Source: Sphingobacteriales bacterium (GTDB lineage Bacteria; Bacteroidota; Bacteroidia; Chitinophagales; JADIYW01). From it: 64,000 nucleotides of DNA. How positions within the stretch are numbered: position 1 is the first letter of the stretch; every line of letters begins with the position of its first letter. Below, piece by piece: positions 1-64,000 of this stretch. The position numbers and the translations under genes were made by a program. The notes beneath the pieces are model-generated. The model searched no databases. It was not told the origin of the DNA and saw only the letters and a list, made by a program, of their open reading frames with translations. The stretch is taken from contig CANHGL010000002.1 in assembly GCA_947460245.1 (NCBI GenBank), forward strand, positions 67,588 through 131,587, written 5' to 3'.

Positions 1-165
1 AGACATTATATACATGATAACGTATTAATTTTTAACGGCATGGGGACTAAGGGTATATCTCTGGCGCCTTTTCTGGCCAATCATTTCATATCCTATTTAA
101 AGGGGGAGGTAAATCTTATGGAGGAAATAACCGTTTCCCGGTTTAAAAGGGTAGTAGCTGATTAA
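1..165 (+). CDS. C-terminal end of a FAD-dependent oxidoreductase (DAO family), 5' truncated by the window
   Basis: The first 54 codons of the window are open from base 1 and end at a TAA (163-165). The peptide contains NGMGTKGISLAPFLA and ends in ISRFK-like SRFKRVVAD. A Gly-x-Gly-T/S-(K/R)-G stretch followed by hydrophobic residues and a final RF is how many glycine-oxidase/D-amino-acid-oxidase type FAD enzymes end, because this segment closes over the flavin. The substrate cannot be told from this piece. The start lies outside the window. The family call rests only on these last residues. Confidence 0.6.
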   Translation, partial: RHYIHDNVLIFNGMGTKGISLAPFLANHFISYLKGEVNLMEEITVSRFKRVVAD

Positions 166-201
166 AGTTCACTAATTTTTTATCGAATATGATTTTTAAA
201 C

Positions 202-209
202 TATCTTTG
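202..209 (+). promoter_or_regulatory. -7 box (TATCTTTG) directly before the start codon
   Basis: TATCTTTG fits the Bacteroidota -7 consensus TAnnTTTG and ends 5 bases before the ATG at 215. In this phylum transcription begins about 4-7 bases after the box, so the message would be leaderless or nearly so. I see no clear TTG about 20 bases upstream, which weakens the call. Confidence 0.4.
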
Positions 210-214
210 CGAAT

Positions 215-841
215 ATGAAATTTACCAGGTTAGATATTTTAAAAGCGCTCCCTCTTATTGTCGTTCTTTTATTAATGGTAATTTATAAATTTAGGTATAA
301 TCTTCATTTAGTAAAAGTAGATAATAGTTCTCAGGAGATTATTGATACTGCTTACTTACATAGTAAAGATCTAAATAGGGACATAATTGCCTTTGGTGTG
401 GTTATGGGCAGAGATTTTAAGGCTTTTGATGAATCTAAATATCCTATAGAGCATGCTATGGATAGTGGTATGGATATGATCAACAATGATCAGTTTTATA
501 TCATTAAATTATTTGATCCAAAGCAAAAAATTGAAGTATATATTGCTATTCGTGATTTACGTTTGTTAACTAAAATCCCTTTTTCCTACTCTTTTGATGA
601 CGGCACAAAAGTTTTAGCAACTGCATTTATTAAGAATAGGGAAGGTGTAAATACTATGTTCGGTGGTACGATTCATAATAACAGAGGGAAATTGACCTTG
701 TCTTCTTATAATAAAAATACCAATCTAATTAGTGGCGAGTTGGATGCTGATCTAGATGCTGTTATTGAAAATGGAACCTGCGATATCAGGGGTTTGAAAT
801 TCAGTAATGTCATCTTATTACACAATAAGACTCAATTCTAA
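215..841 (+). CDS. membrane-anchored protein of unknown function
   Basis: The 208-residue product has a lysine/arginine-containing N-terminus followed by one hydrophobic segment (about residues 11-24, PLIVVLLLMVIY). It is therefore probably anchored in the inner membrane with the rest in the periplasm. The remainder is mixed alpha/beta and hydrophilic, without cysteines near the N-terminus or a motif I recognise. It starts with ATG just after a -7 box. Its 3' end overlaps the convergent ABC transporter gene by 4 bases, the two stop codons sharing two bases. Function unknown; it could be a small accessory lipid- or wall-related protein, but nothing shows that. Confidence 0.7.
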   Translation: MKFTRLDILKALPLIVVLLLMVIYKFRYNLHLVKVDNSSQEIIDTAYLHSKDLNRDIIAFGVVMGRDFKAFDESKYPIEHAMDSGMDMINNDQFYIIKLFDPKQKIEVYIAIRDLRLLTKIPFSYSFDDGTKVLATAFIKNREGVNTMFGGTIHNNRGKLTLSSYNKNTNLISGELDADLDAVIENGTCDIRGLKFSNVILLHNKTQF

Positions 842-847
842 TTGAGT
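830..847. terminator. palindrome across two overlapping convergent stop codons
   Basis: ACTCAAT-TCTA-ATTGAGT is a perfect 7-bp inverted repeat with a 4-base loop. It is centred on the shared stop codons of the flanking convergent genes. Neither strand has a strong T-tract after it, so termination activity is a guess. Confidence 0.35.
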
Positions 848-2652
848 TGATACTGCAGTTTAAGCAGATGATTATATAATCCGTCTGTTTTATTACTTAG
901 TTCCAAATGATTTCCTTCTTCTGCAATATTTCCATGGTTTATAACCATTATCTTATCTACATTCCTGATAGTAGAAAGTCGGTGTGCTACAATTATGCTG
1001 GTTCTTCCTTCCATTAGACTATCTAGTGCCTCTTGTACTAGTTTTTCTGATTCTGCATCCAGTGCACTGGTAGCTTCATCTAATAGAAGTATGGCTGGGT
1101 CTTTTAATATCGCACGTGCAATTGCTATTCTTTGTCGTTGACCGCCAGATAATTTGATTCCTCTCTCTCCAACAATAGTATCTAAGCCTTGTGGAAATCG
1201 ATTGATAAATTCCAATATATTGGCTTTGCGGGCGGCATTTAGAACTTCCTCTTCAGTCGCGTGAATATTACCATACAATATATTCTCTCTTATAGAGCCA
1301 CCAAATAACATTACTTCTTGAGGTACTATCGCCATATTAGATCGTATGTCCTTAGTGCTTAAATTATTTATGTCTTTTCCGTCTAGTAGTATGTTTCCTG
1401 TATTTGCTTTGTAGAAATTTAATAGTAGTTGGATAATAGTTGATTTACCGGCTCCTGAAGGTCCAACTAGTGCTATTTTTTCTCCTGGTTGTATGGAAAA
1501 GTTCATTTCCTTTAAAACCGTAACATCTGGTCTGGAGGGATAGTTAAAAGATACATCCTTGAAGGTGATTGCACCTTCTTGTTTAGTTTTTTTGAAGTCT
1601 TCAGTATCAGTTTCGGGTGCTGTATTTAATATATCTACAATACGCTCTGATGCTCCGATAGACTTTAATAATCGGGTAAATGTATCGCTCATTCCCGCCA
1701 GAGAGCCACCAATAAAAAGGGTATACATTAAAAATTCAATTAGGGCTCCTAGGCTTATTCCTTCTTTTCCGTTGGTGAGGGTATTCAATTCAACAAGTCC
1801 ACTTCCTTTCCATAAAACAAAAATAAAAGAACCAAAAAGTGCGAATATAATAAAGGAAATAAATGCACCTCTGTAAATACCACCTTGTAAGCCTAAGTTC
1901 ATAGATTTAAGGATACCCTTATTATATCTGTTTGACTCAAATCCTTCATTGGTATATGCTTTTACAATATTTACATTTTGAAAAGTTTCATTCACAATGA
2001 TATTCGCATCTGCTAATGCATCTTGAGTCTTCTTAGAGTTATTTCTTATAAATCTGCCAAAAAATATCGCCAAAATAATAATCACAGGAAAAGAGAGTAG
2101 CATAATCATTGTAAGATGTACACTTCTGTAAAAAAGTAGTCCTATTCCAATGATTAAGGTTGTTGTCTGCCGGAAGAATTCGGCTAATGTAAGCGATAAG
2201 GTATCTTGTAAGGCGGCTACGTCACTTGTTATTCTGCTATTTAATTCACCTACTCTCTTTTCCTCAAAGAAGGGGATAGGTAAACATATCATTTTATTAT
2301 AAAGATCTCTTCTGAGATTAGCTAAGGCTCTCTCATTTACTTGAGTAAAGAACCAAATTCTGGAGAAAGAGAATATGCTTTGTAGGGTAATGATGCTGAG
2401 TAAAAGCATAGCTACCTGACTTCTGCTTTGGATCATACCGGTGGCTTTACCCAATGATGCATCTACAAGAAGACCTATGCTTTTTGGGAATGCCATGACT
2501 GTTGTACTCGAAAAGATGAGACATAGCATCCCTGCAATAAAATACCACTTATAAGGATGGATATAGGAAAAAAGTTGTTTGGTTTTTTGGATAGATGTTT
2601 TGCTGATTTTTGTTTTTTCTAAACTATCCGTTGCTCGTTGTGGAATGCTCAC
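838..2652 (-). CDS. ABC exporter, fused permease and ATPase (MsbA/lipid-multidrug type)
   Basis: The 604-residue half-transporter has an N-terminal six-helix ABC transmembrane domain (about residues 35-330) and a C-terminal nucleotide-binding domain. The latter shows Walker A GPSGAGKST (near 394), Q-loop region VPQEVMLFGGS, signature LSGGQRQR (near 504), Walker B ILLLDEATSALD (near 524) and switch His AHRLST. It should dimerise in the inner membrane and export a hydrophobic substrate. In Bacteroidota this family includes the lipid A flippase MsbA, but substrate specificity cannot be read from sequence. The start codon is GTG (2650-2652), the only sensible initiator before the conserved region. 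A TAnnTTTG box lies at 2674-2681. Confidence 0.9.
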   Translation of the reverse strand: MSIPQRATDSLEKTKISKTSIQKTKQLFSYIHPYKWYFIAGMLCLIFSSTTVMAFPKSIGLLVDASLGKATGMIQSRSQVAMLLLSIITLQSIFSFSRIWFFTQVNERALANLRRDLYNKMICLPIPFFEEKRVGELNSRITSDVAALQDTLSLTLAEFFRQTTTLIIGIGLLFYRSVHLTMIMLLSFPVIIILAIFFGRFIRNNSKKTQDALADANIIVNETFQNVNIVKAYTNEGFESNRYNKGILKSMNLGLQGGIYRGAFISFIIFALFGSFIFVLWKGSGLVELNTLTNGKEGISLGALIEFLMYTLFIGGSLAGMSDTFTRLLKSIGASERIVDILNTAPETDTEDFKKTKQEGAITFKDVSFNYPSRPDVTVLKEMNFSIQPGEKIALVGPSGAGKSTIIQLLLNFYKANTGNILLDGKDINNLSTKDIRSNMAIVPQEVMLFGGSIRENILYGNIHATEEEVLNAARKANILEFINRFPQGLDTIVGERGIKLSGGQRQRIAIARAILKDPAILLLDEATSALDAESEKLVQEALDSLMEGRTSIIVAHRLSTIRNVDKIMVINHGNIAEEGNHLELSNKTDGLYNHLLKLQYQLN

Positions 2653-2673
2653 TGATTATTGTATTATAGTTGG

Positions 2674-2681
2674 CAAAAATA
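2674..2681 (-). promoter_or_regulatory. -7 box (TATTTTTG) for the ABC exporter
   Basis: Read on the minus strand, TATTTTTG matches TAnnTTTG and lies 21 bases upstream of the GTG start, giving a leader of roughly 15 bases. No convincing TTG was found at the -33 position. Confidence 0.4.
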
Positions 2682-2830
2682 CAATGTATAATCTTTAAAC
2701 ATCTCTTAAATACTTTATTTTTACATTTTTTAGTAATATTTACGTGCTTGATTACTTTATGCTAGTGGTTTTCAAGATCTAATAAGACTGAGTTATGAAA
2801 AATAGCGTATTTTGCTTTAAATAATTAGGA

Positions 2831-3247
2831 ATGGAACTTAAAATAGGGGATAAAGTAGTCGTTATCACAGGCAAATCCACTGACATTGGCTTTAAGGTAT
2901 TAGTAGATAATATACACGAAGGTATGTTGTATCATAATGAGATTTTTAAACCCATTCATGAGGGAGAGCAATTGGAGGCTTATGTAAAGAAAATCAGAGA
3001 AGATGGACGGATAGATCTTAGTCTGCAACCTCAGGGATTTAGAAATGCGATTGAACTAAATATGGATAAAGTAATAGAGATATTACATTCGAATAAGGGC
3101 GTTTTAAGATTGAGTGATAAAAGTACTCCTAATGAAATTTATCATGAATTAAAGATGAGTAAAAAAGCATTCAAGAATGCAATTGGAAGTTTGTATAAGC
3201 TTAAGAAAATCCGTATCGAAGAGGATGCAGTACATTTATTAAAATAA
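2831..3247 (+). CDS. half-length CvfB-like RNA-binding protein (S1-like domain plus winged helix)
   Basis: This 138-residue protein matches the C-terminal half of CvfB/YitL proteins. Residues about 1-65 form an S1-like OB-fold (GFKVLVDNIHEGMLYHNEIF, then VKKIREDGRIDLSLQPQG). Residues about 70-138 form the winged helix (LSDKSTPNEIYHELKMSKKAFKNAIG is the typical segment, here in part). Full CvfB proteins are about 280 residues with further S1 domains in front. Those are missing: an in-frame TAA lies at 2822-2824, only 6 bases before the ATG. It is probably a cytoplasmic RNA-binding regulator. It converges on the DEAD-box helicase gene with 9 bases between stops. Confidence 0.8.
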   Translation: MELKIGDKVVVITGKSTDIGFKVLVDNIHEGMLYHNEIFKPIHEGEQLEAYVKKIREDGRIDLSLQPQGFRNAIELNMDKVIEILHSNKGVLRLSDKSTPNEIYHELKMSKKAFKNAIGSLYKLKKIRIEEDAVHLLK

Positions 3248-3256
3248 CTAATTGCC

Positions 3257-4489
3257 TTATTGCGGAGGACGTGGCCCTCTTTTGAAATTCTTTTTAAAAT
3301 TAGATTTATTCGCATGGAATCCTGTATGTTTCTTTGCAGGATTATAGGCTGGTGTACTACCAAATGTTTCAGGAACTTCCGCCTTTGGTATACTTTTGCC
3401 GAGTAAATCCTCAATAACGGATAGTTTTACTTGCTCTATTTCACTGACTAATGTTATTGCAGTTCCTTCCGTCTCAGCCCTTGCCGTTCTGCCTATGCGA
3501 TGAACATAATCTTCTCCGTCATTAGGGACGTCAAAGTTAACTACCAGGTCTATATCTTCGATGTCAATTCCTCTGGATAGAATATCTGTAGCTATCAAAA
3601 TACTTGTTCTGCCATTTCTAAAGTTCAGCAGTACATTTTCTCTTTCAGCTTGCTCCAAGTTGGAGTGAATCTCCTCGTTTTTTATTCCTGCTTGATTGAG
3701 TTCTCTGCTTAATTTTTTCACACTCTCCTTACGGGAACAAAAGACAACAACTTTTTTAAAGTTACTGTCTTTCAGTATGCTCTTAACCAGAGGAATCTTT
3801 TGTGGCTCATAAACGATATAGGCCTTTTGAACAATCTTTTCAGGTGGCTTAGAAATGGATATATTGATTTGTTCAGGTTCTTTTAAAATCTTTATAGCCA
3901 TCTGGCGCATCTTGGGCGGCATAGTTGCAGAGAATAAAAGATTCTGTCGTTCTGCAGGCATAAAGGATATAATCTTCATAATATCCTCATAGAAGCCCAT
4001 ATCCAACATTCTGTCAGCCTCATCAAGAATTAAATATTTCAATCCTCCAATCTTTACATATCCTGAACTCAAATGACTTATCATTCTTCCGGGTGTACAT
4101 ACAACTATATCTACTCCATTAGATAAAGCTTTCTTTTCTGTTTCAAAGGATGAACCATCACCTCCTCCATAAACGGCTATGGAGCTAATAGGAGTAAAAT
4201 AGGAGAATGCTTCAAGGTTTTGTGCAATTTGTATGGCTAGTTCTCTTGTAGGAACAATAACCAGGGCATTTATCTGGTCTTCACTGGCCTCTGATGTAAT
4301 TAATTTATTGATTATAGGTAAAAGAAATGCTGCAGTTTTTCCTGTTCCAGTTTGTGCAGATGCAATTAAATCTTTTCCTTCTAATATTATAGGTATTACT
4401 TTCTCCTGCACCGGCGTTGCAGTAGTATAGTTCATGGCATCTATTCCTTCGAGAAGACGCGGATCAAATCCAAATTCAGTAAAATTCAA
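3257..4489 (-). CDS. DEAD-box ATP-dependent RNA helicase (RhlE-like)
   Basis: The 410-residue protein carries all helicase motifs in order: Q motif (FGFDPRLLEGI), motif I AQTGTGKTA (near 50), Ia PTRELA, Ib TPGR, II DEAD (near 155), III SAT, IV VVFCSR, V ATDILSRGIDIEDID and VI HRIGRTAR (near 333). A short basic tail (KKNFKRGPRPPQ) should help bind RNA. The family unwinds RNA in ribosome assembly or mRNA turnover. The start codon is TTG (4487-4489); the next ATG would remove the Q motif, so the TTG is preferred. A TAnnTTTA box lies at 4518-4525. Confidence 0.93.
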   Translation of the reverse strand: MNFTEFGFDPRLLEGIDAMNYTTATPVQEKVIPIILEGKDLIASAQTGTGKTAAFLLPIINKLITSEASEDQINALVIVPTRELAIQIAQNLEAFSYFTPISSIAVYGGGDGSSFETEKKALSNGVDIVVCTPGRMISHLSSGYVKIGGLKYLILDEADRMLDMGFYEDIMKIISFMPAERQNLLFSATMPPKMRQMAIKILKEPEQINISISKPPEKIVQKAYIVYEPQKIPLVKSILKDSNFKKVVVFCSRKESVKKLSRELNQAGIKNEEIHSNLEQAERENVLLNFRNGRTSILIATDILSRGIDIEDIDLVVNFDVPNDGEDYVHRIGRTARAETEGTAITLVSEIEQVKLSVIEDLLGKSIPKAEVPETFGSTPAYNPAKKHTGFHANKSNFKKNFKRGPRPPQ

Positions 4490-4517
4490 TAGTTTGTATT
4501 ATAGTGCTAACGATAAG

Positions 4518-4525
4518 TAAAGATA
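4518..4525 (-). promoter_or_regulatory. -7-like box (TATCTTTA) for the helicase gene
   Basis: TATCTTTA on the minus strand differs from TAnnTTTG only at the last base. It lies 28 bases upstream of the TTG start. The same variant stands before several other genes in the window. Confidence 0.25.
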
Positions 4526-4538
4526 CGATTAATTAGCT

Positions 4539-4973
4539 CTAGTAATAGATAAGTTTTATAACGATAGAGTTATTCTGTTCATTGTAAATGAATTTGCATC
4601 TATCAAACTTTGGTGCAGTTAGAAAGGGTTTTACATTGTTAGAAAAACCAACGGGTTCTGTTGGAATTCCAAAAATCTTTGTATTTAATTTTTCATCGCC
4701 ATTTTTATCAAAAAACAGCACTAATGCATACTCTCCATAATCAAGATTGGTAATGGTCATAGTTACAGAATCATTTCCCTTTGGGTCTGCGGTATAACCG
4801 ATAGGGGTATATTTTAAGAAGTTATCTGTTGGCTTATACAAGCCTGATCGTACAATTCCATTGCCTTTTATATTAGTAATGGTTACGTATAGATTTTTTT
4901 TCTCATCCTTAAGTTCTTCTCCTTTAGAATGGATTAAAATAAATATAAAAAAAAATAGATATACTACCCTCAT
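4539..4973 (-). CDS. secreted DUF2141 domain protein
   Basis: The product has 144 residues. A short signal peptide (about residues 1-17, MRVVYLFFFIFILIHSK) precedes one DUF2141 domain. Typical features are LDYGEYALVLFFDKNGDEKL, FGIPTEPVGFSNN and the later FDRCKF. The family is a small extracytoplasmic beta-sandwich common in Bacteroidota; its role is unknown. It lies upstream of, and in the same direction as, the helicase gene (49-base gap), but the promoter-like box in between argues against strict cotranscription. Confidence 0.8.
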   Translation of the reverse strand: MRVVYLFFFIFILIHSKGEELKDEKKNLYVTITNIKGNGIVRSGLYKPTDNFLKYTPIGYTADPKGNDSVTMTITNLDYGEYALVLFFDKNGDEKLNTKIFGIPTEPVGFSNNVKPFLTAPKFDRCKFIYNEQNNSIVIKLIYY

Positions 4974-5026
4974 CGCACATTGTATGTACGTGTTTATTGC
5001 AATTATTGTTCCAATAATTTAAAGGT

Positions 5027-6844
5027 TTAATCTCGTGAAATCTTCTGACTCTTCTTTCTGGGTTTGAGTTTATTGATTTTGTATATCGGATTTGGCTCTA
5101 TTTGTCTGTTAGGTTGTAGAGTACTGTTTTGAAATACAGTTGATCTTTCTTGAAATAACTGAGAAGAAGAATCCTGTGCTCCTGCAAATAATTCCGTGTT
5201 GGATTTCTTAAATAAATGCTTATTTCGTTCTCGAACTATTAAGTTATTGTTTTCGTTGAATAATTTATGCGACAAGAATAATTCTCTTTTAGCAGAGCGT
5301 GCAATTAAGCCTTGCATTGGGTTGTAAATACCGTCTATACCTTCAAATCCTTGAGGACTTATTTGTTCAAATCTAAATCCGTTGGGTTGGATAGAGCTAA
5401 TTTTTGTTTGATATTCAAAGTATTTATTTACAATATTACGAACATAGTTGAATGGTTCCTGTCCTCTACAATAACCATATTTTACTACCGGATCATTATA
5501 GAATCTTGGGTTTGATTTATATAACATGAAGTACTCAACTGACCCATCCCATTTATCTTTTGGGTACCCATATTTTTCGGCTAATCGAACTGCATCGGCA
5601 ACATGTCCTGGTCCGGCGTTATAGGAGGCAAGAATAAACTTTACCCGTTGGGTAAAGTTAGATACAGATGCCCATGTTTTTTCTATATCTTTTAGATAGC
5701 TTGTGCCTAATCTTATATTAATAGCCGGGTTATAAACCTCGTTACTATAACATCCCATTTGTCTGGCAGTCCCGGGCATTAACTGCATTAGGCCCTGTGC
5801 CCCACACCAGGATCTTGCGTTTGGATTAAATCGGGATTCCTGATGAATAACTGCGGCTACTAATCTCCAATCCCAATTGATAGATTTTGAATATTGTTGA
5901 ATAATTGCATCATAGTTAGAAATTAATCCTTGCTCCATTGTCGCACTTTCATCAAAACCATAATTGATATATTTCTGGTCACTAAAGTATTTATTGTACA
6001 AAGATACGAGAGTGCTATCTCGCTTTAAACCAATTATAAAGTTGTTTATGTTAAGTAATAAATTTGTTGAATTTTTTCTTACTGCCCAATATAAGTTTTG
6101 TGGCTTTCCTACCGGAATGCTGATATCAAGATTTTGATAGTATGATTGGTTGAGCATTGCTATGTCTTTATTAGCTATGGTATACCCAATTTCTCCATTT
6201 CCTATGGCCTCTAAAATATCATCTGTACCCCTTCCATCACCTAGTACTCTAACATCAATGTTTATTCCGAAGGAGTCAGAAATCTCTTTTAACTGATTGT
6301 AATAAATCGAGTTTTCTGCTACATAGATAACTTTGTCTGATAACTCAAGTGCAGAATGTATAAGCGTATCTTTTGTTTGAATACTACTATCAGCAGGGTT
6401 AATAATATTATTAGGTTTGCGTTGAACAATAACTTGCTCTATACTTCTGTACGGCTTGGTTAATTCAGCCTGCTGTTTTACTTTTTTACTACTTAGTATG
6501 GCATTGGCTATAATATCTCCTCTGCCTTCATTAAGTAGATTGTATTGATCTTCATAGGTATTTGCGATAACGATTTCTAGCTTTACACCTATTTTTTTGG
6601 CATAATTTTGCATTAGTTCATATTCAAATCCTAATTTTTGACCTTTATAAATGAAATAGCTGATAGAATTATATTCCATAATTACCCGAAGTACTCCTCG
6701 TTTTTGAATTTGAGAGAGGTCTACATCTACTTGTGGTTCGAATATCGTTTTTTTCTTTTCCTGACGCTCTGCAATCCATTGTATTGCAAAATAAGCAAAT
6801 ACAGTAAATAGGGTGAGTAGTATCCAGTTGCGTCTAGTATTCAT
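5027..6844 (-). CDS. MltF-like membrane-bound lytic transglycosylase
   Basis: The 605-residue protein has an N-terminal membrane segment (about 8-23). A periplasmic solute-binding-protein-like domain follows (about 48-290; GVLRVIMEYNS, LGFEYELMQNYAKKIGV). Next comes a lysozyme-like SLT domain (about 315-450) with the catalytic Glu in AVIHQESRFNP (near 336), GAQGLMQLMPGTA and a later LASYNAGPGHV. This domain order is that of MltF, which cleaves peptidoglycan to 1,6-anhydro products. The C-terminal 120 residues are polar, low in structure and end in a lysine/arginine-rich stretch. It is a separate transcription unit: a terminator (6929-6958) stands between it and the upstream DUF1573 gene. Confidence 0.9.
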   Translation of the reverse strand: MNTRRNWILLTLFTVFAYFAIQWIAERQEKKKTIFEPQVDVDLSQIQKRGVLRVIMEYNSISYFIYKGQKLGFEYELMQNYAKKIGVKLEIVIANTYEDQYNLLNEGRGDIIANAILSSKKVKQQAELTKPYRSIEQVIVQRKPNNIINPADSSIQTKDTLIHSALELSDKVIYVAENSIYYNQLKEISDSFGINIDVRVLGDGRGTDDILEAIGNGEIGYTIANKDIAMLNQSYYQNLDISIPVGKPQNLYWAVRKNSTNLLLNINNFIIGLKRDSTLVSLYNKYFSDQKYINYGFDESATMEQGLISNYDAIIQQYSKSINWDWRLVAAVIHQESRFNPNARSWCGAQGLMQLMPGTARQMGCYSNEVYNPAINIRLGTSYLKDIEKTWASVSNFTQRVKFILASYNAGPGHVADAVRLAEKYGYPKDKWDGSVEYFMLYKSNPRFYNDPVVKYGYCRGQEPFNYVRNIVNKYFEYQTKISSIQPNGFRFEQISPQGFEGIDGIYNPMQGLIARSAKRELFLSHKLFNENNNLIVRERNKHLFKKSNTELFAGAQDSSSQLFQERSTVFQNSTLQPNRQIEPNPIYKINKLKPRKKSQKISRD

Positions 6845-6928
6845 TTCTAGATTTGAAGATAAGCATCAATTTGTATACTTGATAGAGACAATAAACAGAA
6901 TAGGTGGTTATTATTTCTCTATAAATGC

Positions 6929-6958
6929 AAAAAAGTCCTCACAAGGAGGACTTTTTTT
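6929..6958. terminator. intrinsic terminator, symmetrical
   Basis: AGTCCTC-ACAAG-GAGGACT (6934-6952) is flanked by A-tract and T-tract, giving a stem extended by A-T pairs and a U-run on either strand. It lies 17 bases after the stop of the minus-strand DUF1573 gene and most likely ends that transcript before the transglycosylase gene. Confidence 0.85.
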
Positions 6959-6974
6959 ATATCGATAATGATAT

Positions 6975-7511
6975 TTAGTTAGTAGCTTTCTTCGTTACAG
7001 CTTTCTTTGCTGGTGTTGCCTTTGCAGGAGCAGCCTTCACTGTAGTTGTAGAAGCAGGTGCAGTAGGAATGATTGAAGCTGGTTCTGTCGCAGTAGGAAC
7101 TACAGCAGGAGCTTCAACAGTTCCACTGATTCTTAAAACAACCGGAGAATTTTTTGCATTTGAATTCACGGTAACGCTCTTAGAAAATGGTCCAACTCTA
7201 TGGGTATCATAGTGAACCTTTATTTCTGCCTTTTGTCCTGGCATAATTGGTTCTTTAGGATACGTTGGAACAGTACATCCACATGAGCCATGTGCTTCGC
7301 TGATGATAATAGGAGTTTTTCCTTCGTTTTTGAAAGAAAACGTTCTGTTACCTTCCGCATCTTGCTTGATGGTTCCGTAATCAATTGCATCCGACTCAAA
7401 TGTCATGGTTGGTGCATTAGGATCTGGTGCTGGAGCAGCAGGGGCAGCATCTTGCGCATAAACGCCAAAAGTACCTGCCATCATTGTTAGTGCTAAAAAT
7501 AATCTTTTCAT
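6975..7511 (-). CDS. secreted DUF1573 domain protein with Ala/Lys/Thr-rich tail
   Basis: The 178-residue product has a signal peptide (about 1-19, ending VYAQ) and a Pro/Ala linker. One DUF1573 Ig-like (ASH-type) domain follows at about 38-135. Its hallmarks are FDYGTI-like IDYGTIKQ, FKNEGKTPIIIS, SCGCTVP (near 78) and VTVNSNAKNSPVVLRISG. The last 40 residues are low-complexity Ala/Thr/Pro/Lys (KATPAKKAVTKKATN). DUF1573 proteins are abundant secreted Bacteroidota proteins of unclear role, probably protein-protein contacts in the periplasm. It has its own -7 box (7535-7542) and its own terminator. Confidence 0.88.
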   Translation of the reverse strand: MKRLFLALTMMAGTFGVYAQDAAPAAPAPDPNAPTMTFESDAIDYGTIKQDAEGNRTFSFKNEGKTPIIISEAHGSCGCTVPTYPKEPIMPGQKAEIKVHYDTHRVGPFSKSVTVNSNAKNSPVVLRISGTVEAPAVVPTATEPASIIPTAPASTTTVKAAPAKATPAKKAVTKKATN

Positions 7512-7534
7512 GTTTTTTTTTATTATTACTTACT

Positions 7535-7542
7535 CAAATGTA
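7535..7542 (-). promoter_or_regulatory. -7 box (TACATTTG) for the DUF1573 gene
   Basis: An exact TAnnTTTG on the minus strand lies 23 bases before the ATG. A TTG occurs upstream, but at only about 14 bases spacing, shorter than the usual 17-23. Confidence 0.45.
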
Positions 7543-7724
7543 ATGCCTTTTTGTTGCAATCGTTATAGGTGATTGGTTTTTTAAGTATAGTTTAACAAAA
7601 TCTATTTCAGAAAACTTAAAGGCTATGCCCAGGGATTCTTTGGCTTGGTATATATGAAAATATATTGTCCATTTCTGTTTGCTGCTTAGGAGTCAAAATA
7701 GAGCGCTTTGATGTATATTAGCAT

Positions 7725-8381
7725 ATGCGTTTTTTTGTTTTAATCTTCTTAATGAATTATAGCTTTTTGTCATTAAATGCTAAGGTAGGGGTGTCTGCGG
7801 GCGCACGTGCAGGATTTAATATTGCTAATTTGGTAAAATTTGATGCTCCCGGATTATCGAAGAGAAAACCTCTTTTAGGTTCAGATATAGCTGGGGTGCT
7901 TAGGCTGGACTTTAATAAATATATTGGTTTCCAGATGGAAGTTGAGTTTACCCAGAAAGGTCAGGCATGGTCACATTCTTTGGATTCCCTTAAATATTAT
8001 GGCAAGTTCGTGGCTAATTATATACAGTTTCCTTTACTGGCGGTGGCCTCTTATGGTAACCATAAAGTAAAGGGGGTATTTTTGTTAGGTCCTTATTTCG
8101 CCTACTGGACGGGTGGGTATCTTCAGAATTCTATCAGGATTGATAATCAAACCAGATATGAAGATCATCAAAGATTTGAGTTTACCCCTAATGAAGTTCG
8201 TTTTGATGTGGGGCTTACGTCTGGAATCGGTGCGGATTTTAAGGTAGGCAAGGGTTTTATAGAACTGATGTCACGCTATAATATCGGTTTTTTATCTACC
8301 GCCAAGAAAATACCGGATTTAAAACAACTCTATAACTCTAATTTTAGTTTGTCTCTGGGCTATAGATACAGTATTCAATAG
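7725..8381 (+). CDS. small outer-membrane beta-barrel protein, PorT-like
   Basis: The 218-residue product starts with a signal peptide (about 1-19, ending SLNA). It continues as alternating hydrophobic/polar strands of the OMP_b-brl_2 type: VSAGARAGFNIANL, IGFQMEVEFTQKGQA, YIQFPLLAVAS, FLLGPYFAYWTGG and the closing FSLSLGYRYSIQ, which ends near an aromatic residue. This is the pattern of the PorT-like porin family proteins that abound in Bacteroidota. These sit in the outer membrane; most have no known substrate. No exact -7 box was found. The upstream region shares a 13-base string with the parE leader. Confidence 0.8.
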   Translation: MRFFVLIFLMNYSFLSLNAKVGVSAGARAGFNIANLVKFDAPGLSKRKPLLGSDIAGVLRLDFNKYIGFQMEVEFTQKGQAWSHSLDSLKYYGKFVANYIQFPLLAVASYGNHKVKGVFLLGPYFAYWTGGYLQNSIRIDNQTRYEDHQRFEFTPNEVRFDVGLTSGIGADFKVGKGFIELMSRYNIGFLSTAKKIPDLKQLYNSNFSLSLGYRYSIQ

Positions 8382-8433
8382 AATTTCTGCAAATCTGTGG
8401 ATAAAAGGGTGAAAAAGTAAACCGATCAGATAA

Positions 8434-8441
8434 TACATTTG
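8434..8441 (+). promoter_or_regulatory. -7 box (TACATTTG) for parE
   Basis: An exact TAnnTTTG lies 71 bases upstream of the parE ATG, leaving a leader of roughly 65 bases. No TTG stands at the -33 position. Confidence 0.45.
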
Positions 8442-8512
8442 CTGCTTAGGTAAATGGTTTAATTTACTTGTTGAAGGGTAATCTCTTATTTACTCTTTTT
8501 ATAATATGTTAT

Positions 8513-10384
8513 ATGGCTGAAATACAATATACCGAAGAAAATATTCGATCACTCGATTGGAAGGAACACATTCGTCTCCGTCCTGGGATGTATATAGGAA
8601 AGTTGAGTGATGGCTCCGCTCCGGATGATGGTATCTATGTCTTGCTTAAGGAGATCATAGATAACTCCATAGATGAGTTTGTGATGGGGCATGGAAAACA
8701 AATAGATATTGAAATAAAGGAAAAAACAGTAACTGTTAGAGATTATGGTAGAGGCATCCCTCTCGGAGCTGTAATTGATTGTGTGTCTAAGATTAATACG
8801 GGCGGAAAGTATGACTCAAGGGCATTCCAGAAGTCTGTCGGTTTAAACGGGGTAGGAACAAAGGCAGTAAACGCATTGTCGTCTTATTTTAAAGTAGAGT
8901 CAATCCGGGATGGACAGAAGAAAGCTGCAGAGTTTAATAAAGGAGAACTGGTTAAGGATTATAAAATTGAAAAAACCGATGAGAAGAATGGTACGAAAAT
9001 GCAGTTTTTTGCAGATAATACCATTTTTAAAAATTTCCATTATGTTTCTGAATTTGTGGAAGAGCAGCTTTGGAACTATGCGTATCTCAATGCCGGACTA
9101 ACTTTAAATTTCAATGGACAAAAATATATTTCCAAAGATGGATTGAAGGATTTGTTGGCTAAGAAAACGAATGAATCGGAATTGCGTTATCCTATCATCC
9201 ACCTTAGTGATACAGATATTGAGATCGCTCTGACCCATAATAATCAATATGGCGAAGAATATTATGCTTTTGTAAACGGTCAGTACACCACACAGGGCGG
9301 AACGCATCTTGCTGCATTCAAAGAGGCTATCGTAAAAACACTAAGAGAATTTTATAAAAAACAATTTGAAGCATCGGATATTCGTCAAGCGATAGTTGGT
9401 GCAGTTTCTGTTCGCGTACAGGAACCGGTATTCGAATCTCAGACAAAGACAAAACTAGGGTCTCAAAATATGTGGATTGATGGTCCAAGTCTTAAGTCGT
9501 TTGTAAATGATTTTATTAAGGATAAGCTGGACGGCTTTTTACATAAAAACCCAACAGTTGCAGATGCTTTATTAAAGAGAATTCAGCAGTCAGAGCGAGA
9601 GCGTAAGGACTTGTCGGGTATTCGAAAGCTTGCCAATGAGCGGGCAAAAGCAGCCAATCTGCATAATAAAAAACTACGCGATTGCAGAGTACACTACACG
9701 GATGAAAAGCATGAAAGTCGTGCAGAGACTACTTTATTTATTACAGAAGGGGATTCAGCTTCCGGTTCTATAACTAAAGCTCGGAATCCTCAGACTCAGG
9801 CAGTATTTAGTCTTAGAGGTAAGCCTCTGAACTGCTATGGACTTACGAAAAAGATTGTTTACCAAAACGAGGAATTTAATTTATTACAACATGCACTGGA
9901 TATTGAAGAAGATGTAGATAATTTGAGGTATAATAATGTAGTAATCGCTACAGATGCGGATGTGGATGGTATGCATATCCGTTTATTATTAATGACATTC
10001 TTCCTGCAGTTCTTTCCTGATTTAGTGAAGAAAGGGCATTTGTATGTTTTAAATACACCTTTGTTTCGTGTGCGCGATAAGAAGGAAACAATTTACTGTT
10101 ATTCAGAACAGGAACGCTTAAAGGCTATTGCTAAATTAAAAGGCAAACCTGAAATAACCCGATTCAAAGGTTTGGGAGAAATCTCTCCGAATGAGTTTGA
10201 AGCATTTATTGGAAACGATATGCGTTTGGAGCCTGTTGTATTAAAAAGTAATCAAAGTATAGAGCAGTTACTAGAATATTATATGGGTAAGAATACACCT
10301 GATCGTCAGAATTTTATCATTAATAATTTAAAAGTAGAAAAAGACGAAATCGAGGAAGAGTTGGAATTTGAAGCAGCTAAGTAG
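8513..10384 (+). CDS. parE: DNA topoisomerase IV subunit B
   Basis: The 623-residue GyrB/ParE-type ATPase subunit has a GHKL ATP-binding domain ([37 protein letters not shown]). A transducer domain and a TOPRIM domain follow, with EGDSASGS (near 411) and DADVDGMH (near 481), then TRFKGLGEI. With ParC it decatenates chromosomes. The reading frame is open upstream to a TTG at 8468. The ATG at 8513 is preferred because family members begin at the [21 protein letters not shown]-type segment, with little before it. parC follows 40 bases later. ParE rather than GyrB is inferred from the absence of a GyrB-type insertion and the tight pairing with a ParC-type gene. Confidence 0.9.
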
Positions 10385-10424
10385 TTTTCGATTTAAATCT
10401 TAATCAGTATTTGAACAGCGAGTT

Positions 10425-13007
10425 ATGTCTAAGGAAGAATTTAAAGAACAAAATAATCATATTACTACCATTGACGGTTTATACGAAAACTGGTTTCTGG
10501 ATTACGCATCTTATGTAATATTAGAAAGAGCTGTACCTGCCTTATATGATGGTTTCAAGCCGGTACAACGTCGTATTCTTCATGCCATGAAAGAGATGGA
10601 TGATGGTCGATATAACAAAGTAGCTAATATTATAGGGAGTACTATGCAGTATCATCCACATGGAGATGCCAGTATCGGGGATGCTATTGTAAATATTGGG
10701 CAAAAAGATTTACTAATTGATTGTCAGGGGAATTGGGGTGATATCCGAACAGGTGATAATGCTGCAGCGGCAAGGTATATTGAAGCACGTTTATCAAAGT
10801 TTGCATTAGAAGTGATTTTTAATGAGGACCTTACTAAGTGGCAGTTATCTTACGATGGTAGAAAACGTGAGCCGGAACAACTTCCCGTAAAATTCCCTTT
10901 ATTACTTGCACAAGGTACGGAAGGGATTGCTGTTGGTTTATCGACCAAGGTAATGCCACATAATTTTTGTGAGCTAATAGAAGCATCTATTAAATGCCTG
11001 AGGAAAGAACCATTTGAATTGTATCCGGATTTTCTCACAGGAGGATTAGTAGATGTCAGAGAATATAATGATGGAAAACGTGGTGGTAGAATTCGTGTGC
11101 GTGCCAAAATTGAAATTGTAGATAAGAAAACACTTAAGATTACAGAAATTCCATTTGGAACTACCACAACTGACTTAATTGATTCTATTCTGAAGGCTAA
11201 TGAAAAAGGTAAAATCAAGGTAAAAAAAGTAGTAGATAATACCGCTAAAGATGTGGAGATCCTTATAGATCTTCAGCCACAGGTTTCGCCAAGTGTAACA
11301 GTTGATGCTTTGTATGCGTTCTCGGATTGTGAGTTGTCTATTTCACCAAATACATGTGTGATTATTGCCGATAAGCCTAATTTTATTGGTGCTACAGAGG
11401 CATTGAAATTATCTACAGATACGACATTACATTTATTAAAAAGAGAACTCGAGATTTTATTAAAAGATTTAGGAGATAAATGGCATTATTCATCCTTAGA
11501 GAAAATATTTATTGAGAAAAAAATCTATCGGGATATTGAGGAGGAAGAGACTTGGGTTGGTGTTATTGCCGCTATCGATAAAGGATTATCGCCTTTTAAG
11601 AAACTATTGATGCGGGAAGTGACACAGGAAGATATTATTCGGCTGACAGAAATAAAAATCAAACGAATATCAAAGTTTGATAAGAAAAAAGCGGATGAGT
11701 ATATAAAAGGGCTAGAGTCAGAGATGGAGGAAACCCAAAAGAATCTAAAATCACTTACTAAGTATGCAATAAAGTATTTTGAAGATCTTCTAAAAAAATA
11801 TGGTAAGGGTAAAGAAAGAAAGACACAGATAACAATATTTGATACCGTAGAAATAAAACAAGTAGCGGCTAATAATGAAAAGCTTTATGTGAATCGGGCA
11901 GAAGGTTTTATAGGTTTTGGCAAGGATTTAAAAAAGGAAGAATTTGTTTCTGAGTGTTCAGATATTGATGATATTATTGCCTTTACAAAAGAAGGTATGA
12001 TGAAAGTGGTTCGTAATTCAGAGAAGGTGTTCATAGGTAAAGATATTATTCATGTTGCCGTTTGGAAAAAGAATGATGAGCGAACAACCTACAATGCAGT
12101 ATATCTGGACGGTAAGTCGGGTACTAGTTTTGCTAAACGCTTTAATGTTACCTCTATAACGCGTGATAAAGATTACCCTATTACTCAGGGTAATCCGAAA
12201 TCTAAAATCCTTTATTTTTCTGTAAATCCAAATGGGGAAGCTGAGAGCTGTCAGGTAATTCTTTCACCTGTATGTAGCGCTCGCAATAAGGTATTTGAAT
12301 TTGATTTTTTCAATCTTGATATAAAGGGTAGAGGGGCTGTAGGAAATACTGTTACTAAATATCCGGTTAAGAAGATAGAACAAAAAACAAAAGGAAGAAC
12401 TACACTGGGTGGTGTTGAAATATGGCTGGATGATACAGTTGGAAGATTGAATACAGAGAAGCGCGGCAGATTTATGGGTACTTTCCAGGATGAGGATAAA
12501 ATATTGGTAATTTTGAAAACAGGAGAATATTATCTAACCAATTTTGAGCTTACGAATCGTTATGCCATGAATGATATAGTCGCGATGGATAAACTCTATC
12601 CAACTACTATTGTTTCTGCTGTGCATTACTCAGATGCTAAGAAGTGTAATTATGTGAAGCGTTTTCAGGTAGAAACAACATCCATAGATTCAAAGAATAA
12701 TTTTATATCGGATGAAAATAACGCTAAACTTGTTTTTGCTACTTTATTCTCCAATCCAACTGTTGAATATAAATTAGATATGGGCAAAGGAAAGGTAGGT
12801 GCTCCGCAAATGATTAATTTATCTGAATTCATTGAAGTTAAAGGATGGAAGGCGATAGGAAATAAACTCTGCGGCGGCACTATTAAGGAGATGAAACTTG
12901 TGGAAACTGAATATGCTGACGATGAACAAGCGGTAAATTTTGATGTTGATTTTGAAATTACCAATATAAAAGATATGAAGTCGCCGGAGCAAGGTGAACT
13001 TTTTTAG
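10425..13007 (+). CDS. parC: DNA topoisomerase IV subunit A
   Basis: The 860-residue GyrA/ParC-type subunit has an N-terminal breakage-reunion domain (DYASYVILERAVPALYDGFKP near the start, YHPHGDASIGDAIVN, active Tyr near 118 in AAARYIEARLS, EGIAVGLSTKVMPHN). A coiled-coil follows, then a C-terminal beta-pinwheel region (about 500-830). I see no canonical GyrA-box (QxRxGKG), which fits ParC. It forms the topoisomerase IV heterotetramer with the upstream parE product and is probably cotranscribed with it. The PLP enzyme gene starts 15 bases downstream. Confidence 0.92.
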   Translation: MSKEEFKEQNNHITTIDGLYENWFLDYASYVILERAVPALYDGFKPVQRRILHAMKEMDDGRYNKVANIIGSTMQYHPHGDASIGDAIVNIGQKDLLIDCQGNWGDIRTGDNAAAARYIEARLSKFALEVIFNEDLTKWQLSYDGRKREPEQLPVKFPLLLAQGTEGIAVGLSTKVMPHNFCELIEASIKCLRKEPFELYPDFLTGGLVDVREYNDGKRGGRIRVRAKIEIVDKKTLKITEIPFGTTTTDLIDSILKANEKGKIKVKKVVDNTAKDVEILIDLQPQVSPSVTVDALYAFSDCELSISPNTCVIIADKPNFIGATEALKLSTDTTLHLLKRELEILLKDLGDKWHYSSLEKIFIEKKIYRDIEEEETWVGVIAAIDKGLSPFKKLLMREVTQEDIIRLTEIKIKRISKFDKKKADEYIKGLESEMEETQKNLKSLTKYAIKYFEDLLKKYGKGKERKTQITIFDTVEIKQVAANNEKLYVNRAEGFIGFGKDLKKEEFVSECSDIDDIIAFTKEGMMKVVRNSEKVFIGKDIIHVAVWKKNDERTTYNAVYLDGKSGTSFAKRFNVTSITRDKDYPITQGNPKSKILYFSVNPNGEAESCQVILSPVCSARNKVFEFDFFNLDIKGRGAVGNTVTKYPVKKIEQKTKGRTTLGGVEIWLDDTVGRLNTEKRGRFMGTFQDEDKILVILKTGEYYLTNFELTNRYAMNDIVAMDKLYPTTIVSAVHYSDAKKCNYVKRFQVETTSIDSKNNFISDENNAKLVFATLFSNPTVEYKLDMGKGKVGAPQMINLSEFIEVKGWKAIGNKLCGGTIKEMKLVETEYADDEQAVNFDVDFEITNIKDMKSPEQGELF

Positions 13008-13022
13008 TCTCAGATTTAATAA

Positions 13023-13892
13023 ATGAGCATATTCCAACTTCCATCACCTCTTCATAAAATAGAGAATAAGCTTACGCTTGCCCATTCTGTAGAGCTTTTC
13101 CTCAAGCGGGATGATTTGATTCATCCGGAAGTTTCAGGTAATAAATGGAGGAAATTAAAGTATAATTTAGAACAGGCTAAACGTTTGGGAAAAGATACTT
13201 TACTTACATTTGGAGGGGCATATTCTAATCATATTACAGCTACTGCCGCAGCAGGGAAGCAGTTCGGACTTAAGACAATAGGAGTTATAAGAGGAGAGGA
13301 GTATTTTCCACTTAATAAAAGCCTTCAATTTGCCAAAGATGCAGGAATGCAACTTTTATACGCAGATAGAACCTCTTACAAAGATCAATCAGCCTTATTC
13401 AATACTTATAGAGAATTATATCCTGATGCCTATATAATGCAGGAAGGTGGCGCGAATAAGCTTGCCGTAAATGGTTGTAAGGAGATAACTGATGAAATAG
13501 AGATAGATTTTGACTTTATCTGTTGCGCTTGTGGTACGGGTACAACATGCTCAGGTATTGCAAGTAATCTTAAATCCAATCAAAAGGCAATAGCTTTTCC
13601 GGTTTTAAGGAATGGAGCATTTATAGGCGACGAAATAAAAAAATGGGGTGTACTTGACTTTGAATTAATCACTGATTATCATTTTGGTGGCTATGCCAAG
13701 ATAACGCCGGAACTCGTTCAGTTTATTAAAGACTTTCATGCTGAACAAAATATTCTTTTAGATTATGTCTATACCGGAAAATTACTATTTGCAATTTTTG
13801 ATCTTATCGAAAAGAAATATTTCCCTAAAAACTCAACTATAATTGCTGTTCACACGGGTGGCGTAGCAAATGCCAATGTTTTCGATTTGTAA
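13023..13892 (+). CDS. PLP-dependent D-cysteine desulfhydrase / ACC deaminase family enzyme
   Basis: This is a 289-residue fold-type II PLP enzyme. The Schiff-base lysine is in SGNKWRKLKYNL (K near 41), followed by the cofactor-binding stretch TFGGAYSNHITATAAAG and the phosphate-binding region CACGTGTTCSGIA. The family splits D-cysteine, ACC or related amino acids with release of ammonia. Residues deciding between ACC deaminase and D-cysteine desulfhydrase cannot be settled here. At 289 residues it is somewhat shorter than the usual 310-340. It lies 15 bases after parC, which suggests cotranscription by proximity only, and converges on smc. Confidence 0.82.
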   Translation: MSIFQLPSPLHKIENKLTLAHSVELFLKRDDLIHPEVSGNKWRKLKYNLEQAKRLGKDTLLTFGGAYSNHITATAAAGKQFGLKTIGVIRGEEYFPLNKSLQFAKDAGMQLLYADRTSYKDQSALFNTYRELYPDAYIMQEGGANKLAVNGCKEITDEIEIDFDFICCACGTGTTCSGIASNLKSNQKAIAFPVLRNGAFIGDEIKKWGVLDFELITDYHFGGYAKITPELVQFIKDFHAEQNILLDYVYTGKLLFAIFDLIEKKYFPKNSTIIAVHTGGVANANVFDL

Positions 13893-13914
13893 TAAACGCT
13901 AGAGTTTTAACTAC

Positions 13915-16900
13915 TTAATTTAAGCTTCCAAAATCTACGGGTACTACTCTGGATATTCCCTGCTTAACCATAGTCACACCATAGATAGTGTCTACACTTT
14001 CCATAGTAGACTTATTATGTGTTACCAGGATAAACTGAGAGTTCTTAGAGAACTTGCGTATAGCCTCATTGAACTTGCGAATATTATTATCATCCAATGG
14101 CGCATCTACCTCATCCAGAATACAGAATGGGGCGGGTTTGTAAAGGTATATTCCAAACAATAGAGACAATGCAGTTAATGTCTTCTCCCCGCCGGATAAC
14201 TGGTTAATACTTTGAGGACGCTTTCCTTTAGGTTTAGCAATAATTTCAATATCAGATTCTAAAGGATCTTCAGGGTTAGTGAGTATTAAATCGCAATTGT
14301 CATCCTCGGTAAACATACTTCGAAATACATGGATGAAGTTTTCGCGTACTGCATTAAAGGTGTCAAAGAATTGTCCTTTAGCAGTATTTTCAATCTCTAA
14401 CATAGTTTGTAAGAGGTTGTTTTTGGAATCAGCAAGATCCTGCTTTTGGGCAGTAATGAAGTCAAAGCGTTCCTTCATCTCATTGTAGGCTTCTTCTGCC
14501 ATTGGATTTACCTCTCCAAAATTTTCTATTCTTCGTTTAATCTTATCTAAACGATCTGTTAATTCTTCCTTCGCTGTCTGTGGTAGTTCCAGTGTAGATG
14601 AAAACGCTTCAGCATCTATCTGGAATTCAATGGATAGTCGTTCTTTTAATACATTCAACTTTAGTTTTAAGTCGCCGAGTAAATCTTTTTTACTCATTAT
14701 AGTTTGTTCTATCTGCTGACGAATCTTATTCTTCTCCCTGATATTTTCTTCGAGGTTATTAATACCGTCTTTTATTTTATAATATTCGGTTTCCTGATTA
14801 GAAAGCGTCTGCATCTGTAGTTCTTTTTCTTTATAGGAGGCTATTAATTCACTTTCTATTTTACTAATATTCTCTGTTAAAGTATTTATTTCCAGTTGTG
14901 CACTTTCTATATCTTCAGCAGCCTGTTTGCACCTGCTGTCATTCTCTTCTAACTGATGTTGCTTGTAGCTCAGTGTTTGTTGGTTAGATTTTAATTTATT
15001 TTCTTGTTGTATAAATTGAATATTTGCCTGATTAAATACTTGAGATAATTGGTTGTACAATTCATTTGCCTTGCGGAAATCCAATTCTAGATTGTCTAAA
15101 TCTGATTTCAGTTGATTTGCCGCTGTTGTATCTGTGGAAAATAGTATTTTTAGGGGTTGTATTTCTTGTTGAAGTTGATCCATTTGTTCTTTGATGGCCT
15201 GGGTTTGTGTAGAAACTTTACCGATGGAGAACTCTTCGTTTTCTATTTTGGATTTCTTAGCTACTAATTCCTTTTCAACTTGTTGCAGTGCATAAGTCTC
15301 ACGCTCTATAAGATTCCTAAAGGAGTTAACTTTTAGGTTTTGAAGTGCATTGAAATTATCTTGTGTGATTTTCTTTAAGTCCATCACTTCCAATTCTAGC
15401 TCCTTGATTTCTTTTTCTAAAATTTCAAAATTCTTAAGTCTTCCAAGTCTCTTGCCTTCAAATAAACCTACTGCTCCTCCAGATATCTGCTTATCAGATT
15501 TTAAGAGATGTCCAGAGTTGGAGATGATATAAATATCTTTTTTATTGCTGATCTGACTAAAGATCTGGTTAACATCTGTGTTTTCATCGGCAATAAATAT
15601 GCCATTAAGAAGATAGGATAGTAAAGGTTTGTATTTATCGTCAATTTGAACTACATCTAATGCACGTTTTGTATTCTGAACAGAAGATGTAGCACTTGTC
15701 TGAACAGATTTAAAGTAGTCTAAGATTAAGAAACTTGCTTTACCTACAGAAGACTGAGAAAGTATATCAATTGCATTAATGGCTTCGTTTTCTGTATCTA
15801 CTACAAAATTATTTAGATAGGGCTGGAGAACACTTTCGATGGCAACGCGGTATCTCTCTTCGGAATAGATAATATCGGAAAGGAGTGGTGTATCTTTCAG
15901 CCAGTTTACATTTTTTTTCAAAAATTTGATAGATTCCGGAAATCCTTCCAAACTGTCAATCATATTTTTGGTTAACTTAAACTCATTATTTTTTGCATCA
16001 AGTATTCTGTTCTTATTGGTTAGATCCTGACGAAGTTGTTCCGTCTTTTCTTCCATTTCTTGGATCTTGACAATATTTTCTTCCTCCTTTTTTCTTAGGT
16101 CATCCAGGAGCAATTTTTGTTTATCATTCTTTTCTTCCGTATGGATGATTTCATTTTTTAGGCTTTCTAATGTTTTGATACGTTCTTCGTTTTCAAACAT
16201 AGATTGCTGTGCACTCTTCTCTAATGCCTCAAATTGAGATTCTTTTACGGCAATTAGTTTTTCAGTTTCTGATATCTTATTTAAGCCACTTGAGTATTTG
16301 TTGCGAGAGTCATCCAGGTTGTTTCTGAATTCAAGGTTTGTATTTCTTTGTTCTTCTAGTTTTTGTTTTGCCTGATCAAATTCAATACGAACAACTTCAA
16401 GCTTTTGTTCATCTTCCGTATTTATTTTTTTTAACTCGATAATTTCATTCCCAAGATTTTCAATAATTGCTTTAGCGTGAATTATCTGATTATTAAGTTG
16501 TATGATTTTATCTTTTAAAAACGATGACTTTTGCTCATCAATTTTCTTCTGACTTTCTTTTTCTTGTAATGTTGCAAGGAATGTGTTGAGTTGTTTTTGT
16601 TGATCAGATAAGGTGCGTTCTTTTTCTAAAACGATTAATTTTTCTTGTTCCAAATTAGATTCCAAGAGCTCAATCTTTGCAGTTGCTTCTATTCGTTTGT
16701 CCTCATGCTCTTCGGTTTCTTTATTAGATAGAATGAAGCTTTCATTGATGCCGTGAAGCTCATATTTGGATAAGTCTATACTTATAACTTTATACTCTTC
16801 CTTGTAATTCTTGTATTGTCGCGCCTTGCGTGCCTGGTTTTCTAAGGCTTTTAGGTTTTTATCAATTTCAAATAATAAGTCTTCTACTCTGTTGAGGTCA

Positions 16901-17457
16901 GCTTCTGTTGCATTGAGTTTTAAAAGCGTTTCTTTTTTTCTTGTCTTGTATTTTGAAACCCCAGCAGCTTGCTCGATGAGTGTTCTTCTGGCGTTGTCAA
17001 CGTTATTAAGAATCTGGTCAATCATCTTTAATTCGATGATGGCATATGTGTCTGTAGATATTCCGGTATCCATGAATAGGTCACGAATGTCTTTTAGTCT
17101 ACAGGAAACGCCATTTAATTTGTAGTCACTATCTCCATCACGTTCAACAGTTCTTGTGATTGTAACGCTGGCAAACTCAGTAGGGAGTAAGTTTCTTGTA
17201 TTGTCAAGTGTGATAGAAACTTCAGCAATATTGGCAGCAGATTTATCTTTTGTGCCGTTAAAGATAATATTATCCATTTTTTCAAGTCGGAGCGCCTTGG
17301 TCTTCTGCTCACCCAATACCCATCTGATGGCATCGACTACATTTGATTTTCCGCAACCGTTAGGGCCTACAATACCCGTTATATCATTCTGAAAGTTAAT
17401 TTGAGTTTTATCGGCAAAACTCTTAAATCCTTTTATATCCAAGCTTCTCAGTCTCAT
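13915..17457 (-). CDS. smc: chromosome segregation ATPase SMC
   Basis: The 1180-residue protein has the full SMC layout. The N-terminal ATPase half carries Walker A GPNGCGKSNVVDAIRW (near 30). A first coiled-coil runs from about 170 to 510, the hinge from about 520 to 670 (SGGAVGLFEGKRLG at its end), and a second coiled-coil to about 1000. The C-terminal half has signature LSGGEKTLTALSLLFG (near 1086) and Walker B CILDEVDAPLDD. It forms a homodimeric condensin-like ring that organises the chromosome; its usual partners ScpA/ScpB are not in this window. Upstream are two -7-like boxes and an inverted repeat. Confidence 0.96.
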   Translation of the reverse strand: MRLRSLDIKGFKSFADKTQINFQNDITGIVGPNGCGKSNVVDAIRWVLGEQKTKALRLEKMDNIIFNGTKDKSAANIAEVSITLDNTRNLLPTEFASVTITRTVERDGDSDYKLNGVSCRLKDIRDLFMDTGISTDTYAIIELKMIDQILNNVDNARRTLIEQAAGVSKYKTRKKETLLKLNATEADLNRVEDLLFEIDKNLKALENQARKARQYKNYKEEYKVISIDLSKYELHGINESFILSNKETEEHEDKRIEATAKIELLESNLEQEKLIVLEKERTLSDQQKQLNTFLATLQEKESQKKIDEQKSSFLKDKIIQLNNQIIHAKAIIENLGNEIIELKKINTEDEQKLEVVRIEFDQAKQKLEEQRNTNLEFRNNLDDSRNKYSSGLNKISETEKLIAVKESQFEALEKSAQQSMFENEERIKTLESLKNEIIHTEEKNDKQKLLLDDLRKKEEENIVKIQEMEEKTEQLRQDLTNKNRILDAKNNEFKLTKNMIDSLEGFPESIKFLKKNVNWLKDTPLLSDIIYSEERYRVAIESVLQPYLNNFVVDTENEAINAIDILSQSSVGKASFLILDYFKSVQTSATSSVQNTKRALDVVQIDDKYKPLLSYLLNGIFIADENTDVNQIFSQISNKKDIYIISNSGHLLKSDKQISGGAVGLFEGKRLGRLKNFEILEKEIKELELEVMDLKKITQDNFNALQNLKVNSFRNLIERETYALQQVEKELVAKKSKIENEEFSIGKVSTQTQAIKEQMDQLQQEIQPLKILFSTDTTAANQLKSDLDNLELDFRKANELYNQLSQVFNQANIQFIQQENKLKSNQQTLSYKQHQLEENDSRCKQAAEDIESAQLEINTLTENISKIESELIASYKEKELQMQTLSNQETEYYKIKDGINNLEENIREKNKIRQQIEQTIMSKKDLLGDLKLKLNVLKERLSIEFQIDAEAFSSTLELPQTAKEELTDRLDKIKRRIENFGEVNPMAEEAYNEMKERFDFITAQKQDLADSKNNLLQTMLEIENTAKGQFFDTFNAVRENFIHVFRSMFTEDDNCDLILTNPEDPLESDIEIIAKPKGKRPQSINQLSGGEKTLTALSLLFGIYLYKPAPFCILDEVDAPLDDNNIRKFNEAIRKFSKNSQFILVTHNKSTMESVDTIYGVTMVKQGISRVVPVDFGSLN

Positions 17458-17484
17458 CTGTGGTAATTAATTGCATTTTGGGGA

Positions 17485-17492
17485 CAAAAATA
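17485..17492 (-). promoter_or_regulatory. -7 box (TATTTTTG), proximal to smc
   Basis: An exact TAnnTTTG on the minus strand, 27 bases before the ATG, would give a leader of about 20 bases. A second match (TATATTTG) lies farther up at 17532-17539, so there may be two start sites. Confidence 0.4.
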
Positions 17493-17496
17493 CTAT

Positions 17497-17514
17497 AAAC
17501 GTCAATGGACGTTT
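17497..17514. promoter_or_regulatory. inverted repeat upstream of smc, candidate operator
   Basis: AAACGTC-AATG-GACGTTT has perfect 7-bp arms and a 4-base centre. It lies between the two -7-like boxes, about 40 bases before the smc start. It has no T-tract, so a protein-binding site or leader hairpin is more likely than a terminator. The binding factor is unknown. Confidence 0.35.
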
Positions 17515-17705
17515 GCTATATTCCCCTAACACAAATATACTGAAAAGCGTTATCCCGATTTTTTGAATCGTTGTTTAGTTATTGACATTTTTAGTCTTAA
17601 ATCAGGATTTTTAGTGGATAATTTCTCCTGAGTTTGTCTTTTCTTTAACATAAGTAATACAACCTAATTGCATTTCTAATTAATAGATAATGAGTGCTTT
17701 ATATT

Positions 17706-18113
17706 CTATGGCTTGCTTAAGTTTTCATAGAGGAATGACATAAGCACATTTCTGTCTGTCTTCACAACGATATTATTAATTATACCCTTAATTCCTCTTA
17801 AATGTATGCAATTCATTGCGGATGCTTTCTGGTAATCCCAATTCTGTTCCCCATACAAGGTTACCCAACCATCTTTAACCACAATTTTGACATTATTTGG
17901 ATTAATATCTATATTTTTTTTGAGCTGCTTACGGATAGTCATACGGATTTCTCTATCTTTTTTTGCCGACTTACTCTTATTCAACAAAGGTTTAATTTCA
18001 TGATAAGCCATTACTTTTGCTTTTTCTATAGTACTGGTATCTGCAAATCTGCTCATCGCCAACATGGCGATATCATCCTGCGTCTTTGGTGTAAATTGAA
18101 TTTGCCCTTTCAT
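17706..18113 (-). CDS. BON domain protein, cytoplasmic
   Basis: The 135-residue protein has a BON domain at about 50-122. Visible features are IRMTIRKQLKKN, IKVVVKDGWVTLYGEQNWDYQK (IVVKDGWVTLYGE is the core) and LRGIKGIINNIVV. BON domains bind phospholipid or lipid-like ligands and occur in OsmY-type stress proteins, but here no signal peptide or membrane segment is present. The upstream sequence AAAGG before the ATG is one of the few purine-rich spacers in the window. It is flanked by long gaps and probably transcribed alone. The role is unknown; an osmotic or general stress function is only an analogy. Confidence 0.75.
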   Translation of the reverse strand: MKGQIQFTPKTQDDIAMLAMSRFADTSTIEKAKVMAYHEIKPLLNKSKSAKKDREIRMTIRKQLKKNIDINPNNVKIVVKDGWVTLYGEQNWDYQKASAMNCIHLRGIKGIINNIVVKTDRNVLMSFLYENLSKP

Positions 18114-18247
18114 AACCTTTACTCATTTATAACTGAATAAATATGTGATGGATTTTAATCACGGAGCTTATAGAATATTTAAATAGTTTTATGCTATTTC
18201 CATGCTCTGGAGAAAATTTAGGTATAAAGACAGTAAAATGAAATAAA

Positions 18248-19999
18248 CTATTTTTCTTGCGAAGTGGATTCAGAAATAGGTTTTTTAGGTTGATCCAGGA
18301 TGAATTTTTCGTATTGCGATTTGTCTCGAATGACATCATAGAGAGTCATTGGTTTTTTATCCCAATACCAGTGAAACCCTTCTAGTCGGAAAGTTTCCGG
18401 ATTAATTTTTTTCATGGGAGTAAAAGTGGCCTCTGGACTGCCAGTTAGCTTAATTCTATCAACATCTCCTTTTTTGAAATATACTTTTATAAATCCAGAA
18501 GTAGACTTATTAGCACCAGAGAATGCCTCTTTATCTTTTGCAAAGTATATACTTTCAGCATTGCCATCAACATCGATGTGTTCGATCTTCTTATTTTCCA
18601 GAAAAGCCTGCATAAACTTACCTTTGATTTGGTTGAAGATGGAATTGCTTTGCATATTAATCACGAATGCATTTCCATAAACATCAATTCTTTTTATCTC
18701 TTTTTTCTGAGTAAAGAGGTAAATAGAGTCTCCTGTTATTTGCGTGGAGTCCATCCAGAGTATTGGGGAGTAGTACAATTTAAAGATGGAGTCGGTTTCA
18801 GAGTATGAAAGAGAATCAGATACGGCACTTACTTCAGCTCTAATCATTTTCATGTGATAGTAGGCCTTTACATTTTTTATGGAATCTGTTCTCACAAGCG
18901 TATCTGTATTGCCTATGCTGTCCTCCTTTAATAGGTATACAGTTACGGGAGTTTTAAAGCTTAGCAGTGTATCTGCACTTAAGTAGAGTGTGTCTTTCTC
19001 ATCCTCTGAGACAGATATCATTAAGGGGTCCCGGAATGCCTTAACTGTTGAACTATCTTCATTTGAATAAATAACATCACTGAGTATGGTAGTCCGCTCA
19101 GAACTATCCTGCCATACTACATTGCCAACAGCTATTGCTTTTTTGGTGGTATTGTCATAATCTATGCTACTAGCTTTTATATAGCTGTCTCCTTTATGAA
19201 TAGTTGCATTATTTCCAAAAAATGCTTTTTCTTTTCGGGTGTCATAATACCCGCTATTTGTTTCTATAATATTGCTGTCTTTATCAATAATGGTAGTTTT
19301 TGTAATAAAATATGCAATCTCCTGTTGTGTATTATATTTAAGAGAGTCGGCATAAATTGTTCTATTAGGATCTTTTAGTATTACATTTCCATAAAACAGA
19401 GCATCGTTACTTTTATGGTAGTAATAACCTATTGTACTGGTTATAGTAGTGTTTTTATTTACCAATCTTCCTTCACTCATATAATTACCTATGTCGGTAT
19501 CCATATGGTAATTAAGTTCAGGGCTTGTAAGTATCATTGTTTTATCCCGAAGAGAGCACATGCCAGTTAATCTGGCGAGTTTTTGATCACCAAAATATTC
19601 TAGGAAATTCCCCCAAATATCAATACTATCTCCCTTGGAGATATGAACTTGTTTCCCATAGGCTGTCATGTAATTCGCATCTATGTCGATGATGGCGCTA
19701 TCACAAAACATAATGCCATCTGCATGTTTGAGCACTACGTGTCCTATAAGCTTTCTATATCTGCCAAGTTCTTCAGAGCGATAGAGTAAGGAGTCTGTCT
19801 TTATAATCTCAATCTTTTTTTTTCGGGAAGTATCTTTTGCTGCAGGAGGAAAAAAAGCAGAGTTCTGAGCGCAGATATCCAGGGAAAAAGATAGTAAGGT
19901 AATGATATAGAAACTTATTGGGAGCCAGGTTTTAACAGACTGATTTCCTAAATTAAAAAGGTATCGAGTTGGGTTAATATTTGTATTGATGACACTCAA
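18248..19999 (-). CDS. OstA/LptA-like periplasmic protein
   Basis: The 583-residue product has a long N-terminus with a hydrophobic signal-like segment (about 26-44, ending ICAQ). An OstA/LptA-type beta-jellyroll region of short strands follows (GHVVLKHADGIMFCDSAI, YMTAYGKQVHISKGDS, ALFYGNVILKDP, AVGNVVWQDS, DVYGNAFV). Repeated 'add-a-strand' motifs running through most of the length fit an LPS-bridge protein of Bacteroidota, carrying LPS across the periplasm. The start is TTG (19997-19999), as no ATG precedes the signal segment. It lies 15 bases after the terminator of the MCE gene and near the divergently transcribed LptD-like gene, which supports the LPS role. Confidence 0.8.
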   Translation of the reverse strand: MSVINTNINPTRYLFNLGNQSVKTWLPISFYIITLLSFSLDICAQNSAFFPPAAKDTSRKKKIEIIKTDSLLYRSEELGRYRKLIGHVVLKHADGIMFCDSAIIDIDANYMTAYGKQVHISKGDSIDIWGNFLEYFGDQKLARLTGMCSLRDKTMILTSPELNYHMDTDIGNYMSEGRLVNKNTTITSTIGYYYHKSNDALFYGNVILKDPNRTIYADSLKYNTQQEIAYFITKTTIIDKDSNIIETNSGYYDTRKEKAFFGNNATIHKGDSYIKASSIDYDNTTKKAIAVGNVVWQDSSERTTILSDVIYSNEDSSTVKAFRDPLMISVSEDEKDTLYLSADTLLSFKTPVTVYLLKEDSIGNTDTLVRTDSIKNVKAYYHMKMIRAEVSAVSDSLSYSETDSIFKLYYSPILWMDSTQITGDSIYLFTQKKEIKRIDVYGNAFVINMQSNSIFNQIKGKFMQAFLENKKIEHIDVDGNAESIYFAKDKEAFSGANKSTSGFIKVYFKKGDVDRIKLTGSPEATFTPMKKINPETFRLEGFHWYWDKKPMTLYDVIRDKSQYEKFILDQPKKPISESTSQEK

Positions 20000-20014
20000 A
20001 ATTCTACTTTAAAT

Positions 20015-20042
20015 AAAAAAGCCATTGTGTTAAACAATGGCT
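20015..20042 (-). terminator. intrinsic terminator of the MCE/MlaD gene
   Basis: On the minus strand AGCCATTGT-TTAAC-ACAATGGCT has a 9-bp stem and a 5-base loop and is followed by a run of T (complement of 20015-20020). It starts 20 bases after the stop of the MCE gene and just before the OstA-like gene. Confidence 0.85.
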
Positions 20043-20062
20043 AAAGTACTAAAACTGTTTAT

Positions 20063-21124
20063 TTATTTTTTTATTGCTTTCGCAGCTTTTGGATTTTTTT
20101 GTAGGAACTGTTCTATGGAGGTATCTGTTATGCTAATAGAACGACTACGGTCTATCAATGATAAACTGATGTATTTCTTAGGGTTTGCCTTTAGGTCTAC
20201 TAAAACTGCATTAAGCGATTGAATAGATTTGGTAATATCGTTATAAGCTCCATCTTCTCTTAATAATTTAGAAATAGAACCATTACCATCGTTAACAGTT
20301 TTTAGGGTCTTTTTTAATTCTTGTAAAGTTTCTTTAGCATTCGTTATTGTGGCTGTAAGGTCACCCTGTGCAACCTGAGCAGATATTGTCTGGAAACTAG
20401 ATAATATAGAATCGAGCTTTCCCATTTCGCCATTGAATTTTCCTGTCAGCTCATTGATATTTTTCAATATGCCGTCAATGTTAGATTTATTCTCTGTTAA
20501 AGTTATATTGAGGGAGGTAATCATTTTATCTGCCGTAGCTGCTACTTTATTGACAGATTTTAAGGTTACACTTAAGTCTGTCACTGCTGACTTAAGCAGA
20601 CTGTTTTCTCCCGTGCCTAATTGTGTATTTAAGTTAGTAGCAAGATTCTGAATAGAAACAAGCGTACTGTCTATTCTCGGACCTAAGCTAGTTGCTAAAT
20701 TGGAGATTTCAGAGATAGCATCGCCCTTAACAATACAAAATAAGGTGTCAGCCTCATTAGCTTCTTTATTTTCACTGCCACGCAGAAGTCCTATAGCCAT
20801 TTTACCAAGGTTATCAACGCCGTAGATGATGAATTTACTGTCTTTAGGAACTGTGATATTCTTATCGAGTTTGAGTCTTAAGATAGCTTTATGATTATAG
20901 TTTGGACTTCCAGATAGGGTGATTTTTTCAACTCTGCCGATGGGTACTCCATTTTCCAAAACGGCACTGGACGGTGTAATATTACTGGTGCGCTCAGCGG
21001 CTGTAACAATATATTTACTTCTGGTAAAAATATCATTACCCTGCAGATACTTATAGCCCAAAATAAATATAGTAATGCCAATAACGGTAAGAGAGCCTAC
21101 TAAAATCTCGTTTTTATTTTCCAA
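20063..21124 (-). CDS. MCE/MlaD family lipid-transport protein
   Basis: The 353-residue protein has one N-terminal transmembrane helix (about 6-26, ILVGSLTVIGITIFILGYKY). An MCE domain follows at about 38-118 (NITPSSAVLENGVPIGRVEKI, AILRLKLDKNITVPKDSKF, GLLRGSEN), then a long helical region (about 150-300) that would form the needle or barrel-lining helices. MCE proteins bind and pass phospholipids between membranes as MlaD-type hexamers. The usual MlaE/MlaF permease and ATPase genes are not here. The start is TTG (21122-21124); the next in-frame ATG would lose the membrane helix. A TATATTTG box lies at 21147-21154. It ends with a clear terminator. Confidence 0.85.
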   Translation of the reverse strand: MENKNEILVGSLTVIGITIFILGYKYLQGNDIFTRSKYIVTAAERTSNITPSSAVLENGVPIGRVEKITLSGSPNYNHKAILRLKLDKNITVPKDSKFIIYGVDNLGKMAIGLLRGSENKEANEADTLFCIVKGDAISEISNLATSLGPRIDSTLVSIQNLATNLNTQLGTGENSLLKSAVTDLSVTLKSVNKVAATADKMITSLNITLTENKSNIDGILKNINELTGKFNGEMGKLDSILSSFQTISAQVAQGDLTATITNAKETLQELKKTLKTVNDGNGSISKLLREDGAYNDITKSIQSLNAVLVDLKANPKKYISLSLIDRSRSISITDTSIEQFLQKNPKAAKAIKK

Positions 21125-21146
21125 GAATAAATCAGTTTAGAATAAC

Positions 21147-21154
21147 CAAATATA
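21147..21154 (-). promoter_or_regulatory. -7 box (TATATTTG) for the MCE gene
   Basis: An exact TAnnTTTG on the minus strand lies 22 bases upstream of the TTG start, within the 47-base gap to the amidase gene. It suggests that the MCE gene can be transcribed separately. Confidence 0.4.
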
Positions 21155-21171
21155 AGGAGAAAAAAGGATTG

Positions 21172-22389
21172 TCACTTAAAATATTTTTTAGCCTCTCCGG
21201 CAGGTAATCGTTCCCCATTTTTGTATCCTACTATAAATGCATCCTTAAAGCCAAAAGCAACTGCTTTTTTCATCGTTTTCATAGCGGTATTATAGGATTC
21301 ATATGGTCCATAAACGTATTTATAGGTTCCGTTACTTTTTTCAAATTTTAGATTATCTGTGAGTTTGTAGGCTTTATCAGATTTAGGAAGCGGGCTTGGG
21401 CTTGCTTTTATCTGTACTTTAAATAGAATTGTATTGGTTGTATTAGTATCTGTTGTGAGCGTTGTTTTTGATGTGATATCTTCGTCTGTTACAGCTATTG
21501 CTTGCTGCTCACCAGCATTATCCTTGGTGGGTTGTAACAGATTATCATTTGTATTTACAATAAGTGGCGGCGTAAGTTTATTGCCTTTTTCTATGGTAGT
21601 AAGATAATCACCAAAGGATTCAAAAATTGCATTGGAAAGTTGTATTTCGCCTTCCTTTGAGGTGAGGTACTTTTCTTCAGTTCTATTAGTTAGAAATCCG
21701 GTTTCTATGAGAATAGACGGGCAGGTTGTTCTGTACAATACCCAGAAGCCAGCTTGCTTTACACCTCTGTTAAATCGGTTTAGTCTGGTGGTTAGGTTTT
21801 CCTGTACTTTACTTGCCAAATAAGTGCTCTGTTCTATATTCGCGTTTTGTGCCAGTGAAAGAGCTATCATAGCCTCCGGTGACTCCGGATCAAAGCCTTC
21901 ATAAGTGCTCTCGTAGTCTTTTTCTAATTTAATTACAGAGTTCTCTCGTTTGGCCACGTCCAGATTTGCTTGTGATACGTGTAATCCCATTAGGAAGGTC
22001 TCCGTTCCATAGGCTTCTTTATTAGCATTGGCATTACAGTGTACACTCAAAAACAGATCCGCATTGTTCTTATTTGCCATTAATGCTCGATCCTGCAGGG
22101 TAATAAATACATCAGTGGTTCTCGTGTAAAGTACTTTTATATCCGGATAATTCTCCTCAATCAGCTTTCCTAAAGCTAAAATAATCTTTAATGTAACATC
22201 CTTTTCATTGCTGTGTGATGGGCCATTACATCCGGTATCATGTCCTCCGTGTCCTGCATCTAAGACTATTGTTTTTATTTTATATCCGCTTGTTCCGGCA
22301 AAACAATACAGCTGAGGAAGTGCAGATAATAGAAATATTAGGCAAGCAATCCGTATTTTTGACGTTTTAAGCATAAATTTGAAACTCAT
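21172..22389 (-). CDS. N-acetylmuramoyl-L-alanine amidase with C-terminal SPOR-like domain
   Basis: The 405-residue protein has a signal peptide (about 10-31). A zinc-dependent Amidase_3 domain follows (about 38-265) with metal/catalytic motifs LDAGHGGHD (His47), a Glu near 63, SVHCNAN and ILIETGFLTN. A Thr/Asn-rich linker leads to a SPOR-like domain (about 325-405; FKVQIKASPSPL, YKYVYGPYESYNTAMK, AFIVGYKNGERL). It cuts the peptide stem off peptidoglycan in the periplasm, and the SPOR domain would direct it to denuded glycan at the septum. An alternative start is Met6. It is divergent from the LptD-like gene, with only 22 bases between starts. Confidence 0.92.
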   Translation of the reverse strand: MSFKFMLKTSKIRIACLIFLLSALPQLYCFAGTSGYKIKTIVLDAGHGGHDTGCNGPSHSNEKDVTLKIILALGKLIEENYPDIKVLYTRTTDVFITLQDRALMANKNNADLFLSVHCNANANKEAYGTETFLMGLHVSQANLDVAKRENSVIKLEKDYESTYEGFDPESPEAMIALSLAQNANIEQSTYLASKVQENLTTRLNRFNRGVKQAGFWVLYRTTCPSILIETGFLTNRTEEKYLTSKEGEIQLSNAIFESFGDYLTTIEKGNKLTPPLIVNTNDNLLQPTKDNAGEQQAIAVTDEDITSKTTLTTDTNTTNTILFKVQIKASPSPLPKSDKAYKLTDNLKFEKSNGTYKYVYGPYESYNTAMKTMKKAVAFGFKDAFIVGYKNGERLPAGEAKKYFK

Positions 22390-22411
22390 TTCGTAAATAA
22401 ATATTGTATAG

Positions 22412-25132
22412 TTGTTACGTTTTCTTTCATATCGTGGGCTATTTCTTGTCCTATTTGCAACTATAAGTGTATTTTCTTACGCCCAAAGAGGCTTCCAGTC
22501 AAAAAAAATGAGAACGATCCTGGCTGACTCAGTAGGATTAGCCAAGTCTACAAATATAGAAAATTCACCGGCTGATACTTTATTTAAAGATTCCACAAAT
22601 GTGGATGTAAAAACCTACAAAATAGCGAATAGTGATTTAGAAGATGAAGTCAACTATAATGCAGAGGATTCTATTATTTATGATATTCCCAATAAAACTA
22701 TACTTCTGTATGGTAAAGCAAAGATAAAATATCAGGATATGGATATGGCGGCTGGTTTTATTCGATATAATATGGACAGTAGCGAGGTGTTCGCGAAGGC
22801 AATGCCGGACAGTAGCGGTTATCTGCAGCGGGTAGAATTCAAGGATAAAAATGGGGAATATATTTCGCAAGAGGCAAAGTATAATTTTAAAACTAAAAAA
22901 GGTAAGAGTGTTGGCTTGATTACTAAAGAACTTGACGGTTATCTGCATGGGGAACAAGTAAAAGCGGTAAATGATTCTACTTTATATATCAAGAATGCAC
23001 ATTATACTACCTGTGATCTGGATGAACCGCATTTTTATGTAGAGCTGGGAAAAGCAAAGGTTATCAAGGATAGAATTATGGTGGGTAAGCCGGCAGACGT
23101 AGTAATAGAAGGAGTGAGAACACCGTTGTTTTTGCCTTTTGCAATACTGCCTTCTCTTAAGTCCAAAGGTACCGGATTATTGATGCCTACTTATGGGGAA
23201 AGTCCTAATCTGGGTTTCTTCCTCAACGGATTGGGATATTACTGGCATATCAACGACAAGATGGATCTTACTACTACTGCTGATATATACACCTTAGGTA
23301 GCTTTGGGATTCATATGAACTATGCTTACAGGGTGTTGTATAAACATTCCGGAAATTTGAGTTTAAACATTAATCAGCAAAGGGGAGGCGTGCAATATGA
23401 ACGATTTAATCCTAAGCGACAAAAACCTCCGTTGAATTTTGGTATTCAATGGCAGATGAATATTGATCCCAAGAAGATGTTTAATAGCAGTTTCAATATC
23501 AACCTAAATATCGTCAGCAACAAGACTTTCCAATATTTAAATTCAAGAGATCCGCAAAGTGTTTTGGCTACCAATTTCTCTTCCAATATTTCGTACAGTA
23601 AATATTGGCCTAATAAACCTTATAGGCTAGCTGTAAATACATCATTGGTGCAAAACACTCAATCCAAACAGATTTCACTCACCTTGCCACAACTCTCCTT
23701 CAATGTTACCCGAATAAACCCTTTTCAACGGAAAGTGAAAGCTACTACACGCAAATGGTATGAAAATATTGGCTTCTCTTATGACATGAATGCTTCCAAT
23801 CAGATCAATGCAACAGATTCTACATTCTTCACTATTCAAACACTTAAAAAAATGCGTAATAGTATTACGCACAATTTGCCTATCTCTGGCAATTTTACGC
23901 TTTTTAAGTACTTGAATTTTAATCTAGGGTTTAATTATAAAGAAAACTGGTACTTCAGTTATATTAATAAAACTTACTACGATAACTATGTTCTCTATAA
24001 TGAAAATACTAAGCGTTTAGATACGCTCAGAAATCAGGCAGTAGCGGAAACAAAGTATGGATTTAAGTCTTACAGGAATTTCAATTTCAATATGAGTTTT
24101 AATACTAACCTCTACGGACTTTTCCAGATTAAAAATGCTGACAGTAAACTAAAAGCGATTCGACATACTTTTCGTCCGAGTCTGAATTTTAACTTTAGTC
24201 CTGATTTTACAAAATCATTATGGAAATACAATCGTACAGTTCAAAGTGATTCCCTCGGTAATACTCAGACGTATTCCATCTTTCAAAATAATGGGATAAC
24301 GCCATCCGGTAAGCAAGGTAATATTGGAGTTAGTCTGGGTAACACACTGGAGATAAAAGTATATTCTAAAAAAGATTCCATCAATCACACTAAGAAAATA
24401 ACCTTGCTGGATAATCTCTCGGTAAATATGAATTATAATATGCTTACTAAGAGGCTAAGTCCTTTGAGTATTAATGCCAGTACGCACCTTACCGATAAGC
24501 TTAATCTGACTATGAATGTGAATATGGATCCTTATTCTTTAGATAGTCTGGGGCGACAAACCAACCAGTTTTACTGGAAAGAAAAGAAAAGATTATTTAG
24601 ATTAACCAACATGAATATATCTTTAAGTGGAAGTATTCGTTCTAAAAAAGGTATGCAGGATCAATCCGATTTAAATCAGAAATTATTTAATGAGCAAGGG
24701 GTAAATAATCAGTTTTTCCCGAAGAATGTTTATGATAAAGAATATTATAACTTCTCTATTCCTTGGGCGGTTAATTACCAGTATAGCTTAAATCTATCGC
24801 GCTTTAAATATAACAAGAAGGATACGACAACAATTACACAAACCTTGTCTTTGGGCTTAGATGTAAATATTACCAAGAAGTGGAAGATTAATATTTCTTC
24901 AGGTTTTGATCTTACCAATAAAACAATAACCAGAACGGATATTGCTATAGTAAGAGATTTGCATTGCTGGCAAATGGAATTCAAATGGACGCCTGTCGGT
25001 TTTCAGCAAGGGTTTTATATGACGATTTATGTGACCTCTCAACAATTCAGTTGGCTCAAGTTACAGAAACAAAAAGCATTCTTTGATTCCGGTGTCTTTG
25101 GATCAGGAGGATTAGGCGGAGTAATTAAATAA
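22412..25132 (+). CDS. LptD-like LPS assembly outer-membrane protein
   Basis: The 906-residue protein has a signal peptide (about 1-24, ending FSYAQ). An OstA-like jellyroll region follows (about 75-200; KTILLYGKAKIKYQDMDM, AGFIRYNMDSSEVFAKA). The rest is a long C-terminal beta-barrel, of which PLFLPFAILPSLKSKGTGLL is a typical entry segment, with many alternating strands to the C-terminus. LptD inserts LPS into the outer leaflet together with the lipoprotein LptE, which is not seen here. The start must be the TTG at 22412-22414, because an in-frame TAG precedes it directly and the signal peptide begins there. The OstA-like gene nearby is its likely pathway partner. Confidence 0.88.
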   Translation: MLRFLSYRGLFLVLFATISVFSYAQRGFQSKKMRTILADSVGLAKSTNIENSPADTLFKDSTNVDVKTYKIANSDLEDEVNYNAEDSIIYDIPNKTILLYGKAKIKYQDMDMAAGFIRYNMDSSEVFAKAMPDSSGYLQRVEFKDKNGEYISQEAKYNFKTKKGKSVGLITKELDGYLHGEQVKAVNDSTLYIKNAHYTTCDLDEPHFYVELGKAKVIKDRIMVGKPADVVIEGVRTPLFLPFAILPSLKSKGTGLLMPTYGESPNLGFFLNGLGYYWHINDKMDLTTTADIYTLGSFGIHMNYAYRVLYKHSGNLSLNINQQRGGVQYERFNPKRQKPPLNFGIQWQMNIDPKKMFNSSFNINLNIVSNKTFQYLNSRDPQSVLATNFSSNISYSKYWPNKPYRLAVNTSLVQNTQSKQISLTLPQLSFNVTRINPFQRKVKATTRKWYENIGFSYDMNASNQINATDSTFFTIQTLKKMRNSITHNLPISGNFTLFKYLNFNLGFNYKENWYFSYINKTYYDNYVLYNENTKRLDTLRNQAVAETKYGFKSYRNFNFNMSFNTNLYGLFQIKNADSKLKAIRHTFRPSLNFNFSPDFTKSLWKYNRTVQSDSLGNTQTYSIFQNNGITPSGKQGNIGVSLGNTLEIKVYSKKDSINHTKKITLLDNLSVNMNYNMLTKRLSPLSINASTHLTDKLNLTMNVNMDPYSLDSLGRQTNQFYWKEKKRLFRLTNMNISLSGSIRSKKGMQDQSDLNQKLFNEQGVNNQFFPKNVYDKEYYNFSIPWAVNYQYSLNLSRFKYNKKDTTTITQTLSLGLDVNITKKWKINISSGFDLTNKTITRTDIAIVRDLHCWQMEFKWTPVGFQQGFYMTIYVTSQQFSWLKLQKQKAFFDSGVFGSGGLGGVIK

Positions 25133-25136
25133 ACAA

Positions 25137-25817
25137 CTATTTCGTAAACGCATACTGTACCAGATTAGCTCCCATTTTTAGGGCTTTTAATCTTGTAGCT
25201 TCCGAATCTTTGTGCACAGACTGGTCTTCCCATCCGTCGCCTAAATCACATTCATAGTCATAGAAACAGATCAGTTTGCCTTGGCAAATGAGACCAAAAC
25301 CTTGTGGTGGTTTTTGATTATGTTCATGGATCTTAGGTAAGCCATCCGGAAAATCAAATTTCTGATGATAGATAGGATGTGAAAATGGTAGTTCAATGAA
25401 ATCCAGTTCAGGAAAAACCTTTTTCATCGCCTTACGAATATAGGGGTCTATTCCATAATTATCTGATATGTGTAAAAAGCCACCTGCCAAAAGATATGCC
25501 CTTAGGTTTTTAGCCTCTTGATCAGTAAAAATGATATTGCCATGGCCGGTGATATGCACAAAAGGAAAGTTGAACAGTTCAGCACTGCCTGGTTCTACTT
25601 CACTGATATTAGGACTTAGATTTAAGTTCAGTTGCTGATTGCAAAATTTTGCCAGATTAGATAGGGAAGTAGGATTGGCATACCAGTCGCCACCACCTTT
25701 ATATTTTATCAAACCTAATTTCGAAGTGGTTTTATTTTGGGATAGTAAGCTAACAGGCAGCAATAAGAAAAAGAGGATGCCTAAGTAAGTTGCTATTTTG
25801 TTTTCTCTTTTCATCAT
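25137..25817 (-). CDS. secreted DUF4159 domain protein
   Basis: The 226-residue product has a signal peptide (about 8-26, ending LLSQ) and a DUF4159 domain. The domain shows LIKYKGGGDWYANPTSLSNL, FVHITGHGNIIFTDQEAKNLRAYL (HITGHGNI), GGFLHISDNYG, FSHPIYHQKFDF and GKLICFYDYECDLGDGWE. DUF4159 has a class-I glutamine-amidotransferase-like fold, and its function is unknown. The gene shares one base with the rsmE stop (TAATG) and is the last member of the DUF3822-rsmD-rsmE operon. It converges on the LptD-like gene with 4 bases between stops. Confidence 0.85.
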   Translation of the reverse strand: MMKRENKIATYLGILFFLLLPVSLLSQNKTTSKLGLIKYKGGGDWYANPTSLSNLAKFCNQQLNLNLSPNISEVEPGSAELFNFPFVHITGHGNIIFTDQEAKNLRAYLLAGGFLHISDNYGIDPYIRKAMKKVFPELDFIELPFSHPIYHQKFDFPDGLPKIHEHNQKPPQGFGLICQGKLICFYDYECDLGDGWEDQSVHKDSEATRLKALKMGANLVQYAFTK

Positions 25818-26512
25818 TACTCATAATTTAACGCATTAACTATAGTGCAAGCTACTACACCGGCTGTTTCTACACGCAATATAGATACTCCAAGAGAGAC
25901 AGGACTGTAATTGCTTTGGATAGCGAGCGCAATTTCTTCCCTGGTAAAATCACCCTCGGGTCCAATTAAGAGTATAGCTTCTGAATTTCTTTGATACACT
26001 TCCTTTAGATGTTGCTTGTGGTCTTCGCAATGTGCAATTAATTTTTGACAGGTAAAAGGATACTCCAGAAATGTATTTAGCTGTTGAATAGGGTGAAGTG
26101 CCGGGAAATAGTATTGCCCACTCTGTTTTCCCGCAGCGATTATAATCTGCTCTAATCGCTCTTTTTTTATCGTATTTTTTTCTGTTCTTTTAGAGATAAT
26201 GGGATAGATATCTGAAACGCCTATTTCTGTAGCTTTTTCTAAAAACCATTCCAGTCGCGCAGGATTTTTAGGGATACAAATAGCAATGGATAATTTATTG
26301 GGATTCTCTTTGTAAGGGGTTTGAAGTTCATCAATAGCAACAATTACTTCGTTTTTTCTTATTTCTGAAATCTTTCCTTCTGCTGCTGTTCCCTTTCCGT
26401 TTAGCACACGAATGGGTTGATTTACTTTCGCTCTGAGCACTTTGATGCAATGCCGACTTTGCTCTTCATTTAGAGTGCATGGATTAGAAAGATTTTCAGA
26501 GAAAAAATTCAT
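25817..26512 (-). CDS. rsmE: 16S rRNA (uracil-1498 N3) methyltransferase
   Basis: The 231-residue SPOUT-class enzyme has an N-terminal PUA-like segment (SRHCIKVLRAKVNQPIRVLNG) and a knotted C-terminal domain. The latter shows LSIAICIPKNPARLEWFLEKATEIGV, SKRTEKN, AAGKQSGQ and the SAM-binding LIGPEGDFTREEIALA (near 195), then LGVSILRVETAGV. It methylates U1498 of 16S rRNA. It lies 12 bases after rsmD and overlaps the DUF4159 start by one base, so the genes are surely cotranscribed. Confidence 0.93.
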   Translation of the reverse strand: MNFFSENLSNPCTLNEEQSRHCIKVLRAKVNQPIRVLNGKGTAAEGKISEIRKNEVIVAIDELQTPYKENPNKLSIAICIPKNPARLEWFLEKATEIGVSDIYPIISKRTEKNTIKKERLEQIIIAAGKQSGQYYFPALHPIQQLNTFLEYPFTCQKLIAHCEDHKQHLKEVYQRNSEAILLIGPEGDFTREEIALAIQSNYSPVSLGVSILRVETAGVVACTIVNALNYE

Positions 26513-26524
26513 GTCATTTATAGC

Positions 26525-27061
26525 TTATTCATTTCCAAAAATCCAAAAATGAGTTTGTCCATAATTTCTCACTTCCAATAACTTTGGATGTTCAGTAAAG
26601 TTATGCCTTGGAGATGTTTCTAAAATAAACCATCCGTCTTCTTTTAGCATATTCTTATTAAAAATCATATCCGGAATCTGATCGATTTCTTCCAGTGCAT
26701 AGGGTGGTCCGGCAAAAATTAAATCGAATTTTTCTGAACAGCCCTTTATAAACTGTAAAGCATCTCCGGTGATAATTTTGTGGTTGGGGATTTTGACTTC
26801 TTCGCTCATTTTTCGAATAAAACCAATACTGATTTTACTCATATCAACGGATGTAATATCTGTACAGCCCCTTGAGAATATTTCCATATCCAGGCTTCCG
26901 GTTCCGGCAAATAAATCTAAAAAACGTATCTGTGAGAATTCGAAATTATTGTTGAGAATATTGAATAGAGCTTCCTTGGCGAAATCTGTAGTAGGTCTAG
27001 CCGGTATATTGCGCGGTGGATAAAATCTCTTACCTCGTAAGCTTCCAGAAATAATTCTCAT
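26525..27061 (-). CDS. rsmD: 16S rRNA (guanine-966 N2) methyltransferase, with altered catalytic motif
   Basis: This is a 178-residue Rossmann methyltransferase of the RsmD family. It shows the family N-terminus RIISGSLRGKRFYPP, the substrate-site RPTTDFAKEALFNIL, the SAM motif LDLFAGTGSLDMEI (near 49) and FDLIFAGPPYAL (near 110-121). The family motif IV is (D/N)PPY; here the first residue is Gly (codon GGA, about position 26711). In this class the acidic or amide side chain holds the amino group being methylated, so activity may be altered. Otherwise length and layout are normal. It is second in the operon after the DUF3822 gene (18-base gap). Confidence 0.88.
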   Translation of the reverse strand: MRIISGSLRGKRFYPPRNIPARPTTDFAKEALFNILNNNFEFSQIRFLDLFAGTGSLDMEIFSRGCTDITSVDMSKISIGFIRKMSEEVKIPNHKIITGDALQFIKGCSEKFDLIFAGPPYALEEIDQIPDMIFNKNMLKEDGWFILETSPRHNFTEHPKLLEVRNYGQTHFWIFGNE

Positions 27062-27079
27062 AAAAAGTGTCTAATAAGG

Positions 27080-27928
27080 TTAAAGACCGAGGCCTAAAAG
27101 ATTTATATAATAATGCAATGGTACATCCTCAACGGCATATTGGTAAGGCAATATCTTTTTTAAGGTGCGATCGATTTCGAAATTTCTGATATAGCCATAT
27201 GTTGTTGAATACATCGGAGATTTCTCCTCTATAAACCCATATAAATAGGAGGGAAATTCATTGGTTGCCAGTCCAAGATGCTCATAAGTTAGTGTAAGAT
27301 AATATAAAAGGTCTTCCTTGGCTTTAACCGGGAATTTATTATAATAGAAATTGCCTGTGTCTTTTTTATGACATACGGTTAGCTCTTCACCATAAAGGTG
27401 AGCGGATAAGTAATTTTTAAAAGATAATTTATTGTTGTAAAAGTGGAGTAGTCCTCTGTCTGTGGAATAGAATTCAACATTCAGTAGGTGATTATCTATG
27501 AAGTCTATTGTTCTATCTGGTAGCGAAAAGTAAACATAAAAATTTTCACTGATTCTATCTTTTAGGTAGGTTATAGATTCTTCGGAGGAATACCCCAGTA
27601 AATCAAAAACTGCTTTGGCATTAGTTGTTTTTTCAGGGAGAATGGTGAATTCAGGAGAATATACGGCAACCTTACTGCATGTAAAGGGGAGTCCAAATAC
27701 CTCTTGATGTTCCTTAAACCAAATAGCAATTGCATCTAGGGATAAAAACTTCCCAGTAGGCTGCTCGAGCACTTTAGCCTCAAAAGTCATTATTTTATTC
27801 GCCTCTTTATCTAAAATAGCATAGGAAAAGCAATATGGATGCAGGTGAACCAATAGCTCCAAATTCTTTAGCCGTTTTAATATGTCTATAGGTGTATTGA
27901 TATGCAAATTTAAACAATAATAGGGCAT
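27080..27928 (-). CDS. DUF3822 family protein
   Basis: The 282-residue protein matches the DUF3822 family: an N-terminal strand CFSYAILDKEANKIM, KVAVYSPEFTILPE, then FYSTDRGLLHFYNNKLSF and LYYLTLTYEHLGL. The family, found mainly in Bacteroidota, is predicted to have an actin/hexokinase-like (ASKHA) fold and is regularly encoded just upstream of rsmD, as here. Its role is unknown; the conserved linkage suggests a link to RNA modification or translation, or simply a stable operon. No signal peptide is seen. It is first in its operon. Confidence 0.78.
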   Translation of the reverse strand: MPYYCLNLHINTPIDILKRLKNLELLVHLHPYCFSYAILDKEANKIMTFEAKVLEQPTGKFLSLDAIAIWFKEHQEVFGLPFTCSKVAVYSPEFTILPEKTTNAKAVFDLLGYSSEESITYLKDRISENFYVYFSLPDRTIDFIDNHLLNVEFYSTDRGLLHFYNNKLSFKNYLSAHLYGEELTVCHKKDTGNFYYNKFPVKAKEDLLYYLTLTYEHLGLATNEFPSYLYGFIEEKSPMYSTTYGYIRNFEIDRTLKKILPYQYAVEDVPLHYYINLLGLGL

Positions 27929-27952
27929 TTATATACATTTTAAAAACTACAT

Positions 27953-27983
27953 TTTGCTTTTTGCTTTATAGGTTATACATTTG
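27953..27983 (+). promoter_or_regulatory. full promoter of sucC: TTTG-N19-TACATTTG
   Basis: A -33 element TTTG (27953-27956) and a -7 element TACATTTG (27976-27983) are separated by 19 bases, an ideal Bacteroidota promoter. Transcription would start near 27989, giving a leader of about 38 bases. Confidence 0.7.
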
Positions 27984-28027
27984 ACTTTCTTTTTGCAAAT
28001 ATTTAATAACTAAATCAATCAGATATT

Positions 28028-29221
28028 ATGAATTTACATGAATACCAAGGCAAGGAGTTACTCAAAAAATTTGGGGTTAAAGTTCAGGATGGAATTGTAG
28101 CAGAGACTTTGGAAGAGGCAGTAGAAGCGTGGAAGGTTATAAACGGAAGAACCGGCAAAGAGGGCGTGGTGGTAAAGGCACAAGTACATGCCGGTGGAAG
28201 AGGAAAAGGTGGTGGTGTAAAGTTTGCAAAAAATTTGGAGGCTTTGAAGGAAAAATCTGCTGAGATTTTAGGTATGACTTTAGTTACGCCTCAGACTGGT
28301 ACTCAGGGAAAAGTAGTTCATAAGATATTCATTGGAGAAGATGCTTACTATGAAGGACAGTCTGAACCAAAAGAGTTTTACATGTCTGTATTGTTAGATA
28401 GAACTAAAGAATGTAACGCTATTGTTTATTCTGCTGAGGGTGGAATGGATATTGAAGAAGTAGCGGAACATACTCCTGATAAGATCTTTAAAGAGTGGGT
28501 AGATTCTTCAGTAGGTATCCAACCTTTTCAGGCAAGAAGAATAGCCTTTACTCTTGGGTTAAGCGGCAATGCATTTAAGGAGATGGTGGATTTCGTTCAG
28601 CGTTTATATAAAGCTTATGAAGCTTCAGACGCTAGCATGTTTGAAATCAATCCTGTACTGAAAACTTCTGACGACAAGATTATTGCGGTAGATGCGAAAG
28701 TTAATTTGGATGACAATGCGCTATACAGACATAAAGATCTGGAAGCTCAGCGTGATTTACTGGAAGAGGATCCTACAGAAATTGAAGCTGGAGAAGCAGA
28801 ATTGAACTATGTAAAATTAGATGGCAATGTTGGTTGCATGGTAAATGGTGCTGGTTTGGCAATGGCCACTATGGATATTATTAAGCTGAGTGGCGGAGAG
28901 CCGGCTAACTTCCTGGATGTTGGTGGTACTGCTAATGCAGAACGTGTAGAAAAAGCATTTCGTATTATCTTAAAAGATCCTCATGTAAAGGCTATACTTA
29001 TTAATATCTTCGGTGGTATTGTTCGTTGTGACAGAGTAGCAGAAGGTGTTATTGAGGCATTTAAAAAGATTGGTAACATACAGATTCCAATAATAGTTCG
29101 TTTGCAAGGTACAAATGCAGAGATAGCTAAAAAAATGATTGAAGAGTCAGGATTAAAAGTTCAGTCTGCCATTTTACTATCAGAGGCCGCAGACCTTGTT
29201 CAGCAGGCTGTAGCTAAGTAA
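28028..29221 (+). CDS. sucC: succinate-CoA ligase (ADP-forming) beta subunit
   Basis: The 397-residue protein starts with the family signature MNLHEYQGKELLKKFGV. It has an ATP-grasp domain (QVHAGGRGKGGGVKFAK, FEINPVLKT, VDAKVNLDDNA) and a C-terminal CoA-ligase domain (GNVGCMVNGAGLAMATMD, GGEPANFLDVGGTA, INIFGGIVRCD). With SucD it converts succinyl-CoA to succinate with ATP formation in the TCA cycle. sucD is not adjacent: a strong terminator follows 22 bases after the stop and the next gene is unrelated. The gene has its own well-formed promoter. Confidence 0.97.
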   Translation: MNLHEYQGKELLKKFGVKVQDGIVAETLEEAVEAWKVINGRTGKEGVVVKAQVHAGGRGKGGGVKFAKNLEALKEKSAEILGMTLVTPQTGTQGKVVHKIFIGEDAYYEGQSEPKEFYMSVLLDRTKECNAIVYSAEGGMDIEEVAEHTPDKIFKEWVDSSVGIQPFQARRIAFTLGLSGNAFKEMVDFVQRLYKAYEASDASMFEINPVLKTSDDKIIAVDAKVNLDDNALYRHKDLEAQRDLLEEDPTEIEAGEAELNYVKLDGNVGCMVNGAGLAMATMDIIKLSGGEPANFLDVGGTANAERVEKAFRIILKDPHVKAILINIFGGIVRCDRVAEGVIEAFKKIGNIQIPIIVRLQGTNAEIAKKMIEESGLKVQSAILLSEAADLVQQAVAK

Positions 29222-29243
29222 TAGCTCAAAATTTTGAATAAAT

Positions 29244-29275
29244 AAAAAAGCCGTTCTATTAGAACGGCTTTTTTA
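29244..29275 (+). terminator. intrinsic terminator of sucC
   Basis: AGCCGTTCT-ATT-AGAACGGCT (29249-29269) forms a 9-bp stem extended by A-T pairs, followed by a T-tract. It lies right after sucC. Confidence 0.9.
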
Positions 29276-29406
29276 TTTGTCTTAAAGAAAAGATTATTAA
29301 ATATAATACTGTAAAAAGGTTTAAATTAACCTCGTTGAAAGGGTAGTATCTAGTTTTAAATACTTTCTAATTTTAGCTATTTATACAGAAGTAACAATTT
29401 AACATT

Positions 29407-30021
29407 ATGTCAATGCTTATCGAAATAATTCCTGAGAATATAGATATGCGTAAAGTCAGGCAGATAACTGAATGTTTGCGCGATGGTGGTTTGATTATTT
29501 ATCCAACAGATACTGTTTATGGCTTAGGGTGTGATATCTTTCATAAAGAAGCCGTTGAAAGGATATGTAGAATTAAGCAGGTTAAGCCGGACAAGATGAA
29601 TTTCTCATTTATTTGTAATGACCTCAGCCACATCAGTGATTTTACCTTGAATATAGATACGCCAACCTATAAGTTGATGAAGCGTTGTTTACCCGGTCCA
29701 TTTACATTTATTCTAAAAGCGAATCAAGCTGTACCTAAACTATTTAAAAACAAGAAGAAAACAGTAGGTATACGTGTGCCGGACAATGCCATAGCTCGCT
29801 ATATTGTTCAAGAGTTGGGTCATCCAATCATTTCTACATCTGTTCATCACGAGGATGATATAATAGATTATATTACTGATCCTTATGCAATCTATCAGCG
29901 CTACAAGGATACCGTAGATATTGTAATCGATGGCGGTCCGGGTGGTTATCAGCCCTCCACGGTAGTTGATTGCACGGGTGACGAACCAATCATTATGCGT
30001 CAGGGAATAGGTATGCTATAG
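29407..30021 (+). CDS. L-threonylcarbamoyladenylate synthase (TsaC/YwlC/YciO family)
   Basis: The 204-residue protein matches the Sua5/YciO/YrdC fold: LRDGGLIIYPTDTVYGLGCD, ICRIKQVKPDKMNFSFIC, PGPFTFILKAN, KTVGIRVPDN, HPIISTSVH and a final STVVDCTG. The family makes threonylcarbamoyl-AMP for the t6A modification of tRNAs. Length and the SFIC-type motif resemble the YciO-like branch as much as TsaC, so the exact subfamily is open. A second Met at position 3 is an equal candidate start. It stands alone between the sucC terminator and the hydrolase gene. Confidence 0.85.
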   Translation: MSMLIEIIPENIDMRKVRQITECLRDGGLIIYPTDTVYGLGCDIFHKEAVERICRIKQVKPDKMNFSFICNDLSHISDFTLNIDTPTYKLMKRCLPGPFTFILKANQAVPKLFKNKKKTVGIRVPDNAIARYIVQELGHPIISTSVHHEDDIIDYITDPYAIYQRYKDTVDIVIDGGPGGYQPSTVVDCTGDEPIIMRQGIGML

Positions 30022-30066
30022 CTATATTTACTAATTGGGATAGAGTAATCTGTAAAATCAATTTTG

Positions 30067-30074
30067 TAACTTTA
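30067..30074 (+). promoter_or_regulatory. -7-like box (TAACTTTA) for the secreted hydrolase
   Basis: TAACTTTA differs from TAnnTTTG in the last base only and ends 15 bases before the ATG. Confidence 0.25.
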
Positions 30075-30089
30075 TACTAAAGTATTTTT

Positions 30090-32075
30090 ATGAAGTATAT
30101 CTGCACTTTTTCCTTTGCCTTTTTTCTACAAGTCTTGGTATCTGCTCAGGTTATTACCACTACTTCGATTAGTCCTCCGGCATCCTTACGCTGTAATGAA
30201 GTTCCTGTAAAACTCAATAATGTTGTTTTTGGTGCTATACCTCCAAATTCACAGAATGGTCCTGTGGTAGTCTTTATTCATGGTTGGTTTGACAATGGAT
30301 ATACATGGTTTATGTCAAAAAACAAGTGGTATCAGGAGTGTTATAATTCCGGGTATAAGACAGCTTTCTTTTTTCATTCTTTCAGTGATGCTTTTGAAGA
30401 TAATGGTAAGGTTATTGCAGAGATGATTCGTGCAACTTGTCGTCATTACAATACGAACAAAGTAATAGCTGTTTGTCATAGCAAAGGTGGATTTGATATA
30501 GAATATGCCTTATATAATGAAAATGTTTGGGATAGTGTGCAAGGTGTTGTTACATTATCTACCCCTTTCTGGGGTGCGCCTTTAGCTGATTTAATTTCAA
30601 ATCCCCAAATCCGATCGACTTTAGAAGCCATACCTATTGTAGGACCTGTTTTTCAAGGCAAAGGAACCTATCAGATGCAGACAGCATATATGGCAGGAGT
30701 GGTACGTCCAATGATGGATAATCATCCCAATAATCGCCCGGAGAAATTTCATTGTTTTGCTGCGTGGGGTAAAAGCCATAGAACAGTATTTCCTCCAAAT
30801 ATCTCTGACGATATTTTGAAAGTAGTTTTTAAAGACTATCAGTCGCTTTGTGTTGATATCCCGGGTTTTGGGAATACTGCCGGCGACCTAATCAGTGGGG
30901 GGATGAGTACTTCAGGTGATATTTCTAATTTCGTGCAGGTTCAACCTCAGTATAATAACCCATATAATAATCAAGCCTATATGGATGGACTTGCACCTTA
31001 TTATTCCAGTATTCGTCCGGGTTCTATAGTGATATCAGAGCCTCCTCCATCTCAGCAATCCAACTTGAATCATGTAGATGTATTACTCTCTAGTAATACC
31101 TGGGATATTGTACATCCGGAAATTGAATACTTTAAAAATAATCCGGTATTTAAAAGCGCACCGTCAATAGTTTTTCCTTCTGATATGTCGGCAAGTCAAA
31201 CATCTTCTAAGATGCAAATGATTCAATCAAAATCATTTTCTATTCAGACGGCTCGTCAGAATAAACTTATTTTGGTAGGAGATTATAAAAATCAGTTACT
31301 TAAAGTCTTGGATGAGCGAGATGTAATTGTAAAAGAAATTCCATTGAATTTTTATACTAAGAGCTTTTTAGATGTTTTTCATGAAGTAGATTTGTCTGGT
31401 TTGTTGCCCAATAAAACGTATAAAATACAATCTTTATTTCCGTTAACTGCTTTTTTACAAGATGGTAATACATCTAGTATTCAACTCGCAACGCGCAATG
31501 ATAAAACGTATTATTCTGATGAACCTTTAGGTTTTGAACTTACTGTAAAGGATTGGTCGGAAGATATGAATACTGCGTCTGTAAGCGGTATATTAAGTAG
31601 GAATATAAATGAGAAGGGGGAGGTAATCCATGGTGATATTATTCCGGTTTCATTTATTTTTGATGATGTGAAGCAGGCTTTTATCTGCAAGGATAAGATT
31701 TTGTTAGGAGAAGGAGTATATAATCTGTCTGTATCTGCTGAAGGAAAAAATCTGAATAGATTTGCCACTACAAGTATATATCTTAAACAAGAAAGAAAAT
31801 CTTCAGAGCGGAAGGGATTAATTGATGTTTATCCCAATCCATCTTCAGGACTATTGTCATTGAAATTTAATGCCATTTCCGGCAATCGTTATTCAGTAGA
31901 ATTTTATGACGTTCAGGGTAAAAAAATGAGTTCAGGATTTTTAGGGGTTAATTTATCAGGATATCAACAAATAGATATTTCTGATTTAGTTAAGCAGATA
32001 CCCAAAGGAACAGCGGTAGTAGCACTTATTGAAAACGGGGAAAGAAAAGGAGCTAAAGTGATAGTCTTAAATTAG
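30090..32075 (+). CDS. secreted alpha/beta hydrolase (lipase/esterase type) with T9SS sorting domain
   Basis: The 661-residue product has a signal peptide (about 1-20, ending VSAQ). An alpha/beta hydrolase domain follows: oxyanion-side VVFIHGWFDNGYTW, and the nucleophile elbow AVCHSKGG with Ser near residue 133. A candidate catalytic His lies in LNHVDVLL near 327. Beta-sandwich-like regions (about 390-570) lead to a type A T9SS C-terminal domain (IDVYPNPSSGLLSLKF, VEFYDVQGKKM) over the last 80 residues. It is thus likely exported through the type IX system to the cell surface or medium and may act on lipids or esters. The elbow has Lys after Ser (SKGG), as in some lipases and GPI-deacylase-like enzymes. 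Confidence 0.82.
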   Translation: MKYICTFSFAFFLQVLVSAQVITTTSISPPASLRCNEVPVKLNNVVFGAIPPNSQNGPVVVFIHGWFDNGYTWFMSKNKWYQECYNSGYKTAFFFHSFSDAFEDNGKVIAEMIRATCRHYNTNKVIAVCHSKGGFDIEYALYNENVWDSVQGVVTLSTPFWGAPLADLISNPQIRSTLEAIPIVGPVFQGKGTYQMQTAYMAGVVRPMMDNHPNNRPEKFHCFAAWGKSHRTVFPPNISDDILKVVFKDYQSLCVDIPGFGNTAGDLISGGMSTSGDISNFVQVQPQYNNPYNNQAYMDGLAPYYSSIRPGSIVISEPPPSQQSNLNHVDVLLSSNTWDIVHPEIEYFKNNPVFKSAPSIVFPSDMSASQTSSKMQMIQSKSFSIQTARQNKLILVGDYKNQLLKVLDERDVIVKEIPLNFYTKSFLDVFHEVDLSGLLPNKTYKIQSLFPLTAFLQDGNTSSIQLATRNDKTYYSDEPLGFELTVKDWSEDMNTASVSGILSRNINEKGEVIHGDIIPVSFIFDDVKQAFICKDKILLGEGVYNLSVSAEGKNLNRFATTSIYLKQERKSSERKGLIDVYPNPSSGLLSLKFNAISGNRYSVEFYDVQGKKMSSGFLGVNLSGYQQIDISDLVKQIPKGTAVVALIENGERKGAKVIVLN

Positions 32076-32089
32076 TTTAAAATAGCTTT

Positions 32090-32929
32090 TTATAAGGTTA
32101 TTTTTAGGTAAGGGCGCAGTTCGCTATATGGTATTGTTACGCTATTAACGCCAATGGCATAAGGCCCAATTTCATAACTGTTATATAAAAATTCAATTCC
32201 ATCTTTAGTGAAAGCAAAGTTGGCATTGAATCTGAATTTCCCGTATTCCTTAGTATTCTCAAAATCTTGACCATCCCCAAAAATAAAGAAGCCTGATTCA
32301 GTAAATTTTTCGTTCGGCTTTAATTCATTTTGTACTCTGAAGTATTTTTCGCCAATACTTAATAAAGCAGGAGTTTTTAAGTCTATGAATACATCTTCTG
32401 CCCGGATAATTTTATGTTGAATAAAATCATATGTCTTGTAATAAGTTATATAGTTGGGATGCGCTCCTCCCATGTAGCTGTATTCATGGTATCCCATAGT
32501 TAGATATCGCCCTTTTTTATGTATAATTTTTATATCTTTCTCCCATGCCCAAGCTGATGATTCATTATCATAATCACCTTCTTGTTTTATAGTATTACTC
32601 TCCTGGAAATAGGAGTTAATCATATCTCCTATACTCGAATAATAGGAAGCCTCAGGCTTTAATAATAAAGATTGCATAATTTCTTTTTGCAAATAATTAT
32701 TAATTAAAGTATCCGGAGTGCAAATTATAGGATAGCTGATTTTTGCACTTGGGCAGAACTTATATTTTGTTTTACATGCTGCATCAGTTGTATCAAGATA
32801 ATATTCGGTATAGGTAATTGTATCAGCAGTTTCTGGTTGGTATTCAGTAGTGCTATTTTTATTATTAAACTTGCATCCGGATAGCAGAAGAGCGGATAGT
32901 AGAATGTAGGAATACTGTAGGTGTTTCAT
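32090..32929 (-). CDS. lipoprotein with DUF4163/DUF3298 (RsiV-like) domain
   Basis: The 279-residue product has a lipoprotein signal (lipobox LLSGC, Cys near 19) and a DUF4163-like region (ISYPII, then SWAWEKDIKIIHKKGRYLTMGY). A DUF3298 domain follows, marked by YMGGAHPNYITYYKTYDF and the final VTIPYSELRPYL. Similar domains occur in the lysozyme-responding anti-sigma factor RsiV, but no sigma factor or cytoplasmic tail is seen here. It is probably an outer- or inner-membrane lipoprotein of unknown, possibly muramidase-related, role. It converges on the hydrolase gene. Confidence 0.8.
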   Translation of the reverse strand: MKHLQYSYILLSALLLSGCKFNNKNSTTEYQPETADTITYTEYYLDTTDAACKTKYKFCPSAKISYPIICTPDTLINNYLQKEIMQSLLLKPEASYYSSIGDMINSYFQESNTIKQEGDYDNESSAWAWEKDIKIIHKKGRYLTMGYHEYSYMGGAHPNYITYYKTYDFIQHKIIRAEDVFIDLKTPALLSIGEKYFRVQNELKPNEKFTESGFFIFGDGQDFENTKEYGKFRFNANFAFTKDGIEFLYNSYEIGPYAIGVNSVTIPYSELRPYLKITL

Positions 32930-32967
32930 GAGTTTTTATTAGTTTTTTATAGAATAAAAAATGTCTT

Positions 32968-33486
32968 TTAAGGTGAATATACCTTTTTTGAGCTGCGTTC
33001 TAAATCAATTTTCTCTCTTTTCGTACCTTTGTAAGGAACACGTGTACCCATAATGTGATCCCAAAGGGGAAATGTAACACACCAGTTTTTATCTTGGTCC
33101 TGCGCCATATGATGATCGTAGTGCCATGGTAAGTATTTATAAGTCCATTCAGGGTCTAAGTGGGCTTTTTTGTGAACCCGATAATAATTATATTGAGAAT
33201 ACCATACGCCTATTGTAAAGCCAGGTGCAACCCAAACTAAAGGGGAAACTAATATCGCCCCACCCAGCAGCGCTGCTACTTCTTTACTTTGTGGATCCCA
33301 GGCTTCAAGAATATTATGTTCGTAGTCTGGGTCCCGAAAATTCTTTTGCAAAACATTTTTATGGTGTACTGCCCAATGAAATCTCCAGAAATTATTTTTT
33401 TTCTTACCACGGCCATGTAAAATATACTTATGAATATACCACTCACCTGCATTAGAAGCTATAATTCCTGTTAAAAAGCCTAACAT
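32968..33486 (-). CDS. fatty acid hydroxylase/sterol desaturase superfamily protein
   Basis: The 172-residue membrane protein has the His clusters of the di-iron hydroxylases: EWYIHKYILHG (HxxxxH), FHWAVHHKN (HxxHH), VHKKAHLDP and WHYDHHMAQD. A hydrophobic segment lies around 75-100 (GGAILVSPLVWVAPGFTIGVWY). The family puts hydroxyl groups or double bonds on lipids in the membrane. The substrate cannot be told; a hydroxylated fatty acid or sphingolipid is possible. It is short relative to most members. It is divergent from the GNAT-like gene (86-base gap). Confidence 0.8.
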   Translation of the reverse strand: MLGFLTGIIASNAGEWYIHKYILHGRGKKKNNFWRFHWAVHHKNVLQKNFRDPDYEHNILEAWDPQSKEVAALLGGAILVSPLVWVAPGFTIGVWYSQYNYYRVHKKAHLDPEWTYKYLPWHYDHHMAQDQDKNWCVTFPLWDHIMGTRVPYKGTKREKIDLERSSKKVYSP

Positions 33487-33556
33487 ATTTTAAAATTAAA
33501 ATAAAAACTCAGAATATCCTTTTTTAGTAAAACCTTAATAACTCCGAAAGCGTTAT

Positions 33557-33564
33557 TACCTTTG
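33557..33564 (+). promoter_or_regulatory. -7 box (TACCTTTG) just before a start codon
   Basis: An exact TAnnTTTG ends 8 bases before the ATG at 33573, so the leader would be 0-4 bases long. No -33 TTG is visible. Confidence 0.4.
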
Positions 33565-33572
33565 TTAAGCCA

Positions 33573-34733
33573 ATGGTGATTCTAGATTTTAAAGTAGAGC
33601 AGTTCGATATTCAGGTCTTTGGGTCTATCAAACACATTGATAGTACAATTTGGGATACGATTCAAGTTAATTTACCTTTCTATCAGTCTCATGCATTTTT
33701 ATCGGAGATGGAAGATCTGCAACATGAAATAGACTTTAGATATATTTTGATTGGCAGGGAAGGGAGCTTTGTTGGTGCGCTATATATTCAGGCATTACCG
33801 TTTTCATTCAAAAATTTAGTAAATTATTCAGGAGAAGGTAGCGGTATGCTACGAACTATGTTTAGGAAGTTATTTGCTTCTACGCAAATAAAGCTATTGA
33901 ACCTTGGTAATGTTTGTTTTACGGGAGATAAGGGTATTATCTCTGATAACGAAGATGTCATTTTACCATTGATACCAATAGTATTTTCTAAAGTAAGATT
34001 TACTTTTGAGGATAGAAAGCCTTCTGCATCACTTATCGCAAATGTCTACAGTAAAGATGATGAGAGTTGTGGTAGTTTTTTATCGAATGGATTCCATTCT
34101 TTTGATACAGAGCCGGATATATTTATGCAGCTCAATGCCTCCTGGTTGAGTTTTGAAGATTATTTGCAGTCCTTATCCTCTAAATATAGAATTCGTACTA
34201 AAAAGGTAAAATCCATTTCTAATACTTTAGTAAAAATGAATTTATCGTTGGATGAAATTCTTCAGCAGTCATCAATACTTTTAGATTTGTATAAGAATGT
34301 GGTAGAAAAAGCCTCATTCAATATGTCCAGTTTAAATGTAGATTTTTTTCCAAGAATGAAATCAATGTATGGTGATAGAACTACATTAATGGCATATTAT
34401 AAAAATAATAAGATGGTGGGGTATGCTTTTTTGTTTCATCTGGATGCTGAGCTTTTGCATGTACATTATATTGGACTAGATTATTCAGCAAATACGGAAC
34501 ATAAGCTTTATAACAGAATGCTTCTTGATTTTGTGGAGTTTGCAATTCAAAACAAGATAAAACGCATTCATTTTGGCAGAACAGCCACTGAAATAAAGAC
34601 AACTATTGGTGCCGTTCCTACACCACTTCGTGCTTACCTGAGGATGGATAATAAATTGATAAATTTACTTTTACCTTATATCTTCAGATTTATTAAGCCT
34701 GCCCCTTACGTAGCGAGGAGCCCTTTTAAGTGA
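33573..34733 (+). CDS. GNAT-fold acyltransferase, FemAB/BioF2-like
   Basis: This 386-residue protein has two halves typical of the Acetyltransf_6/FemAB-like group. The N-terminal half shows FYQSHAFLSEMED and YILIGREGSFVGALYIQALPF. A helical stretch (SSKYRIRTKKVKSI) leads to a C-terminal GNAT half (TLMAYYKNNKMVGYAFLFHLDAELLHVHYIGLDY in part, then IKRIHFGRTATEIKTTIGAVPT). Such enzymes transfer acyl or aminoacyl groups in wall or capsule building. No membrane segment or signal is seen. The donor and acceptor are unknown. It converges on the rhomboid gene with 2 bases between stops. Confidence 0.68.
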   Translation: MVILDFKVEQFDIQVFGSIKHIDSTIWDTIQVNLPFYQSHAFLSEMEDLQHEIDFRYILIGREGSFVGALYIQALPFSFKNLVNYSGEGSGMLRTMFRKLFASTQIKLLNLGNVCFTGDKGIISDNEDVILPLIPIVFSKVRFTFEDRKPSASLIANVYSKDDESCGSFLSNGFHSFDTEPDIFMQLNASWLSFEDYLQSLSSKYRIRTKKVKSISNTLVKMNLSLDEILQQSSILLDLYKNVVEKASFNMSSLNVDFFPRMKSMYGDRTTLMAYYKNNKMVGYAFLFHLDAELLHVHYIGLDYSANTEHKLYNRMLLDFVEFAIQNKIKRIHFGRTATEIKTTIGAVPTPLRAYLRMDNKLINLLLPYIFRFIKPAPYVARSPFK

Positions 34734-34754
34734 TTTTATTTTTTCAGAAAATCA
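34731..34754. terminator. inverted repeat spanning the two convergent stop codons
   Basis: TGATTTT-N10-AAAATCA begins with the stop TGA of the GNAT-like gene and reaches into the end of the rhomboid gene. The stem is AT-rich and has T-runs in its loop. A bidirectional terminator role is possible but weakly supported. Confidence 0.3.
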
Positions 34755-35344
34755 TCAAAAGTTCTTCTGTCTGTTCTATTATTTTCATAATCTTTATGAA
34801 TTTCATCCTGAAATTTATTTCTAAAAATAAATGAAAGAACAAATCCGGTAATTCCTCCGGCGATATGAGACTCCCAGGATATATTTTTTTGCAGTGGGAG
34901 CAATCCCCATACCATACTTCCATAAAATAGGGCTATCCCGCTGGCTATAGCAATAGCTTTTACATCCATTCTGAAAAAGCCACTAAAAAGTAGAAAGGAG
35001 GCTAGCCCATATACGATTCCACTTGCTCCGATATGATAAGCGTCTCTTCCAAAAAGCCAAACCAAAATTCCTGTTATAATATAATTGAGTACCCACACCT
35101 TAGTTGCAATTTTTTCATAGCTAATATAGAGTAGCAGACTTAGAAACAGGATTGGAGGTGTATTAGAAAGAAGATGCTCCCAGTTTCCATGAACTAAAGG
35201 TGTGGTGAAAATACAAAACAGGGTTTGGGTATTTCTAGGTTGTATTGCTAAGAAACTGAAATCAATATTGTAGGTTATTTGAAAAATAAACAATATCCAC
35301 ATAGAGAGCATCATGAATATGGGTAATAATAGGCTTCTCTTCAT
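34736..35344 (-). CDS. rhomboid family intramembrane serine protease
   Basis: The 202-residue protein has about six hydrophobic helices. It has the rhomboid signatures LVHGNWEHLLSNTPP, the catalytic Ser in HIGASGIVYGLASFL (Ser near 109) and the catalytic His in ESHIAGGITGFVLS (His near 158). It cuts transmembrane substrates within the membrane. The C-terminal 30 residues are charged and cytoplasmic. The substrate is unknown. Confidence 0.9.
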   Translation of the reverse strand: MKRSLLLPIFMMLSMWILFIFQITYNIDFSFLAIQPRNTQTLFCIFTTPLVHGNWEHLLSNTPPILFLSLLLYISYEKIATKVWVLNYIITGILVWLFGRDAYHIGASGIVYGLASFLLFSGFFRMDVKAIAIASGIALFYGSMVWGLLPLQKNISWESHIAGGITGFVLSFIFRNKFQDEIHKDYENNRTDRRTFDDFLKK

Positions 35345-35473
35345 ATTACAATTTCCTATAAATATCTATTATTTAGTTGTTTAAGGCGATTAAAAATCAA
35401 TTTATGCACTAATTTTATTAGTATTTTTTTTAATAAACCGTTGAACATCCTTACTTTAGCAATCTAAATTTTT

Positions 35474-36583
35474 ATGGCAATGATTGTTGCAGTACCAATA
35501 GAAACAAAATTCAAGGAGAACAGGGTAGCACTAGTGCCTGTTGTAGTAAAAGATCTTGTTGCGAAAGGATTTTCTGTTCAGGTAGAAGCAGGAGCGGGAT
35601 TGAATTCTTTCTTTAGTGATGAAGCCTATCAACAATCAGGGGCCACTATAGTTAGTGATAAAAAAAGCCTTTATGCCACTGCAGATGTGGTACTTAAAGT
35701 AAATGCTCCTCAAGTAGATGAAATTGCATGGATGAAGCGTGAGGCAGTATTGGTATCATTTATGTGGGCTGCTACTAATCAGGATTTGGTAAGTGCTTGT
35801 GTTCAAGCTGGAATAAGTGCATTCTCCATGGATGCTGTACCTCGTATTTCTCGTGCGCAGAAGATGGATGCCTTGTCTTCCCAAGCCAATCTGGCAGGAT
35901 ATAAAGCGGTACTTATGTGTGCAAATACACTTGGAAAGATATTTCCAATGATGACTACAGCTGCAGGGACTATAAAACCATCTAAAGTTGTAATCTTTGG
36001 AGCAGGTGTAGCCGGATTACAGGCAGTAGCAACTGCTAAGCGACTTGGTGCTATTGTAGAGGTGTCAGATATTCGTCCGGAAACTAAAGAGCAGGTACAA
36101 TCTTTAGGCGGTAAGTTCATTGAAGTGAAAGGAGATGATACCATAAAGATGGAAGGTGGTTATGTAAAAGGTGTGTCTGAAGAATTCTTAAAGATGCAAC
36201 AAGAGTTGGTAGGAAAACATGTTGCTGAGGCAGATATCGTTATTACTACTGCTTTGATTCCTGGAAGAAAAGCACCTGTTTTGGTAACTGAAGAGATGGT
36301 GAAGTCCATGAAATTTGGGTCTGTTATATTAGATATGGCTGTAGAGCAGGGAGGTAATGTAGTGGGCAGTAAACTTAATGAAACGGTAAATATAAATGGT
36401 GTTGCCATCTTAGGGGAGGGTAATATTCCTTCTCTTTTACCGATGAATGCAAGTGACTTATATGCTAAAAATATCCAAACTTTATTATATCATCTGGCCG
36501 ATAAAGAAGGATTTAAGTATGAGTTGGAAGAAGAAATTACTAAAGGCAGTTTAATAGTCTTTAAGGGTGAGAAGCAAGGTTAA
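35474..36583 (+). CDS. NAD(P) transhydrogenase subunit alpha, NAD(H)-binding domain (PntAA)
   Basis: The 369-residue protein starts with the domain-I signature VPIETKFKENRVALVP. It contains SFMWAATNQDLV, MDAVPRISRAQKMDALSSQA, the Rossmann motif VVIFGAGVAGLQAVATAKRLGA and a late TALIPGRKAPVLV. This is the NAD(H)-binding dI component of proton-translocating transhydrogenase, which passes hydride between NADH and NADP+ using proton motive force. Here the alpha subunit is split: the membrane part is encoded 23 bases downstream. It should be the first gene of the pnt operon. Confidence 0.93.
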   Translation: MAMIVAVPIETKFKENRVALVPVVVKDLVAKGFSVQVEAGAGLNSFFSDEAYQQSGATIVSDKKSLYATADVVLKVNAPQVDEIAWMKREAVLVSFMWAATNQDLVSACVQAGISAFSMDAVPRISRAQKMDALSSQANLAGYKAVLMCANTLGKIFPMMTTAAGTIKPSKVVIFGAGVAGLQAVATAKRLGAIVEVSDIRPETKEQVQSLGGKFIEVKGDDTIKMEGGYVKGVSEEFLKMQQELVGKHVAEADIVITTALIPGRKAPVLVTEEMVKSMKFGSVILDMAVEQGGNVVGSKLNETVNINGVAILGEGNIPSLLPMNASDLYAKNIQTLLYHLADKEGFKYELEEEITKGSLIVFKGEKQG

Positions 36584-36606
36584 ATTATTCATTTTAAAAG
36601 TATAAC

Positions 36607-36909
36607 ATGGAAATATTTCAATTTTTTGTAGACTACAAAGAGATGATTTACTTTATTGCCTTAGCGGTTTTTGTTGGCGTAGAAGTAATTGGCGGAGTAC
36701 CTACTGTTCTTCATACGCCATTGATGTCTGGAGCCAATGCTATACATGGTGTAGTTGTCGTCGGTGCTATTATTGTTATGTTGGATACTGAACCTGATAA
36801 TTATATTGGATTAGTTTTAGGTTTTCTTGCGGTGATACTTGGAACCTTGAATGTAGTGGGCGGATTTGTTGTTACCGATAGGATGCTCGAGATGTTTAAA
36901 AAGAAATAA
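36607..36909 (+). CDS. NAD(P) transhydrogenase subunit alpha, membrane part (PntAB)
   Basis: This 100-residue membrane protein has three hydrophobic helices (FIALAVFVGVEVIGG, AIHGVVVVGAIIVM, LVLGFLAVILGTLNVVGG). It includes the family motif VPTVLHTPLMSGANAIHGV. It corresponds to the C-terminal membrane domain of an undivided PntA. It lies between pntAA and pntB in the expected order. A 67-base gap with a small hairpin (36924-36948) precedes pntB. Confidence 0.92.
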   Translation: MEIFQFFVDYKEMIYFIALAVFVGVEVIGGVPTVLHTPLMSGANAIHGVVVVGAIIVMLDTEPDNYIGLVLGFLAVILGTLNVVGGFVVTDRMLEMFKKK

Positions 36910-36923
36910 ATTTTGAGGTGTAA

Positions 36924-36948
36924 AAGCGTATTGTTGTTTTTAACGCTT
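36924..36948 (+). other. hairpin between pntAB and pntB
   Basis: AAGCGT and ACGCTT form a 6-bp stem around a 13-base T-rich loop in the 67-base gap. No T-tract follows, so it is more likely a processing or stability element than a terminator, if it does anything. Confidence 0.3.
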
Positions 36949-36976
36949 ACTTCATTTCAGAACATAAATTATAGTC

Positions 36977-38392
36977 ATGAACGAAACAATATTAAAAGGG
37001 ATTTTAGAAATTGCATACTTAATTGGGTCTGTAACCTTTGTCCTTGGTTTAAAGATGATGGGTAATGCCAAGACGGCTAGAAGAGGAAATCTTATAGGTG
37101 CGTTTGGAATGACGATAGCCATCTTAGGTACAATATTCTTATTTAGTGAAGAGTTGGTTCCTTTTAAGCTCATACTGATTTTTGCTGCTATTGCAATAGG
37201 CAGTATTATTGGTTGGATAACTGCCAAGAAAGTTGAGATGACTAAAATGCCTGAATTGGTTTCTATGTTTAATGGAATGGGCGGAGCTTGTGCAGCCTTG
37301 ATTGGATTAATTGAGTTTCCTCATATTATAAATAAGATGGGTCCTTCTCACGAGGGTACTGGCTCACTAGCATTTATTATTGCAGGGATGGTTATTGGTA
37401 CGATTTCTTTTTCGGGATCCATCATTGCTTATCTTAAGTTGGCAGGTAAGATGAATACTATCCGTCTACCCCAATACAATATTATTAACAATGCAATTCT
37501 TCTTGGTATTCTAATATTCTCAGTCCTTATAGTTTTTAACGGTGTTACCTTCCCCATCTACATAGTATGGGTGTTATTTGCTGTGGCCATTTTATATGGT
37601 ATTTTATTTACAATGCCTATTGGTGGCGCAGATATGCCGGTGGTGATTTCTTTACTCAATTCTTTTACGGGATTAGCAGCAGCATTTGGCGGCTTTTTAT
37701 ACCAGAATAAACCTATGTTAACCGGTGGTATTTTAGTGGGTTCTGCAGGTACACTGCTTACACTGGCAATGTGCAAGGCAATGAATCGTCCGCTCAGTAA
37801 TGTCATCTTTGGAGCATTTGGTGGGGGTGGCGCAGTTGCTTCCGGGGCGGACGTAACTGGAAATATAAAGGATATACAAGTTTCTGATTTAGCGGTTATG
37901 TTGAACTACTCTAAGAAGGTAGTAATTGTTCCAGGTTATGGTTTGGCTGTAGCTCAGGCACAACATATCATTCATGAATTAGAAAAAATATTAGAGGAAA
38001 GAGGGGTAGAGGTTAAGTATGCAATACACCCGGTAGCAGGCCGTATGCCCGGACATATGAATGTATTATTAGCAGAATCTAATGTAGAATACGATAAGTT
38101 AGTGGAAATGGAGGATATTAATCCGGAGTTTGAACAAACAGATGTTGTATTGGTCGTTGGTGCAAATGACGTTGTTAATCCTGCAGCAAAAACGGATCCA
38201 TCTTCTCCTATTTATGGTATGCCAATTCTGGAAGTTGATAAGGCAAAGCATATTATTGTGAATAAGCGATCTATGAGTGCAGGATATGCAGGTATAGATA
38301 ACTTATTATTCTATGATCCAAAGTGTTCGATGTTCTTTGGTGATGCCAAAAAAGCGCTTACAGAATTGGTTGCTGAGATAAAAACACTGTAA
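36977..38392 (+). CDS. pntB: NAD(P) transhydrogenase subunit beta
   Basis: The 471-residue protein has an N-terminal membrane domain of about eight helices (VTFVLGLKMM, GGACAALIGLIEFP, MPVVISLLNSFTGLAAAFGGF). A C-terminal NADP(H)-binding dIII domain follows (KVVIVPGYGLAVAQAQH, HPVAGRMPGHMNVLLAE, VVLVVGANDVVNPAA, IIVNKRSMSAGYAGIDN). It completes the three-part transhydrogenase, which supplies NADPH. Length and motifs are full. It converges on the beta-propeller gene with 9 bases between stops. Confidence 0.95.
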   Translation: MNETILKGILEIAYLIGSVTFVLGLKMMGNAKTARRGNLIGAFGMTIAILGTIFLFSEELVPFKLILIFAAIAIGSIIGWITAKKVEMTKMPELVSMFNGMGGACAALIGLIEFPHIINKMGPSHEGTGSLAFIIAGMVIGTISFSGSIIAYLKLAGKMNTIRLPQYNIINNAILLGILIFSVLIVFNGVTFPIYIVWVLFAVAILYGILFTMPIGGADMPVVISLLNSFTGLAAAFGGFLYQNKPMLTGGILVGSAGTLLTLAMCKAMNRPLSNVIFGAFGGGGAVASGADVTGNIKDIQVSDLAVMLNYSKKVVIVPGYGLAVAQAQHIIHELEKILEERGVEVKYAIHPVAGRMPGHMNVLLAESNVEYDKLVEMEDINPEFEQTDVVLVVGANDVVNPAAKTDPSSPIYGMPILEVDKAKHIIVNKRSMSAGYAGIDNLLFYDPKCSMFFGDAKKALTELVAEIKTL

Positions 38393-38401
38393 GATTTCCT
38401 T

Positions 38402-39232
38402 TTATTTTAACTGATATGCAGCTACTGTGTTGCTAAAGAAGGTAGGTATATATATTATCCTGCTCGTTGGGTTATATCCTATATCGGCACTGTTTATATT
38501 TTGTTCCCTCTGGTCTAGTAAAACTTGCTTATCACCGTTCAGTTTTATAAAGTAGACAATTCCACTCCAGCTACTAACGATAAATTCATCCGGGCTAATC
38601 TGCTCAATTCCGTCTGTACTTTCATCCATTCCGCTAACTAATAGAATAGGGTGTCCATATTGATCTACATGGTACAAGCCGCCATTATTTAAAAGATAGA
38701 TTCCTTGTTCTGTTGCTAGAAGACCGTTGGGTCTTTTTAAGTTTTCTATGAATACAGAAATCTTTTCTTTTTTTATTTTATGTACTTTACCAGTTCTGGT
38801 ATCACTTACATAGAGGATACCCTTGCTGTCTATCGCAATATCATTTAAAAATAGGGCACCCGTAATAGGAATATGCTTAATGACTTTTCCAGTAGGAATA
38901 TCAATACCTATTATTTCATTTAGGTCTGTTACATATAATGTTTGCTTATATATTCGCATTCCTTTAGGTGCGTTCAGATTGGTAATCCAATCTTTCTTAA
39001 TAATATTACCCTCTAAATCTAACTTTGCGATGAATCCTTTTCCATCTTTTTTATCCGGTTCTCCATCAATATTTGATACCAGTAAATAACCTCCTTCTGG
39101 GTAAAACAATACAGATTCAGGCGTCTTTAACAAGGGGCTGGTTTCCCAGATTTTCTGAATAATATGTTCCTGGCTATAGCTACTTTCTACAGATATGGAA
39201 AATAATAGGATGTAAAAATATTTCATTTTCAT
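38402..39232 (-). CDS. secreted SMP-30/gluconolactonase-like beta-propeller protein
   Basis: The 276-residue product has a signal peptide (about 1-20, ending SSYSQ). Propeller-blade repeats of the SMP-30/NHL kind follow: GGYLLVSNIDG, LNAPKGMRIYKQTLYVTDL, LNDIAIDSKGILYVSDT, LKRPNGLLATEQGIYLLN and FIVSSWSGIVYF. Such periplasmic or extracellular propellers may be lactonases or binding proteins; catalytic metal ligands are not obvious to me. It is divergent from a TonB-dependent receptor across a 145-base region rich in TCTAAAT heptamers, so the two may be co-regulated and act on the same compound. Confidence 0.7.
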   Translation of the reverse strand: MKMKYFYILLFSISVESSYSQEHIIQKIWETSPLLKTPESVLFYPEGGYLLVSNIDGEPDKKDGKGFIAKLDLEGNIIKKDWITNLNAPKGMRIYKQTLYVTDLNEIIGIDIPTGKVIKHIPITGALFLNDIAIDSKGILYVSDTRTGKVHKIKKEKISVFIENLKRPNGLLATEQGIYLLNNGGLYHVDQYGHPILLVSGMDESTDGIEQISPDEFIVSSWSGIVYFIKLNGDKQVLLDQREQNINSADIGYNPTSRIIYIPTFFSNTVAAYQLK

Positions 39233-39253
39233 AAGTTAAGTAATATTGATTTG

Positions 39254-39372
39254 ATTTAGATTTTATATTTCGCTACTTATTTTTAGGTATTAAAATAACA
39301 ATATTAGTTATTGTTTACTATTTAGATTGATTCTAAATTTGTACTTCTAAATTAATTTTAATTAGTCTAAAT
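39254..39372. promoter_or_regulatory. cluster of five TCTAAAT/ATTTAGA heptamers, candidate metalloregulator operator
   Basis: Exact heptamers lie at 39254-39260 and 39320-39326 (minus orientation) and at 39332-39338, 39346-39352 and 39366-39372 (plus). The pair 39320-39338 forms a perfect inverted repeat, ATTTAGA-N5-TCTAAAT, overlapping the -7 box of the TonB receptor. The half-site resembles those of DtxR/MntR- or Fur-type metal repressors, but the factor is not identified. Confidence 0.5.
39311..39341 (+). promoter_or_regulatory. promoter of the TonB receptor: TTG-N20-TAAATTTG
   Basis: A TTG (39311-39313) and the -7 box TAAATTTG (39334-39341) are 20 bases apart. Transcription would start near 39347, giving a leader of about 30 bases. 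The candidate operator overlaps the -7 box, so binding would block RNA polymerase. Confidence 0.6.
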
Positions 39373-39377
39373 AAGAA

Positions 39378-41627
39378 TTGATGATTAGGATAATAAATGT
39401 ATTTTTTCTTTCTTTTTTTATACTCTCTTTAAATGCTAAAGATAGCACCCAATTTTTGGATTCAACATTCCAATTACAGGAAGTAAATATAAAAGCCAAT
39501 CAGAATTCAAATGGGATTGGTTTTTTTGGATATGTAAAGGATCAGATTATACTGACAGGTAAAAAAAATGAGTTAATCAATTTAAACCAGACTGATGGAA
39601 ATAAGATTACTAACCAGTCAAGACAGGTTTTTGCTAAAATACCGGGCATCTTTGTTTGGGAAAATGAAAGTTCTGGTACACAAATTAATATATCAACCCG
39701 CGGATTGAGTCCTAATCGCAGTTGGGAATTTAATGTAAGGCAAAATGGATATGATATCACCCCAGATCCATTCGGTTATCCGGAGGCTTATTACAACCCA
39801 CCGTTGGAGGCCGTTAGTAAAATTCAGGTTATTCGGGGTGCTGCTGCTTTACAATTTGGAACTCAATTCGGAGGTCTTTTAAACTATATATTACCCAAAG
39901 GATCTGATAAAAAGAAGATAAGTTTTGAGACCTCCAATAGTACAGGAACGAATGGACTGGTTAGCACCTTTAATAGCATTGGTGGTACTATCGGGAAATT
40001 TAATTATTTCACTTACTATAATTTTAAGCGTGGCAATGGATGGAGAGATAATAATGATTTCAGTGTACACAATGCTTTTGTGCAGGTGCAATATGCTTTT
40101 AATCCTAAGGTCTCCATATCTGGAGAATATACTTTCTCCAGATATATTAATCAACAACCAGGAGGCTTAACCGATTCCATGTTTAGGGAAAATCCAAGAC
40201 AATCCCTCAGAAGCAGGAATTGGTTTAATGTAAACTGGCATATTGCATCGCTGCAATTGGAATATAAACCTAAAAGTAATCTGTCTATTACCTGGAAAAA
40301 TAATATGGTAGTTGGTGAACGAAATAGCATAGGATTTAATAAATCTATTACTACAAAGGATAGTATAAATGCCTCCACGTTGGAGTTTAATGCCAGACAA
40401 ATTGATCGAGATAGCTATAAAACTTTTAATTCAGAAGCAAGATTTTTTTATACCTATAAGATATTACAAAAAGAACAAGCTCTGAGTGCTGGTGTGCGAG
40501 CATCTTATGCAAGTACTTTGCGAAGACAAATAGGGAAGGGTGATTTTGGAACAGATTTTAATCTTTCTTTGCAGCAAGATAGTTTTCCCAGGTCTTTGAA
40601 TTTTACTTCTACAAACATTGCTTTGTTTGCAGAAAACATGTTTCATTTTGGTAAATATTTTTTTATTACTCCTGGAATACGTTACGAATTTGTACGTAAT
40701 ACTGCAAATGGCAGGATAGACATCCAGAGAGGCACACCGGTATTAATGCCTGAGGGTAATAAACAGTATCATATATTTTTGGCAGGCATTGGATTGCAAT
40801 ATGATCTTTTCAGTACAACAAACTTCTATGCAAATATTACACAAGCATATCGTCCGGTATTATATTCAGATTTGACACCATCCTCCACAACAGACGTTAT
40901 AGAGGATAATTTGAAATCATCCTCTGGTGTTAATATCGACTTTGGATATAGGGGAACCTATAAAGATTTTCTCACCTTTGATTTTTCAGGATACTATTTG
41001 TTGTATAAAAACCGTATTGGAAATGTAATACGCTATGTTGAGGATAATCCGGCAAATGCATCATATATTTTTAAATCTAACCTGGGAGATTCGAGAAGTG
41101 TAGGTTTAGAAGCTTTTGCAGAGATAGACTTAGTGAAGCCTTTTACGTCAAAACGTAAATTTGGAACGGTGAGTATATTCACTTCATTAGCTATAACAGA
41201 TGCCCGTTACAATGATTTTACGATTTATAAAAGCTCCGGATCATCACCTAATGTACAAATTAGTGAAATAAATTTAAAAGGAAAAAAAGTTGAATATGCA
41301 CCCTTGAATAATCATCGTTTTGGCTTAACATATAAGATTAAAGAATTTTCAACAACGTTTCAGGTTAGTGTAACTGGTAGCGTTTACACGGATGCGGAGA
41401 ATACAGAAACATCAAATGCTGCTGCTACTGTGGGTAAATTAAATGGTTATACTTTACTAGATTGGTCGTTCAGTTACTATTTTTTAAACCATTTTAATGT
41501 AAAGGGTGGTATTAATAATTTGACGAATAAACATTATGCTACGCGTAGATCCGGAGGTTATCCTGGTCCCGGTTTGCTGCCTGGAGACGGCCTTACGTGG
41601 TTTGTTTCATTTGGTATTAAAATTTAG
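39378..41627 (+). CDS. TonB-dependent outer-membrane receptor, FecA-like
   Basis: The 749-residue product has a signal peptide (about 1-20, ending LNAK). A plug domain follows (about 60-185; VFAKIPGIFVWENE, STRGLSPNRSWEF, KIQVIRGAAALQFGTQFGGLLNY), then a 22-strand barrel ending in DGLTWFVSFGIKI. The plug segment with two Gly-rich turns and the C-terminal YPGPGLLPGDG resemble FecA-type siderophore or Fe(III)-dicitrate receptors. It takes up an iron chelate or similar nutrient, powered by TonB. No carboxypeptidase-like N-terminal domain or FecR-signalling extension is seen. The divergent beta-propeller gene shares its control region. Confidence 0.88.
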   Translation: MMIRIINVFFLSFFILSLNAKDSTQFLDSTFQLQEVNIKANQNSNGIGFFGYVKDQIILTGKKNELINLNQTDGNKITNQSRQVFAKIPGIFVWENESSGTQINISTRGLSPNRSWEFNVRQNGYDITPDPFGYPEAYYNPPLEAVSKIQVIRGAAALQFGTQFGGLLNYILPKGSDKKKISFETSNSTGTNGLVSTFNSIGGTIGKFNYFTYYNFKRGNGWRDNNDFSVHNAFVQVQYAFNPKVSISGEYTFSRYINQQPGGLTDSMFRENPRQSLRSRNWFNVNWHIASLQLEYKPKSNLSITWKNNMVVGERNSIGFNKSITTKDSINASTLEFNARQIDRDSYKTFNSEARFFYTYKILQKEQALSAGVRASYASTLRRQIGKGDFGTDFNLSLQQDSFPRSLNFTSTNIALFAENMFHFGKYFFITPGIRYEFVRNTANGRIDIQRGTPVLMPEGNKQYHIFLAGIGLQYDLFSTTNFYANITQAYRPVLYSDLTPSSTTDVIEDNLKSSSGVNIDFGYRGTYKDFLTFDFSGYYLLYKNRIGNVIRYVEDNPANASYIFKSNLGDSRSVGLEAFAEIDLVKPFTSKRKFGTVSIFTSLAITDARYNDFTIYKSSGSSPNVQISEINLKGKKVEYAPLNNHRFGLTYKIKEFSTTFQVSVTGSVYTDAENTETSNAAATVGKLNGYTLLDWSFSYYFLNHFNVKGGINNLTNKHYATRRSGGYPGPGLLPGDGLTWFVSFGIKI

Positions 41628-41653
41628 GGCAGATTATAATTTCATTTTTTGCT

Positions 41654-42319
41654 TTATCGTTTATCTTTTATAAATACTGCAAATAAGCTTTTGCCTTTAT
41701 ACATATATAAAAGCCTCGAGTTTATCTTGTATTGTGTAGTCTGGCTTAATGCAAATAGAAAATCATTTTCTATAGTATTTTTCTTGCAGTACATTTTGGT
41801 AGTACCGATGGTGCCAAATGATAATGCTGTAGAGTCTGCAGAATAGCTGGAGAATAAGTTGTTGCAATCTGTATTCCCTGTAATTTGGTTATTAGATTGG
41901 AAAATTAGATAAGCTTTGCTGATTGAAAATGTTCTAGTGCCATCTTTTGTTCTTAATTTATATAAAAACCATTTTACATCTGTAGGTATACTATTTTTAT
42001 TACTTATATTGCTCGTTCGTTCTTTTTTTGCCTTGGAGCGTATTTCAATCAAGCGATATTTTTCGAATGTAATAGTATCCTTTCTTTCCTTCGAAACTTC
42101 CATTAAAAGACAATATTCGTATCCAGGTTCAGCATTAAATCCTGTAATTAGATAAGGTAATATCTTCCAGTTGTCTTCGGTGTTTTCTCTGTATTTCAGA
42201 CAATTTATTGTATCATCACAAGGTGATTTTTCTGAAGAAATATAGATAACTTTTAAGTACTCCTGACTAAAAGTCGCCAGTGAGCAAAATAGTATTAAGA
42301 GTGTTAGTGCCTTTCTCAT
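41654..42319 (-). CDS. secreted DUF4377 and META domain protein
   Basis: The 221-residue product has a signal peptide (about 1-18, ending TFSQ). A DUF4377 region follows (about 20-90; YISSEKSPCDDTINCLKYRE, ITGFNAEPGYEYCLLMEV), then a META/HslJ-like domain (about 115-218; AYLIFQSNNQITGNTDCNNLFSSY, LSFGTIGTTKMYC). The GNTDCN and TKMYC motifs are typical META features. META proteins such as HslJ are linked to heat shock and antibiotic tolerance, but the mechanism is unknown. It is divergent from the heme-binding gene with 63 bases between starts. Confidence 0.8.
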   Translation of the reverse strand: MRKALTLLILFCSLATFSQEYLKVIYISSEKSPCDDTINCLKYRENTEDNWKILPYLITGFNAEPGYEYCLLMEVSKERKDTITFEKYRLIEIRSKAKKERTSNISNKNSIPTDVKWFLYKLRTKDGTRTFSISKAYLIFQSNNQITGNTDCNNLFSSYSADSTALSFGTIGTTKMYCKKNTIENDFLFALSQTTQYKINSRLLYMYKGKSLFAVFIKDKR

Positions 42320-42382
42320 TCAGATTAAAATTAGCTTTTTGCTTTTAAATTGTATAAATTTAATGTTTAAAGTGATTATAAA

Positions 42383-42820
42383 ATGATAAGAAAAGTAGCA
42401 ATAGTTACAGTGTTTGCTTTGGTCGTGCTTCAGTTTTTCCCATCTTCGAGGAATTTAAATTCGGACTTAGTTGCATCTGATATTAGTATCGTAAAGCATG
42501 TTCCTTCAGATGTGATGGAGCTATTGCATGTTGCTTGTTATGACTGTCATAGTAATAATACACGATATCCGTGGTATGCTAGTGTTCAACCTTTAGGATG
42601 GTGGATAAATAGACATGTTGCACAAGGAAAGCATCATCTAAATTTTTCTGATTTTGGTAAATATTCTATTAAGAAGTCGAACCATAAATTAGACGAGATA
42701 GCAGAGATTGTTGGAGAAGGAGAGATGCCTTTGGGTAGCTATAGCTTAATGCATGCATCTGCAAGACTAAATTCAAATCAAAGGCAGTTGTTAATAAACT
42801 GGGCTAAGCAAGCTCAGTAA
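42383..42820 (+). CDS. membrane-anchored heme-binding domain protein, c-type
   Basis: The 145-residue product has an N-terminal membrane anchor or signal (about 4-20). A Haem_bd domain follows with one c-type heme site CYDCHSNNTRYPWY (CxxCH near 52-56), then PLGWWINRHVAQGKHHLNFSDF and the closing LNSNQRQLLINWA. The His/Met-rich middle probably supplies the second heme ligand (GEMPLGSYSLMH). The family, common in Bacteroidota, is thought to act in periplasmic electron transfer, often near c-type cytochrome peroxidases. It abuts the convergent polyprenyl synthase gene with no base between stops. Confidence 0.88.
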   Translation: MIRKVAIVTVFALVVLQFFPSSRNLNSDLVASDISIVKHVPSDVMELLHVACYDCHSNNTRYPWYASVQPLGWWINRHVAQGKHHLNFSDFGKYSIKKSNHKLDEIAEIVGEGEMPLGSYSLMHASARLNSNQRQLLINWAKQAQ

Positions 42821-43783
42821 TTAAAAGTTTCTAACTACGAGGTGTTCTACCAAGCTCTTTAGGATATCTCTTTTTGATGCTGTTAATTTAATTTTATCTA
42901 AAACAGATAGGGAGTTATTTACATAATAATCTCTTTGCTTGGTTGCGAATTCTTTAATTTTAAATTCATCATAGATGGCTAATACACCATTTATTTTTTC
43001 TGAAGGTTGGATGGTGGTTTCGATCATTAAGTGAGTCAGTCGCTCATCATTATGTTTTAGGGCTTCAATCATCAGTAATGTTTTCTTATTTTGTATAATA
43101 TCACCACCGGGTTGTTTTCCTACGAGTGTCTCATCGCCATAACAATCCAGGATATCATCTTGAATCTGGAAAGCTATCCCAAGATTCTCTGCATAGGTAT
43201 AAATTAATTTTGCCTCTTCATCACTGGCATTTCCTAATAAAGCACCGATTTGCATACTTGCTGCAAGCAGTACTGATGTCTTCAAGCGAATCATTTCAAT
43301 GTATTCCGCGTGACTTACCAATTCTTTACGCTCAAAATCGATATCGTATTGTTGTCCCTCGCAAACTTCTATTGCAGTTTTTGTATAGATTTTAAAGATC
43401 TCCTGAAACTTTGCAGAAGGCAGTCTCCCAAGTATTTCATAAGCTTTTACCAACAATACATCCCCACTAAGAATGGCAGTATTTAAGTTGTATTTTTCAT
43501 GGATAGTTTGAAAGCCTCTTCTTGTAGGAGCCTGATCCATAACATCATCATGTATTAAGGTGAAATTATGAAAGTATTCTATAGATAATGCAGCTGGAAG
43601 AGCTGTATCTATATCTCCTTCAAAGAGTTCAGCTGCTAATAATAACAGAATTGGCCTTAAACGTTTCCCTCCGATTTGTAAAAAATAGTTGTTTGGCGCA
43701 TAGAGATTCTGAGGTTCTGTCTCAAAAGATTCCTGCTTGAGATAATCAATAAATAGTATTCTTAATTCTTCTATGGTATGCAT
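42821..43783 (-). CDS. polyprenyl diphosphate synthase
   Basis: This is a 320-residue trans-isoprenyl diphosphate synthase. It has GGKRLRPILLLLAAELF near the start, the first Asp-rich motif LIHDDVMDQAPTRRG (DDVMD near 81) and the second in FQIQDDILDCYGD (near 211). It chains isopentenyl units into the side chain of menaquinone or a lipid carrier. The residue type before the first DDxxD suggests a long-chain product, but length cannot be set. Its ATG follows directly on the stop of the metallo-hydrolase gene (TAGATG), making it the last gene of the TPR-ribH-hydrolase operon. Confidence 0.92.
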   Translation of the reverse strand: MHTIEELRILFIDYLKQESFETEPQNLYAPNNYFLQIGGKRLRPILLLLAAELFEGDIDTALPAALSIEYFHNFTLIHDDVMDQAPTRRGFQTIHEKYNLNTAILSGDVLLVKAYEILGRLPSAKFQEIFKIYTKTAIEVCEGQQYDIDFERKELVSHAEYIEMIRLKTSVLLAASMQIGALLGNASDEEAKLIYTYAENLGIAFQIQDDILDCYGDETLVGKQPGGDIIQNKKTLLMIEALKHNDERLTHLMIETTIQPSEKINGVLAIYDEFKIKEFATKQRDYYVNNSLSVLDKIKLTASKRDILKSLVEHLVVRNF

Positions 43784-44620
43784 CTAAATATCTTCTAATT
43801 TTAAAAGCGTGTCGAATTCAATGCCCCTGTCAGTTCGTTTCAACGTACAACATTCTACGTCTTTATCATGCTCAAAGAATAAGATATGATTGTTTTCATA
43901 AGCTTTCTCCAGAAAAATTGTCTTTTCTTTTAAACTCTCTAAGGGTCTGATATCGTATGCCATGATATAGGGTAATTTAATATGGTGATGTGAGGGGATA
44001 AGATCCGCACAGTAGGTTATAGTTTGTTTCTTCTTATAGATATGACAAAGCATCATGGCTTCTGTATGTCCATAAACATATTCGATTTCCATGTTTTTCA
44101 TTCCCAATTCCTCATTCTCTACAAACTTTAATTTACCCGAATTGAATATGGTGGTCAGGTATTCTTTTAGGTAGGATGCTTTCTCTCTTGCATTTGGATT
44201 CATTGCCCATTCCCACTGGTTATAAGATGACCAATGGGTTGCATTTGGAAACCGCAAGGTTGGTTTTCCATTGCCATCATTTTTTAATGCACCGATACAA
44301 TGGTCAAAATGAAGATGAGTTAAAAATACATCTGTAATATCGTTTGGTGTGAAGCCCAGTTTTGCTAATGATTTTTCTAATGTTGCATCACCGAATGGCT
44401 GATAGCGTTTTCTGTAGGTGTCGTCTATAAAGTCACCCATTCCGGTATCAATCAACATTAAGCGGTCGTTATCTTCCACTAACAGACATCGCATTGACCA
44501 GGTACACATATTCTCTTTATCGGGTGGATTTAGTTTTTCCCATAAAGTTTTTGGTACAACACCAAACATTGCTCCTCCATCCAACTTAAAGAATCCGGTG
44601 TCTATGGTGTGTAATTTCAT
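43784..44620 (-). CDS. metallo-beta-lactamase-fold hydrolase
   Basis: The 278-residue protein has the metal-binding motif FLTHLHFDHCIGAL (HxHxDH near 101-106). Further ligands are in YVYGHTEAMM, TYCADLIPSHHH and FEHDKDV. The layout (DTGFFKLDGGAMFGVVPKTLW, LIDTGMGDFID) resembles lactonase or phosphonate-type MBL proteins such as the AHL-lactonase-like group. It is cytoplasmic, without signal peptide. The substrate is unknown. It is third in an operon after ribH (52-base gap) and directly followed by polyprenyl synthase. Confidence 0.88.
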   Translation of the reverse strand: MKLHTIDTGFFKLDGGAMFGVVPKTLWEKLNPPDKENMCTWSMRCLLVEDNDRLMLIDTGMGDFIDDTYRKRYQPFGDATLEKSLAKLGFTPNDITDVFLTHLHFDHCIGALKNDGNGKPTLRFPNATHWSSYNQWEWAMNPNAREKASYLKEYLTTIFNSGKLKFVENEELGMKNMEIEYVYGHTEAMMLCHIYKKKQTITYCADLIPSHHHIKLPYIMAYDIRPLESLKEKTIFLEKAYENNHILFFEHDKDVECCTLKRTDRGIEFDTLLKLEDI

Positions 44621-44672
44621 ACTGTCTATATTTAATTAAAACTATACGAAGTACATGCGCAAAAGCATTGAA

Positions 44673-45146
44673 TTAAATGGCACTCATTTTTAAAGCTGTA
44701 ATAGCTGCTTCCACTCCTTTGTTGCCGTGTTTCCCCCCGGCTCTATCTATTGCCTGTTGTTCATTATTAGGCGTTAGAACACCAAATATGAAAGGTATAT
44801 TGAGTTCTATATTGAGTTGTTGGAGGGCATTAGCTACAGATGTATTGATGTATATATCGTGGTCGGTTTCTCCTTTTATCACACAACCGAGGCAGATGAT
44901 AGCAGATAAATGCATTTGTGCCATTTTCTTTGCTGCAAATGGAAGTTCAAAGGTTCCTGGAACATAGATGACATGGATGTCTTCATTCGCAACTTTATGG
45001 AGGAGTAGAGTTTCTACACAGCCTTTTAGCAATTCAAATGTAATGTGTCTATTCCATTCGGCAACAGCAATTCCATACGACTTACCACTGCCATCAGGAA
45101 CCTTATCTGGTTGATAGCTGGATAAATTTTGTAATGAGGTTGCCAT
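44673..45146 (-). CDS. ribH: 6,7-dimethyl-8-ribityllumazine synthase
   Basis: The 157-residue protein is a complete lumazine synthase: IAVAEWNRHITFELLKGC, the VPGTFELPFAAKKM segment, ICLGCVIKGETDHDIYI with the catalytic His, VANALQQLNIELNIPFIFGVLT and a final NKGVEAAITAL. It makes the riboflavin precursor lumazine in the cytoplasm as a large oligomer. No FMN riboswitch can be present in the 16-base gap to the upstream TPR gene, so control is through the operon promoter. Confidence 0.96.
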   Translation of the reverse strand: MATSLQNLSSYQPDKVPDGSGKSYGIAVAEWNRHITFELLKGCVETLLLHKVANEDIHVIYVPGTFELPFAAKKMAQMHLSAIICLGCVIKGETDHDIYINTSVANALQQLNIELNIPFIFGVLTPNNEQQAIDRAGGKHGNKGVEAAITALKMSAI

Positions 45147-45162
45147 ATAGTGTCGCTTTATT

Positions 45163-45873
45163 TTAGAGCGTCTGCGCTTCTAACTTGGCGATATACAACT
45201 CTGCAGCCATACCTTCCTGTGAGCTGGGGTAATCTGTATTTAGTTTTTTGTACAGTTCGAGCGCTTCTTTCTTATTCCCTTTCTTTTCATTCGCTAAAGC
45301 AGCTCTAAACAAGTAAAGAGGTGTAACAAGCTCATTGTCTGTAGCTTCAGATGCCTTAGTGTAGTTTTCTATGGCATTGTCCATCTTATTTTGTTCTGCG
45401 TATGCATCTCCAAGGCAACCAAATTTTCTTGCCTGAAGGATAGCATCGGAAGTATTAAAGTCTTCCAGGTATTTTATAGCTGCTGTATAATTTCCAAGTT
45501 TCAGGTTGCAAACTCCTGCACAAAATGCAGCTCTGTTTCCTCCAGCCGTTCCGCTAAATTGCTTTGCAATAGCTTCAAATCCAAGATGTAGGCCATCTCC
45601 TTTGAGGGCAGCATTCAATGAGTCTATCTCAAAATATCTTTGAGCATAAATGATTGCATCTTTTGCTTTAGTTTCTTTCGGTCCTTTGATAAAGTTGGTA
45701 TAACCCCACCATCCACCAATGGAAATTAAAGTGATAGCAAGTATCGCAAGTATGATATTTTTGTATTTCTCGAAGTAATACTCCAGATTATTCATTGTTT
45801 CTGTCAGCTTCTCATTACCTTCTTCTAATACATCGGGTTGTGCTGATATTGGATTCTTTTTTGACATATTCAT
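45163..45873 (-). CDS. membrane-anchored tetratricopeptide repeat protein
   Basis: The 236-residue product has one transmembrane helix (about 38-56, IILAILAITLISIGGWWGY) after a charged cytoplasmic N-terminus. TPR-like helical pairs follow: AAFCAGVCNLKLGNYTAAIKYL, GCLGDAYAEQNKMDNAIENYTKA and LANEKKGNKKEALELYKKLNTDYP. The topology resembles YfgM-type periplasmic TPR proteins that help secretion or envelope assembly. It is the first gene of the operon with ribH, as is often seen in Bacteroidota. A TACCTTTG box lies at 45890-45897. It shares its upstream region with recF. Confidence 0.82.
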   Translation of the reverse strand: MNMSKKNPISAQPDVLEEGNEKLTETMNNLEYYFEKYKNIILAILAITLISIGGWWGYTNFIKGPKETKAKDAIIYAQRYFEIDSLNAALKGDGLHLGFEAIAKQFSGTAGGNRAAFCAGVCNLKLGNYTAAIKYLEDFNTSDAILQARKFGCLGDAYAEQNKMDNAIENYTKASEATDNELVTPLYLFRAALANEKKGNKKEALELYKKLNTDYPSSQEGMAAELYIAKLEAQTL

Positions 45874-45889
45874 TAGATTAAACAGACCG

Positions 45890-45897
45890 CAAAGGTA
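45890..45897 (-). promoter_or_regulatory. -7 box (TACCTTTG) for the TPR-ribH operon
   Basis: An exact TAnnTTTG on the minus strand lies 16 bases before the ATG, giving a leader of about 10 bases. No clear -33 TTG. Confidence 0.45.
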
Positions 45898-45966
45898 ATA
45901 TATTTAGTCCATTTTTTAAAATATATGACATCCCATTTGAGTGTTTAGTATTCACATTTTTGAACG

Positions 45967-45974
45967 TATATTTG
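45967..45974 (+). promoter_or_regulatory. -7 box (TATATTTG) just before recF
   Basis: An exact TAnnTTTG ends 4 bases before the recF ATG, which predicts a leaderless message. The nearest TTTG upstream (45936-45939) is about 27 bases away, longer than usual. Confidence 0.4.
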
Positions 45975-45978
45975 AACG

Positions 45979-47085
45979 ATGTCTATCGGGTCTTTCCATC
46001 TTCGTCATATAAAGCTGACCAATTTCAAGAATTATACTACCCGCGAATTCTCATTTTCGGATAAATTAAACTTTATAGTAGGAAATAACGGACAGGGGAA
46101 GACTAACTTACTCGATGCTATATACTACTCCTGTCTCACCAAAAGTTACCTGAGTACTAATGATCTTTATGTACCTAATTTTGATTCTAATTTTTTTAGA
46201 ATTGAAACAAATTTTTCATTAAATAGTGATAAACAATTAGTTGAGATTAAATACTTAAAGCAAGAAAAGAAAGAAATAAAGCTTAATTCAAGCGTTATTG
46301 AAAAGCAATCAACGTATATAGGTCGCTTTCCTTGTGTGATTATTACTCCTGATGACAATAGCTTGATTCTGGGGCATGGCGAGGTGAGAAGACGATTTTT
46401 AGATTTCACTCTTTCTCAATTCTCTTCCGAATATCTATCTAATTTAATGACTTACAATAAAATATTGGCTCAACGGAATGCTTTATTGAAGTCGTTTTAT
46501 GATCATAGAAGTTTTGACAGAGCATTATTGGATGTGTATAATACATCTCTAATTGCCAGCGCAAGGGTGATACACCGATATCGCTTAGACTTCATACAGC
46601 AACTTACTCCTATATTTGATACCTTTTATAGGCAAATTTTCGAAGGCTATGAGACTTCATCTATTACTTATGATTCAGAATTAAATAATATTGATATAGA
46701 AGATCTTATAATTAAAAATGAAGATCAAGATAGAAAGGCGCAGCGCACTACTCAAGGTGTGCATACTGATGATTTGACTTTTCTTCTTAATGGTTATCCA
46801 TTAAAGAAGATTGGATCGCAGGGGCAACAAAAAACCTTCTTACTTTCCTTAAAGTTAGCCCAATTTGAATTGCTTAAGAAAGAAAAATTGGTGTATCCTG
46901 TTTTGCTTTTGGATGATATTTTTGATAAATTAGATGCGGATAGAGTTTCTAAGATTTTTAAGCTTATACATCAAGAAGCTTTTGGTCAGGTGTTTATTAC
47001 CCATACAGAAACATCTAATATAGAATCATTAATTACTGATAATCAAATTATTAACTATAATATCATAAAGCTTGGCTCAATATAG
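45979..47085 (+). CDS. recF: DNA replication/repair protein RecF
   Basis: This is a 368-residue SMC-like ATPase. It has an N-terminus LRHIKLTNFKNY, Walker A VGNNGQGKTNLLDAIYY (near 35), and the family motifs LILGHGEVRRRFLDFTLSQ and RTTQGVHTDDLTF. The signature GSQGQQKTFLLSLKLAQFEL and Walker B PVLLLDDIFDKLD follow. RecF loads RecA at gaps during repair. The usual dnaA/dnaN/gyrB neighbours are absent, as is common in Bacteroidota. The DciA-like gene overlaps its last 14 bases. Confidence 0.95.
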   Translation: MSIGSFHLRHIKLTNFKNYTTREFSFSDKLNFIVGNNGQGKTNLLDAIYYSCLTKSYLSTNDLYVPNFDSNFFRIETNFSLNSDKQLVEIKYLKQEKKEIKLNSSVIEKQSTYIGRFPCVIITPDDNSLILGHGEVRRRFLDFTLSQFSSEYLSNLMTYNKILAQRNALLKSFYDHRSFDRALLDVYNTSLIASARVIHRYRLDFIQQLTPIFDTFYRQIFEGYETSSITYDSELNNIDIEDLIIKNEDQDRKAQRTTQGVHTDDLTFLLNGYPLKKIGSQGQQKTFLLSLKLAQFELLKKEKLVYPVLLLDDIFDKLDADRVSKIFKLIHQEAFGQVFITHTETSNIESLITDNQIINYNIIKLGSI

Positions 47086-47371
47086 AAATAGTCGTTTTTT
47101 TACCTTAAAAGACATTTTAGATGATATGATCCGTGATCTTCGTATCGGTGGAAAGATGGATGAAATGAAGGTAAGGAAGTATTGGCATGAACTTATGGGA
47201 TCTTATATCACCAATCATACTTCTAAAATTTACTACAAGCATGGGAAGCTTTTTGTTTACCTCGAGTCCTCCGCTCTTAAACAGGAACTTTTTATGGCCA
47301 GGACTAAGATTATAGCAGACCTTAATGCAAGGCTTCAGGAGAATTTGGTCCAGGAGTTGATTATTCGATAA
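47072..47371 (+). CDS. DUF721/DciA-like protein
   Basis: The 99-residue product matches DUF721: ILDDMIRDLRIGGKMDEMKVRKYWHELMG in part, then ITNHTSKIYYKHGKLFVYLESSALKQEL and LNARLQENL. DciA proteins help load the replicative helicase. The position right after recF is typical of the family. The start is the TTG at 47072-47074, inside recF, since the next Met would cut into the domain. Translational coupling to recF is likely. Confidence 0.8.
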   Translation: MAQYRNSRFFTLKDILDDMIRDLRIGGKMDEMKVRKYWHELMGSYITNHTSKIYYKHGKLFVYLESSALKQELFMARTKIIADLNARLQENLVQELIIR

Positions 47372-47425
47372 GTTTTTACGATATCTAAATCAATAGAATT
47401 AATTAGCTAATTAAGGTTCTTTTGA

Positions 47426-47433
47426 TACCTTTG
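47426..47433 (+). promoter_or_regulatory. -7 box (TACCTTTG) for thioredoxin
   Basis: An exact TAnnTTTG lies 45 bases upstream of the ATG at 47479, giving a leader of about 40 bases. It favours the 47479 start over the earlier in-frame initiator at 47422, which lies upstream of the expected transcript. Confidence 0.5.
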
Positions 47434-47478
47434 GAACTGAATTGGAAAATAATTGTTATCTCTATAAACTTTAAAAAA

Positions 47479-47799
47479 ATGGCATTAGAATTTACAAACA
47501 ACAACTTTCATGAAAAAGTCCTTGCAATTAAAGGCGTAGCATTAGTAGATTTTTGGGCAGAATGGTGTGGTCCTTGCAGATTGATTGGTCCGGTAGTGGA
47601 GGAACTCTCCAAAGAGTATGGTGAAACAGTTGCCATAGGCAAATTAAATGTCGATGACAATAGAGAGATAGCAGCGCAATATGGTATTATGAGTATCCCT
47701 ACCTTACTATTCTTCAAAGATGGTCAGGTGATAGATAAGCATGTGGGTGTAGCTTCCAAGTCAGACCTTAAGAAAAAATTAGATGCTTTATTAGTCTAA
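47479..47799 (+). CDS. trxA: thioredoxin
   Basis: This 106-residue thioredoxin has the active site WCGPC (residues 29-33), the cis-Pro segment YGIMSIPTLLFF and GKLNVDDN. It reduces disulfides in the cytoplasm. The frame is open to 47422, but that start lies before the -7 box and adds 19 residues not seen in thioredoxins, so the ATG at 47479 is chosen. A terminator follows. Confidence 0.95.
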   Translation: MALEFTNNNFHEKVLAIKGVALVDFWAEWCGPCRLIGPVVEELSKEYGETVAIGKLNVDDNREIAAQYGIMSIPTLLFFKDGQVIDKHVGVASKSDLKKKLDALLV

Positions 47800-47822
47800 A
47801 CTATAGATTTTTGAATACTTTT

Positions 47823-47852
47823 AATGGTCAGCTCTATGCTGACCATTTTTAA
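47823..47852 (+). terminator. intrinsic terminator of trxA
   Basis: AATGGTCAGC-TCTAT-GCTGACCATT has a 10-bp stem and is followed by TTTT. It lies between trxA and the DUF58 gene, ending 9 bases before the latter's ATG. Confidence 0.85.
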
Positions 47853-47860
47853 TTTTTGTA

Positions 47861-48775
47861 ATGATTATTCAACGACAAGATTTCATACAATTTGAACAAT
47901 TGGATCTTTTGGCGCGTCAGGTGGTGGAAGGTTTTATTATAGGGCTGCATAAAAGTCCCTATCATGGATTTTCCGTAGAATTTGCAGAACATAGGCTACA
48001 CAATATTGGAGATTCCGTGAAGGATATCGACTGGAAGGTTTTTGCGCGTACGGAGAAATTATACACTAAAAGATTTGAGGAGGAAACAAACCTTCGTTGT
48101 CAGATTGTAATAGATGCTTCATCTTCTATGTATTTCCCTCAAGAGAGAGCACCCGGAGTATTGAATAAAATAGAATTTTCCTGTGTAGCTGCTGCGGCTC
48201 TAATGTATTTATTAAAGAAACAACGTGATGCAGTTGGCTTAACGGTATTTGATACAGATATCACTACGCAAACGTCAGCAAAGTCGAACGCAGTTCATCA
48301 TCATTTACTGATGACAGAATTGTATAAGTTGATCAAAAATTCGAAGCTACAGCAGTCTACCTCCGCTGCAAAGTGTTTACATCAAATTGCGGATATTATC
48401 CATAAGCGTTCTCTTGTATTTCTTTTCAGTGATATGATTGATTCTATGGAGGAACAAGAGCTCTTTTTGGCATTGCAACACTTAAAGCATAATAAACATG
48501 AGGTAGTATTGTTTCATGTGGTTGATAAATCTAAAGAGGTGGATTTTGTCTTCGAGAATCGTCCATACAAATTTGTGGATATGGAAACGGGAGAGGAGCT
48601 TAAATTACAGCCTAATCAGGTGAAAGATTTTTATACAGAGAAGATGCAGCAGCGTAAAGCAAATCTTAAGTTAAAGTGTGCTCAATATAAAATTGATTTT
48701 GTGGAGGCAGATATCTCTGAGGGTTATCATGCTGTCTTAATGTCCTATTTGCTGAAAAGGAGTAAAATGGTGTAG
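47861..48775 (+). CDS. DUF58 domain protein
   Basis: The 304-residue protein is a full DUF58 domain with a von Willebrand A-like core. It shows EGFIIGLHKSPYHGFSVEF-like text near 25, DSVKDIDWKVFART, the MIDAS-like IVIDASSSMYF (near 88) and LVFLFSDMIDSMEEQELF. DUF58 proteins usually sit next to a MoxR AAA+ ATPase in chaperone-like systems; no moxR is next to it here. It is cytoplasmic. It starts 9 bases after the trxA terminator, so its promoter must overlap that terminator or read-through occurs. Confidence 0.88.
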   Translation: MIIQRQDFIQFEQLDLLARQVVEGFIIGLHKSPYHGFSVEFAEHRLHNIGDSVKDIDWKVFARTEKLYTKRFEEETNLRCQIVIDASSSMYFPQERAPGVLNKIEFSCVAAAALMYLLKKQRDAVGLTVFDTDITTQTSAKSNAVHHHLLMTELYKLIKNSKLQQSTSAAKCLHQIADIIHKRSLVFLFSDMIDSMEEQELFLALQHLKHNKHEVVLFHVVDKSKEVDFVFENRPYKFVDMETGEELKLQPNQVKDFYTEKMQQRKANLKLKCAQYKIDFVEADISEGYHAVLMSYLLKRSKMV

Positions 48776-48792
48776 TCTATACGATAACTTTT

Positions 48793-49554
48793 ATGCAACT
48801 CAATTATAAAAAAACAGGCGATACCGGTCCAGTAATAATTATACTTCATGGTCTTTTGGGCTCTTTGGATAATTGGCAGACGGTTGCAAGGCAACTGAGT
48901 AAACGTTTTCAGGTGTATACTATAGATCAGCGCAACCATGGTAGATCTCCTCATGCTCCCGAAATGAATTATACTTTATTGGCTAATGATTTAATGGATT
49001 TTTTTAAGCAACAACATATTGATAAGGCTATTATTATAGGACACTCTATGGGTGGTAAAGTGGCGATGCTGGCTGCACTTTTACATCCGGAATTAATTGA
49101 TAAATTAATCTCGGTGGATATTGCTCCTGTCTATTATCAAGGAGGGCATGAGTCTATTTTATTCGCTATGGCAGAGGCTCCTTTGAAACTGGCAAACAAA
49201 CGGGAAGATGTAGATTCCTTCTTGCAATCCAGGATACACGACTTCGGTGTAAGACAGTTCATTTTAAAAAATCTTTTCAGAGATGAATCTGGAAAACTAG
49301 AATGGAAATGTAATCTAAAAGTGCTGATAGCATCTTATAGATTCCTTATGGATTTTCCGCAGCTTAGTTCGGCATATAATGGTCCAGCTTATTTTATAAG
49401 AGGAGAAAAGTCCGATTATATTACGGAGGACAATTGGACAAGGTGTTTGACGCTCTTCCCTAAGGCTCAATTATATTCAGTTCCTGAAGCAGGTCATTGG
49501 GTTCATGCTGAAGCGCCGGCTAAATTCTTATCGGTTTTGGAGTCTATCCTGTAG
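48793..49554 (+). CDS. alpha/beta-fold hydrolase, YbfF-like esterase
   Basis: The 253-residue cytoplasmic hydrolase has IILHGLLGSLDNWQ (oxyanion side), VYTIDQRNHGRSPHA, the nucleophile elbow IIGHSMGGKVAM (Ser near 85) and the catalytic His in PEAGHWVHAEAP near 237. The RNHGRSPH motif is typical of YbfF-type acyl esterases. It follows the DUF58 gene by 17 bases and is probably cotranscribed with it. Confidence 0.88.
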   Translation: MQLNYKKTGDTGPVIIILHGLLGSLDNWQTVARQLSKRFQVYTIDQRNHGRSPHAPEMNYTLLANDLMDFFKQQHIDKAIIIGHSMGGKVAMLAALLHPELIDKLISVDIAPVYYQGGHESILFAMAEAPLKLANKREDVDSFLQSRIHDFGVRQFILKNLFRDESGKLEWKCNLKVLIASYRFLMDFPQLSSAYNGPAYFIRGEKSDYITEDNWTRCLTLFPKAQLYSVPEAGHWVHAEAPAKFLSVLESIL

Positions 49555-49645
49555 CATTATCTCGTCGTTACTCTTAATACTTCCATAGTACCATAATGTA
49601 TGCTATTGATGATTCCTTTTGTATTTTTAAGAATAATTTTATCTC

Positions 49646-50584
49646 ATGCTTAAAAAAGCTATCTTATCGTTATTGTTGTTGTTAGTAGTTTTTTACTTCT
49701 ATGCTTGTTATGGAAGAAAAAATAGAATATTATCAAAAGAGGAGGTAAAGCAGTTATACTGTACGCCAGATTCAAAATTTTTTAAATGGAATGGAGTTGA
49801 TGTACATTATACAGATGCCGGTAAGGGTATTCCTGTTTTAATGATACATGGATTTGGTGGAAGCGTTTACGATTTTTATATGTTGGATTCTTTAATTAGA
49901 GACCAGTATAGGGTTATACGTGTAGATCTTCCTGGTTTCGGTCTATCAGATTTTCCTACTACAAAAGATCCTAATCCTGATTTCTATAGCGCTTATTCCG
50001 AGTTCTTTAAAGTTTTCATGGATACACTTCATGTCGATACAGCATATGTTATGGGTAATTCTTTAGGCGGTTCAATGGCTTGGAATTTATGTGTCCAACA
50101 TCCTGAAGTATTTAAGAAACTGGTTTTATTCAACAGCGCCGGATATGAGATGGACAAAGTGATAAAATCTGCAAATGCGAATTTGCTTAGAAATGATTTT
50201 GTAAAGAACGTCACACAGAAGGGATTGCCGGAATTATTTACCAGGATTGCTGTTCAGAGAATATTTTATAATCAAAATAGTATAGATAAAAAAACAATTA
50301 AAAGAATGAACGATTTATGGAATAGAGATGGAAACCTAAATCATGTATTGGCCATTGCAAATTCAGAAAAGTTTTTAGATACTGCTTTAATTAAAACAAT
50401 CTCTTGTCCTACATTGATTATCTGGGGTAAACAGGATAATATTATTCCTGTGGGTCATACGAATAGATTCCATCGAGATATAAAAAATAGTACGGAGATT
50501 ATCTATGATTCTTGTGGGCACGTTCCTATGATGGAGCGACCTTTGGATGTGAAAAGAGATGTGCTGAAATTCCTTCAAAAATAG
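49646..50584 (+). CDS. membrane-anchored alpha/beta-fold hydrolase
   Basis: The 312-residue protein has one N-terminal hydrophobic segment (about 5-22, ILSLLLLLVVFYFYACYG) that anchors or exports it. An alpha/beta hydrolase domain follows: VLMIHGFGGSVYDF, VDLPGFGLSDFP, nucleophile elbow YVMGNSLGGSMAW (Ser near 138), acid in IIWGKQDNIIP and His in SCGHVPMMERP. The substrate is unknown; C-C hydrolase and lipase relatives share the pattern. It is transcribed alone after a 91-base gap and converges on xerD with 2 bases between stops. Confidence 0.85.
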   Translation: MLKKAILSLLLLLVVFYFYACYGRKNRILSKEEVKQLYCTPDSKFFKWNGVDVHYTDAGKGIPVLMIHGFGGSVYDFYMLDSLIRDQYRVIRVDLPGFGLSDFPTTKDPNPDFYSAYSEFFKVFMDTLHVDTAYVMGNSLGGSMAWNLCVQHPEVFKKLVLFNSAGYEMDKVIKSANANLLRNDFVKNVTQKGLPELFTRIAVQRIFYNQNSIDKKTIKRMNDLWNRDGNLNHVLAIANSEKFLDTALIKTISCPTLIIWGKQDNIIPVGHTNRFHRDIKNSTEIIYDSCGHVPMMERPLDVKRDVLKFLQK

Positions 50585-50586
50585 TT

Positions 50587-51495
50587 TTATCTTTTAAATC
50601 TTGGATGATGCAAGGATAAGGATTCTCTCAGATATTGTTGATCAAGGTGCGTATAGATTTCTGTTGTAGTAATTGAGGAATGTCCAAGCATTTGCTGAAC
50701 GGCACGCAGGTCTGCACCACCTTCTATCAAATGTGTTGCAAAAGAATGACGGAAGGTATGCGGTGAAATATTCTTGTTTAATCCTATCAGGTGTGCTAGT
50801 TTTTTTATGACTAAAAATACCATTACTCTACTTATGGGTGTTCCTCTTTTATTTAGAAAAAGAATATCGGAATGTTTTGGATATTGTGGAAGTTTCCCCC
50901 TTACATGTTCGAGGTAAATTCCAATATGTTTGAGCGCTTCACCGCCAATAGGAATCAATCTTTCCTTATTGCCTTTTCCGATAACCCTTATAAATCCTAC
51001 ATCCTTGTAAATATGGGATATCTGAAGTCCAATCAGTTCGGATACCCTTAACCCACTGCTATACAGTGTCTCTATTATTGCCTTGTTACGTATATTTTCA
51101 TCTTTACTTAAATCAAGTGCTCCGATCAGTTTCTCTATTTCTTCAAAGGATAGTGTATCCGGCAGCTTCTTACCAAGTTTTGGTCCCTCTAATAGCGTTG
51201 TGGGATCTTCTTTGATATGATCATCTATGACGAGGTACTTGTAGAAGGCTTTTAAGCCGGATATAATTCGCGCTTGACTTCTATCGCTCAATCCCAGGTC
51301 ATGAAGATGTGCTATGAAATTTTCCAGATCCATGAGTTTTAGTTCCTCGGGAGATAAAATTCTAGATGCCATATTAAGATATTGCAACAGCAGTTGCACA
51401 TCATGCAGGTAGGCATCAATCGAGTTTTGGGAAAGTGATTTCTCAATTTTCAGATAGGCTTCAAAGCTTTTGATATAATGTTTCCAATCGGCCAT
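50587..51495 (-). CDS. xerD: site-specific tyrosine recombinase XerD
   Basis: The 302-residue recombinase has a SAM-like N-terminal domain (about 6-90). In the catalytic domain the key residues are in place: Arg in LYSSGLRVSELIGL (near 150), Lys in VIGKGNKERLIPI, HxxR in SPHTFRHSFATHLIEGG (near 246), His in MLGHSSITTTEIY and the Tyr nucleophile (near 280). It resolves chromosome dimers at dif together with XerC. The full length and housekeeping neighbours argue against a phage integrase. It is divergent from aroQ (66 bases between starts). Confidence 0.93.
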   Translation of the reverse strand: MADWKHYIKSFEAYLKIEKSLSQNSIDAYLHDVQLLLQYLNMASRILSPEELKLMDLENFIAHLHDLGLSDRSQARIISGLKAFYKYLVIDDHIKEDPTTLLEGPKLGKKLPDTLSFEEIEKLIGALDLSKDENIRNKAIIETLYSSGLRVSELIGLQISHIYKDVGFIRVIGKGNKERLIPIGGEALKHIGIYLEHVRGKLPQYPKHSDILFLNKRGTPISRVMVFLVIKKLAHLIGLNKNISPHTFRHSFATHLIEGGADLRAVQQMLGHSSITTTEIYTHLDQQYLRESLSLHHPRFKR

Positions 51496-51539
51496 AGGGC
51501 TGCAATATAGGAAACTCCACTATTTTCAGTGTAATTACT

Positions 51540-51547
51540 TATCTTTA
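51540..51547 (+). promoter_or_regulatory. -7-like box (TATCTTTA) for aroQ
   Basis: TATCTTTA, one base off TAnnTTTG, ends 14 bases before the aroQ ATG. Confidence 0.25.
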
Positions 51548-51561
51548 AACACTTAAAAGTT

Positions 51562-51978
51562 ATGAAAAAGATAATCATTATTAATGGTCCGAATCTTAAT
51601 TTATTAGGCAATCGGGAGCCTGATATTTATGGTTCTGAAACTTTTGAAAGCTATTTAGATAAGCTAAGATCAGATTATAAGGACCTAGAAATCGAGTATT
51701 TTCAAAGTAATATAGAAGGAGAATTGATTACCAAATTACAGGAAACCGGTTTTTCTTATGATGGAATTATTTTAAATGCTGCCGGATATACGCATACATC
51801 TATTTCAATTGCTGATGCCGTAAGAGCTATAAAAACTCCGGTTATAGAGGTGCATATCAGTAATACGTTTTCTAGAGAAGAGACGAGACATCATTCTTTT
51901 ATCTCACCTGTTGCCAACGGAATAATAGTTGGTTTTGGTTTAAGAAGCTATGAGTTAGCGCTAAACTATTTTTTATAG
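51562..51978 (+). CDS. aroQ: type II 3-dehydroquinate dehydratase
   Basis: The 138-residue enzyme has IINGPNLNLLGNREPDIYG (with the catalytic Tyr), FQSNIEGELITKLQE, the AAGYTHTSISIADA segment, VEVHISNTFSREE and the final GIIVGFGLRSYELAL. It dehydrates 3-dehydroquinate in the shikimate pathway as a dodecamer. It is slightly shorter than average but complete. It converges on a secreted unknown with 6 bases between stops. Confidence 0.96.
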   Translation: MKKIIIINGPNLNLLGNREPDIYGSETFESYLDKLRSDYKDLEIEYFQSNIEGELITKLQETGFSYDGIILNAAGYTHTSISIADAVRAIKTPVIEVHISNTFSREETRHHSFISPVANGIIVGFGLRSYELALNYFL

Positions 51979-51988
51979 CTATTGCTAT
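51975..51988. terminator. small palindrome across convergent stop codons
   Basis: ATAGC-TATT-GCTAT includes the TAG stops of both flanking genes and is followed on the plus strand by TTTCTTC. The stem is only 5 bp. Confidence 0.3.
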
Positions 51989-52806
51989 TTCTTCAAAATA
52001 ATTTTTCGTTCAGAGGTATTGAACGGACTATCTACAAGTTTTCCATTTTTGTCTAATAGCCTTAGCTTGATAGTGTTTTCTCCTTTCGGTAATCCTTCCA
52101 TGAAATAGCCACACCATTTTGTTAGTTTGAATGTATTACCATTAACTTCTGCCGATACATAGTAGCCATTTTTTGATAAATCGCAATTCACTAAATAGAA
52201 GTCTAACAAAACTGCATCAGTCTCACTACCTGTATATTCTCCCTTCGGTCTGCTGTAAAACAACATCGGCTTGGTTAGATCAGGTTGTGCATATCTAATC
52301 ACTGTTCTGGATGCTCCTGTTATAGTTGAAGAAATGGTATAGGCATTTTTATTTTTAATGCTTTCGTGGTAGGACCTGGATAAGAAAGAAAGAACGATGT
52401 GTTGTCCGTCATTCTTTGCTTTTACTTTAGCATTTAAATCATAAAGTGCAGTGTACGGCTGATTGTCAATAATATTATGTATGTGCTGTCCTTTTGCAGA
52501 GTTGGCGCAGGTTTTAATTCCGCTCATTCCGGTTTGTTTGCCTAGTTCATAATTTTCTATGGTATAGTTAGCACTAAAGGTATTGGTGTCCAGATCTTCA
52601 CTGCTTCCTCCAAAACTTTGGGTAATTTTCGCATTAGAGAAACTTTCCGGGGAGTAGAGTTCTGTTAAGGTGATTCCATTTTTTGTTTGCGTAATCAATT
52701 TTGCAGATTTTGGATTAGAACACGTCTGTTTTTTTGTTTTTTTAGTAGTTGCAGCAATTAATAAGATGAATGCGAGCGGTAATAAAAGGAAATAGTATTT
52801 TTTCAT
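51985..52806 (-). CDS. secreted protein of unknown function
   Basis: The 273-residue product has a signal peptide (about 3-20, YYFLLLPLAFILLIAATT). The mature part is a predicted beta-sandwich with GQHIHNIIDNQPYTALYD (near 128), a segment like that in the Bacteroidota family often labelled phosphopeptide-binding or DUF4399-like. The C-terminal half shows LLDFYLVNCDLSKNGYYV, FKLTKWCGYFMEGLPKGENTIKLRLLD in part. I cannot assign a function. It may bind a ligand through the His-rich loop, but this is a guess. Confidence 0.65.
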   Translation of the reverse strand: MKKYYFLLLPLAFILLIAATTKKTKKQTCSNPKSAKLITQTKNGITLTELYSPESFSNAKITQSFGGSSEDLDTNTFSANYTIENYELGKQTGMSGIKTCANSAKGQHIHNIIDNQPYTALYDLNAKVKAKNDGQHIVLSFLSRSYHESIKNKNAYTISSTITGASRTVIRYAQPDLTKPMLFYSRPKGEYTGSETDAVLLDFYLVNCDLSKNGYYVSAEVNGNTFKLTKWCGYFMEGLPKGENTIKLRLLDKNGKLVDSPFNTSERKIILKK

Positions 52807-52862
52807 GTATAGTAGTTAATTGTTATATTGTATAACACTCAAATTAAAGAATGTTTTTCATT

Positions 52863-54077
52863 TTAACGATGATATTCTTTCTTTAGGATGTTAAAATTTA
52901 TAAAATATAATAAATATAAGTTTATAAGTATTCCAGAAATGGAGTAGAGTAATAAGGATAGATAGAAGTTATTTAACAGACCTCCAATAATTATTGAGGT
53001 AATCCCAGCAGCTAATAAAATAATATTCACTCGGAATTCAAATTTCAATTCATTGCGTACGTCTAGAATACTAGTGATGGGTGAGGTGATGGTTCTCATA
53101 AAATACCAGAGTATAAGGTATTGAGTAATTTTTCCGGCTTCTATCCATTCGCCACTGAATAGTAAAAAAAAGAATTCCTGACCAAAAAATAACAGAAGTA
53201 AAGTAGGTATTATAGATACTAATAGAGAAAATAAGATAATTTTTTTGGTCTGTATTCTAACTGTTTCATGACTTTCTTCGCTAGCCATCTTGAAGTAAAC
53301 CTGACTAAGAGCGCTGTTATACATACCGGAAGGTGCATTGAGTAGCCTAGTGGAATATGAATAAAAGCCAACGAGTTGTTGGGAGAAGAACTGTGCTAAA
53401 ACTAAGGGTATGCTGTTGCGGGATAGATTGTTTATTAAAGACGACCAGGTACCATATTTTGGAAATTGATCGTATTCTTTTAGGGATTCTTTCAAAGCAG
53501 TTAGGCTGAATCTAGGCGGACTAAATCTTATACTATAAAGAGAAGCCAATAGTAATCCGCTTACGAATCCTAAAATCAACGAATGACTAACTTGTTCTCT
53601 GCCTAAGATGATTGTAACCAAGCTGGTAGTGAGAACTTGAATAATACGGAATATGTTTATTGTACTATACTTTCCTTGCTTATTGAGGTAAACTAATATG
53701 GGTTGATGGATTCCATAAAGCAATAGCGTAAATGGAAGTAAGATATAGACTTTACTAAACAACAAACAAATTGGAACACAAGCCATTAAAACTATGAAGG
53801 ATATAATTACTGCAAAGGTAAAAGCACCATCTAACAGTTTTTTAGTGTCTTTAGGCTCCTTTGTAAGCATGACAGCCATATCTAGCTTCGCATTCACAAC
53901 TTCTATGAATATGAAGACAAGAGAGGTAAATATGCCGAATTCAGCAAATGCATTTGGAGAAAAGTATTTGGGTAGTATTAATGAAAATAGGAAGTTGATT
54001 AGCTGAACCAGAAGCAGTCCGGTAAATAAAGCAGTAAAATTTTTGAATATTGATTTCTTGCCGTTATCGGAGTTCAT
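52863..54077 (-). CDS. polysaccharide flippase (Wzx/MOP superfamily)
   Basis: The 404-residue integral membrane protein has about 12 hydrophobic helices and an early FSLILPKYFSPNAFAEFGIF, as in oligosaccharide flippases. The middle GFYSYSTRLLNAPSGMYNSALSQVYF is a typical helix-7 segment. It should flip undecaprenyl-linked sugar units across the inner membrane for capsule or O-antigen. No glycosyltransferase genes surround it, so it is an orphan flippase. It is a little shorter than usual. It starts 48 bases after the DUF983 stop. Confidence 0.85.
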   Translation of the reverse strand: MNSDNGKKSIFKNFTALFTGLLLVQLINFLFSLILPKYFSPNAFAEFGIFTSLVFIFIEVVNAKLDMAVMLTKEPKDTKKLLDGAFTFAVIISFIVLMACVPICLLFSKVYILLPFTLLLYGIHQPILVYLNKQGKYSTINIFRIIQVLTTSLVTIILGREQVSHSLILGFVSGLLLASLYSIRFSPPRFSLTALKESLKEYDQFPKYGTWSSLINNLSRNSIPLVLAQFFSQQLVGFYSYSTRLLNAPSGMYNSALSQVYFKMASEESHETVRIQTKKIILFSLLVSIIPTLLLLFFGQEFFFLLFSGEWIEAGKITQYLILWYFMRTITSPITSILDVRNELKFEFRVNIILLAAGITSIIIGGLLNNFYLSLLLYSISGILINLYLLYFINFNILKKEYHR

Positions 54078-54125
54078 GTTGGCTAAGTTACGACTTTGTC
54101 GTGGTTTGATTAGTGTTATGAAAGG

Positions 54126-54488
54126 CTATTCAAACTTGAATTTTACCGTAAGCCATAAGCTAATCATTCTTGCCCATCTGAAAATCAGAGGCCATAAGAT
54201 GATTAGTATCAAAGCATTGGTAAAGAGTAAGGTAGGAATCCAGTCGAGCCCCAGAATTATGGAGCTTGGGATTAAAAACGTAAATGAAAAGGCCATACAT
54301 ACAATATAACTCATGTACATGGACAGGAAATGGAATCCGGTCTCATTCTCCAGGTTAAAGCCACATTTTGGACATGTCTTTTCCATCTTACTGATATTAC
54401 TGAGGTGATATGGATTCTGATCGATGAAGATTTTTCCCTCTTGACATTTAGGGCATCGGCAGAGTAGAATAGTAGTTAATGCAGACAT
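54126..54488 (-). CDS. DUF983 membrane protein with zinc-ribbon
   Basis: The 120-residue protein has two CxxC pairs (CRCPKCQEG near 10-17 and CPKCGFN near 40) that would form a zinc ribbon. Two transmembrane helices follow (about 57-78 and 82-102). These features match DUF983. The family is of unknown function and in some bacteria lies near cytochrome oxidase assembly genes, which is not the case here. A TAnnTTTA box stands at 54505-54512. Confidence 0.85.
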   Translation of the reverse strand: MSALTTILLCRCPKCQEGKIFIDQNPYHLSNISKMEKTCPKCGFNLENETGFHFLSMYMSYIVCMAFSFTFLIPSSIILGLDWIPTLLFTNALILIILWPLIFRWARMISLWLTVKFKFE

Positions 54489-54504
54489 AAATAGAATGAG
54501 ATAG

Positions 54505-54512
54505 TAAAGGTA
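54505..54512 (-). promoter_or_regulatory. -7-like box (TACCTTTA) for the DUF983 gene
   Basis: TACCTTTA on the minus strand, one base off the consensus, lies 16 bases before the ATG. Confidence 0.25.
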
Positions 54513-54563
54513 CTCTTTTTATTAGGTTCTGATTTACAGAACAGTCAGTTTTAGAAGATATTA

Positions 54564-55094
54564 TTAGGGATTTTTCTTCTGTGATTGAACTAAATCTTTT
54601 AATCCGAAATATTCAGTCTGGTTAACTTTCACTTTTATAGGAATAAATCCTAATGCTTTTACTTTTACATATCCTTTTAGAACTACTGCAACTTTCTTTC
54701 CAGAGAATAATAATTTAGTGCCTTCTTTAAAGAGCGTAGCAATGGTTGGGCCTGACTTCACATCAATTTTCAGGGGCAGGTCAAAAGCACTCTCTTTCTG
54801 AATTTTTACAATATCTGCTGCTTCTGTAACTGTAGTTAGCTTCTTATTATTTATAAATACATCGATAAGAATTTCATCAATACTTACTTTAACCTTATAG
54901 GGGTTAAAGATAACAGCAGTAATGCCCATATCGATATGCTTTAATGCAAAATCATTTACATGGAAATCCTTAGTTTTTACTAAATAAGGCTCCTTATCTG
55001 CAGCTTTTGTAGCAAAGTTAGCTAGCAATAAAAATACTAAGCAAATCAGTTGGATAGTATTTCTCAAGTTTTTTCTTAATAAATGATTAGTCAT
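54564..55094 (-). CDS. secreted LEA2-like protein
   Basis: From the ATG at 55094 the product has about 176 residues. It has a signal peptide (about 13-31, ending TKAAD) and a LEA14/LEA2-type beta-sandwich (about 42-165; FALKHIDMGITAVIFNPYKVKVSI, FDLPLKIDVKSGPTIATLF, VVLKGYVKVKALGFIPIKV). LEA2 domains are found in extracytoplasmic proteins of unknown role. The frame is open to 55133, but the ATG at 55094 overlaps the upstream stop by 8 bases (ATGACTAA), the usual layout of coupled genes. It is probably a distant paralogue of the preceding gene. Confidence 0.72.
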   Translation of the reverse strand: MTNHLLRKNLRNTIQLICLVFLLLANFATKAADKEPYLVKTKDFHVNDFALKHIDMGITAVIFNPYKVKVSIDEILIDVFINNKKLTTVTEAADIVKIQKESAFDLPLKIDVKSGPTIATLFKEGTKLLFSGKKVAVVLKGYVKVKALGFIPIKVKVNQTEYFGLKDLVQSQKKNP

Positions 55095-55632
55095 TAGCTT
55101 TTCGTTGTGCTCTTCGTGCTTTTCTTTCTTCACGTCTTTCTTGTCTGGCTTCCTTCCTGCTTTCTCTCTTCTCTACTCTTTTCTCCTTATTACTCAGGTA
55201 ATCAATGGTAGCACTAAAGTCTACAGGTATTTTTATTTCTTCACCCTTCTGATTTTTTGCAGTTAATTCTCCTGATATTTTTACTTCGTAAGCACTCGAT
55301 GGGTCATGACCTTCTTCTATAAATAATTTAGTTTCATAGGTGTAGGAGAGCGGTATGGTAAATTCAGACTTTGCTTCTGCAATTTTATTAGCTTGTATAA
55401 CAATAGTTCCCACATCTTTTCCATCAATACTTAGATCTAGTATCATATCTTCTAGATTAAGTACCTCATCCATCTTATTGTTGAAAGATAGATTTCCTCT
55501 AATGGTAGCAGATTTTTTTGAAAGATTACCTAAGTCCAAATTAGTAATAGACTTAAATTCAACATCTTTATTAGAGGAACAACTGCTAAAAAGCAGGGTG
55601 GCAATCAGGAGGAAGTTTATATTTTTTAGCAT
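55087..55632 (-). CDS. LEA2-like lipoprotein with Arg/Lys/Glu-rich tail
   Basis: From the ATG at 55632 the product has 181 residues. It has a lipobox LLFSSC (Cys near 18), a LEA2 domain (about 25-145; FKSITNLDLGNLSKKSATIRGNLSF in part, LNLEDMILDLSIDGKDVG, FTIPLSYTYETKL) and a charged tail of Arg, Lys and Glu (about 148-181). An earlier TTG (55653) is rejected because it is part of the -7 box TATCTTTG. The tail may bind an acidic surface such as LPS or nucleic acid; this is a guess. Its 3' end overlaps the next LEA2 gene. Confidence 0.75.
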   Translation of the reverse strand: MLKNINFLLIATLLFSSCSSNKDVEFKSITNLDLGNLSKKSATIRGNLSFNNKMDEVLNLEDMILDLSIDGKDVGTIVIQANKIAEAKSEFTIPLSYTYETKLFIEEGHDPSSAYEVKISGELTAKNQKGEEIKIPVDFSATIDYLSNKEKRVEKRESRKEARQERREERKARRAQRKAND

Positions 55633-55650
55633 AATTTTAAATTGATTGAA

Positions 55651-55658
55651 CAAAGATA
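55651..55658 (-). promoter_or_regulatory. -7 box (TATCTTTG) of the LEA2 operon
   Basis: An exact TAnnTTTG on the minus strand lies 18 bases before the ATG at 55632. It settles the start of the lipoprotein gene downstream of the box. Confidence 0.55.
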
Positions 55659-55713
55659 TTTAATAGTTATATCTTATGTAGACTTTTAATATTTTTACAA
55701 ATAATTTTATCCG

Positions 55714-56469
55714 CTACCAGCTTCCGGAACTCCCGCCACCGCCAAAACTACCACCACCAAATCCGCTGAATCCTCCTCCTGAACTACTGCTGCCACCCCA
55801 AGAGCTTCCGCCACCTGTAATTATCCAGCCGCCAGCACCGCCACCGCGGTAACTGTTGCCACTATTTCCTTTTGATGAAAATATAATAACTAGAACAATG
55901 ATGATTAAAAGGATAGCCCAAAAAGGAATTTTTTCATTTCTGTGTTGGTTGCTGTCTGCCTTATAGCTGCCTTGCATAAGGGCAATTAATCTATCTGTTG
56001 CATCGTTCAGTCCGGTGTAGTAGTTACTTTGTTTAAATGCAGGAGTTATCAACTCATCAATGATGTGCTTGGAGTCATAGTCTGTTACATGACTTTCCAG
56101 GCCATAGCCCACCTCTATATCTACTTTTCTTTCTTCTTTGGCTACAGTAATTAGAATTCCATTGTTTTTTTCTTTTTGACCAATACCCCATTTTCTGCCT
56201 AATCTTTGAGCATAGTCTTCTATGCTGTAATCTCCGATGCTTTCTACAATAACAATACTTATCTGATTAGATGTTGAATCATTATAGGCTAGTAATTTTT
56301 TTTCTAATTCCTCAGAGTTATCCTTGCTTAATAATTTTGCAAAATCATTTACTAGTTTTTCTGTACCAGGTTTTTCAGGAATACCTTGTTGATCTAAGCT
56401 TTGTCCAAAGCTTAGAATACCTGCCAGAAAACAGGTGGCAAGAAGTAGCTGTTTAGAAAGAAATATCAT
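55714..56469 (-). CDS. TPM domain protein with Gly/Ser-rich C-terminus (YgcG-like)
   Basis: The 251-residue product has a signal peptide (about 5-22, ending LSFGQ). A TPM domain follows (about 30-165; VNDFAKLLSKDNSEELEKKL, IVIVESIGDYSIEDYAQRLGRKWGIG, GILITVAKEERKVDIEVGYGLE). A transmembrane helix (about 182-197) and a tail of Gly and Ser repeats complete it. This matches the YgcG group, whose TPM domain lies in the periplasm. It overlaps the second TPM gene by 17 bases and is last in the LemA operon. The function is unclear; thylakoid relatives act in photosystem II repair. Confidence 0.88.
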   Translation of the reverse strand: MIFLSKQLLLATCFLAGILSFGQSLDQQGIPEKPGTEKLVNDFAKLLSKDNSEELEKKLLAYNDSTSNQISIVIVESIGDYSIEDYAQRLGRKWGIGQKEKNNGILITVAKEERKVDIEVGYGLESHVTDYDSKHIIDELITPAFKQSNYYTGLNDATDRLIALMQGSYKADSNQHRNEKIPFWAILLIIIVLVIIFSSKGNSGNSYRGGGAGGWIITGGGSSWGGSSSSGGGFSGFGGGSFGGGGSSGSW

Positions 56470-56890
56470 CCGGTAGCTTATTGGTTTGTATATCTTCTAA
56501 ATCGGGGAAATGTGTAATTAAAATTTCACCAATAGACTGGATAGCTATAATAATACCATTACAATAGTTGCCAACTTTAAAATTCTCTTGGAGTTGGTTG
56601 CTGGTTTCATTCCAAAAACTCGCTGCTACCTTTTGGTTGATAGCCTCATCACCAATAATAGCAAATTTTTTATCCTTAACCGCTATGTAAATAAGAACAG
56701 CATTTCGGAAAGGTGTTTTGTGCATTTGTAGTTCCTCAAAAACTTTGACTGTTCTTTTGAATACATCTTCCTTGCAATAGTCATCAACGTGTACTCGTAT
56801 TTCTCCACTGGTAGATATTTCTACCTTTCGAATGGCATCTATGACGGCATTCTTCTCGTCTTCTGTAAAGAAGTTTTTAGCAGATGACAT
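56453..56890 (-). CDS. TPM domain protein, short cytoplasmic form
   Basis: The 145-residue protein has one TPM domain without signal peptide: FFTEDEKNAVIDAIRKVEISTSGEIRVHVDDYC in part, then TPFRNAVLIYIAVKDKKFAIIGDEAIN. It lies between lemA-like and the longer TPM gene, with gaps of 2 bases and a 17-base overlap. The LemA-TPM-TPM trio is a stable Bacteroidota arrangement, so the three products probably act together at the inner membrane. Confidence 0.88.
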   Translation of the reverse strand: MSSAKNFFTEDEKNAVIDAIRKVEISTSGEIRVHVDDYCKEDVFKRTVKVFEELQMHKTPFRNAVLIYIAVKDKKFAIIGDEAINQKVAASFWNETSNQLQENFKVGNYCNGIIIAIQSIGEILITHFPDLEDIQTNKLPDDISF

Positions 56891-56892
56891 TT

Positions 56893-57474
56893 TTAGAATT
56901 GTACTTTTGGTGCTTTTTCGCTTCCAGGCTCTGCTTTAAACATTTCCTTGGATTTAAATTTAAACATACCTGCAGTTATATTTGCTGGAAAGGAGCGTAG
57001 TTGAGTATTGTAATTTTGTACAGCCTCATTGTAATCTCTTCGGGCAATATTTATTCGGTTTTCGGTGCGTTCCAGTTCATTCATCAATTCTCCAAATTGC
57101 GTATTGGTCTTCAAGTCCGGATATTGTTCGGATACTACGAGTAATCTTGAAAGTGCTCCACTCAACTGCGCCTGTGCAGCCTGAAACTTTGCAATATTTT
57201 CAGGAGTCAATTCATCTGCCTTGAATTGAACAGAGGTTGCTTTTGCTCTGGCTTCTACCACCGCAGTAAGTGTCTCTTGTTCAAATTTTGCTGCTCCTTT
57301 TACGGTTTGTACGAGGTTGTCAATCAAATCTGTTCTACGTTGGTAAGCAGCTTCTACATCTGCCCAGGCCTTATTAGAAGCTTCATCATAAGCCACTAAG
57401 CTATTATATGAGCAACTTTGAAAAAATAATGTTGCCGTGCTAATCAATAATAGATAGAAAAATCTTTTAGTCAT
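56893..57474 (-). CDS. LemA family protein
   Basis: The 193-residue protein has a lipobox-like FFQSC (Cys near 21) in its N-terminal hydrophobic segment. The LemA helical domain follows: NKAWADVEAAYQRRTDLIDNLVQTVKG in part, ARAKATSVQF, SGALSRLLVVSEQYPDLK and NRINIARRDYNEAVQNYNT. LemA proteins are membrane-anchored coiled-coil proteins of unknown function. It is first in the LemA-TPM-TPM operon, preceded by a TAnnTTTA box (57495-57502). Confidence 0.9.
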   Translation of the reverse strand: MTKRFFYLLLISTATLFFQSCSYNSLVAYDEASNKAWADVEAAYQRRTDLIDNLVQTVKGAAKFEQETLTAVVEARAKATSVQFKADELTPENIAKFQAAQAQLSGALSRLLVVSEQYPDLKTNTQFGELMNELERTENRINIARRDYNEAVQNYNTQLRSFPANITAGMFKFKSKEMFKAEPGSEKAPKVQF

Positions 57475-57494
57475 AATTTTATTTTTTAATGGTG

Positions 57495-57502
57495 TAAATG
57501 TA
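57495..57502 (-). promoter_or_regulatory. -7-like box (TACATTTA) of the LemA-TPM operon
   Basis: TACATTTA on the minus strand differs from TAnnTTTG only in its last base and lies 20 bases before the ATG. Confidence 0.25.
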
Positions 57503-57572
57503 ATTAAATATTTTACTAAAATATAAGAATAACCGTTAAGAGATGCTAATCCTCAGGTAAATTACAGGCTTG

Positions 57573-59069
57573 TTATTTTTGTTGATTTCTCTTTAGAATC
57601 TCAAGAACCATTTCCCATAGTATATCGTAGAATATAATTTCACTCTCCTGTACAACATTATTATTATACTCTTCTGATAATAAGCTGTATTCTTTGAGGT
57701 TTTTAAGCTCTTTAATATTAAAGCTTTTTTTCTCCATTGTTAATAGGAGTTTAATAAATAATACACTTCTGGAATTACCTGCATCTTTTAAGTGTCTCGA
57801 CTGATATATTTTTAAAGCGTCAATTTGTTGCATTGTATTATCTATATCATTTCTCCCCAGATAGAAAAGGATAGATATTATCCTGGCAGATAAGTTAAAT
57901 CCGGATTTATCCTGTGCTGTAATCGGTATATCGTTACTGAATTTAGATAGGCTGAATTTATAAGAACTATCTAAAGTGTAGTTTTCGATAAATTCACGAT
58001 ATGCATTGTAGATATACCATCGCTCTTTTAATGCAGGGTTGGTATTTTTATAAGCAGGATTACTATTAATTTGTTGTTGTACCTCTTTAGCGCGATTAAA
58101 CTCTTTTTTGTTTAATAATACTTTTATTTCAAATTCTCTGACAGCTAAATAACTTACACCTTTTGATTGTGGAAGAATGGTTTTTATAAGATCTAAAGAT
58201 GTGTCATAATCTCTTAGCTCAAATAAGGATTTAAGTTTATAAATATAAACTGTATTAAGGTAGTTTTCAAGTAAAATCGAGGTGGTATATACGTTGTATT
58301 GATTTAAAAATATATCGCAAGTTTCATTGATTTTATTATTATCGCCCAATAATTCATAATAGAATAATTGGATTCGAATATATACGAAGAAGATAACAAG
58401 CGATTTGGATTGCCCTTGTAGTTGCGCAATTTCTTCCATGTATCCTTGTATCTCTCCAATCACTTCTGCTTTGCTTTTCTTTGGATGAGTGCTGGCCATT
58501 AGAACCCTGGAATAGATGATTTGTGCCTTCTGCTCTAATTCATATTCTTTTGCATATAATTGATAAGCATCGTACTCTTCTAAATATTTTTTTTCATCTC
58601 CTACCATTCCATAATATACCAGTAATTTATAGGCATACTCTTTAAGGATGTCGTAAAAGTTATGCTTCTTGGCAAGGGGATAGGTTTCCATAATTAATTG
58701 TATGGATGCATTTCTGTTTTCTGCATACCGAAGAAGGATATTGCTTAGGTATAATCTGTTTACACAATCAAAGTAGGCCTTTTTACTGCTATCAGTTTCA
58801 GAAGAATTATTGATATCTAAAAAGTAAAGTGTGTTTAGCAGCCTGCTTTTAAATCTGGATTTCAGTTTTCTGTAGTTAGTAGATTCATCTTTTCCGCCGT
58901 ATAAATACGCTATCGCTTCTTCATCCGATTTTATATTGCCATCGGCAATGCCATCATAGAATTTAGCAAAGAGGGTGTCTTTTCTACTGATGAGAGATTT
59001 GTCGAGCAATTCTATCTGACTGATTTTGCGTTTGTTTATGATGCTGACCAGTTCTTTTAGGTTTTCCAT
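57573..59069 (-). CDS. alpha-helical repeat protein of unknown function
   Basis: I do not recognise this 498-residue protein. It has no signal peptide or membrane segment. It appears entirely alpha-helical with weak TPR-like pairs, such as LLRYAENRNASIQLIMETYPLAKKH in part, YLNTVYIYKLKSLFELRDYDTSLDLI in part, and KVLLNKKEFNRAKEVQQQI. The N-terminus (ELVSIINKRKISQIELLD) could be a small helical module. It is rich in Tyr, Lys and Ile, as the neighbouring genes are. It is probably a cytoplasmic scaffold. It is transcribed away from the giant secreted protein gene, the two starts being 509 bases apart. A box TATCTTTA lies at 59095-59102. Confidence 0.75.
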   Translation of the reverse strand: MENLKELVSIINKRKISQIELLDKSLISRKDTLFAKFYDGIADGNIKSDEEAIAYLYGGKDESTNYRKLKSRFKSRLLNTLYFLDINNSSETDSSKKAYFDCVNRLYLSNILLRYAENRNASIQLIMETYPLAKKHNFYDILKEYAYKLLVYYGMVGDEKKYLEEYDAYQLYAKEYELEQKAQIIYSRVLMASTHPKKSKAEVIGEIQGYMEEIAQLQGQSKSLVIFFVYIRIQLFYYELLGDNNKINETCDIFLNQYNVYTTSILLENYLNTVYIYKLKSLFELRDYDTSLDLIKTILPQSKGVSYLAVREFEIKVLLNKKEFNRAKEVQQQINSNPAYKNTNPALKERWYIYNAYREFIENYTLDSSYKFSLSKFSNDIPITAQDKSGFNLSARIISILFYLGRNDIDNTMQQIDALKIYQSRHLKDAGNSRSVLFIKLLLTMEKKSFNIKELKNLKEYSLLSEEYNNNVVQESEIIFYDILWEMVLEILKRNQQK

Positions 59070-59234
59070 AGTGAATACTTATTTATTACAGATATAAAGA
59101 TACTGGTAGCTATATGATACATAATGCTACACTTTTCAACATAGGTTTAAAATAAGAATGTCACAAATTTGGATATGGTGAGGTTTTTAGAATAGCATTG
59201 TGGGTATATCTTTACACTATCAAATAAACGAAGA

Positions 59235-59318
59235 ATGAAACAATCAATCATTATTAACATCCTGCAAAATTTTTATAAAGCTATGATTATCACAGAGGAT
59301 GGAGCAGGTAGATACTGA
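59235..59318 (+). CDS. possible 27-residue small ORF
   Basis: An ATG in an A-rich context (CGAAGAATGAAA, typical of good Bacteroidota starts) opens 27 codons ending in TGA. The peptide begins MKQSIIINIL and ends ITEDGAGRY. A -7-like box lies 20 bases upstream and a hairpin terminator about 120 bases downstream, so a small transcript is plausible. There is no known family. Chance ORFs of this length are common, so coding is uncertain. Confidence 0.3.
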   Translation: MKQSIIINILQNFYKAMIITEDGAGRY

Positions 59319-59439
59319 TACACTTGATTTTGAAATATAGAAACAACCCTAAAGTTTAGAAACATAAAACCTATTCTCTAAACTCGAAACATACCCCCCA
59401 ATTCTAGATTATTTTAGTCTGGAAATATAAAAACCCCAA

Positions 59440-59466
59440 AAAAGCTGATCATTAGATCGGCTTTTC
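59440..59466 (+). terminator. hairpin terminator in the intergenic region
   Basis: AAAAGCTGATC-ATTA-GATCGGCTTTT (11-bp stem with one G-T pair) is followed by CTCATT. It would end a plus-strand transcript that starts near 59220, and insulates the giant gene. Confidence 0.7.
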
Positions 59467-59498
59467 TCATTAAAAAATAAGAATATATTAATGGTTTT

Positions 59499-59533
59499 TT
59501 TGTGGATTATGTAGCACTTTTGCCTTAAATTTG
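59499..59533 (+). promoter_or_regulatory. promoter of the giant secreted protein: TTTG-N23-TAAATTTG
   Basis: TTTG (59499-59502) and TAAATTTG (59526-59533) are 23 bases apart, at the long end of the accepted spacing. The leader would be about 40 bases. Confidence 0.55.
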
Positions 59534-59578
59534 CGATCCATTTTAAGTTTCTTTTGTTTAATCTAACCATATTTTAGA

Positions 59579-62500
59579 ATGAATTTCAATCTATTCCACA
59601 AAATTTCAAGGAAAATTCTTTTAACCAGTATACTAGCTTTTTCATTTATTACTTCAGCGAGTGCTGCCAATGAGACATTGACCTCCGGAGCTTTTATCAT
59701 TAACATGGGAGCCACTAATCCTAATACCATAGCAAATGGTGTTAAGCCTTATGGACTTGTTTATGATTTAATTAAGAACTACTATGTACCTGTAAAGTGG
59801 ATAATTGGGCAAGGGAAGGTAAAGGATGGTGCTGACTTTACCTATAATGGTGTTCAGTACAAAGGAGGAACCTTTATTATTCCTGCGGAGTACAGATCAG
59901 CTGCCGTAAATGTAAGAATTGCATTCTGGCAAACCCAGGGCGTTGTAGGTACATCCACCACATCGTCTTTAACTGTAGATGTATATGCCTCACTCAAGAC
60001 TTTCCCACGCTGGACTTTAGATGCCACTAATGGTTCTATAGCTCAAGCTTATTTAACTAATGCAGGTATTACGCTTACAGCGTTCCCGGGTGCTTACAAC
60101 TGGAAAGCAGTTGCAGACTTGGATTGTTGTGACGATTTCTATGTAATGCCGCACGCAGATCCTACCTGGGCAACGCATAACAGATTATACACTTGGAATA
60201 AAACCTGTTTGGGTTCTATCTGGGCTGCTTGTCATGCTGTGAGTGCATTAAGTAACGCTATTAATCCTGCTGATTTGACACAGCAGATGAACTTCTTGAC
60301 AGAAAAGAATCCTACACCTACAACTGTGCCTTATGCAAACAATAGTTTGAAATTATGGGGTACGCACAGTGCAGGTTCTGTGCCTTACACGCATAGATTA
60401 TTTGACGATCCCGTTGCTCAATATATGGGAACAACAGATGCAGCTCAATTAAATGGTTCAGAGCAAATCTATATGCCCGTTCAAACTGGGCCTAATGCAA
60501 AGTGGAATCCCGGAGCAAAGGTTATCGCTTACGACCCAACTCAGGCAGATGTACCTGTCTTAAATCCTGATTTAAGTAATGCTGCAGCTTTATTGGTTTA
60601 TGGTCGTGCATTTGATGATACCACTCGAGGTTATGTAATGTACGAAGCAGGACACTCCCATAATAAAGGTACAGTTGCAGACATTGCAGCACAGAGAGCA
60701 TTTTTCAACTTTAGTTTTGTTCAGTTAATTATTAAAACACCACAATTAGTAACCGGTGGGGTAACGGTTAACCAAACAATAACTGGAGGGGCTTCCGTAA
60801 ATCCTACGGTGTCTGCAAGTTCTCCATTGCCGGGAATTACGTTTACTTATCAGTGGACGTCCAGCTGCGGAGGTTCTTTTGTCAATGGGACTACAGCGAA
60901 TCCAACTTTTATTGCGCCTACAGTTTCTTCTAATACACCTTGTTCTATTTCATGCTTGGTTTCTGATCCTTGTGGCAGGCAATCTTTCACCAGTATTCCT
61001 ATTATAATTTTAGCACCTCCGGTTGGACCAATGCCTGTTAATGATACAGTCAATGTTCCTTCTGCTTGTGCAACTACTGCACCACCGGTTACTTTTAATG
61101 TGTTAACTAATGATTCACTTACGGCGGGTAATAGTGTAACTGTTTCATTGTTGGGTTCTGGTTCGAATGGAACTTTTGTTGATAATGGAAATGGAAGCAT
61201 TACCTATACTGCAAATCCAGGTTTTATAGGAACAGATACAGCAAGATACCGTGTATGTGATAACGTAACAACATTGTGTTCTACTGCTTTAATAATTGTA
61301 AAGATTGGAACACTGGATGCCAATGGTTGCGGTCCGGATGAATTTTATGGTGTAGTAGCTGCCGGAGCTGCGGATAGTTCAATTACTTCCTTAACGAACA
61401 GTATTGGTACTCCAGACAATGCATTAGATGTTGCCGATGCTACTTTAGCAGCGTTTAACTCAACAGCAGACTCACTTACACTACGTTTAGATAATACGCT
61501 TGGTCTAAATGATTCTTTACAAATCACTTGGGCAAGCAATGGTGCCGGTTTAGCAACTATTAATGTTAAGGTTGCTGCAACACAAGCGGGTCCATATATT
61601 AATTTAGGTAATTTCACACTTAGTGGTACTGCTTTAGGTATTACGTATATTAATACTGCAGGAAACGTAAATTATGTTTGTATAAAGCAGATAGGTGCGC
61701 AGGCACTCAACATTGACGCAGTAGAGTTTGATATAAAGGGATGTGTGTCAAAATATCCTGCTGTTTCCAGTCAATCTTACAATATATATGAAGATAGCTG
61801 TACCACTTTAAGCGTTTTAGATGGTGCAGTTGATCCATTAGGGGGGACTTTATCGGTGACAAGAGTAGTTACCCAACCCAGAATTGGTAAGATTAGTATT
61901 AACCTGGATAATACCATTACTTATTGTAGCAATAGAGATGTTAGCGGCAGCGATACAGTATATATACAAGTGTGCAGTTCATCAGGCTATTGTTCTACAG
62001 AAATGTTGACCTTCAATGTAGCTGATGATGGCTGTCCTTCCGGGTCTTATAAGCCTTCTTCTAGTATTACAACACTAACACTTAATACCTCTACTACTAT
62101 AGATGATGCAACCTTAAATCAAGAGGGAGCGGCTGCAACTACACCAGATGGTACAGGCAACTTCTTCCTAGTTGGTAAAAAGCCAAATAAAGTGAAACGT
62201 GGCGTAATGCGTTTTGATGTTTCTACCATTCCTACTAATGCTTTGGTGCAGTCAGCCGTATTGGCTTTAAAAACTTCTACAGGAGGTGAGACACAGAAAG
62301 GACCATACACCATGACCATAAGTGCTCAAAAGTTATTACAGTCATTTGTTGAAGCACAAACTACCTGGAACTTAAGAAGTACCGGAAATAACTGGACACC
62401 TGCAGGTGGTTCATTTAATTCAACTTCCTTATCAAGTGCAATAGTTACGATACCGAGCGCTAAAACATCTCAAACTGTTACTTTCAATTTATCTGGGATT

Positions 62501-64000
62501 ACGCAGGATTGGGTTACTACTCCTGCTAATAACATAGGTATTCTTTTAAAACAACTGGATGAAACCAGAATAGATAAGAAGATTGGTATTTATAGTAGTG
62601 AAAATGGTACAGCAGGGAACAGACCTCAGTTTGTAGTAAAATATTCTACACCTTTAACATGTACTCCAATTTCTAATCATGCGCCTCTGGCACAACCGGA
62701 CTTTGGTACAACAAACTCAACTACACCGGTTACCATAGCCGTTCTTCCAAATGATGGAGATGTGGATACCTTGAGTTCCATATCACTTACTAGCATAATA
62801 TCTGCACCTTCTTCCGGAACGGCAGTAGTTTCAGGAAGCAATGTTATATATACTCCTGCTTCTGGGGTAACGGGAACATTTACATTTACCTATAGAATAG
62901 TAGATAATATTGGAGCTGCAGATACCGCTAAAGTAACGGTTACTGTAACCAACGCTGCACCGAATGCATTAGCAGACAGAGATTCTATGAATAGTAATGT
63001 TACTGCTTACTCCATAAGCGTAAAATCTAACGACGTAGATCCTGAAGGAAATCCAACAACTGCACCAACCATTATAATCAGTCCTCAAAATGGTACAGCT
63101 CTGGTTTCAGGTAATAATATTTTGTATACTCCAAATCCTAATTTCATCGGATTTGATACCTTGATTTATCAGATATGTGAAACGGCTGGAGGAGCTTGCA
63201 GTGAGCCTGCGTTATGTGATACAGCCATAGTTTATCTGAAAATAAAAAATCAGGCACCTGTTGCAATCAGAGATTTAAAATCTACTAATCAATGTCAGCC
63301 TGCAATTATTGATGTTTTAAGCAATGATAACGATCCTGAAAGTGGTTCTTTAACGGTTACGGTAACTACTGCTCCTGCAAATGGTACAACTTCAGTTTCC
63401 GGTGGACAAATTACCTATACTCCAAATCCTGGGTTCAGTGGTCCAACTGATCAGTTTATATACACCTTGTGTGATGATGCATCTCCGTCTCTATGTGATA
63501 CAGCAAAAGTAATTGTATCTATAAATGCTTCTCCACAAAACACCAAGCCTATTGCTTTGGATGATTATGGTGACGGTATAACTAACAACCTAGTGTATTG
63601 GGATATCTTAACGAATGATTCAGATCCAAATAATGATGTGATTGTTGCTTCTCTTCCTGGTGGAATACTACAACCATCAAATGGTAGTGTATCAATTCTA
63701 TCTAATGGGTTATTGTTATATACACCAGCGAGCGGATTTAGTGGAACAGATTCCATGGATTATGTGATCTGTGATAATTTTCCTACACCTCCGGGTGGTT
63801 GTCCTCCAACACCTAGCTTATGTGACACGGCAAGATTCTATGTAACTATTACAGGTCCTGCTGTTGACGGAAATCCTACAGCCATCAGAGATACAGCTGT
63901 TACCAATGAAGATACACCTGTTAACATAAATGTATTGGCAAACGATAGTTTTGGTATTAATGGACCAAGCTTATCAGCAATTACGATTACTGATAATGCT
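59579..64000 (+). CDS. giant secreted multidomain surface protein, 3' truncated by the window
   Basis: The frame runs open for 1474 codons from ATG 59579 to the window edge. A signal peptide (about 12-29, ending SASA) comes first. The N-terminal region (about 35-385) has DDFYVMPHADPTW, SIWAACHAVSALSN (Cys218) and YVMYEAGHSHNKGTV (His359, His361), resembling a class-I glutamine-amidotransferase-like fold. A PKD/Ig-like module follows (to about 480), then an Ig/cadherin-like repeat (about 482-575). Next come a jellyroll-like part (about 576-722), a second repeat, and a DNRLRE-type domain (about 820-1020; KRGVMRFDVS, ITQDWVTTPANNIGILLK). At least five more cadherin-like repeats follow (ILTNDSDPNND, ITYTPNPGFSG). 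It is probably a T9SS-exported adhesin; the sorting domain lies beyond the window. Confidence 0.85.
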   Translation, partial: MNFNLFHKISRKILLTSILAFSFITSASAANETLTSGAFIINMGATNPNTIANGVKPYGLVYDLIKNYYVPVKWIIGQGKVKDGADFTYNGVQYKGGTFIIPAEYRSAAVNVRIAFWQTQGVVGTSTTSSLTVDVYASLKTFPRWTLDATNGSIAQAYLTNAGITLTAFPGAYNWKAVADLDCCDDFYVMPHADPTWATHNRLYTWNKTCLGSIWAACHAVSALSNAINPADLTQQMNFLTEKNPTPTTVPYANNSLKLWGTHSAGSVPYTHRLFDDPVAQYMGTTDAAQLNGSEQIYMPVQTGPNAKWNPGAKVIAYDPTQADVPVLNPDLSNAAALLVYGRAFDDTTRGYVMYEAGHSHNKGTVADIAAQRAFFNFSFVQLIIKTPQLVTGGVTVNQTITGGASVNPTVSASSPLPGITFTYQWTSSCGGSFVNGTTANPTFIAPTVSSNTPCSISCLVSDPCGRQSFTSIPIIILAPPVGPMPVNDTVNVPSACATTAPPVTFNVLTNDSLTAGNSVTVSLLGSGSNGTFVDNGNGSITYTANPGFIGTDTARYRVCDNVTTLCSTALIIVKIGTLDANGCGPDEFYGVVAAGAADSSITSLTNSIGTPDNALDVADATLAAFNSTADSLTLRLDNTLGLNDSLQITWASNGAGLATINVKVAATQAGPYINLGNFTLSGTALGITYINTAGNVNYVCIKQIGAQALNIDAVEFDIKGCVSKYPAVSSQSYNIYEDSCTTLSVLDGAVDPLGGTLSVTRVVTQPRIGKISINLDNTITYCSNRDVSGSDTVYIQVCSSSGYCSTEMLTFNVADDGCPSGSYKPSSSITTLTLNTSTTIDDATLNQEGAAATTPDGTGNFFLVGKKPNKVKRGVMRFDVSTIPTNALVQSAVLALKTSTGGETQKGPYTMTISAQKLLQSFVEAQTTWNLRSTGNNWTPAGGSFNSTSLSSAIVTIPSAKTSQTVTFNLSGITQDWVTTPANNIGILLKQLDETRIDKKIGIYSSENGTAGNRPQFVVKYSTPLTCTPISNHAPLAQPDFGTTNSTTPVTIAVLPNDGDVDTLSSISLTSIISAPSSGTAVVSGSNVIYTPASGVTGTFTFTYRIVDNIGAADTAKVTVTVTNAAPNALADRDSMNSNVTAYSISVKSNDVDPEGNPTTAPTIIISPQNGTALVSGNNILYTPNPNFIGFDTLIYQICETAGGACSEPALCDTAIVYLKIKNQAPVAIRDLKSTNQCQPAIIDVLSNDNDPESGSLTVTVTTAPANGTTSVSGGQITYTPNPGFSGPTDQFIYTLCDDASPSLCDTAKVIVSINASPQNTKPIALDDYGDGITNNLVYWDILTNDSDPNNDVIVASLPGGILQPSNGSVSILSNGLLLYTPASGFSGTDSMDYVICDNFPTPPGGCPPTPSLCDTARFYVTITGPAVDGNPTAIRDTAVTNEDTPVNINVLANDSFGINGPSLSAITITDNA

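Follow-up and report, generated by a model that had tools for sequence, protein, structure and literature searches.

What should be made of five exact copies of the heptamer TCTAAAT/ATTTAGA in the 145-bp gap (39233-39377) between two divergent genes of a presumably uncultivated Bacteroidota species? The window, i.e. the whole 64,000-nucleotide stretch analysed (G000:C2:67588-131587, from a 2.2-Mb genome in 85 contigs), carries them at 39254 (-), 39320 (-), 39332 (+), 39346 (+) and 39366 (+), so that all five copies listed for this divergent promoter region by the first-pass annotation were found again. The placement of the genome in Bacteroidota follows from its transhydrogenase subunit, whose best named relatives come from metagenome genomes of this phylum, including a Chitinophagales bacterium at 84%. 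That annotation expected about 0.05 copies; recalculation for 139 positions on both strands gave 0.055 with the composition of the window and 0.11 with that of the region itself. A chance grouping in AT-rich DNA is one explanation to be considered, given that the gap has 16.6% GC and that the heptamer is without enrichment over the 64 kb as a whole (30 found, 27.3 expected). Against this, 5000 dinucleotide shuffles of the gap contained the word zero, one, two or three times in 4112, 818, 69 and 1 cases, respectively, and never five times; since any 7-mer class whatsoever reached five copies in only 7 of the 5000 shuffles, the cluster also holds after correction for the choice of word.

The five heptamers are non-equivalent: two pair up as the arms of one complete box, a third forms one arm of a weaker box and the remaining two stand alone (Table 1). 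The earlier description of two copies as a perfect repeat over the -7 box of a TonB receptor is borne out, as the 19-mer has perfect 7-bp arms and the overlap is seen; of its inner pairs, 8/12 is unmatched and 9/11 matched. A second reading of the same sequence, centred on G39329, gives a 7-1-7 repeat, TTAGATT-G-ATTCTAA (6 of 7 pairs), which is the layout of Fur-family boxes. The main box thus stands at the promoter of what, on the presumed substrate of the FecA-like receptor, is an iron-type gene, the -33 and -7 elements being those that we take to be such from the promoter consensus. Relative to the receptor ATG the main box lies at -61 and the weak box at -27. The receptor itself matches the Pfam families TonB_dep_Rec_b-barrel (7.6e-30) and Plug (1.9e-8), and the NCBIfam siderophore-receptor and FecA models below their cut-offs.

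Table 1. Features of the divergent promoter region and its two flanking genes (window coordinates)
Feature	Position	Strand	Remarks
Divergent gene, taken as beta-propeller	38402..39232	-	Weak match to ScyD/ScyE family
Lone heptamer near propeller start	39254..39260	-	Without second arm; absent from this place in G001
Presumed -33 element TTG	39311..39313	+	TTG-N20-TAAATTTG
Main (distal) predicted Fur box ATTTAGATTGATTCTAAAT	39320..39338	.	Holds heptamers 39320 and 39332; overlaps -7 box; 17/19 against Riemerella box; exact pattern enriched in relatives
-7 box TAAATTTG of receptor promoter	39334..39341	+	Exact TAnnTTTG; overlaps right arm of main box
Lone heptamer at presumed transcription start	39346..39352	+	Without second arm; mostly in alignment gap against G001
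Weak (proximal) probable Fur box AATTTTAATTAGTCTAAAT	39354..39372	.	14/18 consensus positions; holds heptamer 39366; in presumed 5' UTR
FecA-like TonB-dependent receptor	39381..41627	+	ATG 39381; ORF list starts at TTG 39378

The palindrome closely resembles a box already assigned to a regulator. In Riemerella anatipestifer the Fur box was derived as ATTTAGAATTATTCTAAAT (Guo et al. 2017, PMC5609570) and, according to the available text of that report, purified Fur bound selected promoters in EMSA, four having been chosen. Among the Fur-bound promoters is that of RAYM_01847, a receptor annotated for Fe3+-dicitrate, which has the box ATTTAGAATTATCCTAAAT at an ATG distance of 67 and is up-regulated both without iron and in the fur mutant (PMC5609570, available text). 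The window box is identical to the Riemerella consensus at 17 of 19 positions and to the RAYM_01847 box at 16 of 19; in both organisms the element is a 19-bp ATTTAGA-N5-TCTAAAT located 5' of TonB receptors and within 100 bases of the start, the binding and the iron response being results obtained in Riemerella. The E. coli-type Fur box GATAATGATAATCATTATC, also a 19-bp element over a promoter, is identical to the window box at only 7 of 19 positions. In the accessible parts of these papers, the abstract of PMC5609570 prints an E. coli-like box and its Results the ATTTAGA one, and PMC7976709 repeats the version of the abstract. For Riemerella feoAB, a Fur box and a 4-5 fold rise in the fur mutant are reported in the available text of PMC10434265, in agreement with repression of uptake, whereas the feoAB rows for the fur mutant in that of PMC5609570 have negative ratios, at odds with such repression.

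A genome-wide search for ATTTAGA-N5-TCTAAAT, suggested by the first-pass annotation, located sites before feoAB, sufB, sdhC, cytochrome and Fe-S genes, and did so again in relatives. Seven places were found in the own genome at 0-1 mismatch. Two are exact, against 0.09 expected by composition, and five have one mismatch, against about 3.1 expected, so that the one-mismatch places are argued from gene content and not from their count. The neighbours, named by eye, are the window receptor, sdhC-sdhA, a cytochrome c gene (of alternative complex III type, by eye), sufB, feoAB and a divergent Fe-S protein/phosphoribosyltransferase pair; a methylase-like ORF contains the remaining place. The Pfam score of the own sdhC is below the cut-off (23.3 of 25.8 bits); the sufB, cytochrome, Fe-S protein, transferase and FeoA products of relatives all pass theirs. 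At up to 2 mismatches there were 39 places in the own genome against 60 in the control, and a full-consensus search tolerating up to 3 mismatches gave 14 and 10, respectively. Nine additional weak own-genome sites with 2-3 mismatches (L262-L270) were rejected, lying mostly inside ORFs and with a total near the control level.

In 40 genomes (own included) the exact pattern occurs at 28 distinct places, compared with 3 for the reversed control, and in 198 genomes of the order at 161 places, compared with 21. Eighty distinct boxes of the own genome and its relatives were read, 72 with a flanking gene by rule and 8 without, two of the boxes lying inside ORFs. The largest gene clusters at these boxes are sufB (11), TonB receptors (9 entries, 7 loci) and a DUF4856 cluster (9 entries, 8 loci, the domain being known from one tested member), followed by the phosphoribosyltransferase and Fe-S pair (7 each), cytochrome (5) and sdhC (4); FTR1, FeoA, imelysin, ferredoxin, NqrA, RibBA and an ABM-domain protein occur singly or in pairs. 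Genes without a clear iron link are also boxed, namely those for PEPCK, the glycine cleavage T protein, acyl-CoA dehydrogenase and several unknowns. In favour of chance, the surroundings of related boxes show no clear enrichment of lone heptamers; nevertheless, the 161 against 21 places of the exact palindrome, often 5' of iron genes, and the failure of any shuffle to yield five copies make a chance origin of the cluster exceedingly improbable.

Several boxed loci merit separate mention. The phosphoribosyltransferase gene is boxed and divergent from the Fe-S protein gene at L017, L018, L019, L021, L024, L025 and L113 as well as at L006 of the own genome, the box lying 9-26 bases before its start in the seven relatives. 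Riboflavin genes of ribBA type have a box upstream in two genomes (L171, L173), and one box (L175:1007-1025) has on one side a lyase gene that looks fumarase-like by eye and on the other a gene for an ABM-domain protein, a family that includes heme-degrading enzymes.

The own genome encodes four candidate regulators, i.e. two Fur-family proteins, one DtxR and one Rrf2. The Fur gene (G000:C1:3406-3867) matches Pfam Fur at 2.9e-29, and the solved structures closest to its product are likewise those of Fur proteins; the second Fur-family protein (L012, at G000:C4:49708) is Zur-like by eye. Among the order's 198 genomes, 90 of the 132 with a Fur orthologue and 11 of the 66 without carry the exact motif (Fisher p 3e-12, shared ancestry ignored), and the ratio of motif places to reversed-control places is 143:12 in Fur-positive and 18:9 in Fur-negative genomes. 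Three clades in which the search found no Fur orthologue, family f20 (34 genomes), f16 (6) and genus g62 (5), jointly contain 2 motif places, fewer than the 5 of the reversed control, and are better read as about three losses. We observed that DtxR and Rrf2 are nonetheless common in these clades, with matches in 41 and 37 of the 45 genomes, respectively. The association is not absolute: 42 of the 132 Fur-positive genomes are without the exact motif, and nine of the 11 Fur-negative genomes that carry it are scattered. Four of these nine (G013, G079, G088, G127) are at least 91% complete, which counts against a strict link between motif and Fur, so that incompleteness cannot explain all such cases.

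The first-pass annotation had proposed a metal-dependent repressor of the DtxR or Fur type. Operators of DtxR/MntR-type repressors are of like size, a 19-bp palindrome being DtxR-like in this respect, and likewise serve metal genes, and the single DtxR-family gene of the genome is, by eye, beside an Nramp-like transporter gene. The motif does not, however, track DtxR: it occurs in 85 of 172 genomes with DtxR and in 16 of 26 without (p 0.30), is present in 15 of 20 Fur-positive, DtxR-negative genomes, and is represented by just the 2 places in the Fur-less clades despite their 41 DtxR-bearing members. Co-occurrence over the 198 genomes thus speaks against DtxR as owner of the motif, and operation of this palindrome by such a repressor is highly improbable, so that the Fur half of the original proposal survives (by box match, iron genes and tracking of Fur) and the DtxR half does not.

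A further candidate is another iron or Fe-S sensor, of the Rrf2/IscR type or the second Fur-family protein, both of which the genome encodes. Such an owner would suit the presence of Fe-S and respiratory genes (sufB, sdhC) among those boxed, and in the available text on Riemerella the genes for sufB, sdh and a quinone-binding cytochrome c oxidoreductase are iron-responsive also in the fur mutant. We nevertheless consider it very unlikely, with the sequence of the motif being that of an EMSA-tested Fur box, and with Rrf2 itself disfavoured as owner by co-occurrence over the 198 genomes, where the motif is found in 71 of 146 genomes with Rrf2 and 30 of 52 without (p 0.33) and where 37 of the 45 genomes of the Fur-less clades have an Rrf2 match.

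Fur was accordingly assigned because the palindrome matches a published Fur box, iron genes lie downstream of it and the motif tracks the Fur orthologue; we put the probability of an operator at 39320-39338 for this ferric uptake regulator, before the FecA-like receptor, at roughly 0.88. When iron is plentiful, an iron-loaded Fur dimer would occupy the palindrome, cover the -7 box and so block RNA polymerase, and a second dimer would reinforce this effect from the weaker box, 3' of the presumed transcription start; under iron scarcity, Fur would leave the DNA and the receptor would be made. Here we infer that Fur binds, that it represses, which metal it carries and what the second box does.

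Comparison with other receptor genes bears on this second box. It is the second-best site in the gap region, and a match of at least 14/18 arises alone in 5.5% of random 150-mers of gap composition. The receptor promoter of a genome of the same genus (G001) can be aligned; it keeps the weak box (15/18) and the -7 box (aligned letters TACATTTG), whereas the main palindrome is unrecognisable there. Receptor loci were read for the best 30 of 124 genomes with a match, including the window and one without upstream DNA. Among the 28 homologues with readable upstream DNA, a box of at least 14/18 is present in 11, no more than about 160 bases from the start, and 17 have none in the 200 bases examined; no such box (at least 14/18) was found in the nine homologues of the Fur-less family f20. 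Two-box promoters occur in L074, L086, L093 and L072, with boxes about 65-89 and about 26-29 bases before the ATG, and proximal boxes about 26-33 bases before the ATG recur in several homologues; L085 has its boxes at -58 and -81, and other homologues have a single box. As the weak box is kept in G001 and the two-box layout recurs in homologues, a role for heptamer 39366 as an arm of the weak box is plausible, and the weak box is probably a second Fur box of the receptor promoter.

Six genomes of the same family (G002, G004, G005, G007, G008, G010) have no box within 200 bases of the receptor homologue, which there lies directly 3' of another gene. In six further genomes (G038, G072, G101, G111, G136, G180) an exact box precedes a gene of the DUF4856 cluster, and some 4 kb downstream of that box, on the same strand, lies the homologue; our guess would be that the two genes share an operon in these genomes. 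A contig search for receptor relatives among named genomes found none.

The first-pass annotation had the repressor control both the receptor and the divergent beta-propeller. The former part of this claim stands, with a Fur box over the promoter, and the latter finds no support among the relatives of the propeller. This gene matches NCBIfam ScyE_fam at 2.7e-4, below the cut-off, and is without a Pfam match. That a single operator region should serve both genes is suggested by the 145-bp gap which they have in common and by a lone heptamer 22 bases before the propeller start. However, a box within 2 mismatches is upstream of none of 29 propeller relatives elsewhere (28-55% identical, possibly including paralogues, with upstream stretches of 0 to 482 bases, some very short), one of them (L065) having a box with 3 mismatches, and none of their upstream neighbours, read by eye, is this receptor (one contig being without a visible neighbour). 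In G001, the only further genome of this genus in which we found the propeller, the gene order is PntB, propeller, other ORF, META, Haem_bd, an unrelated ORF occupying the place of the window receptor, so that the propeller keeps its other neighbours there without receptor and without box. Therefore the receptor and its promoter appear to behave as a unit separate from the propeller; joint control is unlikely and the propeller is probably a bystander of the Fur switch. A gene for a haem-binding-domain protein (PF14376, window 42383-42820) lies near the receptor, and G001 has it and the META-domain gene in the same order.

Half-sites were also considered as a general auxiliary element around the 80 related boxes and were found unconvincing. 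Unmasked, lone heptamers numbered 32, where 48 permuted words averaged 5.8; once boxes with up to 2 mismatches had been masked, 11 were left, where 131 permuted words averaged 5.9 and 16 of these words did equally well, and the window locus itself supplies 3 of the 11. It is possible that heptamers 39254 and 39346 are present by chance.

The position of the box relative to the promoter differs between classes of gene. Offsets, i.e. the start of the -7 box relative to the end of the Fur-type box, were assigned by rule, in a table that supersedes a first, hand-compiled one (p 2.9e-7), the gene classes being set by ourselves and relatedness left uncorrected. With one-mismatch -7 boxes allowed, the offset is 10 or less in 16 of 27 uptake genes and 40 or more in 18 of 19 iron-using genes (p 1.2e-6, relatedness uncorrected); with exact -7 boxes only, the corresponding values are 14 of 23 and 9 of 10 (p 1.8e-4, relatedness likewise uncorrected). 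In four of the six cytochrome genes of complex III type, the -7 box begins 43-46 bases past the Fur-type box (the remaining two are at 95 and 148, the latter gene also having an exact -7 at 46); the distance is 53-56 bases in three of four sdhC genes, two of the four being from one genus, with the fourth at 36, and 55-57 bases in all eight Fe-S protein genes, always via a one-mismatch -7. A group of uptake genes of the DUF4856 cluster has offsets of 25-26 plus a second -7-like match at the box edge, the uptake receptor L165 gave no -7, and sufB offsets are mixed (28 in 8 of 12, one at 38 and three at -37, -33 and 6). In the own genome, the boxes L002:1246-1264, L003:1501-1519 and L006:1501-1519 (C8, C3, C30) have, like those of relatives, an activator-like geometry, with near-fixed distances to the promoters of the sdhC, cytochrome and Fe-S genes, respectively.

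This split points to repression of uptake genes and, possibly, to activation of genes that use iron, and we raise tentatively, as a rather doubtful proposal, that one Fur box may act by position in this order, repressing many uptake genes from over or beside the -7 box and, when Fur is iron-loaded, directly activating iron-using respiratory genes from a near-fixed distance upstream of the promoter. No paper on direct activation of sdh or complex III by Fur in Bacteroidota came up in our literature search. According to the available text of PMC5609570, iron shortage lowers the expression of sdh and of the gene for a quinone-binding cytochrome c oxidoreductase and raises that of sufB, by RNA-seq, also in the Riemerella fur mutant; because these responses persist in the mutant, iron can act on the genes without Fur in that organism, which argues against direct activation, whereas in the window genome sdhC and sufB carry the box. 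A fall of sdh in low iron, as described in the available text of PMC10434189 for P. gingivalis, P. intermedia and B. thetaiotaomicron, is predicted by either model, with activation or without.

The switch is of an ordinary kind for a Fur operator, here in a presumably uncultivated Bacteroidota species, and an unexplained motif cluster thereby becomes a named iron switch. Beyond this locus, our analysis suggests that the Fur box known from tests in a single duck pathogen is recognisable in much of a Bacteroidota order, so that the iron regulons of such genomes would be predictable from sequence. The spacing found in iron-using genes makes direct activation by Fur in Bacteroidota testable and, if true, such activation would constitute an iron-sparing response needing no small RNA.

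Follow-up and report, generated by a model that had tools for sequence, protein, structure and literature searches.

A predicted glutamine amidotransferase-like head domain with invariant cysteine and histidine residues on giant repeat proteins of Bacteroidota

The window analyzed here, a stretch of 64,000 nucleotides from a Sphingobacteriales bacterium, encodes the beginning of a giant repeat protein whose N-terminal head is predicted to adopt a class I glutamine amidotransferase-like (GATase-like) fold and belongs to a family in which one elbow cysteine and two strand-end histidines are invariant. We favor, at a probability of roughly 55%, the reading that this head is an exported Cys-dependent hydrolase or transferase carried on an adhesin-like surface stalk, its catalytic action being what we infer from these features. 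The fold itself is known; a literature search of open-licence papers returned nothing on the head domain, and these papers and the named family libraries that we searched yielded no description of the family or of its export, fusion to giant repeats and tie to the ~420-residue protein described below.

The open reading frame, listed at 59579–64000 on the forward strand, has no stop before the end of the window; in the genome it carries on until contig C2 ends (132599), after ~1811 codons and still within repeats. Residues 1–384 (59579–60730) comprise a signal-peptide-like N-terminus, which the N-termini of relatives resemble, and a two-part domain (Table 1). The stalk is recognized by Pfam PF17963 (1.9e-74) and by NCBIfam NF012211 (9.5e-55) and NF033679 (2.2e-24), with the repeat families starting only past the head, whereas residues 1–389 gave no Pfam or NCBIfam match; the head is thus distinct from the repeats, as originally claimed. 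A comparison of the head with PDB sequences likewise recognized nothing. The three motifs singled out in the original prediction, DDFYVMPHADP (residues 185–195), SIWAACHAVS (213–222) and YEAGHSHNKG (355–364), lie where it placed them, and the codons of Cys218, Glu356, His359 and His361 were verified in the sequence. The neighboring genes (LemA, TPM domains, a recombinase and a dehydroquinase) offered no functional hint and no operon partner, and a divergent neighbor gene had no Pfam match.

Table 1. Features of the open reading frame, in window coordinates
Feature	Position	Strand	Basis
Signal-peptide-like N-terminus MNFNLFHKISRKILLTSILAFSFITSASA, residues 1–29	59579..59665	+	Read from the sequence: Lys/Arg, hydrophobic stretch, ASA
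Small alpha/beta subdomain, residues 30–140; invariant Y58-G59, W74, K80, D86	59666..59998	+	Separate prediction and alignment
Class I GATase-like domain (predicted), residues 141–384	59999..60730	+	Model residues 116–363 align to ThuA-like and glutaminase structures
Cys184, invariant, directly ahead of the strand ending at His192	60128..60130	+	71/71
His192, invariant; its loop takes the position of the GATase Gly-Gly oxyanion loop	60152..60154	+	71/71; model
SIWAACHAVS, nucleophile-elbow-like; Cys218 at 60230–60232	60215..60244	+	Model strand and helix; 71/71
YEAGHSHNKG; invariant His359 at 60653–60655; Glu356 and His361 variable	60641..60670	+	71-member alignment; follows model strand 327–330
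Repeat stalk, Ig-like, tandem-95/Big_9/Cadherin; runs beyond the window	60731..64000	+	Pfam, NCBIfam
Single DNRLRE domain within the stalk	about 62105–62638	+	Family matches

A scan of species genomes recovered 12 loci encoding relatives, with best-segment identities of 39–68%, in Chitinophagaceae, Runella, Jiulongibacter, other Bacteroidota and one Trueperaceae MAG. A narrow profile (A1) run over 395 genomes of the phylum had matched the window's genome only; the rarity that this suggested was overturned in the order and class by a broader profile (A3), built after adding divergent members from the genomes of the first scan, which detected relatives, complete or partial, in 38 of 398 genomes belonging to the order and in 32 of 395 belonging to the class (about 8–10%). 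Together with the 12 loci, these frequencies place the observation beyond chance, and they answer the proposed search for other proteins with this N-terminus. The same profile matched 5 of 111 genomes of Deinococcota, the phylum of the Trueperaceae MAG, and four loci from this phylum, additional to the 71 aligned members discussed below, have both the elbow Cys and the GGH motif. Viral contigs and plasmids searched by sequence had no matches to the head. Open reading frames with full matches in the order and class searches range from 553 to 7307 aa, and the domain often occurs in long exported proteins, though not always at the N-terminus (e.g., L034, L013 and L008); a head of this kind on a secreted repeat protein is therefore less unusual than had been supposed. 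A tree of 71 members (mean pairwise identity 34%, lowest 18%) resolves into a clade of 43 rows and one of 28, supported at 100/100. Each clade includes one member from the window's genome, the divergent second copy lying on contig C48 (L018:7249-10560) with repeats downstream.

An AlphaFold2 model computed from 13 sequences reached a pLDDT of 77 and a pTM of 0.81 (model Cys193 and His334 are Cys218 and His359, respectively). Structural alignment against the PDB placed model residues 116–363 closest to ThuA-like proteins (Pfam PF06283; PDB 4jqs, 4pxy and 1t0b), with Z-scores of 13.4, 13.2 and 12.2, the best match being 4jqs (Z 13.4, 212 residues, 3.6 A); glutaminases, YaaE/Pdx2-type, HisH and TrpG among them, followed at Z about 10–12. 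Taken over the ThuA-like, PdxT, HisH and TrpG matches, the alignments cover 155–213 residues at Z 10–13.4, and the model thereby supports the class I GATase/ThuA-like fold of the original prediction. Foldseek by itself was weak (TM-scores of ~0.3 on the query), and the fold assignment therefore depends on the second aligner together with the elbow and the topology. In the model, strand 188–191 is followed by Cys193 and by a helix (193–200) that begins at this Cys; in the alignment, the position two after Cys218 is small (A/G/S/T) in 71/71 and the one two before it is small (A/S/V/G/T) in 66/71. Both agree with a small-x-Cys-x-small elbow and with the elbow-like position claimed for Cys218. Strand 162–165 stops right ahead of Pro166-His167 (the latter being His192), and strand 327–330 leads to His334 and the final helix, with model confidence low around this His (pLDDT under 50 for 333–339). 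The first 119 residues, covering the first subdomain and predicted alone, gave a pLDDT of 88, a pTM of 0.84 and a ferredoxin-like arrangement; its best PDB match, at Z 6.5, is too low for naming a family. Viral fold matches were set aside as poor superpositions.

Ten positions are without variation across the 71 members: Y58, G59, W74, K80, D86, C184, H192, C218, Q281 and H359. Cys218 and His359 thus withstood the alignment check; Glu356 (28/71) and His361 (13/71, the position being Y/H/L/I/F) fared worse and cannot be counted as constant. Position 191 varies (P/A/E/G/M), and 192 is always His. Glu225 is kept in 66/71 relatives and is Ser in the window protein (60251–60253); no conserved acid partner emerged from the alignment. 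We propose that the elbow Cys218 and His359, which closes the last strand, would cluster in space as a conserved active site, probably together with His192. This proposal draws on the invariance of all three across both clades and on the retention of the Cys and one His in the ~420-residue family; the low model confidence near His359 is one of its chief weaknesses. The invariance of Cys184 and Cys218 (both 71/71) could alternatively reflect a structural disulfide that serves stability, for which export into a presumably oxidizing space would be suitable. We regard this as improbable: in the model Cys184 precedes the start of one strand and Cys218 occupies the C-terminal end of a second, which would set them far apart if these are neighboring parallel strands, the ~420-residue family retains the elbow Cys without Cys184, and a disulfide leaves the invariant His residues unexplained.

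The class I glutamine amidotransferases (the YaaE/Pdx2, HisH, TrpG, GuaA and CTP synthase glutaminases; Z about 10–11.6) share with it the Rossmann-like fold, the elbow Cys and a His past the last strand, and these likenesses are what would favor a true glutamine amidotransferase or glutaminase. Such an identity is highly improbable. The His-x-Glu that follows the last strand in these enzymes is missing, since the residue two past His359 is variable and Glu356 precedes the His; PH stands in place of the PGG oxyanion loop; and only the head has the extra N-terminal subdomain, export and fusion to repeats. With HxE and Gly-Gly both absent, the head is GATase-like by predicted fold and very probably not a glutamine amidotransferase. 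In ThuA-like proteins, as in the head, a GH motif comes after a strand close to the C-terminus. The ThuA relatives compared here differ in having His at the elbow position (GGGFVGIHAA), where the head has Cys, a point on which, as with the absent HxE and Gly-Gly, the original prediction fails. ThuA membership by sequence found no support: none of 13 head-family members had a Pfam match at E 5, and hhalign of the head against 14 ThuA relatives gave E 0.14, with shuffles of a less clean ThuA alignment at 0.29 or worse. The PfpI/DJ-1 family has ACHG at the elbow, which resembles the head; its chemistry is a misfit, as the His right after its nucleophile Cys corresponds to His219, present in 37/71. 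In clan CD peptidases (gingipain, caspase), a His ends one strand and the Cys the next, like His192 and Cys218. This order agrees with the head; there is no clan CD protein among the structural matches listed, and we treat the likeness as a resemblance only.

A weak match (L094) led to an exported protein of ~420 aa that 108 of 148 Bacteroidota genomes encode, that of the window included (family members L094 and L095–L124; own-genome copy G000:C10:6936-8171, L102 and L125). It has no Pfam, NCBIfam or PDB match, and 118 positions are invariant in 30 members. Public records probably name it 'asparagine synthetase B'. The protein of that name in a regulator study of Bizionia argentinensis (PMC9478572) may be the same. 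Aligned with hhalign, the head and ~420-aa families matched at 97.5% and E 8.7e-12, with five column-shuffled controls at 0.24 or worse. In the full alignment the elbow Cys residues of the two families correspond, as do the GGH His residues, and both occur in 30/30 aligned members of the ~420-aa family. The confident part of this alignment stops at the elbow, and the proposed equivalence of the GGH His draws its support from the unmasked alignment and the matching motif. Common to both families are AYG, a W, the elbow Cys, GGH and a late Asn; the ~420-aa protein differs in standing alone without repeats, in its own LHLHHEDFTG and extra His/Asp/Glu motifs, and in reading YDW in the region aligned with Cys184.

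These conserved residues also bear on the reading that ranks next, which we consider less likely, namely that the head is a non-catalytic binding module, using its fold and conserved Cys and His to hold a ligand or metal, the whole protein being an adhesin. The domain does sit on adhesin-like repeat stalks, sometimes in mid-protein, and among the PDB structural matches the same fold serves as an accessory domain of GH42 and other enzymes; two invariant Cys and two invariant His could bind metal, and a conserved acid is absent, as are the HxE and Gly-Gly of glutaminases. Against it, an elbow Cys and strand-end His constant in 71/71 and shared with the ~420-aa family would be unexpected in a structural or variable-ligand module. 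Between the surface enzyme and the dead enzyme that had been offered as options, conservation speaks against a plainly dead one, while being compatible with catalysis rather than proof of it.

Under the preferred reading of a Cys-dependent hydrolase or transferase, the gene would produce a giant exported protein, probably passing through Sec and then type IX secretion, whose first ~360 mature residues form the small alpha/beta subdomain and then the GATase-like domain, followed by the long beta-repeat stalk. The likeliest action would be Cys-dependent hydrolysis or transfer at the cell surface, for example on an extracellular amide, ester or glycan. The C-terminus of the window protein lies beyond the contig, and its export through T9SS is suggested by the tails of relatives and by SprA: T9SS type A sorting domains (TIGR04183) occur at the C-termini of L005, L006, L011 and L013 (there is none in L003 or L009), and the window's genome encodes the SprA translocon (TIGR04189, 2419 bits). 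More tentatively, at somewhat below even odds, the head and the ~420-aa protein might form a single superfamily, as yet unnamed, of exported Cys/His enzymes, a stand-alone core protein in most Bacteroidota that was repeatedly mounted on giant surface fibers, with a third conserved His replacing the glutaminase oxyanion loop, which would be a catalytic arrangement new to the GATase fold. Work on Bacteroidota commonly passes over giant repeat proteins as adhesins; should the recurrent head prove to be an enzyme, these proteins would also act on their surroundings. The link to a nearly phylum-wide exported protein provides one residue set (Cys218, His359 and His192) that can be mutated in both families, making the function of either testable.

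The architectures of individual relatives vary further. The second giant protein of the window's genome (L018) carries repeats of other kinds, Ig_7 and QCDGAGNTAALQAWL, and is likewise cut by a contig end. G451:C119 (L047), G952:C4 (L071) and G727:C7 each have two domain copies separated by a few kilobases at most, which suggests tandem duplication in several genomes. The Deinococcota members L158, L159 and L161 keep the Cys and His and, judged by eye, continue past the domain with a SpaA-type-like and then a lamin-tail-like domain.
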